DNA from: Candidatus Limnocylindrales bacterium
Lineage (GTDB): Bacteria; Chloroflexota; Limnocylindria; Limnocylindrales; CSP1-4
NCBI GenBank assembly: GCA_025450915.1
Contig: JANWLH010000055.1
Coordinates: forward strand, 1-43,064
Direction of reading: 5' to 3'
Length of the DNA: 43,064 bases
Shown one piece after another: positions 1 to 43,064 of this stretch (its first letter is position 1; every line of letters begins with the position of its first letter). The notes below the pieces were generated by a model. It was given only the letters and a program-made list of their open reading frames with translations. It did not search any database and was not told the DNA's origin. The position numbers were made by a program, and so were the translations under genes.

Positions 1-349
1 GCGCCGTGACGGCGGTGATCTTGCCCGCCGCCATGGTGATCTGGACCTGGACCAGGCCGAACGGCTCGGAGACCACGGACCCCGTGAACGTGCCGCTGCC
101 CTTGGAGGGAGCCTTGGTCGGCGCCTTGGTGGGTGCCGGCGTCACCCCGGGACGCGCGGACGCCACCGGAGCCGGTGTCGGACTGCTCCCGTCACCCAGC
201 GTGCCCGGATCGCTCGACGCCTGGGGCGCGAGCGAGACGAGGCCCGTGCCTCCAAGTGCTGCGGCAGTGTCGGAAGGCGTCTTGAAGCTGAACAGCAGGG
301 CAAGGGCGATTGCCGTGATGGCAATCGCGGCGACGGCGCGTTTTGGCAT
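1..349 (-). CDS. FMN-binding domain protein, C-terminus beyond the window
   Basis: This reading frame is open to the left window edge, so only the first 116 residues are seen. It begins with a positively charged, hydrophobic signal segment (MPKRAVAAIAITAIALALLF), then a Pro/Ala/Thr/Ser-rich linker, then the start of a GTFTGSVVSEPFGLVQVQIT block. That block matches the beginning of the small FMN-binding domain (PF04205-like) found in RnfG/NqrC-type and stand-alone exported flavoproteins. The expected Ser/Thr of covalent flavinylation lies outside the window. It starts 15 bases after the ferric-reductase-like gene and is probably translated from the same message, suggesting the membrane flavoprotein passes electrons to an exported FMN protein (inference). 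Confidence 0.75.
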   Translation of the reverse strand, partial: MPKRAVAAIAITAIALALLFSFKTPSDTAAALGGTGLVSLAPQASSDPGTLGDGSSPTPAPVASARPGVTPAPTKAPTKAPSKGSGTFTGSVVSEPFGLVQVQITMAAGKITAVTA

Positions 350-363
350 GGGATGACTCCGGA

Positions 364-1779
364 TCAGAACTCGAAGCGCTCGAAATGGATATGGCGGCGG
401 GGAATCCCCAGGAGCTGGAGGCCATCGCGAACGGCCTCCATCATCGGAGTCGGCCCGCACAGGTAGACCTCGCGCTCGCGCACATCCGGCACGAGCTGCT
501 TGAGGGCCGGCGGAGCGAGGGGATCCGCGGGCATCGCTCGCGAACCGCGGGCGCCGATCAGGTAATGGACGACGGCGCCCCGGGCCGCGGCCAGATGGTC
601 GAGCTCCTCGCGGAAGACGATGTCCTTCGGCCGGCTGGCCCGGTAGAGGAGGGTCAGGTCGCCCGGACCGGCGGGCATCTCCTCGAAGAGCGCTCGCAGC
701 GGCGCGATCCCGATCCCGCCGGCGATCAGCAGGACCCGCCGGCGCTTGCGGCGGGCGCCGGTGAGGAGGCCGTACGGGCCTTCCAGGTAGACCCGCGTGC
801 CGACGGCCAGGTTGGCCATCGAGGTCGTGTCGTCACCGAGGTCCTTGACCGTGAGACGCAGCCAGCGCCCATTCGGGGCGGCCGAGATCGAGAAGGGATG
901 GCCACGCCACCAGCCGTCGCGGACGAGGAACCGGACGATCACGAACTGGCCGGCCCGGATCGCGAACCGATCGAGGTCGCGCCCGCCAAGGTAGATCGAG
1001 ACGACGCCGGGGCCCTCCCGCTCGACATTGACCACCCGGAACTGGTGGCGCAGCGAGACCACCAGCGGATGGATGAACCGGAAGACGAGGATCGTCGCCC
1101 CGGCAAGGACGTAGAGGGCGACCCAGTAGGCCCAGGCGATCGGGTCGTGGGCGAAATCGTTGCCGGTCACGAGCTGGTGGCCGAGCCCCAGGGCGATCGC
1201 CAGGTAAGCGTAGAAGTGGATCCCGTGCCAGGTCTCATACGACAGGTGACGCCGGGCGAGCTTGACCGAGCTGATCGCCACCGCCACGAACAGGACCAGC
1301 GAGACGCCGGCCATCAACATGAACTCGTAGGTGGTCAGGAGCGTCCACAGCTCGACGATGACGTTGGACCCGTCGGCAAGGGCGAAGCCAACCGTCGTGA
1401 ACACGACGTGGCCGACGATGAACCAGACGCAGGTGAAGCCGACCCAGCGGTGCGCCGCGGTCAGGGCGTCCTGGCCGACGACCTGCTCCAGCCACGGGCT
1501 TCGGGACATCAGGATCAGCTGGATCAGGGCGAGGTAGCCGCCGAGGAGCGCGGTCAGCTCGCCGGCCGCGATGAACCAGCCGCTCGGCGAATCGAGCAGG
1601 TCGAGGCCCCCGTGGCGCAGCCACATGGCCCCGATCAACAGGCCGTTCGCGACGAGGACCGCCACGATCTCGCGGGTACGCAACGACCAGCCGCGGGGCA
1701 GCGGCACGGCACGGCGGGCTCCGGTCATTGCAGTCATCGCCCCCGAGTCTGGGAGGGCGTCCTGAGATGAGTCTGACAC
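364..1779 (-). CDS. Ferric-reductase-like transmembrane FAD/NAD(P)H oxidoreductase
   Basis: The 471-residue protein has about six hydrophobic segments in its first 220 residues, containing several His residues as in the haem-binding ferric reductase/NOX transmembrane domain. A ferredoxin-NADP reductase module follows: the flavin motif GHPFSIS near residue 310, a nucleotide-binding LIAGGIGIAPLRALFEE near 355, CGPTPMMEAV near 440, and a terminal HFERFEF. It should move electrons from NAD(P)H via FAD across the membrane; the acceptor is unknown. It follows the histidine kinase by 33 bases and precedes the FMN-binding gene by 14. The start shown is GTG; ATG codons at 1737 and 1728 are possible alternatives. 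Confidence 0.85.
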   Translation of the reverse strand: MSDSSQDALPDSGAMTAMTGARRAVPLPRGWSLRTREIVAVLVANGLLIGAMWLRHGGLDLLDSPSGWFIAAGELTALLGGYLALIQLILMSRSPWLEQVVGQDALTAAHRWVGFTCVWFIVGHVVFTTVGFALADGSNVIVELWTLLTTYEFMLMAGVSLVLFVAVAISSVKLARRHLSYETWHGIHFYAYLAIALGLGHQLVTGNDFAHDPIAWAYWVALYVLAGATILVFRFIHPLVVSLRHQFRVVNVEREGPGVVSIYLGGRDLDRFAIRAGQFVIVRFLVRDGWWRGHPFSISAAPNGRWLRLTVKDLGDDTTSMANLAVGTRVYLEGPYGLLTGARRKRRRVLLIAGGIGIAPLRALFEEMPAGPGDLTLLYRASRPKDIVFREELDHLAAARGAVVHYLIGARGSRAMPADPLAPPALKQLVPDVREREVYLCGPTPMMEAVRDGLQLLGIPRRHIHFERFEF

Positions 1780-1812
1780 CCAGGTCGGGGCGCCGGTCGG
1801 AGGGCGACCACC

Positions 1813-3180
1813 TCAGCCGTGCGCCCCGGACGTCGCGGTCGCCGGCAGGTGGACGTCGAACCGGGCACCGCCAGTCGTGCGATTGGTCACCGCGATCCGG
1901 CCACCGTGGCGCTCGACGATCCACTGGGCGATCGCGAGGCCGAGCCCGGTGCCGCCGGGGGGTGCCCCAGGGGCGCGCCAGAACCGGTCGAAGACCCGCG
2001 GCAGGTCCTCCGGCCGGATCCCGGCGCCCTCGTCCTCCACCGACAGGTCGGTCGACCGGCCGTTGGCTCGGACGGCCACCCGGACCTCGCCGCCGGACGG
2101 GCTGTGGCGAATCGCGTTGTCGACGAGGATCGCGACCAGCTGGCGCAGCCGGATCGGGTCGCCGGTGACGGCCGCGGGCTGGGGATCGACGACGATCCGG
2201 ACGTTGCGGTCGGCAGCGGGCTGGACGAGGGATGAGGCCGCCTCGCCGGCAAGGTCGCCGAGGTCGAGGGGCAGGCGATCGAGCTCGATCGCCCCGGACT
2301 CCGATCGGGCGAGGAGGAGCAGGTCCTCGACGAGCGTCGAGAGCTGGTCCACCTCGGCGTCGATGTCCTCGAGCGCGTCGCCCACCGACGCGACGGGCTC
2401 GTTGCGATGGCGGCCGAGATACTCGACCGAGCTGCGGATGACGGTCAGCGGGGTCCGCAGCTCATGGCTGGCGTCCGCGGCAAACTCGCGCTGCCGGCGG
2501 AGGGCGATCCGCTGGGTCGCGAGCGAGCTGCGGATCGGCGCCAGCGCCCGGCGCGCGTAGAGGGCCCCGAAGCCGCTCGCGACCAGGACCGCCAGGATCC
2601 CGCCGAAGATCAGGACATCGGAGATCACGTCGAGCGTCTTCTGCTCGTCGGTCCGGTCCTGGACGACCTGGATGACGATCGTGCCGAGCCGGCTGGGCGC
2701 GGTCTCGCTCAGGATCCGTACGGGGACATCGGCCAGGGTCGAATCCCGGACGTCGCGCCCCGACTGGAAGGCCGCGTTGACCGACGCCTGGTTCGGCAGG
2801 CCCGGCGGGACGCCGTCGTCGAGGTCGCCGATCCGCTGGCCGTCCGCGGTGACGAGGATCGCGAACGTCCCCGACGATCCGCCGCCGAAGACCAGGCCGG
2901 TGGGCGTCCCCGTGGCCGGGTCGTCGCTGCCGCTGAGGAAGTCCTTGAGTGAGCTCGCCCGGGCGTCGAGCTGCGTCACCCCGGCCATCTGGAGCGAGCT
3001 CTCGACCCGGAGGTAGAGGAGCGCCCCGAGGGCCAGCAGGATCAGGAGCGTCGTCCCGCCGCTGAACAGGACCAGTCGCCAGCCGACGCCGCGAACGAGC
3101 CGGGCGTCGCCCTCGAGCGCCTGCCGGTCGACTCGATCGTCGGCCGACGGGCCCTCGTACTCGTCCCCCGGCTCAATCAC
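1813..3180 (-). CDS. Two-component sensor histidine kinase
   Basis: Start chosen at GTG 3180, which overlaps the regulator's stop by 8 bases; the longer track ORF only reads the regulator in another frame. From this start the protein has 455 residues. A membrane segment (LVLFSGGTTLLILLALGALL) lies near 35-55, an extracytoplasmic stretch of about 130 residues follows, and a second membrane segment lies near 185-208. Next are a HisKA helix with the phosphorylated His in ASHELRTPLTVIRS and an HATPase_c domain with N box DNAIRHS, DEGAGI, FDRFWRA and GTGLGLAIAQWIVERHGG. All catalytic boxes are intact. It presumably senses an extracytoplasmic or redox cue and controls the reductase genes downstream (inference). 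Confidence 0.9.
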   Translation of the reverse strand: MIEPGDEYEGPSADDRVDRQALEGDARLVRGVGWRLVLFSGGTTLLILLALGALLYLRVESSLQMAGVTQLDARASSLKDFLSGSDDPATGTPTGLVFGGGSSGTFAILVTADGQRIGDLDDGVPPGLPNQASVNAAFQSGRDVRDSTLADVPVRILSETAPSRLGTIVIQVVQDRTDEQKTLDVISDVLIFGGILAVLVASGFGALYARRALAPIRSSLATQRIALRRQREFAADASHELRTPLTVIRSSVEYLGRHRNEPVASVGDALEDIDAEVDQLSTLVEDLLLLARSESGAIELDRLPLDLGDLAGEAASSLVQPAADRNVRIVVDPQPAAVTGDPIRLRQLVAILVDNAIRHSPSGGEVRVAVRANGRSTDLSVEDEGAGIRPEDLPRVFDRFWRAPGAPPGGTGLGLAIAQWIVERHGGRIAVTNRTTGGARFDVHLPATATSGAHG

Positions 3181-3850
3181 CGGCCAACCGGTAGCCGATC
3201 CCGCGGACCGTCTCGAGCTGGCCGCTCGCCGAGCCGAGCTTCGAGCGGAGGTAGTGGACGTAGGCGTCGACCGCATTCGGCGTCACCGCGACGCTGAACG
3301 GCCAGGCCTGGTCGAGCAGCTGGTCCCTGCTCAGCGTCTGGCCGACGTGGCGCAGGAGGCACTCAAGCAGGGAGAACTCGCGCGGGCTCAAGTCGACCGG
3401 GCTGCCGCCGATCGTGACCTGGCGGGCGGTCTCGTCGAGCTCGATCGCGCCGGCGACGAGCTTCGATTCGGCCCGCCGGGCTCCGGCGCTGCTCCGCCTC
3501 GAGAGCGCCCGCAGCCGGGCCGAGAGCTCCTCGAAGGCGAACGGCTTGACCAGGTAGTCGTCGGCCCCGGCATCGAGGCCGCCCACCCGGTCACCAACGG
3601 TGTCGCGGGCGGTCAGCATCAGGATCGACAGGTCGATCGCGGTCGCCCTGATCCGGCGGGCCACCTCGAGGCCACTGAAGTCGGGCAGGCCGACGTCGAG
3701 GATGATCGCGTCGATTCCGGGTGTTCCCGTGGCGATCGCTACCGCCGTCGCGCCGTCGCCGGCGACTTCGACAACATGGCGGTCTTCCTCGAGCAGCCGC
3801 TTGAGGAGGCGCCGCAGGCGCTGGTCATCTTCGACGACGAGGAGGTGCAT
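3173..3850 (-). CDS. OmpR/PhoB-family response regulator
   Basis: The start is set at ATG 3850 (MHLLVVEDDQRLRRLL), because the upstream 48 codons of the track ORF are not receiver-like. The 225-residue protein has a receiver domain with the acidic pair EDD near 8, phosphoacceptor Asp in AIILDVGLPDFSGLEV near 53, LTARD near 80 and KPFAF near 103. The C-terminal winged helix is typical of the OmpR family (SPREFSLLECLLRHVGQTLS, ending VRGIGYRL). It is the first gene of the minus-strand operon with the cognate kinase and probably autoregulates it (inference). Confidence 0.92.
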   Translation of the reverse strand: MHLLVVEDDQRLRRLLKRLLEEDRHVVEVAGDGATAVAIATGTPGIDAIILDVGLPDFSGLEVARRIRATAIDLSILMLTARDTVGDRVGGLDAGADDYLVKPFAFEELSARLRALSRRSSAGARRAESKLVAGAIELDETARQVTIGGSPVDLSPREFSLLECLLRHVGQTLSRDQLLDQAWPFSVAVTPNAVDAYVHYLRSKLGSASGQLETVRGIGYRLAGD

Positions 3851-4015
3851 GACCCTGTTGTACGCCCGCATTCTGAGAAGCGCCTGAGAGAATCGCCGCG
3901 ATGCGTCGTCGCGGCCCGCGACCTTCCGTCGCGACCGGTGCCCGCCGCGGTATCGTGTCGTCCTGCTTGCGCGCGCCGTTCGGCGTCGCATCAACGCGAG
4001 AAACGGAGGTCCATC

Positions 4016-4084
4016 GTGGGTGACAAGACGCCAAAGCGACCACCGAAGCCGAAGAAGCCGAAGGCGCCAGCAGTCTCGGCCTGA
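4016..4084 (+). CDS. 22-aa Lys/Pro-rich small protein
   Basis: A GTG codon sits five bases after a strong Shine-Dalgarno (GGAGGT, 4005-4010) and opens a 23-codon frame encoding GDKTPKRPPKPKKPKAPA followed by four residues. It is too short for the ORF track except as the tail of an unrelated long frame. Very short, basic proteins beginning GDK(S/T)P are familiar from other high-GC bacteria, but I cannot name a function. It lies between the divergent two-component operon and the dehydrogenase gene, 39 bases before the latter, and may share its transcript. Confidence 0.6.
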   Translation: MGDKTPKRPPKPKKPKAPAVSA

Positions 4085-4123
4085 GACCGGCCAGGATCGG
4101 ACAGAGGAGGATCGAAAAGACGC

Positions 4124-6640
4124 ATGAGCGGGCTACCTGACCGGGCAAGGGTCGTCGTGATCGGTGCCGGCATCGTCGGCAACAGCATGGCCTACCACCT
4201 GGCCAGGCTGGGCTGGCGGGAGATCGTGCTGATCGACAAGGGCGCCCTCCCCAACCCCGGCGGTTCGACCGGTCATGCGTCGAACTTCATCTTCACCACC
4301 GATCACTCCAAGGAGATGACGGCGTTCACGCTCGACAGCGTGCGCCAGTACAAGGAGCTCGGCGTCTTCACCCAGAGCGGCGGGATCGAGGTCGCCCGAA
4401 CGCCCGAGCGCATGGAGGAGTTCAAGCGCCGCCTCGCGTCCGCTCACTCGTGGGGCATCGACGCCGAGCTCATCGACCCGGCCCGGATCAAGGAGCTCGT
4501 CCCGTACATCGAGGCGTCGATCCTCCTCGGCGGCTTCTACACGCCCGGCGTGGGCGTTGTCGACTCGCTCCGGGCCGGGACGCTCATGCGCGAGGCCGCG
4601 ACGGCGATGGGCGCCCTGACGATCTCGGCCCAGACCGAGGTCACCGGGATCGACGTCGCCGACGGCCACGTGACGGCCGTGCGGACCGACAAGGGCACGA
4701 TCGAGACCGGCACGGTGGTCATCGCCTGCGGCATCTGGAGCCCGCGGATCGCCCGGATGGCCGGAGCCACGATTCCCCTGACCCCGGCCGTCCACCAGAT
4801 GATCAGCGTCGGCCCCGTGCCGGCCTTCGCCGACACCGTCGGCGAGATCACCTTCCCGATCGTCCGGGACATGGACACGAACATGTACGAACGCCAGCAC
4901 GGCGGCGACCTCGAAGTCGGCTCGTATGCCCACCGGCCGATCCTCATGTCACCCGACGAGATCCCGTCGATCGCCGAGTCGGCCCAGTCGCCCAGCGAGC
5001 TGCCGTTCACCGACGACGACTTCGACCTCCAGATGGAGCAGGCGCTCGAGCTCGTCCCGGAGATCCTGCGCGACGAGCGGGTCGGCGTCCGCTACGCGAT
5101 CAACGGCTTGCTGTCACTCACCCCGGACGGCATGCCGATCCTGGGCGAGACGACCGAGGTCCACGGCCTGTGGTCGGTGGCGGCGGTCTGGATCAAGGAG
5201 GCACCCGGGATCGCCAAGGCCGTCGCCGAGTGGATGACCCACGGCACGCCGGAGATCGACCCGCATTCGTCGGACATCGCCCGCTTCTACGACCACCACC
5301 GGGTTGCTGCGCATATCGACGCCCGGAGCGCCGAGGGCTTCAACAAGACCTACGGCATCGTCCACCCCATGGAGCAGTGGGCCTCGAACCGCGACGTCCG
5401 GCTCAGCCCGGCCAACATCCGCCAGCGCGAGCTCGGCGCCGTCTTCTTCGAGGCGGCCGGCTGGGAGCGGCCGTTCTGGTATGGCTCGAATGAGCACCTC
5501 CTCGCCGAATACGGCGAACGGGTGATGCCCCGGGCCGCCGAATGGGAATCGCGCTGGTGGTCGCCGATCGTCAACGCCGAGCACCTCGCGATGCGCGACC
5601 GGGTGGGCATGGTCGACCTCGCCGCATTCGCGATCTTCGACGTCCTCGGACCGGGCGCGATGGACTACCTCCAGGGCCTGGTGGTCAACCAGGTCGACGT
5701 GAAGAACGGCCGGGTGATCTACACCCCCCTGCTGAACACGGCCGGCGGGATCGTCGCCGACCTCACGATCATCCGGCTCGGCCGCGATCACTTCCGGGTG
5801 GTGACCGGCGGCGGGCTGGGGATGCGCGACAAGAAGTGGTTCACCGACCACCTGCCGCCCGACGGCGCGGTCCAGGTCCACGACCTGACCTCGTCCCTGT
5901 ACACGGTCGGCGTGTGGGGGCCACGAGCCCGAGACCTGGTCCAGTCGGTGACGAGCACGGACCTCTCGAACGCGGCGTTCCCGTTCGGAACGGCCCAGAC
6001 CGTCGAGATCGGCGGCGTGCGCACCCTGATGTCCCGGATCTCGTACGTCGGCGAGCTCGGCTGGGAGATCTACGCGCCGATGGAGCAGGGCCTGCGGCTG
6101 TGGGACACGCTGTGGGCCGCCGGCCAGCCGTTCGGCGTCGTGCCGGTCGGGATCGGCGTCTACGCCACGACCGGAAGGCTCGAGAAGGGTTACCGCGCCC
6201 ACGGCAACGAGCTCGAGCTCGACTTCAACCTCGTCGAGGCGGGGATGACCCGGCCGACCGTCAAGGACGCCGAGTTCGTGGGCAAGGCGGCCTACCTCGC
6301 CCAGCGGGCCACGCCGCCCGCCGCGATCCTGTGCACCCTGACCGTCGACGACCCGACCTCCTCGACCGGCATTCGCCGCTACATGCTCGGACGGGAGCCG
6401 ATCACCACCCCCGACGGCACGTTCCTCGTCGATGCCCGCGGACGGCGCTCGTACGTCACGAGCGCTGGTTCTGCGCCTTCGATCGGCAAGCACGTCCTGA
6501 TGGCCTACCTGCCACCCGAGTACGCCGTCGAGGGCACGAAGCTGGCGGTGGAGTTCTTCGGCGAGCGCTACCCCGTCACGGTCGCCGTCGTTGGCAGCAC
6601 GCCGATCTTCGACCCGGAGAACGCCCGGATCCGGGCGTGA
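4124..6640 (+). CDS. FAD-dependent oxidoreductase with GcvT domain (dimethylglycine/sarcosine dehydrogenase-like)
   Basis: The 838-residue length is usual for dimethylglycine/sarcosine dehydrogenases. The N-terminal DAO-type domain starts with VVVIGAGIVGNSMAYHLARLG. GGSTGHASNF near residue 47 contains a His where family members attach FAD covalently. NGLLSLTPDGMPILGE and a Trp-rich segment follow. From about residue 430 the sequence matches the tetrahydrofolate-binding GcvT/aminomethyltransferase half (GMVDLAAFAIFDVLGPGAMD, later YVGELGWEIYAP). The expected reaction is oxidative N-demethylation of a methylated glycine or related betaine, with one-carbon transfer to tetrahydrofolate; the substrate is not determined. 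Adjacent etfBA would accept the electrons. A GAGGAGG site precedes the ATG. Confidence 0.88.
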   Translation: MSGLPDRARVVVIGAGIVGNSMAYHLARLGWREIVLIDKGALPNPGGSTGHASNFIFTTDHSKEMTAFTLDSVRQYKELGVFTQSGGIEVARTPERMEEFKRRLASAHSWGIDAELIDPARIKELVPYIEASILLGGFYTPGVGVVDSLRAGTLMREAATAMGALTISAQTEVTGIDVADGHVTAVRTDKGTIETGTVVIACGIWSPRIARMAGATIPLTPAVHQMISVGPVPAFADTVGEITFPIVRDMDTNMYERQHGGDLEVGSYAHRPILMSPDEIPSIAESAQSPSELPFTDDDFDLQMEQALELVPEILRDERVGVRYAINGLLSLTPDGMPILGETTEVHGLWSVAAVWIKEAPGIAKAVAEWMTHGTPEIDPHSSDIARFYDHHRVAAHIDARSAEGFNKTYGIVHPMEQWASNRDVRLSPANIRQRELGAVFFEAAGWERPFWYGSNEHLLAEYGERVMPRAAEWESRWWSPIVNAEHLAMRDRVGMVDLAAFAIFDVLGPGAMDYLQGLVVNQVDVKNGRVIYTPLLNTAGGIVADLTIIRLGRDHFRVVTGGGLGMRDKKWFTDHLPPDGAVQVHDLTSSLYTVGVWGPRARDLVQSVTSTDLSNAAFPFGTAQTVEIGGVRTLMSRISYVGELGWEIYAPMEQGLRLWDTLWAAGQPFGVVPVGIGVYATTGRLEKGYRAHGNELELDFNLVEAGMTRPTVKDAEFVGKAAYLAQRATPPAAILCTLTVDDPTSSTGIRRYMLGREPITTPDGTFLVDARGRRSYVTSAGSAPSIGKHVLMAYLPPEYAVEGTKLAVEFFGERYPVTVAVVGSTPIFDPENARIRA

Positions 6641-6658
6641 CCATCGGATGAGCGTCGA

Positions 6659-7438
6659 ATGAATGTCCTGGTCTGCGTCAAGCGGGTCCCCGAGACCGGC
6701 GGCCGGGTGACCCTGACCGCCGACGCCCGGGACATCGACACGCGCTATCTCGGCTTCACGGTCAGCCCTCACGAGGAGTGCGCCGCCGAGGAGGCCGTCC
6801 GCCTGATCGAGGCGAACGGCGGTAGCTCGACGGTCCTGACCCTCGGACCCGAGGCCGCCTCGGATCAGCTTCGGGCAGCGATGGCGATCGGCATCGACCG
6901 GGCGATCCTGCTCGAGACCGACGGCCAGGACTGGGATCCCGTCGCGACGGCCGCGGCGATCGTCGCTGCGATCCAGGCGGAGGCCGCGGCAGGCGTCTCA
7001 TACGACCTCCTGCTGTTCGGCAACGAGGCCGCGGACTCCGGCGATTTCCAGGTCGGGATCCGGGTTGCCCTGGCCCTCGGCCTGCCCTGCATCAGCGGCG
7101 TGAAGTCGCTCGAGATCAACGACGGCGTGGCCACGGCTCGCCGCGAGGCCGGCGGCGGATGGGACGTGTTCGAGGTGCCCCTGCCGGCGGTTGTCGCCGT
7201 CCGCGAAGGGATCAACCTGCCGCGCTATCCCTCGGTCCCGGGTCGCCTGCGGGCCAAGAAGAAGGAGATCGAGCGGATCGTCCCGACGGCTCCTGCCGCC
7301 GGGCTGACCGGCCCGGCGAAGATCCGGCTCCGCCTGCCGGCCGAGACCGAGGGCCGGGTCGAGGTCCTCGGGACGGGGGCAGAGGCCGCGCCGGCCGTCG
7401 TCGACGTCCTCGTGCGGATCGGGATCCTGTCGGCATGA
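6659..7438 (+). CDS. etfB: Electron transfer flavoprotein subunit beta
   Basis: The 259-residue protein begins MNVLVCVKRVPETGG and contains the AMP/nucleotide-binding fold of ETF beta, with the usual YDLLLFGNEAADSGDFQVGI and LPCISGVKSLEI segments and the basic GRLRAKKKEI stretch near residue 200. With the alpha subunit it carries electrons from the upstream dehydrogenase towards the quinone pool. It starts 18 bases after the dehydrogenase stop, and its own stop overlaps the etfA start (ATGA), so the three genes form one operon. Confidence 0.95.
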   Translation: MNVLVCVKRVPETGGRVTLTADARDIDTRYLGFTVSPHEECAAEEAVRLIEANGGSSTVLTLGPEAASDQLRAAMAIGIDRAILLETDGQDWDPVATAAAIVAAIQAEAAAGVSYDLLLFGNEAADSGDFQVGIRVALALGLPCISGVKSLEINDGVATARREAGGGWDVFEVPLPAVVAVREGINLPRYPSVPGRLRAKKKEIERIVPTAPAAGLTGPAKIRLRLPAETEGRVEVLGTGAEAAPAVVDVLVRIGILSA

Positions 7439-8409
7439 TCCTCGTGCTCGTCGAGCAGGACGGCGGCCAGCCGAGCCGCTCGTCGCTCGAAGCCGTGACC
7501 GCTGCGCGCCGCCTGGCGGTTGCCGCCGGCGTGCCGCTCGAGGCCGTGCTGTTCGGGGCAGGCGCTTCGGGGGCGGCGGCTGCGCTTGGCGCGTACGGGG
7601 TCTCGTCCGCCCATGTCGTCGAGCACGCCCGCCTCGATGCCTATGCGCCGGCGGCGTGGGGCCGGAGCGTCGCCGAGCTCGTGAAGGCAGGGTCGCCGTC
7701 GATCGTCGTTGCCGTCGGCAGCGACCGCGGCCAGGAGGTCCTGGCGTACGCCGCGGCGATGCTCGATGCGCCGATGGCCGCCAACTGCGTCGAGGTCCGG
7801 CCCGGCGAGCTGTTCGAAGTGGTCCGCCAGCGCTGGGGCGGCAGCCTGCTCGAAGAGGCCCGGCTTGACGGCCCGGTTCGGCTGCTCACGATCGCCGAGC
7901 ACGCCACGCAGCTCGAAGAGGCGGCCGCCCCATCTGTCGTCGCGGTTGCTCCGTTCACGCCCACGCTCTCGGACGCCGATCTGCGCGTGCGCGTCGTGGC
8001 CCGCGTCGCGCCCGAGGCGGGCAAGGTCTCGCTGGCCGATGCCCGGGTCGTGGTGGGCGGCGGACGCGGCGTCGGCGGCTCGGAGGCCTTCGGCGAGCTC
8101 GAGGAGCTGGCGGCCCTGCTCCACGGGGCGGTCGGCGTGTCGCGCGTCGTGACCAGCGCCGGCTGGCGCCCGCACAGCCAGCAAGTCGGCCAGACCGGCA
8201 CGCGGATCGCGCCCGACATCTACATCGCCTGCGGGATCAGCGGCGCCATCCAGCACATCGTCGGCTGCAAGGCCGCCAAGGCAATCCTGGTGATCAACAC
8301 CGACCGCGAGGCGCCGATCATGTCGCGGGCCGCCTACGCGGTCATCGGCGACCTGCACACGGTCGTCCCGGCGATCAGCGCCGAGATCAGGCGCCGCCAG
8401 GCTTCCTAG
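7435..8409 (+). CDS. etfA: Electron transfer flavoprotein subunit alpha
   Basis: The start is ATG 7435, overlapping the etfB stop; the track's earlier start reads etfB in another frame. The 324-residue protein opens MILVLVEQDGGQP. Its C-terminal FAD-binding domain is well conserved: GGGRGVGGSEAF near 205, then SAGWRPHSQQVGQTGTRIAP, GISGAIQHIVGCKAAK and INTDREAPIMSRAAYAVIGD. It binds FAD and completes the electron carrier for the upstream oxidoreductase. The operon apparently ends here, followed at once by a GC-rich tandem repeat. Confidence 0.95.
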   Translation: MILVLVEQDGGQPSRSSLEAVTAARRLAVAAGVPLEAVLFGAGASGAAAALGAYGVSSAHVVEHARLDAYAPAAWGRSVAELVKAGSPSIVVAVGSDRGQEVLAYAAAMLDAPMAANCVEVRPGELFEVVRQRWGGSLLEEARLDGPVRLLTIAEHATQLEEAAAPSVVAVAPFTPTLSDADLRVRVVARVAPEAGKVSLADARVVVGGGRGVGGSEAFGELEELAALLHGAVGVSRVVTSAGWRPHSQQVGQTGTRIAPDIYIACGISGAIQHIVGCKAAKAILVINTDREAPIMSRAAYAVIGDLHTVVPAISAEIRRRQAS

Positions 8410-8425
8410 GGTCGCGGTCCGTCCC

Positions 8426-8526
8426 GTTCTGGCCGCGTTCTGGCCGCGTTCCGGCCGCGTTCTGGCCGCGTTCCGGCCGCGTTTCGGGCCGTTTCGCGTT
8501 TTGGGCCGTTTCGCGTTTCGGCCGCG
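8426..8526. repeat. GC-rich tandem repeat after etfA
   Basis: Five uninterrupted 11-bp units of GTTCYGGCCGC (8426-8480) pass into a related, less regular series built on GGGCCGTTTCGCGTTTNG (to about 8526). The array starts 17 bases after the etfA stop. Translated in the minus frame it gives an Arg/Asn/Ala-rich stretch that I regard as spurious. It could be a transcriptional barrier or a slippage-generated tract. Confidence 0.8.
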
Positions 8527-8537
8527 TCTTGGCGCTT

Positions 8538-8741
8538 GGTCTTTCTCACGCAACAAATCGCGTGTCTTGGTCCCAGCGACCGAGGCATTCTGGCCCGCGG
8601 CTCCAGAATCCATCCCGGGCCACGCTCAGCCTGGGATCAATCCCCAACGCGCCACACCGGCGCCGGCCGTGAATGGCAGGACCGTGCCCGATTTCGGCGA
8701 TTTCGACCCGGTTTGTCGCCGTTTGTTGCGTGAGAAAGACC
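8538..8741. repeat. Perfect 20-bp inverted repeat bounding a 204-bp segment
   Basis: GGTCTTTCTCACGCAACAAA at 8538-8557 recurs exactly as its reverse complement at 8722-8741. The 164 bases between hold no gene I can support. The arrangement resembles a miniature inverted-repeat element, although I see no obvious target-site duplication. With the preceding tandem repeat it fills the 408-base gap between etfA and the XRE-type gene. Confidence 0.7.
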
Positions 8742-8817
8742 GACAGCCCAGGGCCCCCTGCCCAACGCACCGTCCGCAGATACGTCGCAGCGCAGAGCCG
8801 GCTGCTTTGATACGGCG

Positions 8818-9621
8818 ATGCCGGTCAATCGCAAGGCACTCGGGGAAGCGGAGCGCAGCCTCCGGCGTCAGTCGACCAGGGCCGCCGATGAGCTCCGCTC
8901 GCTGCGCCTTCGCGCCGGCCTGAGCCAGGCGGCGGTCGCTCGCGAGATCGGGGTCGCGCGCTCGGTCGTCACCAGGCTCGAGGCCGGCGACCCGGGGATC
9001 ACGCTCCGGACACGATTTCGGATCGCAACGGCGCTCGGCGCAGAACTCCGCTTGAACGTCTACGCCGGGTCCGGGCCGCTGATCCGTGACGCAGCCCAGG
9101 CCGGGATCATCGAAACGATCCTCGCCAAGGCGGATGCTCGCTGGCCACAAACAGTCGAAGCGGCCGTTCCAGGACCCGGCAGTCGGTCTGTCGACCTCCG
9201 ACTCACCGCGCCCGGCGCCATCGTCCTGATCGAGGTGGAAAGTCGCGTCGGCAGCCTCGAGGAGATCGTTCGGGAGCTCCATTCGAAGCGCGAAGCTGTC
9301 GCGCGAGCCGATTCGGGCGACAGTCCGCCGATCCACGTGGTCCTCGGCCTGCCGCGGACCCGGCATCACGAATCGATCGTGAAGACGCACCCGAGAACGA
9401 TCGCCGCCGCGTTCCCCGCTGGCTCGACCGCCATCGAGGCCGCGCTCCGGGACGTGTCGCTCCCCTGGCCGGGGACGGGATCCTGTGGATCAGCCTGCCG
9501 AAGTCGGCCAGCGGCAACGCGTCGAGCAGCGCGGCTGTTGCGCTTCGTGGACGGTCCGCCAGCGTTCGATCGCCGGGGCCTGCCCATCCGTAACCCTTCC
9601 GTGCCGCCCTGGGGAGGGTAG
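8818..9621 (+). CDS. XRE-type HTH protein with nuclease-like C-terminal domain, 3' end frameshifted
   Basis: Residues about 20-80 form a helix-turn-helix of the XRE class (ELRSLRLRAGLSQAAVAREI, then SVVTRLEAGDPGITLRT). The rest (VDLRLTAPGAIVLIEVESRVGSLEEI) has the alternating acidic beta-strand pattern of restriction-endonuclease-like folds; no function can be assigned. After LPWPG the annotated frame becomes Arg/Ala-rich. One extra G in the GGGG run at 9471-9474 would continue as LPWPGDGILWISLPKS and stop at 9591-9593. I therefore think the last 50 residues are out of frame, through a real mutation or a homopolymer error. It converges with the GNAT gene. Confidence 0.7.
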   Translation: MPVNRKALGEAERSLRRQSTRAADELRSLRLRAGLSQAAVAREIGVARSVVTRLEAGDPGITLRTRFRIATALGAELRLNVYAGSGPLIRDAAQAGIIETILAKADARWPQTVEAAVPGPGSRSVDLRLTAPGAIVLIEVESRVGSLEEIVRELHSKREAVARADSGDSPPIHVVLGLPRTRHHESIVKTHPRTIAAAFPAGSTAIEAALRDVSLPWPGTGSCGSACRSRPAATRRAARLLRFVDGPPAFDRRGLPIRNPSVPPWGG

Positions 9622-9627
9622 GAGGGG

Positions 9628-10140
9628 CTAATCCAGGCGCTTCTCGAACCAGTGGTGGGCGTACGGCTCGTCGTTGAACGCCGGAACCTCGACGAAGCCG
9701 CTGGCTCGATACAGGGCGATCGCCTCGGTCAGCGACTCGTTCGTCTCGAGGTGGAGCGTTTCGACTCCCGCGGCTCGAGCCTGCGCCTCGAGCTCCGCCA
9801 GGAGCCTCCGGCCAAGCCCCACCCCCCGGGCGTCCGGCGCGACCCACCTCCGCTTCAGCTCGGCCGGGGCACCGGGGTGGAACTTGAGGGCACCGCAGCC
9901 GACAGGCCGGCCGTCCGCCCTGGCGACCAGGAAGAGGCCGGCCGGCGGCGTGAGCTCGGCGGTATCGGCCGAGATGCTGAGCGCTGGGTCGAAGCCGGTG
10001 CTGAACCGCCCGTTCAGCTCGGCGAAGTACTGCCGGACGCACCACTGAGCATCGTGCGAGCCGGGATCCTCCACCGCGAACTCGAGGGCAGCCTGCATCT
10101 CTGGCGGCGTCGTGATGAGTCGATCCTCAGTGCTGCTCAC
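9628..10140 (-). CDS. GNAT family N-acetyltransferase
   Basis: The 170-residue protein begins at GTG 10140. Its acetyl-CoA loop is clear: RRWVAPDARGVGLGRRLLAE near residue 100 is the motif A region, preceded by the beta-hairpin GLFLVARADGRPVGCGALKF and followed by TLHLETNESLTEAIALYRAS and GFVEVPAFN. This pattern is common in small-molecule acetyltransferases; the acceptor substrate cannot be inferred. Its 5' end overlaps the stop of the small membrane gene upstream by 14 bases. Confidence 0.88.
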   Translation of the reverse strand: MSSTEDRLITTPPEMQAALEFAVEDPGSHDAQWCVRQYFAELNGRFSTGFDPALSISADTAELTPPAGLFLVARADGRPVGCGALKFHPGAPAELKRRWVAPDARGVGLGRRLLAELEAQARAAGVETLHLETNESLTEAIALYRASGFVEVPAFNDEPYAHHWFEKRLD

Positions 10141-10273
10141 ACGGATTCACGTCGACACCCACTGGAGGGCTGCAATTCGCGAGGCCGGTGACCCCCAGGG
10201 TGGACACGTACATGACTACCACTAGCACCACCACCGCTGCGAGAAACAGGATCAGGCTTCGCACCGTCGTCAC
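10127..10273 (-). CDS. Small single-pass membrane protein (48 aa)
   Basis: This frame is too short for the ORF track. From GTG 10273 it encodes a basic N-terminus, a strong membrane helix (LILFLAAVVVLVVVMYVS), and a short outer tail with two Cys residues ending NPCEQH. An in-frame GTG at 10285 could lengthen it by four residues. It overlaps the GNAT start and probably forms a two-gene unit with it. No homologue is recognised and there is no obvious ribosome-binding site. Confidence 0.45.
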   Translation of the reverse strand: MTTVRSLILFLAAVVVLVVVMYVSTLGVTGLANCSPPVGVDVNPCEQH

Positions 10274-10322
10274 CCCCGGCCGCACACTCAGCCGTGGCCC
10301 GTTGTGCGTGGCTGACGAGTGT

Positions 10323-10367
10323 TGGAGCGGGAGACGAGGTTCGAACTCGCGACATTCAGCTTGGAAG
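10323..10367. repeat. tRNA-Gly 3'-part fragment (attachment-site duplication, left)
   Basis: These 45 bases repeat exactly positions 11326-11370, the CCA end through the anticodon loop of the intact tRNA-Gly. After CTTGGAAG the sequence departs from the tRNA. The fragment cannot make a tRNA. It is the expected scar of integration at the anticodon loop and marks the left limit of acquired DNA. Confidence 0.88.
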
Positions 10368-10523
10368 TAGGCACTTACGGTGACCCATTGGACAGTAAGG
10401 CTGACTGTCTCTCTGCTCTTGGCGGCCGTTTCAGTGGTGATCCTACGCTGACTGTTGTTGTCTCGGGCTTTCTATCGCTCCGAACCTCGCCTTCGAGCCG
10501 CAGACTTCGTGCAGACTGCTCAG

Positions 10524-11180
10524 ATGTTCGCGTGGATCCGACGATACCCGGGCCGAGGCGTTGCTCTGCTCGCGATCATTGCGATCGGTGCCCTCGGACT
10601 CGTTCGCGCATACCTTGAGTCCCCACCGACTTTCGTTGCTCTTGCCCTGATCACCGGGATTGCGGCGGTCGGGGTTGCACTCGAGCGGCCCAAGTGGCGC
10701 CGCAACTACCACGAGTTTGCCGAGCGGATGAAGGCCCGCGAGCCGGGCACTGTTTACCTGGAAGCGGCGATCTTGAGCGATGGCCTCCTACGTGAGGCGA
10801 GGGCCGATCAGGCCGCTGATCGACCGACCACGATCGACGCCGATCGGATGCCAGGGGTCTCCTCGGGCGGTGAGATGCTCATCGCGCTGGTGGCAGCGCC
10901 GTCGGGCATTCAGTTGTGGCGGTTGAGATCACTCCTCCGAGGTGAGCCGGTTCGGTTCGCGACGTTCTACTGGAAGGACATCGCCTCGATCGGCCTAGGC
11001 AAGACCCCATGGGGCTTGACCGATACGCTGCCACTCGTTACTGCTCGGCGCACGGGCAGTCCACTGACGCTGTGGTCCCTAAGCACACCGTTGGGACAGG
11101 GATGGTGGAAGTTCAAGACCAGCCCGGACGCCGCGACAATCGCCCGGCTCGAGGACCTCAGAAGCACGTCCGATTCATGA
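10524..11180 (+). CDS. Hypothetical membrane protein with cytoplasmic C-terminal domain
   Basis: The start is placed at ATG 10524 because the track start (TTG 10455) adds 23 unconvincing residues. The product has 218 residues. Two adjacent membrane helices (GVALLAIIAIGALGLVRAY and FVALALITGIAAVGVAL) occupy roughly residues 10-50, followed by about 165 soluble residues with the YWKDIASIGLG and TLWSLSTPLGQGWWKFK segments. The layout resembles bacterial PH-like membrane-anchored proteins, but I do not recognise the family. It is the only gene in the 1-kb remnant between the two tRNA-Gly repeats. Confidence 0.65.
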   Translation: MFAWIRRYPGRGVALLAIIAIGALGLVRAYLESPPTFVALALITGIAAVGVALERPKWRRNYHEFAERMKAREPGTVYLEAAILSDGLLREARADQAADRPTTIDADRMPGVSSGGEMLIALVAAPSGIQLWRLRSLLRGEPVRFATFYWKDIASIGLGKTPWGLTDTLPLVTARRTGSPLTLWSLSTPLGQGWWKFKTSPDAATIARLEDLRSTSDS

Positions 11181-11325
11181 TCAGGTGGCTGCAAAAGTGC
11201 CTAAACCGCGCGGCCAGATCCCCGACAAACGCGACACGCATTAGAACAGGCTGAGTGTCCGGAGGCGATTTCGGCACTCTGCGCAGCCGGGTCACCTGCG
11301 GGCTGACTGTCCAATTGAGCGTAAA

Positions 11326-11401
11326 TGGAGCGGGAGACGAGGTTCGAACTCGCGACATTCAGCTTGGAAGGCTGACGCTCTGCCAACTGAGCTACTCCCG
11401 C
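11326..11401 (-). tRNA. tRNA-Gly (anticodon TCC), CCA encoded
   Basis: The reverse complement folds as a full cloverleaf: acceptor GCGGGAG/CTCCCGC, D arm GCTC-GAGC, anticodon stem TCAGC/GCTGA with loop CTTCCAA (anticodon TCC), T arm GCGAG-TTCGAAC-CTCGT, discriminator T and encoded CCA. This is the only complete copy in the window. Its 3' 45 bases are duplicated at 10323 and its 5' 39 bases at 40027. Its upstream promoter now lies in island DNA. Confidence 0.95.
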
Positions 11402-11420
11402 CGGGATTCGTGCTCAACTA

Positions 11421-11525
11421 CAGCGGATAATCGTCGATTCTGGCCCTCACCAGTTGACCATACTGCTTGAACAGCGGATAATCACGCCAGATTCGTTCGG
11501 CTCTGAGCGTGAGACAGCGTCAAAG
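11421..11525. promoter_or_regulatory. Candidate integrase arm-binding sites, left end
   Basis: Between the tRNA and the integrase gene CAGCGGATAATC occurs twice (11421-11432 and 11472-11483). CCAGATTCG (11487), GAGCGTGA (11505) and GCGTCAAAG (11517) follow, and all three recur beside the right attachment repeat. Such direct repeats next to a tRNA core are what arm-type integrase sites look like. The same interval must hold the promoter now driving the intact tRNA. Confidence 0.5.
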
Positions 11526-11576
11526 TATGCGCTGTCCGCTCCCCCGCTGAGTTCGGGCAGAGAGGCAGACTTTTCG

Positions 11577-12527
11577 ATGGCCAGAACGTCTCGCACGCCC
11601 CGTATCGTAGCCCAAGGAGGCCTTCCGGCAACGGGCCCCACGATCGACTCGGCGATCGATTCGTACCGGCTCAGCCTCCGAGCCGGCAACAAGAGCCCAG
11701 CGACGATCAAGACCTACCTCGCGGCGCTGGCCCGCTTCAGCCGGTTCCTGACCGAACAGGGCATGCCCCCGACCCTCCGGGCGATCCGGCGCGAGCACGT
11801 CGAGGCGTTCATCGTCGCGCTACAAGATGCGGGCCAACGCCCCGCAACCGTGTCGATCGCCTACCGGAGCCTCCAGCCGTTCTTCAAGTGGGCCCTGGGC
11901 GAGGACGAGATCGCGGGCTCCCCGATGGAGCGAATGACCCCGCCGATCGTGCCTGAGGAACCGCCAGCGATCCTGCGCGACGAGGAGCTCAAAGCAGTCC
12001 TCAACGCCTGCGCTGGCTCGGACTTCGATGCTCGCCGCGACACCGCCATCATCCGGCTCTTGCTCGACACCGGGATGCGCCGGGCCGAGCTGGCCGGGCT
12101 CAAGGTCGACGACATCGACATGGACCAGCAGGTCGGGATCGTCTTGGGCAAGGGCCGCCGACCGCGGGCCTGCCCATTCGGCAACAAGACCGCCCAGGCG
12201 ATCGACCGCTACCTGCGGCTGCGGTTGGCCCACCCGTTCGCCGACCGACCGGAGCTTTGGCTGGCCCGCAAGGGCGTCCTCACCGACAGCGGCGTGCTGC
12301 AGGTGCTGCGGCGTCGCGGGGCCACAGCCGGACTTCCCAAGCTCCACCCGCACCAGTTCCGCCACACATACGCCCACCTATGGCTCGCCGATGGCGGGAA
12401 CGAGGGAGACCTGATGCGCCTCGCCGGCTGGAAGAGCCGCCAGATGCTCAGCCGCTACGGCGCCTCAGCGGCGGACGAGCGAGCGCGTGATGCATACCGA
12501 CGCCGGAGCCCAGGAGACCGAATCTGA
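11577..12527 (+). CDS. Tyrosine recombinase / site-specific integrase
   Basis: The start is ATG 11577 ([15 protein letters not shown]); the track's 41 extra residues run through att-site DNA. The 316-residue protein has a SAM-like N-terminal core-binding domain ([20 protein letters not shown]) and a catalytic domain with the expected residues: Arg in [13 protein letters not shown], Lys in LGKGRRPR, His-x-x-Arg in [11 protein letters not shown], Trp in LAGWKS and nucleophilic Tyr in LSRYG. It is the obvious enzyme for excision and integration at the adjacent tRNA-Gly site. It lacks the extra domain of integron integrases. Confidence 0.92.
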
Positions 12528-12537
12528 CGTGAGATTG

Positions 12538-12595
12538 AGTGCACTACTACCAGGTTGCCAAGTGTGTCGTGCAGACCTCTAGTATTATCGGAGGA
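12538..12595 (+). promoter_or_regulatory. Likely abiE promoter/operator region
   Basis: The 68 bases between integrase and abiEi contain a perfect AGTGCACT palindrome (12538-12545), a TTGCCA hexamer (12555-12560), an AT-rich TAGTATTAT (12580-12588) and a GGAGGA Shine-Dalgarno next to the ATG. AbiEi antitoxins usually repress their own promoter through nearby repeats; the palindrome is a candidate, but the -35/-10 spacing (19) is poor. Confidence 0.35.
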
Positions 12596-13210
12596 ATGAA
12601 CGACACAACCGCGCCAAGGCGGCCCAACTCGGAGGCCCTCTTTGGGACGGCCAGCGAGCAGGCGGGCTACTTCACGGCCGCTCAGGCGAGCACGGCAGGC
12701 TACAGCTGGACGCTGCTCTCGTATCACGCGAGACACGGCCGCTTCACGCGCGTCGCCAGGGGGCTGTATCGCTTCCGAGACTATCCCTCCTCCCCGCGTG
12801 AGGAGCTCATCGCCGCTTGGCTACGGCTGGCACCTGACGCCGCGGTCTCGCACGAGTCGGCACTCGAGGCTCTTGGCCTCTCCGATGTCATCCCGGACTC
12901 GATCCATCTGACGGTCCCGCGCGCGCGCCGAAAGCTGAGTCGAACGCCCGGCGTATCGATCCACACCACCATCCGACCCCTGGAGCTCACCGACGTCCTC
13001 AAACGTGACGGGGTTCGACTCACTGCGCCAGCTCGGACGATCGTGGACGTCGCCGAGGCTGGCACAGCCCCCGAGCAGGTGGTGCTTGCCACGCGCCAGG
13101 CGGTGGAGCGCGGACTGACGACCCCATCCCGAGTTCGGGCTGCAGCACGGTTTCGAAGCCGTCGAGTCCGGGATCTGATCGAGACCGCACTGGCCGAGGC
13201 TGGGAGGTGA
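12596..13210 (+). CDS. abiEi: AbiEi-type antitoxin / transcriptional regulator
   Basis: The start is ATG 12596 directly after GGAGGA. The 204-residue protein has an N-terminal winged helix (AGYFTAAQASTAGYSWTLLS, then HARHGRFTRVARGLYRF) typical of the AbiEi_4 domain. A C-terminal domain follows (AAVSHESALEALGLSDVIPD, then APARTIVDVAEAG). AbiEi is the antitoxin of the type IV AbiE system and represses the operon. Its stop overlaps the abiEii start (GTGA), the usual coupled arrangement. It lies immediately behind the island integrase, a common position for maintenance or defence modules. Confidence 0.88.
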   Translation: MNDTTAPRRPNSEALFGTASEQAGYFTAAQASTAGYSWTLLSYHARHGRFTRVARGLYRFRDYPSSPREELIAAWLRLAPDAAVSHESALEALGLSDVIPDSIHLTVPRARRKLSRTPGVSIHTTIRPLELTDVLKRDGVRLTAPARTIVDVAEAGTAPEQVVLATRQAVERGLTTPSRVRAAARFRSRRVRDLIETALAEAGR

Positions 13211-14121
13211 GGTACACCTCTGCGTCGGTCTTTCGCCAGGCACTCGAGACGCGGCTGCAGACCCTAAGCCGCGAAGACGGCGTCTCCATCGTCAGGCTCC
13301 GAAAGCAGGTCGCGTTCGATCGACTGCTGGCCAGGCTTCTCGTTGCCGCGCCGGGCCGGTGGGTGCTTAAGGGCGGACTCGCTCTCGAGTATCGGTTCGG
13401 TACCCGCGCCCGATCGACCAGAGACATGGATCTTGCGGGCTCCGCAGACGAGGACACAGCGACAGCCGACCTACTCGCCGCCCAAGATCTCGGCCTTGGC
13501 GACTACCTCGGATTCACGATCGAACGCACAGCCCGGCTCGATGACCTTGTCGAGGGATCGGCGGTCAGGTACCACGTTCGAGCGGACCTGGGCGGCCGTC
13601 GCTTCGAGGACTTCGTCGTCGACGTCGGCTTCGATCTGGCGCCCGGTTGGGACGCGGAGATGCTGAAGGGCACGGATCTCCTCGCGTTCGCCGGGATCGA
13701 CGCAGTAGAGGCGCCGTCGCTCGCGCTGGAGCTGCAGGTTGCCGAGAAGGTCCATGCCTACACCCGTGCCTACGGCCCAAAAGGCATCCGCAGTACGCGA
13801 GTCAAGGACATCGTGGATCTCGCTCTGATCGCGTCGACGGTCAGCCTGGACGCCGAGCGAATCCATCGCGCTCTGCGTGATACGTTCGGGCAGCGCGGCG
13901 ACCGCGATCTCCCCGTCTTGCTTGCTGCTCCGCCAAGTGACTGGGAGGTGCCGTTCCGACGCCTGGCTGCAGAGATCGGGATGAAGGTGGACCTCGGGCG
14001 GGGGCATGAGCTCGCGTCCCGGCTACTGGACCCGATACTCTCCGGCGAGATTGAGACTGGCACCTGGAGTGTTGCGACCGCGGGCTGGGTCACCGATCAT
14101 GCGGTGCGGGGACCACGATAG
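13207..14121 (+). CDS. abiEii: AbiEii-type nucleotidyltransferase toxin
   Basis: The 304-residue protein has the nucleotidyltransferase core of AbiEii/MenT toxins: WVLKGGLALEYRFG near residue 52, the catalytic acidic pair in ARSTRDMDLAG near 74, the third acidic strand in FVVDVGFDLAPGW, and the conserved ALELQVAEKVHAY and RVKDIVDLALIAS segments. Family members modify tRNA or other targets and arrest growth, protecting against phage or stabilising mobile DNA. The GTG start overlaps the abiEi stop, so translation is coupled. All core motifs look intact. Confidence 0.88.
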   Translation: MRYTSASVFRQALETRLQTLSREDGVSIVRLRKQVAFDRLLARLLVAAPGRWVLKGGLALEYRFGTRARSTRDMDLAGSADEDTATADLLAAQDLGLGDYLGFTIERTARLDDLVEGSAVRYHVRADLGGRRFEDFVVDVGFDLAPGWDAEMLKGTDLLAFAGIDAVEAPSLALELQVAEKVHAYTRAYGPKGIRSTRVKDIVDLALIASTVSLDAERIHRALRDTFGQRGDRDLPVLLAAPPSDWEVPFRRLAAEIGMKVDLGRGHELASRLLDPILSGEIETGTWSVATAGWVTDHAVRGPR

Positions 14122-14625
14122 TCGCCCCGATTTCGTATGTCTCAGAGGCCGAACCGTGGTCGCGCGCATACCCCAGACCGCGCGAGCCGTCCTGGCCGCG
14201 CTACGACTTGGTCCAACGGCCCAGGAGCAGTCGATCGGGACGCGACCGCACCGGAGTCGACCGTAGACATCAGATCGCCGAAGGTCCGCACGATGTAGTC
14301 GGCGAGCAGGCAGAGGATGAGCTGCTGGTCACGAGCCGGCAGGGCGGTCCAGATGGCACCGGCCCGCGTGGAGCGTAGTGAGTCGGGTTTCGGGCCAGCC
14401 TGCGTCTGCGCACGATCGGGTGTCGTGCTCGTCGTCACCCTGCTGTCACCTATGGTGTTACGGAGCGCGTTACGGAGTGCGTTGCGTGGCGCGACACTGT
14501 CGTGACCCTCAACACTCACTCCCCGGCGGGCGTGGCCGTTCGCGCTCGTCGCGTGGTCGAATCGGTGGCCTTCCCGAGGCATGTGTTCGAGAATCGGGCG
14601 GTCCGGGCACAGGCTCAGTCGGCCT
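14122..14625. other. Gene-poor 500-bp stretch
   Basis: I see no convincing gene. A minus frame in 14250-14380 reads AIWTALPARDQQLILCLLAD, which resembles small helical proteins encoded near recombinases, but it has no clear start and its surroundings read as low-complexity. Near 14450-14490 there is a short direct repeat (GTTACGGAGCGC / GTTACGGAGTGC). This is probably remnant coding DNA between convergent gene groups. Confidence 0.4.
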
Positions 14626-14883
14626 TCATCTATTCTCGCGACGCTTCCGAGCCGACAGGTATGCGAGTCGCGTGAAGTAGGCGCGGCGGGCAGCTCCGGC
14701 ACGACGGTGGCGCTCGGCTTCGGGCAGGCGGCCCTCAGGGTCGACCTGATCGAGGAAGCGCTGGTTGAACGCGCGCCGGGCGGCCTTCGTGGTCTCGCGC
14801 GGGTCGTAGCGGGCGTGGAGCATGTAGGCGGCCATCCGGGCGCGCATGACGCGCTCCGAGGGCGTGAGTGATTCGCGTCTCAC
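14626..14883 (-). CDS. Small basic protein paired with replication-relaxation gene
   Basis: The start is GTG 14883, overlapping the upstream stop (GTGA); the track's longer ORF reads that gene in the wrong frame. The 85-residue product (SLTPSERVMRARMAAYMLHA, then DPEGRLPEAERHRRAGAARR, ending in a Lys/Arg tail) is helical and strongly basic. Short proteins of this type accompany replication-relaxation genes on mobile elements of high-GC bacteria. I infer a DNA-binding accessory role but cannot name a function. Confidence 0.7.
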   Translation of the reverse strand: MRRESLTPSERVMRARMAAYMLHARYDPRETTKAARRAFNQRFLDQVDPEGRLPEAERHRRAGAARRAYFTRLAYLSARKRRENR

Positions 14884-15776
14884 CGCAACGCCTCGGTGAG
14901 ATCTTCGTTGCCGCCGAGGCCGAGGACCTGGAGCCAAGCGTGGGTCCCGACTGGGGTCGGGCAGCGCCGGGACGTCGGATCGGCGAGGAGGGCCCCGAGG
15001 GTCGTCGACGCCAAATTCGCGTTGAGGGCGACGACGCGCGCGTCGAGGCCGCGGGTCCGCAACTCCGGCAGGTCGAGCGCCCAAGCTTGACCGGCGAGTC
15101 CCGGGTAGCCGCCCCTGTGACTTGCGTGCCTCGCGAGGGAGGCCGCCCGCTCGGCCGACGGGACGACGAACAAGAGGTGCCAGCCGGTCTTGGAGCGGAG
15201 CGCGGTCTCGTACCGGCCGAGCTTGTCCCGGATGACCGGACAGCGCTCAGTGTTTTGGTCGATCTCGAGGCACAGGACCGCCGAGCCCGTCGCCGCCTGG
15301 AGGACGACGACCGCATCGGGGTAGACCTTGGGCAGGAGATCGTGGGCCATCATCTCGGTCAGCCATGCCTGCACGAGCGGCTCGGCCGGCCCGCCCCCAG
15401 AGGCTGCCACGAGCGCACAGACCGTCTCGACCCCGTTGAGGCTGTGGCGGAGCTGGGTGCCGGCGCGCGAGCGGGTGAGTGGGTCATAGCCCAGACGTCG
15501 ACGTCCGCGGGGCGAGATGCGGAAGGCGTGGGGAGCACCACCGCGAGAGGACGGCGGCAGGATCGCTCGTTCGAGGTAGCCCGCATGATAGAGGCGGCTG
15601 AGCCGTTCTTGGGCGGTTTGACGACGAGCGTAGGCGAGGGTCATGAGTTGGGCGGTGGTGGCGACGTCGGCGCGATAGAGGATCCGTAGCGCAGCGCGAT
15701 CACGGTAGGGTAGGAAGCCTGGATCGACGATGACCCGACGAGCTGGTGCGGGTGCGGAGCTGAACGCGCCGATCAT
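14880..15776 (-). CDS. Replication-relaxation family protein
   Basis: The 298-residue protein matches the family (PF13814-like) in layout. An N-terminal winged helix reads LRILYRADVATTAQLMTLAY and LSRLYHAGYLERAIL. A conserved RLGYDPLTRSRAGTQLRHSL block follows, then a core with AVLCLEIDQNTERCPVIRDK and GWHLLFVVPS. Members occur on plasmids and integrative elements and are thought to act in replication initiation or nicking. Start chosen at ATG 15776; an ATG at 15818 adds 14 residues. The usual TraG/VirD4 and transfer neighbours are absent, so this may be a leftover of a transferable ancestor. Confidence 0.8.
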   Translation of the reverse strand: MIGAFSSAPAPARRVIVDPGFLPYRDRAALRILYRADVATTAQLMTLAYARRQTAQERLSRLYHAGYLERAILPPSSRGGAPHAFRISPRGRRRLGYDPLTRSRAGTQLRHSLNGVETVCALVAASGGGPAEPLVQAWLTEMMAHDLLPKVYPDAVVVLQAATGSAVLCLEIDQNTERCPVIRDKLGRYETALRSKTGWHLLFVVPSAERAASLARHASHRGGYPGLAGQAWALDLPELRTRGLDARVVALNANLASTTLGALLADPTSRRCPTPVGTHAWLQVLGLGGNEDLTEALR

Positions 15777-16655
15777 GGGCCTGTAGGGTCTCGGCGCGGA
15801 TCGTGCATTCCCCCGCACGGAACCGGGGGCAGCAAACCGGGTCCCGAAACCCCGATCGCGGGCCCCATTCCCGCCGACGGGCGGTGGCTGGATGAGGAGA
15901 TGTCGATCTGATACGGATGGAGAGAGTGCTGAACCATCTGGAGGGCGACCTCAAGCTAGGACCTTGCGTACCGGTTTTTCGACGACTGGCCACGTTCAAC
16001 CCGTTGGGGCGCTCGATCTCGGGAGCCGTCACGCCTGGGACGACCAGCCTTGAGCTCGACGCTCCAGCGGAGCAGTCGCGACGCGGACGCTTCGGAGCTC
16101 GACCCGAGAACCGTCAGCGACCGCCGGAGCGTGACTCCTGGACGGTCGACGCGGCAGACCGCAGCGCATGCTGCTCAGCCGACCGAGACGGCACGGGCGA
16201 CCGACCGAGGCGTCAGCCGCCGAGGCTCCATGCTAGAGCGGAGGATTGGCGAGCAGCAAGGCCATCCGTGTACGAGATTGTGTACGGCGGAATCCCTCCT
16301 GGAGGGGAGCTTTCGTCAAATTGCGTGGAAATCCCTTCCGTACATCACCTCTCGTTAGGCAGCAGTCACGCGCCGTCAGGGACGGCCAGCTTCTGGTCGT
16401 CGTCCTCGAACCTGACTTCAGTGAACGGTCGGAGGTTGCCACCTGGCGCACCGATTAAGTCGAGGATTGCCCGTCCCCAGCCTCCCGGGCGCTTCTCATG
16501 TTCGTCTCAGGTTCGTCCGCGACCATGGACCCGTCCGGCCGACGGCCTCCACAGTTTGTCGGCTGGACGTGTCAACGCCCGGGACGGCTCCACTATCCCG
16601 GGCGTTTACTCAGCTTCCGCTAGACGAACCGGCAATTTAGGCGAGGGCCGACGAC
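15777..16655. other. Long intergenic region with decayed coding traces
   Basis: About 880 bases lack a supportable gene. The long plus frame 15917-16852 has no protein-like composition. A 70-codon plus frame ending at 16458 is a weak candidate only (AVRDGQLLVVVLEPDF). A strong stem-loop lies near the right end. The upstream signals of the replication-relaxation gene must be at the left end. Confidence 0.4.
16574..16606 (+). terminator. Stem-loop with perfect 11-bp stem
   Basis: AACGCCCGGGA and TCCCGGGCGTT form a perfect 11-bp stem around an 11-base loop, followed by TTACTC. The shape is terminator-like though the T tract is short. Two similar hairpins followed by GCGTT-type sequence occur at 19669 and 20184, each after a small gene. 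Confidence 0.55.
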
Positions 16656-17012
16656 ATGGACCCCGTTGTCCTGTGCGCACTCCAAGAACTCACGTCGGCC
16701 GTCAACCCCGAATACGGGCTCGTGCATCCAGCGGACACGACGAGAACGGTCTCGACATTCGAGGTCCTGAGGGCGTCTGGCTATCGCTGGGACCCCGCCG
16801 AGGTTCGACGTTGGGCAAAGCAGAGCACGAGGCTGCATCCGCGAACGCTTGACGCCCTGTGTGCGTATGCGCGAGGCGTCGCCGATGGTCGGCGGTATCA
16901 ACTCGGCCCGAGGACTGTCCGCGTCGGTCCTGGCGCACTCCGTCGATGGCGGCAGGACTACCCAACCTCGGCACGGGCCAGATCGTTGCTCACCGCGCCG
17001 CAGTCCCGTTGA
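16656..17012 (+). CDS. Hypothetical protein, 118 aa
   Basis: The frame has coding-like composition and a clear ATG. The product is rich in aromatic and basic residues in its second half (GYRWDPAEVRRWAKQSTRLH, then LDALCAYARGVADGRRYQLG, then ALRRWRQDY), suggesting a small helical nucleic-acid-binding protein, but no family is recognised. It follows a strong stem-loop by 50 bases. Its TGA overlaps a TTG that opens a small membrane ORF. Confidence 0.6.
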   Translation: MDPVVLCALQELTSAVNPEYGLVHPADTTRTVSTFEVLRASGYRWDPAEVRRWAKQSTRLHPRTLDALCAYARGVADGRRYQLGPRTVRVGPGALRRWRQDYPTSARARSLLTAPQSR

Positions 17013-17134
17013 CTACTAGACGGCAGAAGGGCGGTTCCGCGACGGACCGTCTCAAGACGAGCCTGCCGAGCCTCTTGCTCGTGTTAGCGATCGTGCTCGT
17101 GATCGCCTACCTGGCGCATTTGTCGTTGATCTGA
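17009..17134 (+). CDS. Small tail-anchored membrane protein (41 aa)
   Basis: Starting at TTG 17009, which overlaps the stop of the previous gene (TTGA), this frame encodes a basic hydrophilic start (TTRRQKGGSATDRLKTSLP) and then one C-terminal membrane helix (SLLLVLAIVLVIAYLAHLSL). The TTG start and overlap suggest translational coupling. It is too short for independent recognition. The helix and charge pattern make it more likely real than not. Confidence 0.5.
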   Translation: MTTRRQKGGSATDRLKTSLPSLLLVLAIVLVIAYLAHLSLI

Positions 17135-17176
17135 CCGGCAACAGGATGTTTCGATAACCGCCCGAGGTCACGGTAC

Positions 17177-18646
17177 GTGAGTCTGAGGTTCCGCCGCTCC
17201 CTGCACGCCCCGATCGTTCGCCTATCGCCCGTTCCTGGGATGGCCGCGAGCTCAATCGTCCTCGCCCTGCTCCTCATCGGCCTTCTCTTTACGGGTCGAG
17301 GGGGCGGCTACCACGGGTTGACGTTCACGACCCTGATGATCGTCGTGGTCGCGGGTCTCGCGATCGGGTGGGTGGTGCTCGATCGACTTGCGGCATTGGC
17401 CCTCGCACCCGAAGTGATTGCCATCGTCGCCACGACGGTCGCGATCGCCGGCTGGATCATCGCGGATCGCGCCTTCCACGGGGGCGAGCAGGCGGCGGGC
17501 TCCAGCCTCGCGCTGGGCGCTGCCTTGGGTGGCCTGATCCGGGGCGTGACCGACGATCGCCGCAGCATGGCCACGCTCGTCGCGCTCGCCGCCGCAAGTG
17601 CCTGGCTGGCGTATGACATCCCCAACCTCGCCTTTCAGCCGATCCGGGACTTCCACCTCTACCTTGAGGCCGGTACGAGCGTGCTCAGCGGGGCATCCCC
17701 GTACTTGACCCAGCCCCTCACCGTGGCCCCGGCGCTCGTCGAGCTGCCGTTCGTCTACCCGCCCCTCACGATCCCGCTGTTCGAGGTCCTCGCGAGCCTG
17801 CCCGGCCCGATCGCCGATGGCCTCTGGGAGATCAGCTCCGTGGTCGCGGTCATCGTGGGGCTGTGGCTGCTTGGCGTCCGCGGCCGATGGCTGGTCGTCC
17901 TGCTCGCCTGGCCACCGCTCGCCCTCGGGATCGCCGTCGGCAACGTTGCCTCCTTCACGTTCCTGCTGTACGCCGCCGGCTTTCGCTTCGGCGCCGCGCT
18001 CCTCCTGAGCGGCGTCTTCAAGGTCCAGTCGATGATTCCCACGCTCTGGCTGGTCCAACAACGGCGCTGGCGCGAGCTCGGTATCGGCTTGGCGATCGTG
18101 GTCGGGCTGGCAGTCCTCAGCCTGCCGATCGTCGGCGTCCACACGTGGTTCGCCTGGCCCACTGGGCTGCAGGCGTTCGCGGCGAGCCTCGTCAATCTCC
18201 CGAGCTTCACGGGTCCGGCGCTCGATCGCTGGCAGGGACCGATCGTGGCGCTGGCGATCACCGCTGGGCTCGTCGTCTTCGCCTGGGTCGGACGCGGCCG
18301 GAATAGCTTGGCGCGCTTCGGGCTCGCGTCGGTCGTCGGGTCGCCGACCCTCTATCTTCACGGGCTTTCGCCGCTCCTCGCGGGTGCCCTGGTTCTGGGG
18401 CCGGAGTTGCTGTGGTTCTTCCTCGGCCTGGGCACTCGGGGCGCGGTCCCGTTCGGGCTCAACTCGGCCTGGCTGGCCATCGGAATGGTCGGACTGACGT
18501 TGGTGATCGCCAGCCACGAGCTCCATCTGCCCGGTGACCTGACGCCCGCAAGGGCCGACCTGCACCCGCTGGGCCAGAGCCGTCAGGTGTGGCCGCCTGC
18601 CCGGATCGCGGCAGATGAAGGGGCTTCGGTCTCGTCCGACCGCTGA
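17177..18646 (+). CDS. Multi-pass membrane glycosyltransferase, GT87/DUF2029-like
   Basis: The 489-residue protein starts at GTG 17177 and has about ten to twelve hydrophobic segments. Near residue 155 the motif DFHLYLEAGTSVLSGASPYL fits the DFxxYxxAG...G..PY signature of GT87-type polyprenol-phosphate-mannose-dependent transferases. VYPPLTIPLFEVLASLPG, GNVASFTFLLYAAGF and the charged FKVQSMIPTLWLVQQRRWRE follow as in that family. It would transfer a sugar from a lipid carrier on the outer face of the membrane; the acceptor is unknown. It is monocistronic here, 42 bases after the small membrane gene. Confidence 0.75.
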   Translation: MSLRFRRSLHAPIVRLSPVPGMAASSIVLALLLIGLLFTGRGGGYHGLTFTTLMIVVVAGLAIGWVVLDRLAALALAPEVIAIVATTVAIAGWIIADRAFHGGEQAAGSSLALGAALGGLIRGVTDDRRSMATLVALAAASAWLAYDIPNLAFQPIRDFHLYLEAGTSVLSGASPYLTQPLTVAPALVELPFVYPPLTIPLFEVLASLPGPIADGLWEISSVVAVIVGLWLLGVRGRWLVVLLAWPPLALGIAVGNVASFTFLLYAAGFRFGAALLLSGVFKVQSMIPTLWLVQQRRWRELGIGLAIVVGLAVLSLPIVGVHTWFAWPTGLQAFAASLVNLPSFTGPALDRWQGPIVALAITAGLVVFAWVGRGRNSLARFGLASVVGSPTLYLHGLSPLLAGALVLGPELLWFFLGLGTRGAVPFGLNSAWLAIGMVGLTLVIASHELHLPGDLTPARADLHPLGQSRQVWPPARIAADEGASVSSDR

Positions 18647-18829
18647 TGACAGTCGATCTGGCAGGACGCCCGCAAAGGGCGAGCGGTGCGTTCCGGCGTT
18701 GGGACTGGATGACCGAACAGCGCCGCCGCCGCTAGACAAGACGATCTGCGCCCGGCGCTGATAGGGCATCGAGGATGCCCAGGTGCGGGCCAGCCGCGTC
18801 GCTCGCGGTTGCCGCGGTATCTCGCTGGC

Positions 18830-19268
18830 TCAGCGCCTGCGAGGGCTGTGCGGGGCACCCGCCGACAACTGCGCGAGTCGAGCGTCTCGCGCTGCGTTGG
18901 CGTCCCGTCCGCCAGCGATCTCGTCGCGACGGTCGGACACTCGATCCCGTTGGTCCGCGGAGCCATCGCGCTCGATTGCCGTCCGTTGGCGGGTGCGCCG
19001 GGTCACCTTGCGTGCGGCCGTCCGGGAGTCTCGGGCGGCGCGGGCGTCCTCGTAGGCAGACTCCGCCTCGGGGCTCAGGTGCTCGCGGTCCGCAGCCGCC
19101 TGGTCGCCATCGGCCGCAATCTGGTCCTGGTTCGAATAGGCCTAGGTCCGTGTTCGAAAGCGACTGGTCCGTCTCCGAGCGGCCCTGGTCCGCCGTGCTC
19201 GAGGCCTGGTCGGCGTTCGAGAGGAGCTGGTCCTCAGCCCGTAGTTCATCCATCGGAACGTTGCCCAC
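18830..19268 (-). pseudogene. Frameshifted DQ-repeat coiled-coil protein remnant
   Basis: From GTG 19268 or ATG 19253 the frame reads DQLLSNADQASSTADQGRSE then DQSLSNTDLGL and loses sense. Just downstream the neighbouring frame takes over with AYSNQDQIAADGDQAAADRE, continues with RD-rich heptads (RDEIAGGRDANAARDARLAQ) and stops at 18830. The two parts together are the DQxx(A/S)DxDQ...RDxxAxxRD coiled-coil module that often precedes GGDEF or PAS domains in high-GC bacteria. The switch occurs at the palindromic CCTAGGCCTA near 19135-19148. No output domain remains. I read this as a frameshifted fragment. Confidence 0.6.
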
Positions 19269-19325
19269 TATCGGACCGGGAGGTTGTCAACGATCGGCGA
19301 CAGACGACCTGTCAGGTCTCTGGCC

Positions 19326-19331
19326 TACCCT
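19326..19331 (+). promoter_or_regulatory. -10 element TACCCT of a leaderless gene
   Basis: TACCCT ends seven bases before the ATG of the 71-aa protein, leaving no room for a leader or Shine-Dalgarno. The same hexamer and spacing precede its paralogue at 20501. Confidence 0.5.
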
Positions 19332-19338
19332 TTCGGTT

Positions 19339-19554
19339 ATGGCCCGACGACCCGACGCCGAGCGTCTCTACCAGGCTCGCCGGGCCACCCTGACCGCGCG
19401 GCTCATCAACCAGGCCGGACTCAGCCCGGAGAGCGCCGAGATGTGGGTTATCGCCTGGGAGGACGAGGCCGAGCTCCGTGGCCGGAGCGGCTGGTCCGTG
19501 TCGTTCTGGGACGGGGCATGGGGATGGATCGAGAAACAGCGCGCGGCTAGCTGA
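19339..19554 (+). CDS. Small conserved protein, paralogue A (71 aa)
   Basis: Start ATG 19339 (MARRPDAERLYQARRATLTA). The protein is closely related to the one encoded at 20501: both begin M(A/S)RRPD, share LY-A-RA-L--RL, then SAE-WV-AWE-EA--RG, and end with W--AW-WI--Q. The conserved AWE-EA core and paired Trp residues suggest a compact helical fold, perhaps a small regulator or inhibitor, but the family is unknown to me. Upstream of both copies is TACCCT placed 6-7 bases before the ATG, consistent with leaderless transcription. A terminator-like hairpin follows. Confidence 0.7.
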   Translation: MARRPDAERLYQARRATLTARLINQAGLSPESAEMWVIAWEDEAELRGRSGWSVSFWDGAWGWIEKQRAAS

Positions 19555-19668
19555 TCTAGCCGTCCACCGCCGCAGACGGGCGCCTTGGCGTTCTCAATAC
19601 ACCTCTCTTGACGCGCCCGCCACACTCATCTTCTGCCCGCCTCCTGCTCGCGGCGGGCGCGCCACGAG

Positions 19669-19701
19669 ACGCCCGGAGTAGCCCCACCCTGCTCCGGGCG
19701 T
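19669..19701 (+). terminator. Terminator-like stem-loop
   Basis: ACGCCCGGAGTAG pairs with CTGCTCCGGGCGT (12 of 13) around a 7-base loop, followed by TCTC. It lies 115 bases after the 71-aa gene and 78 bases before the next small gene. A weaker GCCCGC/GCGGGC hairpin precedes it near 19635-19658. Confidence 0.6.
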
Positions 19702-19778
19702 TCTCATGATCCAAAAGCGCGATCTCTGCGAGACTCGGGGGCCCGTAACGCCGAGCCATTCGGGAGACCGAACAAACA

Positions 19779-19985
19779 ATGGACCCCTTCGACCCGGTCG
19801 TGACCCTGGAGTCACTGCACCGCGCCTGGCAGCAGGCCGAGCGGCGCTACCGGGAGCTCCCGCCGGGCTCGCCCGAGGCCGCCGAAGCCCTTGCCGGTGT
19901 CAACGCACTCTGGGCGGCGTACGAGGAGGCACTCGGCAAGGCGCCCCGCCACGGCGCCGTCCGACCGCCCGAGTCCGAGGGCTAG
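19779..19985 (+). CDS. Hypothetical small helical protein (68 aa)
   Basis: The ATG follows a GGGAGA-containing leader. The product (MDPFDPVVTLESLHRAWQQA, then AEALAGVNALWAAYEEALG) is an amphipathic, mostly helical polypeptide with an acidic tail. No family is recognised. It sits between two terminator-like hairpins, so it appears to be a one-gene transcription unit, like its neighbours in this stretch. Confidence 0.55.
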   Translation: MDPFDPVVTLESLHRAWQQAERRYRELPPGSPEAAEALAGVNALWAAYEEALGKAPRHGAVRPPESEG

Positions 19986-20183
19986 GCGCCGGGCCCCCGC
20001 AAGATCCTCGGCCGATTGAGCGGCGGCCGCCATAGGCCGGACCGGGATACGACTGCAATACCGATGGGCTCCGTGACAACCTCTACTGGCGGGTGAGCTC
20101 GGTACAGTCGTCTCCACCACCGGTCGGCCCGGGTCGTCACATTCCCAGTCGGCCGGAGGTCTATCTCCCGCATATCCCTTCAC

Positions 20184-20221
20184 CCGAGAGCCCGACGCCT
20201 GGGGGCGTCCAGGGCTCTCGG
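20184..20221 (+). terminator. Long GC-rich stem-loop
   Basis: CCGAGAGCCC pairs with GGGCTCTCGG and, inside it, GACGCC with GGCGTC (a two-base bulge between), with a TGGG loop and CGTGTTT downstream. It is the strongest hairpin in the window and would terminate transcription from the 68-aa gene 200 bases upstream. Confidence 0.65.
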
Positions 20222-20500
20222 CGTGTTTACTGCCGATGGCCCCGCAGACGAGGAGCGGACGCGAGGCCGGCTGAGTAGACGCAGTAACGCCGGCAACCTC
20301 GGGAGTGGAGGGTCCGAGGCGCCGGCGCTACCGCAAGGAGGAACCCGGACCGACCGGTTTGCGAGGAGCCGGTCCGGATGGCGCATATGATCGGTGGCTG
20401 AGTCGTTCCTTCCGATCACAAAAGACCAAGGCCCGTATCAGGCGCCTTGCACGTGGCCGCGCCGTCTGAGGTGACACGTGGACCGCGCTACCCTGCGGCC
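20222..20500. other. Non-coding stretch with nested inverted repeats
   Basis: No gene is seen between the terminator and the paralogue B gene. CGCCGGC-AA-CCTCGG pairs with CCGAGG-C-GCCGGCG (about 20293-20331), and CCGGACCG pairs with CGGTCCGG (about 20347-20379). Together they predict a multi-stem RNA or a compact mobile repeat. It does not match a riboswitch I can recognise. Confidence 0.5.
20489..20494 (+). promoter_or_regulatory. -10 element TACCCT of a leaderless gene
   Basis: TACCCT ends six bases before ATG 20501. It is identical in sequence and nearly identical in spacing to the element before paralogue A. TGACA/TGTCA-like sequence lies 11-12 bases further upstream in both. Confidence 0.5.
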
Positions 20501-20713
20501 ATGTCCCGCCGTCCTGATCCCCTGAAGCTGTACGCGGCCCATCGCGCCGGCCTCTTCCAGCGGCTCGTCCGTGAGGCGAGGATCGGCGAGGCGAGCGCGG
20601 AAGCGTGGATCGTCGCCTGGGAGTCAGAGGCCCGCCAGCGTGGCCTGGACAGGCGCACAGGCGATTGGTGGGCTCCTGCGTGGGATTGGATCGCGGCGCA
20701 GCCGCGGGACTAG
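20501..20713 (+). CDS. Small conserved protein, paralogue B (70 aa)
   Basis: Start ATG 20501 (MSRRPDPLKLYAAHRAGLFQ), not the track's TTG/GTG-type start at 20447. It is the second member of the family seen at 19339, sharing the N-terminal RRPD block, AEAWIVAWESEARQRG and a C-terminal W-AW-WI-Q segment. Divergence between the two is substantial, so the duplication is not recent or the copies arrived separately. Its stop overlaps the stop of the convergent DUF6941-like gene in a palindromic CTAG. Confidence 0.7.
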   Translation: MSRRPDPLKLYAAHRAGLFQRLVREARIGEASAEAWIVAWESEARQRGLDRRTGDWWAPAWDWIAAQPRD

Positions 20714-21232
20714 CCTTGCGACGAGGTCGCCTTCTTGGAGCGGGCCGCGCTGGCAGGCCGCTTCTTGGGCGGACTGCCCGGAGCGGCTCCCCACGGGACA
20801 TGCGACCCGGCGAGTTCGGCCAGAGCCTTCGCCCTGTCGGACATTGCTACGTTGAAGTTCATGCCGGGCTCCATTTCCTCGTCGTCCAGCATGACTACGA
20901 TGCGATGGACCGACTTGAGTCACGGCGGCACCGATATCAAGGGCGATCGGCATGACCGTGGTCGGGGTCGATCCGAAGTCGGGCTTCCGCGTTGAATTGA
21001 ACGCGACGCCGGTGCTCCCTAGATCATCGCCGTCCGGTCCTACGACGTTGAGCCTCAGAACTTGGAGCTTGTCCAGTTCGGCCTCATCGAGCTCGATGAG
21101 CAGCGCTGCCGAGAGTCGTGGGACGGCTGGAAAGGTTGAGGCGAGCACCACGTTGATACCGCCGTCGACAACGTTCAACAGACCGCCCGAAGCGGTCGCG
21201 AAGTCGGCGAGGAATGCCCCGATGACCCTCAC
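20710..21232 (-). pseudogene. DUF6941-like protein, apparently frameshifted
   Basis: From GTG 21232 the protein reads MRVIGAFLADFATASGGLLN, then ALLIELDEAEL and PTTVMPIALDIGAAV, matching the compact beta-rich DUF6941-type family of high-GC bacteria (about 120-160 residues). At 20915-20925 the frame degenerates, while the next frame continues with VHRIVVMLDDEEMEPGMNFN and a C-terminal Lys/Ser tail, stopping at 20710. The strand pattern of the second part is what should follow the first. Either a one-base indel broke the gene, or a separate 60-aa ORF starts at ATG 20892. The start overlaps the upstream stop (GTGA). Confidence 0.6.
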
Positions 21233-21573
21233 GCTGGGCCCGTGCGGACCGAGATGTGGGCCATGGTGGTGGTGGTCGCCAGTGTTCCGGCGTTGGCCGT
21301 CGCCCAGATCGTTTCGCGCTGCGGCAGCAGTCTCGCGACGATCGACTTGACAGCGAGCCCTAGAGAGAGCGGTTCCGGCTCGAATTGCTGGACAGTGAGG
21401 GCTGTCGCCGTCTCGGGCAGACGTGCCAGCACCTCAAGGCCCTCCATGACCTGGACGAATGCGCCTCCTGGCTCTCCCTTTAACAGAACAAGGTCGAGCG
21501 CATCGAGGGAATTGAACTCGTCCCGCACAAATGCAAGGGCCTCGTCCCCGGCTCCAGTCGCGCTTCCTGCCAC
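21229..21573 (-). CDS. Hypothetical protein, about 114 aa
   Basis: The start is uncertain (GTG 21573 or TTG 21579). The product (DEALAFVRDEFNSLDALDLV, then FEPEPLSLGLAVKSIVARLL) has coding-like composition and is translationally coupled to the DUF6941-like gene. The adjacent upstream frame reads AVWLLLDGHVEVARLVVTG without a start in this frame, so the true N-terminus may have been lost to a frameshift near 21560-21600. No family is recognised. Confidence 0.5.
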   Translation of the reverse strand: MAGSATGAGDEALAFVRDEFNSLDALDLVLLKGEPGGAFVQVMEGLEVLARLPETATALTVQQFEPEPLSLGLAVKSIVARLLPQRETIWATANAGTLATTTTMAHISVRTGPA

Positions 21574-21678
21574 GGCCAATCGAGACCAGTGACGACCAAC
21601 CTAGCGACTTCCACGTGGCCGTCCAATAGCAGCCATACCGCGTCGACTGGCGTTCCGGCCTCCTCACTTCGCCCAGGT

Positions 21679-21730
21679 GATGCAAGTCGCGTGCCCCACC
21701 ACCCCGCGACACTCGTTTCACCGGGTCGCC
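21679..21730. repeat. Dispersed hairpin repeat, copy 1
   Basis: It contains CCCCGCGACACTCGTTTCAC, 20 bases identical to copy 2, followed by CGGGTCG. It lies between the hypothetical gene at 21573 and the membrane-protein gene ending at 21751. Other copies are at 22184, 22886, 23433 and 23923. Confidence 0.7.
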
Positions 21731-21750
21731 TCTGAAGCCCGGGCTCGTTG

Positions 21751-22164
21751 CTAGCGATGACGGACGCGCCTATCTCGAGCCAGACCCGCCACCCAAGAAA
21801 CGGCGAGTACCACGATGCCGGCGAGCAGCACCTCGCTGGTATCCGCCGGACCGACCGCCCCGAGGAAGGCATAGAGCAACCCTGCCGCGATCACGAGCGC
21901 ATGTCCGCCCGTTCGATACCTTGTCCAGATCGTCTCCGTCGGAACGTCCCACGACTTCCACGTCCCGCGCGAAATCCAGCGCTGATAGACAAGCATCTGG
22001 CCCCCGCAGAAGAACACGATCATTGCAAGGCCGATGGGCGTCCGGCTCCCAGGAACACGATTGAGGAGCAGCGTCGCAGCGCCGGTAACGAACAGCACCT
22101 CGCCGAGGGCCGTCAGCCACGTCAACGGTGATCGCAGCGGGTTTGGGCGACTCGCGGCCTGCAT
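21751..22164 (-). CDS. Hypothetical four-helix membrane protein
   Basis: The start is set at ATG 22164 (MQAASRPNPLRSPLTWLTAL); GTG 22170 is possible. The 137-residue product has four hydrophobic segments (ALGEVLFVTGAATLLL, GLAMIVFFCGGQMLV, ALVIAAGLLYAFLGAV, VLLAGIVVLAVSWVAGLA) and a basic tail. No family is recognised. The gene is tightly bracketed by two copies of the dispersed hairpin repeat. TACTCT sits nine bases before the ATG, another hint of leaderless transcription. Confidence 0.65.
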   Translation of the reverse strand: MQAASRPNPLRSPLTWLTALGEVLFVTGAATLLLNRVPGSRTPIGLAMIVFFCGGQMLVYQRWISRGTWKSWDVPTETIWTRYRTGGHALVIAAGLLYAFLGAVGPADTSEVLLAGIVVLAVSWVAGLARDRRVRHR

Positions 22165-22183
22165 CGTCACCGCAGAGTACCCC

Positions 22184-22240
22184 TCGCCTGACCCGTGTCC
22201 CACCCCGCGACACTCGTTTCACTCGTTCGACGTGGTGACC
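22184..22240. repeat. Dispersed hairpin repeat, copy 2
   Basis: GTGTC and GACAC arms flank CCACCCCGC, followed by TCGTTTCACTCGTTCGACGT. The right half (GTTCGACGTGGTG) is shared with copy 3. It fills almost the whole space between two minus-strand membrane-protein genes. Confidence 0.75.
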
Positions 22241-22256
22241 GGGCAGGGCCGAGTCC

Positions 22257-22742
22257 CTACCCGGAAATCCTCGCCGGCCCGATGACCGAAGCCGCCGAGT
22301 ACCAGACCAGCGACACAGCGATCTGCGCCGCACATGTGACCCAGAAGCCCCGTGGCGCTCGCCAGACCCAGATCGCCCAGAGGCCGGCCTCGATGAGCAG
22401 GCCCACAACAGCCCCGAGGATGCGTGGTCCATCGCCGACGAACCCTGACGCCTGGGCGGCCGGGAACGCGAGCCCGGTTAGGCTTTCGAACGCGAGAATG
22501 ATCAAGATCGCCCCGGACAGAAACATCCCGACGACTGTGCCTTTCAACGATTGAAGCTGGCGCCGCATCAGCTCCAGTCGCGGCTCCGGGCGAGCCGTCG
22601 CCTCAATCCGAAGAAGGTCGAGGGTCTGCCCCGGCGACATCGGGATGAAGGCCGCAAGGAGGTCGCTTAGGCTCGTTGGACCCTCGATGCAGCGATCTGC
22701 TCGAGAAATTGCGACCCGATACCTGGCGCTCCAGGCCAGCAT
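22257..22742 (-). CDS. Hypothetical two- to three-helix membrane protein
   Basis: The 161-residue product starts at ATG 22742. A soluble N-terminal part of about 70 residues includes the charged RIEATARPEPRLELMRRQLQ. Three hydrophobic helices follow (VVGMFLSGAILIILAF, ILGAVVGLLIEAGLWAIWVW, VTCAAQIAVSLVWYSAASV). No family is recognised. A TATTGT hexamer four bases before the ATG could be a -10 of a near-leaderless message. The gene lies between repeat copies 2 and 3. Confidence 0.65.
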   Translation of the reverse strand: MLAWSARYRVAISRADRCIEGPTSLSDLLAAFIPMSPGQTLDLLRIEATARPEPRLELMRRQLQSLKGTVVGMFLSGAILIILAFESLTGLAFPAAQASGFVGDGPRILGAVVGLLIEAGLWAIWVWRAPRGFWVTCAAQIAVSLVWYSAASVIGPARISG

Positions 22743-22885
22743 CAGGACAATAAGGGACCCCCAGCAAGGGGTAGCCCAAAGTCAACGGATCCATCACTAG
22801 GCGCCTCGCATCCCCGGCATTCTGCGCCCCGCCGACACCGCCTAACGAGATAGCACAGGTCGACCCAAGCTTTACTCGTCACCAG

Positions 22886-22940
22886 GTGCCTGACTCGCGT
22901 CACCGGGCGACAGTCGTTTCACAGGTTCGACGTGGTGGCC
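22886..22940. repeat. Dispersed hairpin repeat, copy 3
   Basis: GCCTGACTCGCGTCACCGGG begins the element, with GTCACC/GGCGAC arms. CAGTCGTTTCACAGGTTCGA and CGTGGTGGCC follow. It lies between the minus-strand genes ending at 22963 and starting at 22742. Confidence 0.75.
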
Positions 22941-22962
22941 CCTACCCAGGGACGGCGGCAAT

Positions 22963-23385
22963 CTATCGGTGCGGCGGGTCAAACCCGCGGGACTGGATCC
23001 ACTCCTCAAACGTTCGCTCCTGCTCGGCGACCGTAGTGACCTGCGCTCTTTCCGCGCGGTCGAAGGTCTCAACACGTTCGTCGTCCGTCGGCCCCCGGCC
23101 CGGAGTAAGCACGTAGGCGATCAGGCCCGCCCCCGTTGACCGTGACATACCGGATGGCCAAACGTCACGGCGAGCGCCTTGGCAGAGGACAAACGCACCG
23201 TCCTGCTCGAGGACCCGTCGGATCGCCAGGAGGCATTCGAAGTAGTCGCGATCGTCTGCCGACAGCGTGCGTCCGTCTTCGAGTCGAAGGTCTAAGTGGC
23301 AGCGCCCGCCCTCCGCCCTAAGCGTCACTGTGGACGAGAGGGTCTCAGCAGCCCAAGCGACTTCCAGTTGCTTCGGTTCACTCAC
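22963..23385 (-). CDS. Conserved hypothetical protein (140 aa)
   Basis: The start is GTG 23385, six bases after a TATGCT -10-like hexamer, so the message is probably leaderless. The protein begins MSEPKQLEVAWAAETLSSTV and contains CQGARRDVWPSGMSRSTGAG near residue 72, a motif I associate with a widespread uncharacterised bacterial family in which a Cys and the GARRDV-PSGMSR block are conserved. It ends with TFEEWIQSRGFDPPHR. It appears soluble. No function is known to me. The gene lies between repeat copies 3 and 4. Confidence 0.75.
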   Translation of the reverse strand: MSEPKQLEVAWAAETLSSTVTLRAEGGRCHLDLRLEDGRTLSADDRDYFECLLAIRRVLEQDGAFVLCQGARRDVWPSGMSRSTGAGLIAYVLTPGRGPTDDERVETFDRAERAQVTTVAEQERTFEEWIQSRGFDPPHR

Positions 23386-23391
23386 CGCAGC

Positions 23392-23397
23392 AGCATA
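23392..23397 (-). promoter_or_regulatory. -10 element TATGCT of a leaderless gene
   Basis: On the minus strand TATGCT is followed by six bases and then GTG 23385, the same geometry as at 19339, 20501 and 23530. Confidence 0.45.
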
Positions 23398-23432
23398 GGT
23401 GCTCCCCCTTGAACGCCTCGCGCCCCCACCCC

Positions 23433-23466
23433 TTGCTTGACTCGTGTCACCGGGTGACGGTCACGG
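23433..23466. repeat. Dispersed hairpin repeat, copy 4 (short)
   Basis: GCTTGACTCGTGTCACCGGG continues to TGACGG. The arms GTCACC and GGTGAC form a perfect six-base stem around one G. The TCGTTTCAC right half is missing. It lies in the space between divergent genes. Confidence 0.7.
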
Positions 23467-23517
23467 TCGGCTAGGTATTGCGTCCCGCTCATCATTTGAG
23501 TACGGCAGGGCGGGTGA

Positions 23518-23523
23518 TACCGT
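23518..23523 (+). promoter_or_regulatory. -10 element TACCGT of a leaderless gene
   Basis: TACCGT ends six bases before GTG 23530, matching the spacing at the other small genes of this region. Confidence 0.4.
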
Positions 23524-23529
23524 CCGTGC

Positions 23530-23865
23530 GTGACTCCCGTCCCTAATGAGCCTCCGACGCTGCTTCCCGGTCGATCTGCTCAGTCATGGATGTGGCGCGG
23601 CGGAATTTCCACTCTCGTGGCCGTGCTCTCGCTTCTCACGTTTCCGGTGGTGTCGGGCTTGCCGGCCGCCATCCAAGTCATCGATGTGGTGATCTTCGGC
23701 ATCGGCTGCATTGTCGCCTTTGCCTCATTCATCCTTGCGACCGGTGCAACGACCCGCGAGGCGGCTGCCGGCTACACCACCCAGAACGGGAGGCAGTATC
23801 GGCATCTGTGGCGGCTCGACCCGCGGACCGGGGCCGCTGTGCGCCGACCTGAGGACGCAGGATGA
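23530..23865 (+). CDS. Hypothetical two-helix membrane protein (111 aa)
   Basis: The GTG start lies six bases after TACCGT. After a proline-rich N-terminus come two close helices (GGISTLVAVLSLLTFPVVSG and VIDVVIFGIGCIVAFASFIL), then a hydrophilic basic tail ending RRPEDAG. No family is recognised. It is the only plus-strand gene in the repeat-punctuated array, flanked by copies 4 and 5. Confidence 0.65.
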   Translation: MTPVPNEPPTLLPGRSAQSWMWRGGISTLVAVLSLLTFPVVSGLPAAIQVIDVVIFGIGCIVAFASFILATGATTREAAAGYTTQNGRQYRHLWRLDPRTGAAVRRPEDAG

Positions 23866-23922
23866 CCGCGCGACCTTGAGCTGACCGTTCTCACCCGAGC
23901 CGCCTGGCGTCCCTGGTCACCC

Positions 23923-23962
23923 CTTGCCTGACTCGCGTCGCCGGGTGACACTCCTGGCGTGG
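23923..23962. repeat. Dispersed hairpin repeat, copy 5
   Basis: GCCTGACTCGCGTCGCCGGG is followed by TGACACTCCTGGCGTGG. GTCGCC/GGTGAC arms have one mismatch. It is the last copy, between the plus-strand membrane gene and the minus-strand membrane gene. Confidence 0.7.
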
Positions 23963-24103
23963 AGGACGGGACAGGTTCGGAATCGAAGCTCGCGAAACCA
24001 GCTGACAACGCGAGGCCTGAAAGTCAGGCACGGCCTGAGGCCAATCGCAAAGGTGGCTGCAACCTCGGATCCACGTGATCTGATCGGGTTCGGCCATGAT
24101 GAG

Positions 24104-24460
24104 CTAGCGCCGACGCAGACCGACCAGGACCGCCCCCACGACGACGAACGGCAGTAGGCTGACTCCGGCCAGGATGTAGGTGTCCCGCTGCGCGGTCGGG
24201 ATGTCGCGAAGGACCCGGGCGCGAACATCAGCGCGAAGCATCGCCCGAAACCCGACGTCGGGTTCGCCGGCCCGGACCGCGAACCAGACGACCGGGACGG
24301 TGTTCGCCGCGATCCCGGTCGCCGCGATGGCGTAAAGCGGCGCCCCGTCGGTCCCGAACAGCACGGCCAGTCCCAGGCAAAGGACCCCGCCGACGCCGAA
24401 CTCCAGAGCCGAGAAACGGGCGCCGTTCAATCGATTGTGGTTGCGGATGATCTGGATCAC
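24104..24460 (-). CDS. Hypothetical membrane protein (118 aa)
   Basis: The track start at 24619 gives 53 low-quality residues; I prefer GTG 24460 (VIQIIRNHNRLNGARFSALE), which lies six bases after CATTAT; GTG 24475 is an alternative. The product has three hydrophobic segments (VGGVLCLGLAVLFG, LYAIAATGIAANTVPVVWFA, ILAGVSLLPFVVVGAVLVGL) and a short basic C-terminus. No family is recognised. It diverges from the ABC transporter genes. Confidence 0.6.
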   Translation of the reverse strand: MIQIIRNHNRLNGARFSALEFGVGGVLCLGLAVLFGTDGAPLYAIAATGIAANTVPVVWFAVRAGEPDVGFRAMLRADVRARVLRDIPTAQRDTYILAGVSLLPFVVVGAVLVGLRRR

Positions 24461-24466
24461 AGCCGC

Positions 24467-24472
24467 ATAATG
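24467..24472 (-). promoter_or_regulatory. -10-like CATTAT before a leaderless start
   Basis: CATTAT, six bases and GTG 24460 repeat the geometry of the other leaderless small genes here; the hexamer itself is a weaker match. Confidence 0.35.
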
Positions 24473-24578
24473 CACGTGACCAAGACCCAGCGAATCGCCG
24501 TTCGACACCTCTCGGCGACCGGCGGAGCAAGCCGGCTCCGCCCTATCGCTCCGCTCGTGTGCTCGGCAGGAGGTGGCC

Positions 24579-25490
24579 GTGGCCGTTGGCAGGGATCTCG
24601 AGTTGGACGGGATATCCAAACGCTACGGCGATGTCGTTGCGCTCGACGACTTGAGCCTTGAAGTGCCCGCAGGCGAGCTGTCCGGCTTCGTTGGCCGCAA
24701 TGGGGACGGCAAGACGACGGCGATGCGGATCGTCGTGGGCGTCCTCACGCCCGATGCCGGAGCCGTCCGGTTCGGTGGAACGCCGCTGATGGCCGATGCC
24801 CGGCGACAGCTCGGCTACATGCCCGAGGAGCGTGGCCTCTACCCGAAGATGCGCTTGGCCGAGCAGCTGACGTATCTCGCCCAAGTGCATGGGATGGACG
24901 CCTCCGCGGCGCGAGTCGCCGCCGGCACCTGGCTGGAGCGGTTCGGTCTCGCTGATCGGGCAAAGGATGAGGTCCAGGCCTTGAGCCTGGGCAACCAGCA
25001 GCGGGTCCAGCTCGCGGCCGCGCTCGTCTTCGGACCAAACCTGCTGATCCTCGATGAACCGTTCTCGGGACTCGACCCGGTCGCGGTCGATGTCATGAGC
25101 AGCGTCCTCCGAGAGCAGGCGAACGCGGGGGTGCCGGTCCTCTTCTCGAGCCACGAGCTCGAGCTCGTCGAACGGTTGTGCGATCGGGTCGCGATCATCA
25201 ACAAGGGCCGTCTGGTCGCCCATGGCACGGTTGCCGAACTGCGCGTGGGAGCGCCCGAGCGTCGCTGGGTGGACGTGCCCAACGCATCGGCTCGGTGGGG
25301 TGATGGAATCGCCGGCGCGAAGCTGATCGAACGGGCAGGCTCACGCCGGCTCTTCGAGCTCCAGCCGGCCGCGAGTGACCAGGAGCTCCTGCAGGCTGCG
25401 CTCGCGACAGGTCCTGTGGCCGAGTTCCATCGGGTCGAGCCGACGCTCGGCGAGATCTTCCGGGCCGTCCTCGAGGAGGATGCCGCGTGA
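24579..25490 (+). CDS. ABC transporter ATP-binding protein (NatA/EcsA type)
   Basis: GTG 24579 is preferred to GTG 24573 because GGAGG (24569-24573) overlaps the earlier codon. The protein of about 303 residues has Walker A GRNGDGKTT (Asp where Ala or Ser is usual), signature LSLGNQQRVQLAAAL (a variant of LSGGQ), Walker B LLILDEPFSGLDP and the H-loop SSHELE. A C-terminal extension of about 80 residues ends EPTLGEIFRAVLEED, typical of NatA/EcsA-type exporters. With the overlapping permease gene it forms a two-gene ABC-2-type export system; the substrate is unknown (sodium, peptide or drug are possibilities). Confidence 0.88.
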   Translation: MAVGRDLELDGISKRYGDVVALDDLSLEVPAGELSGFVGRNGDGKTTAMRIVVGVLTPDAGAVRFGGTPLMADARRQLGYMPEERGLYPKMRLAEQLTYLAQVHGMDASAARVAAGTWLERFGLADRAKDEVQALSLGNQQRVQLAAALVFGPNLLILDEPFSGLDPVAVDVMSSVLREQANAGVPVLFSSHELELVERLCDRVAIINKGRLVAHGTVAELRVGAPERRWVDVPNASARWGDGIAGAKLIERAGSRRLFELQPAASDQELLQAALATGPVAEFHRVEPTLGEIFRAVLEEDAA

Positions 25491-26674
25491 GCGGTGGCCA
25501 GCCGATCATCTACCTCGTCGCCCGGCGCGAGATCCTCCTCCGATTGCGCTCCCGAGCGTTCAAGATCGGGACGGTCGCGATGATTGTGCTGATCGGGATC
25601 GGCATCGTGCTCTTCGACGCACTCGCGCCGAACAGCTCGCCCTCGAGCTCGAGCGTCGGCTTCGTCGGCCCTGCAGCGGCGCTCGAGCCGGTGTTCAAGG
25701 CGGAGGCGGCAGCGGCGGGCACCGCGGTTGTTGTCACTGACGTCGCCGATGTCACCGCCGGCACCGCACAAGTCGATGCCGGGACACTCGACGTGCTGGT
25801 CAGCGGCTCACCCACGGCTCCGGTGGCCGTCGTGACCGACACGGTCCCAGCCGACGTTGAGCAGGCGCTGATTACCGCGGTGCTCGAGGCGCGGCTCGCG
25901 GCCGTCGGCCTGACCCCGACGACGGTGGCGAGCGTTGTGGACGGGACGAACGTCGTCGTCCAGAGCCGCAACCCTGCGGCGCCAGCCGATCCGCAGCGTA
26001 CCGGGGAACTGCTGAGCGCCCTCGCTGTCGCGATCCTGCTCTATGTCTCGCTCGGCTTGTACGGGAGTTTCGTGTCCCAGGGGGTAGTCGAGGAGAAGGC
26101 AACCCGGATGGTCGAGATCCTGCTCGCGACGATGCGCCCGAGCCAGCTGCTGGCGGGTAAGGTCATCGGCATCGGCTTGGTTGGATTGCTCCAACTCTCG
26201 ATCGTCGGGGCGGCCACCCTGGTCATCGTGGCCGTGACCCATGGCGTAGCCCTGCCGGCCGTCGGACCGCTCGCCGTGCTGGGCGACGTGGGCTGGTTCA
26301 TGTTGGGCTTCCTGTTCTATGCCCTCGCGTTCGCGGCGCTGGCGGCAACCGTCTCGCGCCAGGAGGAAGCCACCAGCGCCACGACGCCGATCACGGTCTT
26401 TCTCGTTTTGGGCTACCTCCTCGTCTTCCTGGTCCTGCCCGATCCGAGCAGCGCCTTCAGCACGTTCGTCTCGATCCTGCCGCCGTTCGCACCGGTCGTC
26501 ATGTCGCTGCGGATCGCGACCGGCGACGCACAGCTCTGGCAGGTGGCCCTCGCGATCGTCCTCATGGTCGCCAGCATCGGCGGCTTGACCTGGGTCGCCG
26601 GCCGGATGTACGCCAACTCGGTCCTGCGGATCGGCAAGCGCGTGCAACTCAGCGACGCGTTCCGAGGCCACTGA
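25487..26674 (+). CDS. ABC-2-type transporter permease (NatB-like)
   Basis: The GTG start overlaps the ATPase stop (GTGA). The 395-residue protein has an N-terminal membrane anchor (VAMIVLIGIGIVLFDAL), a long extracytoplasmic domain of about 140 residues, and then five to six helices in the C-terminal half beginning near ALAVAILLYVSLGLYGSFVS. VVEEKATRMVEILLATMRPS with QLLAGKVIG is the hallmark of the NatB/YhaP ABC-2 permease family. It pairs with the upstream ATPase. Confidence 0.88.
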   Translation: MSGGQPIIYLVARREILLRLRSRAFKIGTVAMIVLIGIGIVLFDALAPNSSPSSSSVGFVGPAAALEPVFKAEAAAAGTAVVVTDVADVTAGTAQVDAGTLDVLVSGSPTAPVAVVTDTVPADVEQALITAVLEARLAAVGLTPTTVASVVDGTNVVVQSRNPAAPADPQRTGELLSALAVAILLYVSLGLYGSFVSQGVVEEKATRMVEILLATMRPSQLLAGKVIGIGLVGLLQLSIVGAATLVIVAVTHGVALPAVGPLAVLGDVGWFMLGFLFYALAFAALAATVSRQEEATSATTPITVFLVLGYLLVFLVLPDPSSAFSTFVSILPPFAPVVMSLRIATGDAQLWQVALAIVLMVASIGGLTWVAGRMYANSVLRIGKRVQLSDAFRGH

Positions 26675-26708
26675 GCACAGGGTGAGACGATGAACGGATC
26701 GTGCACCC

Positions 26709-27065
26709 TCAGGAACCCCGAGGTGCCTGCCCTTCCTCGCGGAGGTGCTCGACGTGGTAGATCGCTTCGTTGAGCATGATCGCCACGTGGTCGTCACGGA
26801 GGGAGTACACGATCGTACGACCCTCTCGCTTCGCCCGGACCAGGTCGAGATGCCGAAGCAGGCGGAGCTGATGAGAGACGGCGGACTGCTCCATGCCGAT
26901 CTCGTCGGCGATGACCGAGACCGATCCCGCCGCCCGCCAGAGCCGGGCCAGGATCCGTACGCGGCTCGGCGTCGCGAACGCCTGGCTCAGCTCTGCTACC
27001 GATTCGGCAAGCTCGTCATCGACTACAGGTGGGGCCGGAACTGGACGTTTGACGCGGTGGCTCAT
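26709..27065 (-). CDS. ArsR/SmtB-family transcriptional regulator
   Basis: The 118-residue protein has the family winged helix: ELSQAFATPSRVRILARLWR, GSVSVIADEIGMEQSAVSHQ, LRLLRHLDLVRAKREGRTIV, YSLRDDHVAIML. The end of its recognition helix lacks the ELCVCDL cysteines, but the alpha-5 segment DDHVAIMLNEAIYHVEH carries an Asp-x-His...His-x-x-Glu/His arrangement like metal sites of SmtB/CzrA-type sensors. I infer a zinc-class or related sensor. It diverges from the PRC/MgtE-N and NRAMP genes and probably represses them. Confidence 0.88.
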   Translation of the reverse strand: MSHRVKRPVPAPPVVDDELAESVAELSQAFATPSRVRILARLWRAAGSVSVIADEIGMEQSAVSHQLRLLRHLDLVRAKREGRTIVYSLRDDHVAIMLNEAIYHVEHLREEGQAPRGS

Positions 27066-27090
27066 CGCTCCTAGCCTAACAGGTGATGCT

Positions 27091-27114
27091 GTGAACGTAT
27101 GAATTGGCGTTCAC
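27091..27114. promoter_or_regulatory. Inverted repeat, candidate ArsR operator
   Basis: GTGAACG and CGTTCAC form a perfect 7-bp inverted repeat around TATGAATTGG, 26 bases upstream of the arsR-like start and 50 bases upstream of the divergent gene. ArsR/SmtB repressors bind imperfect TGAA-(N)-TTCA-type palindromes, so this is the likely operator for both directions. Confidence 0.6.
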
Positions 27115-27163
27115 GCTTCTACAAGACTCGGTTCCTCCTGGTCTGCGCGATCGAGGGCGCCAT

Positions 27164-27862
27164 ATGACCCAATACCTCACGACGCTGCTCGGCGTCCCGA
27201 TCGCGACTCCAAGCGGAGCCGTCGTTGGCGAACTCGACGATCTGCTCGCGGACGCCCGGCAATGGCCAGTGCCTCGGGTTCTGCGGGTAGAGGTGCGCTT
27301 TCCCGACCGCGACCGTGGCTGGCTGCCGCTCGATGCGGTCCGCATCGGTCCAGACCGGGTCAGCGTTGACGCGGGTGCCAGCCGGAACCCGCCCGACCGG
27401 ACCCATCTTCTGCGTCTGCGGGCGCAGCTCCTCGATCATCAGGCAATCGATCTCGTCGAGGCCGCCGTCGTGCGGGTCAACGATGTGGTCCTGACCCAGA
27501 CTTCGGCCGGCCTCGAGGTGACCCGGGTCGACGTTGGGCTCACAGGCCTCGCTCGTGAGCTGGCTCCCCGATCGAGCCGGGGTCTCCTAGGCCGTCTGAC
27601 GCCCAGGGCCCCCTGGCAGCACGAACTCGCGTGGACCGACATCGACCCGGTCGAGTCGGCGATCGACCATTTCCAGCTCTTCGATGCTCATGCCGGCATC
27701 CGACGCCTCGCGCCGGCGGCCATCGCAAGGATCCTGCCGCCACTGCGGCCGGGCGATCGGATGGCGATCCTCGGGGCACTCGGTGGCGAGACCGTCGCCG
27801 CGGTCCTGGTCGCATCTGATGCACGTTTCCGGCGGCTCCTCATGACCAAGCTCAACCAGTAG
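27164..27862 (+). CDS. PRC-barrel / MgtE N-terminal-domain protein
   Basis: The start is set at ATG 27164 after GAGGG, not the track start inside the operator. The 232-residue soluble protein begins with a PRC-barrel-like segment (TTLLGVPIATPSGAVVGELD, then WLPLDAVRIGPDRVSV). A second such segment follows (DHQAIDLVEAAVVRVNDVVL). The C-terminal part (LAPAAIARILPPLRPGDRMA) resembles the helical MgtE_N domain that gates magnesium channels. No membrane segment is present. It directly precedes an NRAMP-related transporter, suggesting a cytosolic regulatory partner in divalent-metal transport (inference). Confidence 0.75.
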   Translation: MTQYLTTLLGVPIATPSGAVVGELDDLLADARQWPVPRVLRVEVRFPDRDRGWLPLDAVRIGPDRVSVDAGASRNPPDRTHLLRLRAQLLDHQAIDLVEAAVVRVNDVVLTQTSAGLEVTRVDVGLTGLARELAPRSSRGLLGRLTPRAPWQHELAWTDIDPVESAIDHFQLFDAHAGIRRLAPAAIARILPPLRPGDRMAILGALGGETVAAVLVASDARFRRLLMTKLNQ

Positions 27863-27879
27863 CCCCTGAAGCCGCGCCG

Positions 27880-29220
27880 ATGCCCGACCTCCCGCCCATT
27901 CCGCAACGTCCCCGATTTCCGGCCAGCCCTCGGCCGCACCTCCGCCCCCGGCCTCATCCGCACCTGCCGAATCGAACGCGAGGTGGGGCGGTTCGGCTGG
28001 GTCTGTTGCTCGCGATCCTCGGTCCCGGCCTTGTGTCTGGCTTCGCTGACAACGACGCAGGCGGGATCGCGACCTACTCACTCGCGGGGATCCAGTTCGG
28101 CTATGACCTGCTGTGGGTCATCTTGGCGAGCCAGATCGTGTTGTTCTTCACCCAAGAGGTCGGGGCCCGGCTTGGCCTCGCGACCGGGCAGGGCTTGACC
28201 GGGCTCGTCCGTGGTCGGTACGGGGTGCGCTGGGCCGCGTTCGTCGCCGTCCTGATGCTCATCGCCAACCTCGGCACGACCCTAGCCGAGTTCGCCGGGA
28301 TCGGCGCTGCCCTGAGCCTGTTTGGGGTGCCGATTGCAGTCAGCGCCGTTCTCTCCGCGGTAGCGATGGTCCTCCTCGTCTCGCGCGGCAGCTTCGGAAA
28401 AGTCCAGTTCCTGTTCGTGGCTGTCGGGATCGCCGTTTCGATTGCGTACCTCGCTTCGGCGATCCTCGCGAAACCCGACTGGGGGTTGGCAGTGACCCGG
28501 CTGGTCATCCCGAAACTCAGCGGCGCACCGGTGTATTGGCTCGCGGTCGTGGGCACGGTCGGGACGACGATTACGCCTTGGGGCCAGGCGTTCATCCAGG
28601 CCTATGTCGTGGACAAGGGGCTGGGGGTGAAGGCGCTCCTTGGCGAGCGGATCGATGTCGCGTTGGGCTCATGGCTCACCAACGTGATCGCTGGGTTCAT
28701 CGTCGTCGCCTGCGCGGCGACGTTGTGGGCCTCGGGTCAAACGAACATCACGGATGTGGCCCAGGCGGCCAAAGCGCTTGGCCCGCTGGCCGGCAGTTCG
28801 GCGACGCTCCTCTTCGCCGGCGGCCTCCTCGCCGCCTCGCTCCTGGGCCTCGGGGTCGTCCCGCTGACAAGTGCCTACACCGTCTGCGAGGCGTTCGGTT
28901 GGGAGGCCGGCGTCCAGTGGCGCTGGCGCGACGCCCCGGTGTTCTATGGCCTCCTTGCCTTCTTTGTCGGATTCGCGGCCCTCGTCGTATTGATCCCAGG
29001 CTTACCGCTGTTCCAGGTGATCGTGCTTTCGCAGGTGCTCAATGGGCTGCTCCTGCCGTTCATCCTCGTGTTTGTGATGTTGCTCGCCCGGGACCGGTCC
29101 CTGATGGGCGCGCTGCGGAGCGGGCGTTTGCTAACTGTGATCGGCTGGGCGGTCACGGTGATCCTCGCCGCCATGTCGGTGGTGCTCGTGTACGTCAGCC
29201 TCGCACCGCCGGCGTCATAG
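27880..29220 (+). CDS. NRAMP-related divalent metal transporter 1
   Basis: The 446-residue protein has a proline/His-rich N-terminus (HLRPRPHPHLP) and about eleven membrane helices. TM1 reads GPGLVSGFADNDAGGIATYS: the canonical Asp-Pro-Gly-Asn metal site is replaced by Asp-Asn-Asp-Ala-Gly-Gly. TM6 reads GTTITPWGQAF, with Thr-Pro-Trp where classical manganese/iron NRAMPs have Met-Pro-His. Loss of that methionine is a feature of NRAMP-related magnesium transporters, so Mg2+ or Mn2+ uptake is plausible; specificity is inferred. It lies 17 bases after the PRC/MgtE-N gene and is probably co-transcribed. Confidence 0.82.
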   Translation: MPDLPPIPQRPRFPASPRPHLRPRPHPHLPNRTRGGAVRLGLLLAILGPGLVSGFADNDAGGIATYSLAGIQFGYDLLWVILASQIVLFFTQEVGARLGLATGQGLTGLVRGRYGVRWAAFVAVLMLIANLGTTLAEFAGIGAALSLFGVPIAVSAVLSAVAMVLLVSRGSFGKVQFLFVAVGIAVSIAYLASAILAKPDWGLAVTRLVIPKLSGAPVYWLAVVGTVGTTITPWGQAFIQAYVVDKGLGVKALLGERIDVALGSWLTNVIAGFIVVACAATLWASGQTNITDVAQAAKALGPLAGSSATLLFAGGLLAASLLGLGVVPLTSAYTVCEAFGWEAGVQWRWRDAPVFYGLLAFFVGFAALVVLIPGLPLFQVIVLSQVLNGLLLPFILVFVMLLARDRSLMGALRSGRLLTVIGWAVTVILAAMSVVLVYVSLAPPAS

Positions 29221-29395
29221 TGCTCTCGGCGCGATTGGTCGCTTCCTGTGCGGCCCGAGCATCAGGAGAACCCAGTCGGGGCGACGACCGACCTTTCATC
29301 TGCCTAGCGACCGAACACCTCGATGATCGTCATCACACTGGCGAGAGTCGGAAGAGCCACATTCGATGGGCTGCGCGAGAAGGTGGGGAGCGCTC

Positions 29396-30745
29396 ATGAC
29401 TGAGCCAGGGCCGTCAACGACCGCCGCCGAACCGCGAGTGGACCCCAATCGCCCGGTCGATCCCAAGACGGCTGAACTACGGGCCGAGAAGAACCCCCTG
29501 AAGCGGTTTGCGAAGGTCCTCGGGCCAGGCCTGATCACCGGCGCCTCGGACGACGATCCATCGGGCATCGGAACGTATGCCCAGGCCGGTGCCCAATATG
29601 GCTATGCGACGCTCTGGACGACGGTCGTGATGCTGCCGATGATGATCAGCGTCCAGTACATCTGCGCCAAGATCGGCCTGGTGTCGGGCAAGGGTCTCGC
29701 CGGTGTCCTGCGCGAGCATCATCCGCGACTCCTCTACCCTGCGGTCCTGGCCCTCGTCGTCGCCAATACCCTCAACGCCGGGGCGGACATCGGGGCGATC
29801 GCTGCGGCGATCAACCTGCTCGTGCCGATCCCCGCGATCGTGTTCATCGTGCCGGTGAGTCTGGCGATCGTCGCCCTCCAGGTCTTCGGCGGCTATCACC
29901 TGATCGATCGGGTCTTCAAGTGGCTGGCCCTCGCGCTGCTGGCGTACCTAGGGGCGGCGCTCTTCGCCCGGCCGGACGTCGTCCGGGTCCTGGCGGGCAC
30001 GCTGATCCCGACGATTCGGCTGGACCCGGCGTTCATCGGGATCCTCGTTGCCATCCTGGGGACGACGATCTCGCCGTACCTATTCTTCTGGCAGGCGAGC
30101 CAGGAGGTCGAGGAGCAGATCAGCATCGGCCGACGCCGCCTGCGTCAACGCCAGGGCGCCTCGGGCTTCGAGCTCAAGTACGCCCTCTGGGACACCGTCG
30201 CCGGGATGGTCTTCTCCGAGGTCGTGGCCTACTTCATCATCCTCGCGACCGGGGCCACCCTGTTCGTCGCGGGCAAGACCAATATCACCTCGGCGACCGA
30301 TGCCGCGCAGGCCCTTCGGCCATTGGCCGGCGACGCTGCTGCGATCCTGCTCGCGATCGGGCTCATCGGCGCCGGGGTGCTGGCGGTCCCGGTCCTGACC
30401 GGGTCCGCGGCCTATGGCGTCTCGGAGGCGTTCGGCTGGAAGTCGGGCCTCGACAGCAAGCCCGGCCGCGCACCGCAGTTCTACGCTGTGATCGTCGCCG
30501 CGACCCTGGTCGGTATGGCGCTGAACTTCCTGGGGATCAATCCGATCACGGCGCTCGTCCTGAGCGCGGTCCTCAATGGTCTGCTCGCCGGACCGCTGCT
30601 GGTCCTGGTGATGCTCGTCTCGAACGACCGCCGGGTGCTCGGTGAGCGGACGAATGGCCGGCTCCTGAACACCATTGGCTGGGTAACGACGGGCGTGATG
30701 AGCTTGGCGGCGGTCGGCCTGGTCGTGACGACGATCTTCGGGTGA
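29396..30745 (+). CDS. NRAMP-related divalent metal transporter 2
   Basis: The start is ATG 29396 after GGGGAG. The 449-residue protein has TM1 GPGLITGASDDDPSGIGTYA (Asp-Asp-Asp-Pro-Ser-Gly instead of DPGN) and TM6 GTTISPYLFFWQASQEVEEQ (Ser-Pro-Tyr instead of Met-Pro-His). It is clearly homologous to its neighbour but not a recent duplicate. The acidic DDDPSG and the missing TM6 methionine again point to a hard-metal ion such as Mg2+ or Mn2+. A basic cytosolic loop (IGRRRLRQRQG) is notable. A 175-base spacer without recognisable riboswitch separates it from transporter 1. Confidence 0.85.
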   Translation: MTEPGPSTTAAEPRVDPNRPVDPKTAELRAEKNPLKRFAKVLGPGLITGASDDDPSGIGTYAQAGAQYGYATLWTTVVMLPMMISVQYICAKIGLVSGKGLAGVLREHHPRLLYPAVLALVVANTLNAGADIGAIAAAINLLVPIPAIVFIVPVSLAIVALQVFGGYHLIDRVFKWLALALLAYLGAALFARPDVVRVLAGTLIPTIRLDPAFIGILVAILGTTISPYLFFWQASQEVEEQISIGRRRLRQRQGASGFELKYALWDTVAGMVFSEVVAYFIILATGATLFVAGKTNITSATDAAQALRPLAGDAAAILLAIGLIGAGVLAVPVLTGSAAYGVSEAFGWKSGLDSKPGRAPQFYAVIVAATLVGMALNFLGINPITALVLSAVLNGLLAGPLLVLVMLVSNDRRVLGERTNGRLLNTIGWVTTGVMSLAAVGLVVTTIFG

Positions 30746-30861
30746 CCGGATTCTAACGAGGGAGACGCTTAGAAGGTCTCGATCCGCCACGAGCCACGCG
30801 GGAGGCGGCTCCGTGCCCGCGGGAACAGTCGGGGGCCAGCCGTCACGAAGGGAGACCGAAC

Positions 30862-31302
30862 ATGCCAGGAACGTTCGAGCGTAAAGCCCATCCGTACATC
30901 GCCGAGCGGAGCAAGGCCGCAGATACGAAGGAGCAGGTCGGAATCAACAGCAAGATCGCCACGCTGGTCACAGGCGCCGTCGGGACGATGTGGTGCGCCT
31001 ACGCGTTCGCGATCCTCGCCCTCGTCGCCCTGCCCTCGGCGCTCAAGAGCGGCGACCCGCTCGCGGTCGTCCAGTGGATCAGCCAGACCTTTCTCCAGTT
31101 GGTCCTGCTGAGCGTCATCATCGTCGGCCAGAACATCACGTCCCAGGCATCGGACAAGCGAGCCCAGATGACCTACAAGGACGCCGAGGCCACGTTCTAC
31201 GAGGCGCAGCAGATCCAGGACCACCTGCAGGCACAGGATGACGCGATGAGCACCCTTCTCGACAAGCTCCTCAAGTTGGAGGCGGCCTCGACGCAGGCCT
31301 GA
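30862..31302 (+). CDS. DUF1003-like small membrane protein A
   Basis: A clear GGGAG site precedes the ATG. The 146-residue protein has a charged N-terminus, two membrane helices (TLVTGAVGTMWCAYAFAILA and TFLQLVLLSVIIVGQNITSQ) and a helical, acidic C-terminal tail with coiled-coil character (DAEATFYEAQQIQDHLQAQD). The topology and the spacing of the two helices match DUF1003-type proteins, and it resembles the protein encoded at 31605. Function unknown; the position behind two metal transporters suggests an accessory or regulatory membrane subunit. Confidence 0.72.
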   Translation: MPGTFERKAHPYIAERSKAADTKEQVGINSKIATLVTGAVGTMWCAYAFAILALVALPSALKSGDPLAVVQWISQTFLQLVLLSVIIVGQNITSQASDKRAQMTYKDAEATFYEAQQIQDHLQAQDDAMSTLLDKLLKLEAASTQA

Positions 31303-31418
31303 GCGCGAGCCGTTGCCGTCTCGGCGTTGCGCGTCATTGCGATCCCATGTCCCATAGCCAACGTCGAGCGCCACCTGCTCAGGGCCCGATCGAGTGCGGA
31401 GGCGAAGGACTGGGCGAC

Positions 31419-31517
31419 CTAGCCGTGAGAGCCCACGAGGATGGCGAGCCCGATCGTAGCCAAGATGAGCGCGACCGCTGCGAGTGCCAACAGGACGTAA
31501 GCAAGCTGGCGGCGCAC
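31419..31517 (-). CDS. Candidate 32-aa single-helix membrane peptide
   Basis: This short minus frame, absent from the track, starts at GTG 31517 with GAGGGCAGAGACC upstream. It encodes RRQLAYVLLALAAVALILAT plus IGLAILVGSHG: two arginines, one membrane helix, a short tail. The arrangement looks like a real small membrane peptide between the two DUF1003-type genes, but on the opposite strand. Chance cannot be excluded. Confidence 0.4.
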   Translation of the reverse strand: MRRQLAYVLLALAAVALILATIGLAILVGSHG

Positions 31518-31604
31518 GGTCTCTGCCCTCGGCTGTGCCGGGTTCGTCCCACCCTACCATTCGTCGAGATCCCGATATCAGGGACGTGCTGGAGGACCGA
31601 CGTA

Positions 31605-32126
31605 ATGGCGCGAACCAAATATCAGCACCCGGTCAACAAGGCCCTCGTGGAGAACGCGCCAACAGGTGCGCGGATCGCCGACATGGTCACCGGGTTCATG
31701 GGCAGCTGGCGGTTCATCATTGTCCAGACGGTGATCGTGGCGATCTGGCTCGCCGGCAATATCTACCTGCTGGGCAAGCCCTTCGACCCGTTCCCGTTCA
31801 TCCTGCTGAACCTCGCCTTCAGTACCCAGGCTGCTTATGCTGCACCACTGATCCTGCTCGCCGGCAACCGCGCCGCGGCCCACGACCGGGCAACCCTCGA
31901 GCATGCGGCGACCCAGGCCGATGTCGAGGAGAAGCAGAATGAGAAGCTGATCGCGGACGCCAAGCAGTCCCTGGCCCACCTGACGGAGGTCGCTGAGCGG
32001 ACCCTCGCCATCGAGGAGGCCCTCAAGGTCCAGGGCGACCAGCTCATTCGGATGGAGAAGGCGATCCTGGCCTTCGAGAGTCAGGCGGCCGTCGAGCGCA
32101 CGGCAGGCGAGCCACCCACCTCCTAA
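31605..32126 (+). CDS. DUF1003 domain membrane protein B
   Basis: The start is ATG 31605 after GGAGG; the track start at 31347 adds 86 spurious residues. The 173-residue protein has the DUF1003 hallmarks: a short cytosolic N-terminus, helix 1 (MGSWRFIIVQTVIVAIWLAG), the conserved PFDPFPFILLNLAFSTQAAYAAP loop and helix 2 (quoted in part), and GNRAAAHDRATLEHA. A long coiled-coil tail follows. DUF1003 proteins are often found beside divalent cation transporters; function is not established. Confidence 0.85.
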   Translation: MARTKYQHPVNKALVENAPTGARIADMVTGFMGSWRFIIVQTVIVAIWLAGNIYLLGKPFDPFPFILLNLAFSTQAAYAAPLILLAGNRAAAHDRATLEHAATQADVEEKQNEKLIADAKQSLAHLTEVAERTLAIEEALKVQGDQLIRMEKAILAFESQAAVERTAGEPPTS

Positions 32127-32406
32127 CCCCCCAGCCGACTACCCGAATGTTCGTCGGATCGCGCAGGCTCCCCTCGGCGACCCCGACACTATGACCATAT
32201 GGTGGGTACCGGGTTGAGGGGACCACGTCGGCGAGCTCCTGCTCGGAGTTCCAAAGCGCAAGTCGTAGCTGGTGCTGGTCTCGCCTAGGCTGAGGCGCGT
32301 GGGAGCTCACGGGGGCCTCGGTACCTTGGCAGGTGGGCCGACCAGCGGGTTTGCGTTCCTGCAGCCACTCGACGTGAGCGTCGGTCGCTCACTCAAGGGC
32401 CGCCTC

Positions 32407-33276
32407 CTAAACCCTGCGCACGGCCCGCCGGGGCATGCGACTAAAGCTGCCGAGGTCTCGGTGACTCCTGAGCCGGTAGGCCATGACCCGCGCCGGCGAC
32501 GGCATGTTTGGGACGTCGAGGCTTGCGAGGGTATCTAGGGTTGCAATGACCACCTTGAGGACTTTGCGAGCGTCGTTATAACCGACAAAATCCGGGACCA
32601 CGTTGAGTCTGTGGCGCTTCGTCTGACGCCGATCCGGCGTCGCATGTCGCTTAGTCAGAAAGTCCGCGCGACCAACGAGAACCTCCACCGACGCCGTGGA
32701 CGCGAGGTCGTCGACCAGGGTTTGACGCATGAGCCAGATGTGGTTGTGAGCGAGCGCATTTCGCAGAACCAGGACCTCGCCAATGTCCGTCAAAAGTGCC
32801 GTCGGGAAGCCGGGCAACTCTCCTAGGAATGCCAGCACGGTGTCCTTCGGACCGCTGGTCGTGATTGTCGGCACCCATTTCTTGACTGCCCTGAGCCGTG
32901 CCGCGCTGGACTCCAGCGCGAAAGCTCCCAGGACAACAGCCGCCATCGCGTGTGACTGTTCCCGCGGTGACGGCGGCCGAGACGGCCGCTTGAGTGCCAA
33001 GAGCTCCTTGAGATGCGGCTCCAACGCCGCGATCCAGTTTCTTACGAGCACCGACCAGTAATCGGTGACAAGCGACGCCGGCTGGTCTCCGAGTTCGAGC
33101 TGGCCAACATCGGTCAAAGTCATTGCAGACGCATGATCGCTGATTGGGCCGAACATTCCGCGAGTCAGATCCGTTGGTAAAGAGGCGCCCGCGACCGTCA
33201 CGATGACATCATCGTGAGGGCCTTGTGGGTCCGCTCCCTTCAAATGCAGCGGTCCGTACCCAGCCGATGACGACAC
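32407..33276 (-). CDS. HEPN-like hypothetical protein
   Basis: The 289-residue soluble protein starts at GTG 33276. It has no recognisable enzyme domain, but the central helical part contains GEVLVLRNALAHNHIWLM. Its Arg-x4-His (RNALAH) is the signature of HEPN ribonucleases and is preceded by a long helix region (AVVLGAFALESSAARLRAVK). HEPN proteins act in toxin-antitoxin, abortive-infection and RNA-processing systems. No adjacent nucleotidyltransferase partner is present. The assignment rests on the motif alone. About 280 bases downstream (32127-32406) hold no gene. Confidence 0.6.
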   Translation of the reverse strand: MSSSAGYGPLHLKGADPQGPHDDVIVTVAGASLPTDLTRGMFGPISDHASAMTLTDVGQLELGDQPASLVTDYWSVLVRNWIAALEPHLKELLALKRPSRPPSPREQSHAMAAVVLGAFALESSAARLRAVKKWVPTITTSGPKDTVLAFLGELPGFPTALLTDIGEVLVLRNALAHNHIWLMRQTLVDDLASTASVEVLVGRADFLTKRHATPDRRQTKRHRLNVVPDFVGYNDARKVLKVVIATLDTLASLDVPNMPSPARVMAYRLRSHRDLGSFSRMPRRAVRRV

Positions 33277-33349
33277 GAACCGTTACATCTGAACCTCGAC
33301 ACCGAGGGCTACGCTTCAGACCTCGACCATTCAGGACAGTCGTTCTGAT

Positions 33350-34342
33350 CTACCCATGGGCAAGCGCCTGCTCGAGGGCATCAAGCTGGGCAAGCTGCCA
33401 GGCCTGGAACGTTGAGTAGGCCGCCGGGATCGTCTCCGCGACGCCGACGACCGGGATCCCGTTCGCGACTGCCAGATCGTGGATCGAGCTCGTGATCGGC
33501 GAAACGACCTGACTGTTGTAGAAGAGGACCCTGACCTTCTTGCCAGTGAGCAGGTCCTCCTCGGCCGCGACATCGCCGGGAGCCGGGTCGGTGCCGTCCT
33601 CAATCGACTTCTGAAAGCCTTCGGGCGTCAGGACTTCTAGCCCGATTGCTGCGGCCAGGTAGCCCGCCACGGGCTCGGTGAACGCCACCGGAGTCCCCGA
33701 GTCGGCCGCCTTGAGCTTGGCGATCTCGGCCGTGACCGGGCCGAAGGCCGCGAGGTACTTCTGTTCGCAGGCGCTGAAGTAGGCGGCATTCGCTGGATCG
33801 AGCTTGGCCAGGTCAGTCGTCGCAGCCGCCGCGACCTTCGGCATCGTCCCAGGGTCATACCAGATGTGGGCGTTCGCGCCGTCGGCGATCCCGAGCAGCT
33901 GCTGGACGTTGATCACGATCCGGGTGGCGTTCGGTGACGCGTTGAGCAGCTTCTCCATGAAGTCGTCGTAGCCGATTCCATTGACGATCACGAGCTGGGC
34001 ATCGGCGACGTTCGCGGCATCCTCGGCGCTGCTCTCGAAGGCATGGGGGTCGGCGTTCGGGTCATTGAGCAGGCTCGACACTTTGACCCGAGCGCCGCCG
34101 ATCTGGCTCAGGAGGTCGGCGTAGAAGTTCTCGGTGCCGAGCACGACGAGCGGTGGAGCCGAGCCGACGGGGCTTGGACCCTCCACGGACGCGCCAGCTG
34201 CTGTCGGGCCGGCTGATGCACTCGGAATGCCTGCCGACGGCCCTTGCGTCGTCGTCGCCTGACAGCCGATTAGGGCGGTCGTCCCTAGGAGCACGGCGAG
34301 CCCCTGGAGCCAGTTGCGACAGAGTCTCACTTGTCGGTACAC
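33350..34342 (-). CDS. Metal ABC transporter substrate-binding lipoprotein (ZnuA/TroA-like), orphan
   Basis: The 330-residue protein has a lipoprotein signal (LAVLLGTTALIGC, Cys 27) and a Ser/Pro/Ala linker. The cluster A-I fold follows: ENFYADLLSQIGGARVKVSS, LLNDPNADPHAFESSAEDAA with a first His ligand, NAHIWYDPGTMPKVA with a second, VAFTEPVAGYLAAAIGLEVL, and the C-terminal RVLFYNSQVVSP. It would capture Zn2+ or Mn2+ outside the cell. Neither an ATPase nor a permease of this transporter is nearby. It follows the Fur-family gene by 55 bases and should be under its control. Confidence 0.85.
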   Translation of the reverse strand: MYRQVRLCRNWLQGLAVLLGTTALIGCQATTTQGPSAGIPSASAGPTAAGASVEGPSPVGSAPPLVVLGTENFYADLLSQIGGARVKVSSLLNDPNADPHAFESSAEDAANVADAQLVIVNGIGYDDFMEKLLNASPNATRIVINVQQLLGIADGANAHIWYDPGTMPKVAAAATTDLAKLDPANAAYFSACEQKYLAAFGPVTAEIAKLKAADSGTPVAFTEPVAGYLAAAIGLEVLTPEGFQKSIEDGTDPAPGDVAAEEDLLTGKKVRVLFYNSQVVSPITSSIHDLAVANGIPVVGVAETIPAAYSTFQAWQLAQLDALEQALAHG

Positions 34343-34397
34343 GCGAACCCCATTTCGTTTTCTCGGGCGGATCGACGACTTGCGTCCTTGCTTAAAA

Positions 34398-34838
34398 TCA
34401 GGCGTCGAGCGCGGTCTTCACCTGGCAGTGACGGCAGAGCCCGAAGAGCTCGAGCCGATGGGTACTGATCTCGTAGCCGGTTTGGTGGGCGATCTCCGCG
34501 ACGGCCTCGGCGACGCCCGAGTCGGTGACTTCGGCGGTCCGCCCGCAGCGCGAGCAGACGACGTGGTGGTGATGGGCGCGGGCGCAGGGGACATAGGCAT
34601 GATCGCCGCCGGGCAAATCGAGTCGCTCGATGACCCCCAGCTCGATCAAGAGGTCCAGAGCGCGGTACAACGTCGCCCGACTCAGTCCCAGGCGGCGCTC
34701 GCGGGCGGCCAGCTCAAGTTCGGCAGCCGTGAAGTGGCCGCCGTAGCCGGCGATCAGCGCGGCAATGGCCCGCCGCGGGGCGGTCAGGCGATAGCCGCCG
34801 AGATCGAGGACGGCGATGATCGGATCAGTCTGGGTCAT
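34398..34838 (-). CDS. Fur-family metal-dependent repressor
   Basis: The start is ATG 34838 (MTQTDPIIAVLDLGGYRLTA). The 146-residue protein has the winged helix (RRAIAALIAGYGGHFTAAEL, RATLYRALDLLIELGVIERL), the HHHH-containing metal loop CARAHHHHVVCSRCGRTAEV, and a second Cys pair (LFGLCRHCQ) forming the structural zinc site. The closest functional class is Zur/Fur; with the adjacent zinc/manganese-type binding protein I favour zinc sensing (inference). It appears to head a two-gene operon. Confidence 0.9.
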   Translation of the reverse strand: MTQTDPIIAVLDLGGYRLTAPRRAIAALIAGYGGHFTAAELELAARERRLGLSRATLYRALDLLIELGVIERLDLPGGDHAYVPCARAHHHHVVCSRCGRTAEVTDSGVAEAVAEIAHQTGYEISTHRLELFGLCRHCQVKTALDA

Positions 34839-35181
34839 CCCCGCGATGCTATTGCACTTCCCCGCCCTCTGTCTAGACTGAGTCGCAATAATTATCGAAC
34901 CTTGTTCAATCCGAAGAGAATTGACGGGACACAATCTCATGATGATCGGACCAGACTGGCAGGACCGCGGCGTGCGGCTGCTGGAGGCGCCTCTGGCGGC
35001 GTCGAGCCCTCGTCGCCGTCGGGCGGCAGTTCGGCATCGTCGTCGTCGCGGTCGCGCAGGCGGCGATCGTCCGGAACGTTGCCTGCAGCGCCATCCACCT
35101 GATGGGGCTGAGGAGACACGATGAGTGAACGGTGTCGATCGACAGCGGCCTGGGGATGAACCGGAACCTGGTTGGAGTCGG
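34839..35181. other. Intergenic region with Fur-type palindrome and unassigned coding trace
   Basis: An AT-rich palindrome-like sequence, TCGCAATAATTATCGA (34883-34898, core ATAATTAT), stands out in GC-rich DNA 45 bases upstream of the Fur-family start; it is a candidate Fur/Zur box. To its right a plus frame reads RRALVAVGRQFGIVVVAVAQ without a start codon, perhaps the remnant of a membrane protein. I cannot support a gene here. Confidence 0.5.
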
Positions 35182-36054
35182 CTACCTGGCGACCATTGGG
35201 TCTGCCGGCGTAGCTGCCGTCGCGCTGGGGATCCGATGGATGGTGCGGGCCGCCCATAGGACCGCTAGTGCCATCGGGAGGAGGGCGAGGATCTCGGCCC
35301 GCATCGACGGGGCCTCAAGGGACACGCTCAAGTCGAGCACGACGCTACCCGTCAGGGTCACCGCCAGGCCGATGGCGCCGATCCGGCCAAGCGCCAGACC
35401 CCGACCGACAAACGTCGGGTCTGGTGCCTGGGCCCCGATCATCCGCACGGCACACCCTGTGCCAACCGCCCAGGCAAGGACGGCTAGGAGCAGGAACTGG
35501 CCGCCATCCGCGAGGTTCTCCATCCCGGCGCCTGCCATCCGAACCAGCCAGACAAAGGCCGCGGCGACGACCAGCCCGACACCGAACGTGAGTGCCAGCT
35601 CGCCCCGCTGCTTCCCTCGCCGCCTGGTGGCCGCCGCAACGAGGACAGCGCCGGCCAGGATCGCCACCAGACTCAAGGCACCTACGACCTGAACGAAGCT
35701 GATCGCACGACCAATGTCAACGTGAACCAGAAGGTCGTTCGCGTCACCGATCGAGGAGCGCAAGCGGACGCTGAGCACTGCCGCCCAAGCCAGGGCAAAG
35801 GCAACGCCCGCGAGCAGCAACGAGACGAAGCTGGATCGCAGGTGGCCCGAACTCGAGGTCAACTCGCTTATTGCGAGTTCGGAGTGTCGCTGAGCATCGA
35901 ACGCACCGAGCGCAAGATCGACCACCGTCGATAGCGTGAGCCGGTGCTGATCGAGGGCATCGTCGAGCTCAGCACCGTAGCGTGCCCGCCAGCTCGCCGG
36001 ATACACGGCGAGGATCAGTCCGCATGTCGAGCGGATAAAGCCGCTGCACTTCAT
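35182..36054 (-). CDS. Hypothetical membrane protein partnered with PadR regulator
   Basis: The ATG overlaps the PadR stop (ATGA). The 290-residue protein begins with a short cytosolic segment (VYPASWRARYGAELDDALDQ) typical of PadR-linked membrane proteins. It continues with about six hydrophobic helices (FVSLLLAGVAFALAWAAVLS, VVGALSLVAILAGAVLVAAA, LTFGVGLVVAAAFVWLV, FLLLAVLAWAVGTGCAV, IGLAVTLTGSVVLDLSV, LALLPMALAVLWAA). Function unknown; such proteins are regulated by, or signal through, the PadR protein. Possibly a membrane-stress or export-related component. Confidence 0.72.
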   Translation of the reverse strand: MKCSGFIRSTCGLILAVYPASWRARYGAELDDALDQHRLTLSTVVDLALGAFDAQRHSELAISELTSSSGHLRSSFVSLLLAGVAFALAWAAVLSVRLRSSIGDANDLLVHVDIGRAISFVQVVGALSLVAILAGAVLVAAATRRRGKQRGELALTFGVGLVVAAAFVWLVRMAGAGMENLADGGQFLLLAVLAWAVGTGCAVRMIGAQAPDPTFVGRGLALGRIGAIGLAVTLTGSVVLDLSVSLEAPSMRAEILALLPMALAVLWAARTIHRIPSATAATPADPMVAR

Positions 36055-36377
36055 GGCCGCACCTTCGAAAGCACGCCGTCCGTTCGTTCCCGCCCGATAG
36101 CGAGGACACGCTCCATGGTTGCGAGCCGTGCCTCGAGCACGGCGTGACCTGCCGGGGTGAGCGCATAGGGCCGTCGTCGGCCCGCGGGCTCGAGCGCGAC
36201 GATCAGGCCCTCATGCTCGAGTCGGGCGAGCGCCCCGTATAAGGTGCCGGGCTCGAACCGGACATGGCTGAAGCCGGTGATGTCCTCGAGGATCCCATAG
36301 CCGTGCTTCTCGCCGCCGGCGAGACTGGCCAGGATCAGGAGGCCCGGGTCGGAGAGCCGCCCGATCTCGTTGTCCAC
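36051..36377 (-). CDS. PadR-family transcriptional regulator
   Basis: The 108-residue protein has the PadR winged helix: DPGLLILASLAGGEKHGYGI, LEDITGFSHVRFEPGTLYGA, LARLEHEGLIVALEPAGRRR, PYALTPAGHAVLEARLATME. The GTLYGALARLE recognition helix and the YALT wing are diagnostic. It overlaps the following membrane-protein gene and would repress this operon until it binds a small ligand. The 245 bases upstream (36378-36622) contain no gene I can support. Confidence 0.9.
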   Translation of the reverse strand: MDNEIGRLSDPGLLILASLAGGEKHGYGILEDITGFSHVRFEPGTLYGALARLEHEGLIVALEPAGRRRPYALTPAGHAVLEARLATMERVLAIGRERTDGVLSKVRP

Positions 36378-36622
36378 GCTGCACCTCTAGTCAGTCACGC
36401 GTAGTAAGTGCAACTGAGTATATGGCCGTCAATCCAGGTGTCAAGCGGCGAACGATCTCCGCGGCCTCGCACCATGAGTGCGTGGCCGGTAGCGCAGAGA
36501 GAGCGCTCCAGTCCTGAACTGATCGTCCGGCCACGTAGTCGTTCGTGAACCGCTGGGCAGGAGGGAGCCCAGGACGCAATATGCCCGCGATCCCGGCTCT
36601 GGCCACTCTCCGGCCGCGACGC

Positions 36623-37105
36623 CTAGGTCGAGCTCGCCCCGTACTCAAGGTCGAGACTGTCGGTCCGATCACCCCAGCTCAACGTGAAGCGCCAGCAGCC
36701 AGCCGCCGGTAGGTCCACGATCGACGGACCCGGCCCACCGGCGACCGACCGTTTCACGGGATCACCAACGGCCGTCGCCCCGTCCATCCGCTGGGCGCTG
36801 ATATCAAGTCGATCGGCCACCGTTGGCTCATGCATGACCCACAGGATCTTGTTGTTTCGGAGCTTAGAGGGTGGCGCTTGGAGTGGGAATCCGAAGACGA
36901 GCGCGGCGATTTCGCCGGAGCGTCCGACCTCGTAGGGCATCGTCGGCGCAGGGTCGCTGAACCCAGCTCGTGCCCATCCGGGCAACACCGCGGTCACGAC
37001 ATTGGGACTGCACGCCGACCCGCCCGGACTGGGTGATACGACCGGCGCGGACTGCCCACAACCCGCGATGACGAGCGCAGCGAGAAGGAGTGCAAAGCCT
37101 CGCAT
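36623..37105 (-). CDS. Hypothetical lipoprotein (160 aa)
   Basis: The start is ATG 37105 (MRGFALLLAALVIAGCGQSA), giving a textbook lipoprotein signal with lipobox VIAGC and Cys 17. The mature part has a Pro/Ser linker, then a beta-rich domain with LPGWARAGFSDPAPTMPYEV and a C-terminal DLPAAGCWRFTLSWGDRTDS. This arrangement is seen in small exported proteins of actinobacterium-like genomes, but I cannot name the family. The track's longer ORF adds 84 codons that read as an unrelated fragment. Confidence 0.72.
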   Translation of the reverse strand: MRGFALLLAALVIAGCGQSAPVVSPSPGGSACSPNVVTAVLPGWARAGFSDPAPTMPYEVGRSGEIAALVFGFPLQAPPSKLRNNKILWVMHEPTVADRLDISAQRMDGATAVGDPVKRSVAGGPGPSIVDLPAAGCWRFTLSWGDRTDSLDLEYGASST

Positions 37106-37453
37106 GATGCCGATTGTATGCAGCGAGTCGAGACTGAGTTCAGGAGCGCTTCGACGTTTCCATTGATCTAATCGGCCAGCCTCGTCGCCATCGGCGGGCC
37201 GAGTCGGGCTGGCGAGGAGCCCGATGATCCTCGGGGCGTCGCCAAAGATGCGGAAGAGGGAGCGGGTCCCCGACGGCATCTCGTCTTTGAGCCCGCCGTC
37301 GTCCGCGGGCAGGAGGTCAATCCGTGCCCGAGCATCGGCGCGTTGGTGCTGCTCCACGGCTTAACCATAGCGACCGGGGCGACCGGCACGATGAACCCAT
37401 CGTCGCACCCGTAGCTGCCCCAGGCGGCAGGCTCCGCTGGTCGCGATTGGCCG
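37106..37453. other. Intergenic region with EF-Tu-like fragment in frame
   Basis: Upstream of the lipoprotein, in the same frame from ATG 37357, the sequence reads ARIDLLPADDGGLKDEMPSG then TRSLFRIFGD. This resembles small proteins related to the EF-Tu C-terminal domain. There is no stop before the lipoprotein, and the similarity fades after about 50 codons, so I treat it as a truncated remnant rather than a gene. Confidence 0.4.
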
Positions 37454-38362
37454 TCAGCTGGATGCTAGGGTCGGAGGACCGAGGAGGTTCCGAAGGTCGG
37501 GTAGAGGCATATCCGGAGCCGATCTCCTCGTTCGAGCCAAGTCCAGGAATCTCTGGGCGAGGGCAACCACCTCGTCAGGAGTCAGCCCCAAGCCGCGCAG
37601 TGAGATCGGGATCCGGTCACGCGGAGTGAAGAAGGAGCCCAAGAAGGACGCAGCACCAGCACCGCCAGACCGGACGACCGCACCAGGATCCGAGAGGAGC
37701 ACATAGAGTTGCGGGCTGCCTGACCGGTCCCAACGGGCGACCGAGCCGAAAGCAACCCAAGGGATGTACGTCGTTGCTCCGGCCCAGCTCAACGTGAGAC
37801 CGACCGCGGCAAACGTCAGCTTGTCCGCTCCCTTCGAGTTGCCGCGGATCCGGATCGCCAGCACAGCTGCGAAATAGGCTGCCCCCAAACCGACGATGGC
37901 GCGAGCCCCGAGCGAGTCGATGCCCGCTTCGGGTCGTGGCACGAGGGCAAACACTACTGCCCCCGCGGTCACGCCGAGCCCGCTGATCACCCGCAGAACG
38001 GGGTTTAGCCTGCGGTACGCAAGAATCACCGCCGGGGCCGGCGAGCCGTCAGGGAGTGCCGTCGTCCCAGAAACCGGGCCGGTCGGGGGCGGAGCCAGCG
38101 CCTGAGCGACAAGTACAGAGCCGAGGCCGACGCCGAAGAAGAGGACGCAGAACCAGCCGATCACCCGGGCTCCTTGATCACCGGCCACACCGAACGCGAG
38201 GCCGACAATCAAGAACGCGAGCGTCAAAGCCGGTAGGAACCACCGGGTGGCAACCAAGCGAGTCACCGCCGAACCATCAGTCTCCCTCGAGCCCACGTCA
38301 AGGTTGGGCGACCACAATCCCCGGCATCGCCATGCACGATGAACGGATCGTGCCTCTGTCAC
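37454..38362 (-). CDS. Hypothetical membrane protein with PH-like C-terminus
   Basis: The track start (GTG 38362) overlaps the upstream stop (GTGA); GTG 38266 (VTRLVATRWFLPALTL) is an alternative that removes a low-complexity start. The product has two N-terminal helices (FLPALTLAFLIVGLAFGVAG and VIGWFCVLFFGVGLGSVLVA), two more near the middle (VISGLGVTAGAVVFALV and AIVGLGAAYFAAVLAIRI), and a soluble C-terminal half (YIPWVAFGSVARWDRSGSPQ, ISLRGLGLTPDEVVALAQRF). The WxDxxxV-like strand pattern resembles membrane-anchored PH-type proteins. It is not assigned. Confidence 0.65.
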   Translation of the reverse strand: MTEARSVHRAWRCRGLWSPNLDVGSRETDGSAVTRLVATRWFLPALTLAFLIVGLAFGVAGDQGARVIGWFCVLFFGVGLGSVLVAQALAPPPTGPVSGTTALPDGSPAPAVILAYRRLNPVLRVISGLGVTAGAVVFALVPRPEAGIDSLGARAIVGLGAAYFAAVLAIRIRGNSKGADKLTFAAVGLTLSWAGATTYIPWVAFGSVARWDRSGSPQLYVLLSDPGAVVRSGGAGAASFLGSFFTPRDRIPISLRGLGLTPDEVVALAQRFLDLARTRRSAPDMPLPDLRNLLGPPTLASS

Positions 38363-39099
38363 GCCTTACGTTTTGCGCCAACAGGCCGCCCGAGCTCCCG
38401 GTCGATCGCATTCGCCGCCCGCGTCTCTCCAGCTCGTCGGAGGGCATCAATGGCTTTGTCGAGGATCCCGGTAACGTGGGCGAGCTCCTCCCGGAGCGCC
38501 TTTGCCTCGTCCCAGCGCTCCAGCTCGGCAGCGCCGCACCAGGCTCGCAGGATGTCGCGGCAGGGCTTGCAATGCTCGGCGTCGTACTCCTGGCAGCGTT
38601 CGGGAGGCACGAGCTGGGGCGGCTCGCCACGCCACTCGACGTACCGCCCATGGAGGGCCTCGTCGCGGGCCTTGGCTTCCTCCTTCTCGACGTAGCGAAG
38701 GATCGGATCGGGATCCCGACTTGCGGCTCGAGCCGCGATCGATCGAGCGATCGCCCATGGAGCCACCAGCCAGCCGTCTTCGATGAACGAGAGTTCGCTG
38801 GCAAACGAGTCAGTACTCGCGTCGAGGAACATGGCGAGCGCTTCTGGATCCGGGATCGTCACCGTCGTGCATCGTCCCTCCCAGCCCATCACTGCCAGAC
38901 GCGGGTCAATGAGCTTGTCGAAGACCGTCGAGGCAGCCGAACTCCCGGGTGAATCGCCAGTCTCGGAAGCATCAAGGAGCGCGTCCCATCGCGCCTCGCG
39001 AGCCCGGAAGGTCTCGAGTCCTGACCAGAGGCACTTGAGCCGACCGGTCGGCACCCACTCAGCCCGACCTTCGAACTCGTCGGCGACCCAGCTCGTCAC
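38359..39099 (-). CDS. Hypothetical protein with Cys-rich central segment
   Basis: The track start at 39165 lies inside the recombinase remnant; GTG 39099 with AGAGGG upstream is preferred (VTSWVADEFEGRAEWVPTGR). The protein of about 246 residues is soluble, Trp-rich at its start, and contains CQEYDAEHCKPCRDILRAWC near residue 185, a possible zinc site. A charged helical end follows (LRRAGETRAANAIDRELGRP). No family is recognised. It is translationally coupled to the membrane protein downstream. Confidence 0.6.
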   Translation of the reverse strand: MTSWVADEFEGRAEWVPTGRLKCLWSGLETFRAREARWDALLDASETGDSPGSSAASTVFDKLIDPRLAVMGWEGRCTTVTIPDPEALAMFLDASTDSFASELSFIEDGWLVAPWAIARSIAARAASRDPDPILRYVEKEEAKARDEALHGRYVEWRGEPPQLVPPERCQEYDAEHCKPCRDILRAWCGAAELERWDEAKALREELAHVTGILDKAIDALRRAGETRAANAIDRELGRPVGAKRKA

Positions 39100-39883
39100 C
39101 CCGGCCCTCTGGTCGGCCGCCCAGGAGACGCTCGCCCGCAATCGCCGCGTCGTTCGCAACAGCACTCGGTCGTATCTCCTGCGGGGCGTGATCCATTGCG
39201 CCGAGTGCGGCCTGACCTACATCGGCTCGCAGGCCCGGAAAGGCCGCGGCTGGTACCGCTGCGGTGGCCGGAACCGCGACCGAGGACCGCTCCAGGGCCG
39301 CTGCACCGGGCCGATGGTCCAGATGGACGCCATCGATGATGTCATCTGGGGCGACATCGAGCGCTGGCTGCGCAACCCGGGCGATGTCCTCGACGAGCTG
39401 GCCCAGGAGCGCGACTCCGGTGCCGCAGTCGCCGAGGCAGAGGCGATCACGATCCGGCGGGCCATCGCCGCGCTCGATGACCAGAAGGCCACCGCCATCA
39501 GCCTCGTCGTCCGGGCTCTGGCGCCCGAGACCGACCTCCAGCCGGAACTTGCCCGGATCGCCGCCGAGCGGTCGCGCCTCGAGGCCCGCCTGACCGCCGT
39601 GGACGGCCCAGAAGAAGACCATCTCCCCGACACGGCCACTGACCTGCTGTCAGAGGTTCGGGCCCGTCTGGACGCCGGGTTGCCGATCGAGGCGCGGCAG
39701 GAGATCGTGCGGCTGCTGGTCGGCCGGATCGTGATCCACGGCGAGACCGCTGCCGATGGCAAGAAGTCGGTCCGGGCCGTCGTCGAGTACCGCTTCCCCG
39801 GTGCACTCAATGTCCACACGGTCATTGGTTCATCGCCGCGACAACAATATTTGGGGTATCGATCCAAACAGTCCCCACCGTGA
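39095..39883 (+). pseudogene. Large serine recombinase, C-terminal remnant
   Basis: The frame lacks a proper start and the entire N-terminal catalytic resolvase domain. What remains begins VTPALWSAAQETLARNRRVV, continues with the recombinase zinc beta ribbon (YLLRGVIHCAECGLTYIGSQ, and a later Cys in GRCTGPMV), then a long coiled coil, and ends with RFPGALNVHTVIG. These are the last about 260 residues of a large serine recombinase. Codons upstream of 39095 belong to the opposite-strand gene. It lies 144 bases inside the right island boundary and probably derives from an earlier mobile element. Confidence 0.82.
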
Positions 39884-39949
39884 CCTGAAGTACCTTGAAA
39901 ACCTCCCGTGAAATTCTGCGCTGTAAGGCACATCTTGAGTTCTGGTTAG

Positions 39950-39988
39950 AGCGTCAAAGAAAACCAGATTCGGGGTCATTCGAGCGTG
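39950..39988. promoter_or_regulatory. Candidate integrase arm-binding sites, right end
   Basis: GCGTCAAAG (39950-39958) and CCAGATTCG-N9-GAGCGTGA (39963-39988) repeat sequences found beside the left boundary. They sit 38 bases from the right attachment repeat, as expected for arm-type sites of the island integrase. Confidence 0.55.
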
Positions 39989-40026
39989 AAGTCCACGATC
40001 AGAGCACAGCGCTCGACAAATGGAGA

Positions 40027-40065
40027 CTTGGAAGGCTGACGCTCTGCCAACTGAGCTACTCCCGC
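40027..40065. repeat. tRNA-Gly 5'-part fragment (attachment-site duplication, right)
   Basis: These 39 bases equal 11363-11401, the anticodon loop through the 5' end of tRNA-Gly. To the left the sequence is island DNA; to the right is the original chromosomal upstream region. Joined to the left fragment at CTTGGAAG it would restore the full tRNA, showing the original integration point. Confidence 0.9.
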
Positions 40066-40122
40066 GAAGGTTGGCCTGCACGAAACGCTACCACGGCCCG
40101 CGCGCCCCAGGCCATGGTCCCT

Positions 40123-40254
40123 TTACCGGGCACCTGCTGGGCGCGCCGGCCGGACCGGCAACATGAGCGCGAGCGCCCCGTATACCAGGGCGAAGCCACC
40201 CGCCGTCAGGAGCGTCGCGACGAGCGGCTGGCCCACGCGACGCCCGGGGCGCAT
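40123..40254 (-). CDS. Candidate 43-aa membrane peptide
   Basis: An ATG at 40254 opens a short frame, missing from the track, encoding a basic N-terminus (MRPGRRVGQPL), one hydrophobic segment (VATLLTAGGFALVYGALALM) and an Arg/Pro-rich tail. It diverges from the GNAT gene with only 14 bases between the start codons, which makes independent promoters hard to fit. I report it as a candidate only. Confidence 0.35.
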   Translation of the reverse strand: MRPGRRVGQPLVATLLTAGGFALVYGALALMLPVRPARPAGAR

Positions 40255-40268
40255 GGCAGACTTGGAAG

Positions 40269-40724
40269 ATGACGATGGCGATCCGGACGATGAAGGTGGG
40301 CGAGGGAGCCGAGATCGTCGCGGCCGGGCACCTTTTCGACGCGCCTCCCGACCTCGCCACGGCCGAGCGCTTCCTCGTGACGCCGGGCCACCACCTCCTG
40401 ATGGCCTACGAGGACGGGTTGCCGGCCGGATTCGTCAGCGGCGTGGAGCTGACCCACCCCGACAAGGGCACCGAGATGTTCCTCTACGAGCTGGCCGTGG
40501 ACGAGACCTTCCGGCGGCGGGGCATCGGCACCGCGCTCGTTGACGAGCTGCTGGGCATCGCCCGGAACCGCGGCTGCTACGACATGTGGGTTCTGACCGA
40601 CCGCGACAACGACGCCGCCCTGGCCACGTACCGAACGACAGGAACGACCGATGAGTCGAGCCACGTGATGCTCACCTGGGACCTGCCCGAGGCTGCGCCC
40701 GGCCCAACCGAGGCAAGCGAGTGA
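40269..40724 (+). CDS. GNAT acetyltransferase, AAC(3)-I-like
   Basis: The 151-residue protein contains AAGHLFDAPPDLATAERFLV, TPGHHLLMAYEDGLPAGFVS, GVELTHPDKGTEMFLYELAV, DETFRRRGIGTALVDELLGI and MWVLTDRDNDAALATYRTTG. HPDKGTEMFLYELAV and the RRRGIGTAL acetyl-CoA loop are characteristic of the AAC(3)-I-like GNAT branch. Chromosomal members are mostly of unknown substrate, so resistance should not be assumed. Its stop overlaps the GTG of the DapA-family gene (GTGA). Confidence 0.88.
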   Translation: MTMAIRTMKVGEGAEIVAAGHLFDAPPDLATAERFLVTPGHHLLMAYEDGLPAGFVSGVELTHPDKGTEMFLYELAVDETFRRRGIGTALVDELLGIARNRGCYDMWVLTDRDNDAALATYRTTGTTDESSHVMLTWDLPEAAPGPTEASE

Positions 40725-41623
40725 GGTTGCGCGGGACCTGGTACATCGTGCCGACGCCGTTCGATGCGGACGGGGAGCTCGACCTTCCGTCGCTTGGCCG
40801 GCTCGTCGAGGCGGCGATCGCCTGGGGCGTCGACGGCCTGACGGTGATGGGCGTGATGGCCGAGCCCGGCGCCCTCACCCCTGACGAACGCAACACCTGC
40901 CTGCGGGCGATCTTCGATGCGGCGGCGGGACGCTTGCCGATCGCCGTCGGTTGCTCCGGGGCCGCGCTCGCGGCGACGCTCGAGCTCGTCGGCCAGGCTC
41001 GTGGGCTCGGGGCATGCGCCGCGATGGTCGCGGCCCCGCCACTCCTGCGGAACGTCGACCAGCTGCCCGCGTACATGAAGGGCGCCGCCGCTGGTGGCTT
41101 GCCGCTGATCATCCAGGACGAGCCCAACGCGACCGGTGTCCTCCTGCCGGTGAGCATCCTCCTCGCGGCGTCGGTTGCGAGCGGCAGCAGCACGATGAAA
41201 ATCGAGGACCCGCCGACGCCGCCCAAGATCGCCCGGCTGCTGGCCGCCGACTCCAGGCTCGACCTCTTCGGCGGTCTCGGCGGGGTGTCGGCCCTCGGTG
41301 AGCTCCGCCGCGGTGCCTGCGGCACGATGACCGGCTTTGCCTACCCGGAGATCCTGCGCGGCATCCGGGAACGCCTCGATGCCGGCGATTCGCGCCGCGC
41401 GGCCCTGCTCTTCGATCGCTACCTGCCCCTGATCCAGTTCGAGGCGCAGCAGGTCGTCGGCCTGGCGATCCGCAAGGAGGTCCTCCGCCGGCGCGGGGTC
41501 TTCTCGACGCATCGCACGCGCGGCCTGGCACCGGGCCTGGACGCGACGACCGTCGAGGAGCTCGATGACCTCTTCGACCGGCTCGGGATCACGCCAGCGG
41601 CCGGGCCGTTCACGCCGGCCTGA
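40721..41623 (+). CDS. Dihydrodipicolinate synthase (DapA/NanA) family protein
   Basis: The 300-residue TIM-barrel protein carries the Schiff-base Lys in STMKIEDPPTPPK near residue 160 and GLGGVSALGELRRGACGTMT near 188. Two hallmark sites of true DapA differ: the GTTGE loop is GVMAEPGALT, and the YNxPxRTG tyrosine segment is QDEPNATG. It is therefore probably a related aldolase or dehydratase rather than a lysine-biosynthesis enzyme. In hydroxyproline catabolism DapA-family enzymes act near proline racemase-family epimerases, one of which is encoded 0.7 kb downstream. Start is GTG 40721. Confidence 0.85.
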   Translation: MRLRGTWYIVPTPFDADGELDLPSLGRLVEAAIAWGVDGLTVMGVMAEPGALTPDERNTCLRAIFDAAAGRLPIAVGCSGAALAATLELVGQARGLGACAAMVAAPPLLRNVDQLPAYMKGAAAGGLPLIIQDEPNATGVLLPVSILLAASVASGSSTMKIEDPPTPPKIARLLAADSRLDLFGGLGGVSALGELRRGACGTMTGFAYPEILRGIRERLDAGDSRRAALLFDRYLPLIQFEAQQVVGLAIRKEVLRRRGVFSTHRTRGLAPGLDATTVEELDDLFDRLGITPAAGPFTPA

Positions 41624-41687
41624 CGGCGCGTCGTGCCGCGTCGCAGAATAGGCACGCCCACTCGCCGAGCACCTGGAGGGATGCGCC

Positions 41688-42176
41688 TTGAGTCCACTAG
41701 CGACCATCTTCCTGTTCCTGCATGTCATGGGGGCGATCGCGGCATTCGGGCCGTCGTTCGTGCTGCCGATCATCGCCAGCCAGGCGCGCAAGATGCCCTC
41801 GGGCGGGCTCTTCGGCCTGAAGCTGACCGACGTCATCGAGCGCCGCCTGATCATCCCGCTTGGCCTCTTCCAGGCCGTCACCGGCATCGGCCTGATCTGG
41901 ACAGTGGGCTTCAACCTGACCGCCACCCACTGGCTGGCGACCGGAATCGTGCTGTACGTGATCGCGATCGTCTTCGCCATCGCGGTCCAGGCGCGCACGG
42001 TCGAGTCGATGATCCACCTGGTCGAGTCCGCGCCGCCGCCCGCCCCGGGCACGCCTCCCGGGCCGCCTCCGCCGGCCTTCCTCGCCCTCGCGAAGCGCGC
42101 CCAGAACGGCGGGATCTTCCTGACCGTCCTGCTCGTGCTGATCGTCTTCTTCATGGCGGTCAAGCCGCAGTTCTAG
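41688..42176 (+). CDS. DUF2269-like integral membrane protein
   Basis: A TTG codon follows a good GGAGGG site. The 162-residue protein has four hydrophobic helices (ATIFLFLHVMGAIAAFG, LIIPLGLFQAVTGIGLIWTV, WLATGIVLYVIAIVFAIAV, GIFLTVLLVLIVFFMAV), an early His-x-x-Gly in the first, and a Pro-rich loop (PPPAPGTPPGPPPPAF). This layout matches the DUF2269 family. Function unknown. It lies 64 bases after the DapA-family gene. Confidence 0.8.
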   Translation: MSPLATIFLFLHVMGAIAAFGPSFVLPIIASQARKMPSGGLFGLKLTDVIERRLIIPLGLFQAVTGIGLIWTVGFNLTATHWLATGIVLYVIAIVFAIAVQARTVESMIHLVESAPPPAPGTPPGPPPPAFLALAKRAQNGGIFLTVLLVLIVFFMAVKPQF

Positions 42177-42192
42177 GCCGCCCCGTGGCTTT

Positions 42193-42210
42193 GGCCCCTG
42201 GCCCGGGGCC
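42193..42210 (+). terminator. GC-rich hairpin after the DUF2269 gene
   Basis: GGCCCC and GGGGCC form a perfect six-base stem with a six-base loop 17 bases after the stop. There is no T tract, so intrinsic termination is uncertain. Confidence 0.4.
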
Positions 42211-42218
42211 GGCTGTCG

Positions 42219-42335
42219 GTTCTTGCCGATTAGCGCTCCCGATGCTCGTATTTTCCCGGCTTCGTCGGGGTCGCGGGCATCGGCGATCCCAAGGTTCGGC
42301 GAATACCAGCACGCCGGCCACGATTCGGCAAGAAC
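42219..42335. repeat. Inverted repeat between convergent genes
   Basis: GTTCTTGCCGA (42219-42229) recurs as TCGGCAAGAAC (42325-42335), two bases before the stop of the proline racemase-family gene. Further imperfect pairing inside (GCTCGTATT with AATACCAGC, CCCG/CGGG at the tip) predicts a long cruciform or bidirectional terminator. Confidence 0.55.
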
Positions 42336-42336
42336 T

Positions 42337-43064
42337 CTAGGCCGTGCCGTCCGCCGTCGCCCAGATATCGGTCAGGGTGTAGCCCGTCGGGAACGGGTCG
42401 TCGGGGGCGACGACGTAGTTGGCGAAACCGGTGATCCAGCCCCGGCCGGTGATCGTCGGGACGACCGCGGGTCGATCGCCGACCTTCGCCTCGGCGACGA
42501 GCCGGCCGGTGAACGTGGTCCCGAGGATTCCCTCGTGGACGAAGTCCTCGTTGAGCGCCAGCCGGCCACGGGCGTGCTCGCAGGCCATCTTGGCGCTCGT
42601 GCCGGTGCCGCATGGCGATCGGTCGATCGCGCCCGTCCAGCTCTCGGGCCGGTCCCAGGAGGCCTGGCCCGTCGACACGATCACCGCGTTGCGCCGGGCC
42701 GAGCCGGCGCGATGGGCCTTGCCGGAGATCTGCGAGATCGTCACCCCGGTGGTGAGCTCCGGGTTCTCGGGATGCTGGACCGGGAGCTGCTCCTGGGTCG
42801 CAAGCTTGACCATCTCGCCGATCCGGACGATGTCCCGTGCCTCGTCGGGCGTGATCCGAAGCCCGAACCGCTCGGCGTCGGCGATGACGTAGAACATCCC
42901 ACCCCAGGCGACGTCGACCGTCACCGATCCCAGGTGGGGGACCTCGACGACCGCGTCGAGGTGGACCGCGAACGCGGGCACGTTCCGGAACGTGACGCTC
43001 ATCACCCGGCCGTCACGGACCTCGGCGTTGACCTCGATCAGCCCGGCCGGTGACTCGAGACGCA
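42337..43064 (-). CDS. Proline racemase / 4-hydroxyproline epimerase family protein, N-terminus beyond the window
   Basis: The frame stays open to the right edge (the track's internal Met at 43005 is not the start), giving the last 242 residues of a protein that normally has about 330. It contains VPHLGSVTVDVAWGGMFYVI near the left of the visible part, and the second catalytic motif DRSPCGTGTSAKMA with an intact Cys, which indicates an epimerase/racemase rather than the Thr-containing dehydratase form. GWITGFANYVVAPDDPFPTG follows near the end. The first catalytic Cys is outside the window. Its context with a DapA-family enzyme favours hydroxyproline epimerisation (inference). Confidence 0.88.
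   Translation of the reverse strand, partial: RLESPAGLIEVNAEVRDGRVMSVTFRNVPAFAVHLDAVVEVPHLGSVTVDVAWGGMFYVIADAERFGLRITPDEARDIVRIGEMVKLATQEQLPVQHPENPELTTGVTISQISGKAHRAGSARRNAVIVSTGQASWDRPESWTGAIDRSPCGTGTSAKMACEHARGRLALNEDFVHEGILGTTFTGRLVAEAKVGDRPAVVPTITGRGWITGFANYVVAPDDPFPTGYTLTDIWATADGTA

Follow-up and report, generated by a model that had tools for sequence, protein, structure and literature searches.

Two small paralogous genes on a contig from an uncultured soil bacterium of the Limnocylindria (Chloroflexota) were found to represent a real, previously undescribed and lineage-restricted family of small proteins, designated here family A. The window, i.e., the whole stretch of DNA that was analysed, is contig C55 with 43,064 bases and belongs to a host MAG of 2.48 Mb that is 69.6% complete (G000). 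Members of family A are about 70 aa long and carry, in order, the motifs Y/H-x-A-R-R-A, R-L, A-E-x-W-x-x-A-W-E-x-E-A-x-x-R-G-L-D and W-x-x-A-W-x-W-I-x-x-Q; both window proteins (P0001 and P0002) fit this definition. Searches of Pfam, NCBIfam, PHROGs and PADLOC returned no match to the family at or above curated or conventional cut-offs, and PDB sequences gave none either (best E = 0.82). The relevant features of the window are collected in Table 1.

Table 1. Features of the window, with the evidence behind each assignment.
Feature	Position	Strand	Basis or remark
Family A paralogue 1 (P0001, 71 aa)	19339-19554	+	ATG 19339 to stop 19554; homologue searches; alignment A1
Family A paralogue 2 (P0002, 70 aa)	20501-20713	+	ATG 20501 to stop 20713; homologue searches; AlphaFold2
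Putative leaderless start signal, paralogue 1	19326-19338	+	TACCCT 19326-19331, 7 nt, ATG
Putative leaderless start signal, paralogue 2	20489-20500	+	TACCCT 20489-20494, 6 nt, ATG
Module B protein (P0003, 68 aa)	19779-19985	+	Predicted two-helix hairpin (10-26, 32-54)
Two strong terminator-like hairpins between paralogue 1 and module B	19555-19720	+	z = -4.58
DQ-repeat gene with a frameshift	18732-19268 (remnant 18830-19268)	-	Divergent from paralogue 1; homologous to the N-terminal region of GGDEF cyclases
AbiEi antitoxin and AbiEii nucleotidyltransferase toxin (type IV toxin-antitoxin)	12539-14121	+	Strong PADLOC matches
Two Nramp-family transporter genes in tandem	27880-29220, 29366-30745	+	Pfam E ~1e-81 each
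tRNA	11326-11401		Sole one in window; 8 kb from family A genes

An earlier, sequence-only reading had described the pair as paralogues of an unrecognised family, and the comparison bears this out. In alignment A1, which comprises 12 family A members, P0001 and P0002 are 44% identical; their alignment score of 163 compares with a mean of 31 and a maximum of 68 in 5000 shuffles (z = 21.6). The E-value is 3e-13 between the two proteins, and 1.6e-30 and 2e-28 against the family profile containing both. The shared blocks named in that reading were all recovered, namely RRPD, AWEDEAELRG in P0001 with AWESEARQRG in P0002, and WDGAWGWIEKQ with WAPAWDWIAAQ. The genes lie on the same strand with 946 bases between them, close to the 950 reported, and the intervening DNA indeed holds hairpins and another small gene, that of P0003; the strong hairpins after paralogue 1 are consistent with the description of single-gene units. 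A recent tandem duplication within the window was considered and rejected, as the DNA similarity of the two genes amounts to short chance repeats only. The family A tree is mostly unresolved.

Among the genomes searched, family A is confined to the host's own lineage. The A1 profile matched 14 of the 107 genomes of the host's bacterial family (CSP1-4, Limnocylindria), spread over 7 of its 27 genera, with about two dozen matches when intact, partial and broken copies are counted. Over 177 genomes of the class, the broader A7 profile recovered the identical 14 genomes and none in the rest of the class outside that bacterial family, to which the matches in a phylum-wide sample of 301 genomes were restricted as well. 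A scan of ~85,000 species for close members returned four loci, all in Chloroflexi metagenome genomes, although it used A2, which is narrower than A1, and distant relatives could be missed. The named relatives with family A are the Chloroflexi bacteria 'Chersky.17_25', 'palsa_1033' and 'palsa_1068'. The window's genome itself holds the family at three more loci, on contigs C86 and C146 and as a frameshifted copy on C72, a remnant whose DNA is 84.6% identical to part of paralogue 2. An iterative profile search had been proposed as a check on the pair, with a match to a characterised family or a lack of further homologues named as what would speak against it; the search yielded homologues in 14 genomes and 7 genera and no match to a characterised family in the libraries.

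Across the 12 members of A1, residues L22, W40, A44, W63 and I64 are invariant, and R15, R21, A33, E41, E43 and W57 are nearly so. Purifying selection acts among close family A members: six of them show dN of 0.24-0.60 with dS of at least 0.78 (0.24 and 0.78 for the pair P0002/G003:C33), dN/dS of close pairs is ~0.3, and close intact copies display a third-position excess. Frameshifts, truncations or internal stop codons affect at least five copies, and the broken or partial ones include those at C72, G401, G036 and G006:C20; since several copies are in this condition, the function of family A is dispensable.

The identical promoter geometry ascribed to the two genes was confirmed and can be attributed to a leaderless start signal common to both, in which the hexamer TACCCT ends 7 bases (P0001) and 6 bases (P0002) 5' of the ATG. 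Among the 11 family A members with a plausible start, a TANNNT hexamer stands 6-7 bases 5' of the start codon in 8, the window pair included, the TANNNT-N6 spacing being found again in six homologues besides P0001 and P0002; a Shine-Dalgarno sequence is absent from all 11. The corresponding background in the window is 1% of all ATGs with a TANNNT hexamer at 5-8 bases, and the enrichment has a binomial probability of ~1e-14 with the relatedness of the sequences ignored. TANNNT is the leaderless signal of high-GC bacteria and lies 6-7 bp 5' of the ORF in Deinococcus (PMC3160421, PMC12340547). With their -10 hexamer at 6-7 bases and no Shine-Dalgarno sequence, family A genes appear, from their upstream DNA, to be leaderless like those of Deinococcus and Actinobacteria (PMC12340547, PMC3160421), a likeness that concerns the mode of expression and not the protein family. 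The signal supports the annotated start codons. A sigma-70 promoter scan revealed none with a standard -35 element. In four members (P0001, P0002, L020 and L022), TGTCA or TGACA occurs 10-12 bases 5' of the -10 hexamer, possibly as an operator or an unusual -35.

Structure prediction, likewise suggested earlier as a check, was performed with AlphaFold2 on six sequences. The predicted fold of family A consists of three helices, located in P0002 at residues 7-24, 30-47 and 58-65 (pLDDT 85.3, pTM 0.69). Foldseek searches with the model identified no fold match at E <= 0.001 in the PDB, nor did comparison with viral structure models at the same threshold.

The gene between the two paralogues encodes a second module, B, for which single-sequence AlphaFold2 modelling of P0003 gave a two-helix hairpin. 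Of the 177 genomes of the class, 32 contain module B, which usually makes up the C-terminal end of a larger protein; many of these proteins have a helical N-terminus without annotation. It ends three PAS-like proteins (L075, L107 and L108), the PAS assignment being sub-threshold in L075 (E = 0.015) and made by resemblance in the other two. At L072 (G007:C18, 1174-2508, minus strand), an open frame of 445 residues contains sigma-70 region 4 (Sigma70_r4_2, E = 2.5e-7), then module B, then a further C-terminal region. Like family A, the module B proteins of Limnocylindria are small all-helical modules with a conserved Trp and Ala, and at several loci they adjoin A or are fused to it, but they have two helices rather than three and occur in 32 instead of 14 of the class genomes. 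Homology between A and B was rejected on profile comparison (hhalign probability 4.6%). DUF4913 (PF16259) matches residues 7-22 of P0003 below threshold (E = 0.015; 15.8 bits, cut-off 25), a short and partial match to module B and not to family A.

A-B fusion, A-B linkage and A-DQ linkage are all observed. On C146 of the window's genome, A and B share one ORF of 195 aa, whose B part matches P0003 at 75% identity; a second joint ORF, on C86 (216 aa), has a B that has diverged. At G003:C104 an A remnant lies just upstream of a B gene, and at G007:C19 the B neighbour of A is convergent and weak. Three of the five module B copies in the window's genome are located within 1 kb of an A copy (P ~1e-6, or ~1e-4 without the window). 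The same holds, with the same probabilities, for three of the four copies of the DQ repeat, which elsewhere in the bacterial family forms the N-terminal extension of GGDEF cyclases (GGDEF E = 2.3e-27 in L117); the DQ genes of the window's genus stand alone, without a GGDEF domain.

The survey of neighbours in other genomes, the remaining check proposed, was carried out as an all-versus-all comparison of the ORFs within 6 kb of 24 family A copies. No conserved operon emerged: only A, B and DQ recur past a few locus pairs, and ORFs antisense to A recur trivially. Most copies in other genera are lone genes among ordinary chromosomal genes with no constant neighbour. In two genera, A is found downstream of genes resembling der and gpsA (read from translations); in two others (L058 4307-7460 and L060 3567-6435, both on the plus strand), a complete or partial A gene directly follows genes for a ParB-N6/N4 methylase and a zinc-knuckle-like protein (C..DGR.C...FCFWH) that has no Pfam match. 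The GT87 gene upstream of P0001 (17177-18646) is ~80% identical in DNA to a congener copy 6 kb from a family A member. The hairpin-rich DNA at 19575-19720 is 75% conserved, inverted, in a congener (G001:C105:11576-11700), with no third site in the 21 genomes searched; a mobile element carrying family A was discarded as an explanation because this DNA has only one other copy.

The sequence-only reading had further called the pair island-borne and a candidate for an undescribed regulator, inhibitor or anti-defence family. The first of these found no support: neither an integrase nor other mobile-element genes were found among 20 window genes run through Pfam, and a viral, phage or plasmid origin was rejected, with all searches for relatives of A and B in phages, plasmids and viral contigs empty. 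The lone chromosomal settings, together with this absence, argue against island cargo and against an anti-defence function. The suggestion of a regulator would fit the fusions to a seemingly signalling-associated module. Because A is repeatedly fused to or beside parts of signalling proteins, it is probably a small signalling helper rather than a phage or defence gene.

As to its more specific role, the best-supported reading, which we propose tentatively and regard as quite possible, is that family A works together with module B in signalling, either as a small adaptor for protein interactions or as a regulatory subunit. Family A would then be a chromosomally encoded, cytosolic, three-helix, non-enzymatic protein made from leaderless transcripts, and module B would be the helical hairpin with which PAS-like, sigma-region-4-like and other probable signalling proteins of these bacteria end. 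The partners would be transcribed separately in the A-B-A arrangement of the window, and at two other loci they would form one polypeptide. We infer that A and B touch or share one pathway, that this pathway is signalling and that A serves as a non-enzymatic adaptor. Several observations count against the adaptor role: strong A-B and A-DQ linkage does not extend beyond the window's genome and genus, most A copies in other genera being lone genes; the further B neighbour at G007:C19 is convergent and weak; several copies of A are broken or partial; and no fold match identifies a binding surface. A bolder extension, which strikes us as rather speculative, is that Limnocylindria, and no other group, possess a signalling toolkit with A, B and the DQ repeat as its interchangeable components. 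Domains of sigma-like, PAS-like and diguanylate-cyclase proteins would there serve as free adaptors in the form of stand-alone copies, and A would be a novel docking partner of three helices, capable of fusion to B.

Other roles were weighed against the same data. Family A could be a small DNA-binding transcription factor whose basic helix 1 and RRPD arm contact DNA while the Trp-rich helix 3 closes the core. The net charge of helix 1 (+3 to +5), a pI above 9 in four of the five members computed, the near-invariance of Arg15 and Arg21 and the mostly single, apparently leaderless genes would all suit such a factor, but P0001 has a pI of 6.2, and helix 2, at 18 residues and with a largely acidic composition, does not resemble a helix-turn-helix recognition helix. 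HTH profiles were unmatched save for a weak HHH_5 hit in one member (E = 0.21), and Foldseek returned no DNA-binding fold at E <= 0.001, so that we consider this role unlikely. Still less probable is a role of A as antitoxin, inhibitor or anti-defence protein, perhaps with B as a two-gene toxin-antitoxin unit. The small paired genes, A then B, in multiple copies, the patchy distribution and frequent decay, the AbiEi/AbiEii pair 5 kb upstream of the family A genes and the position of A after the ParB-DNA methylase gene in two other genera would be in keeping with it. A toxin-antitoxin system would, however, have an adjacent toxin gene in a conserved operon, and A has no constant neighbour, B being missing beside it in most genomes; B is also found, unlike a toxin, as a tail domain in PAS-like and sigma-like proteins. 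A phage anti-defence protein would be carried by phages or prophages, where A has neither a sequence relative nor a fold match at E <= 0.001, and PADLOC contains no match to the family.

The broken copies and the presence in just 14 of 107 genomes raise the question of whether A is an orphan family that is decaying and weakly constrained. It would sit in the long spacers of a bacterial family whose genomes experience relaxed selection, and in most of them it would now have no specific role. This would agree with the description of CSP1-4 as a group in which selection is relaxed, proteins are redundant and spacers are the longest in its class, Limnocylindria (PMC13212565). The reading appears doubtful, since close intact copies show a dN/dS of ~0.3 and an excess at third positions, five residues are invariant across 12 members and the start signal is kept in 8 of 11.

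With these results, two small genes that had lacked annotation become a defined family, equipped with a profile, a rule for the start signal and, in module B, a partner that can be tested. The start signal would point to leaderless translation in this class of Chloroflexota. Limnocylindria are abundant and uncultivated, and the A-B fusions, by naming the likely partner of family A, offer an entry to their unannotated signalling genes.
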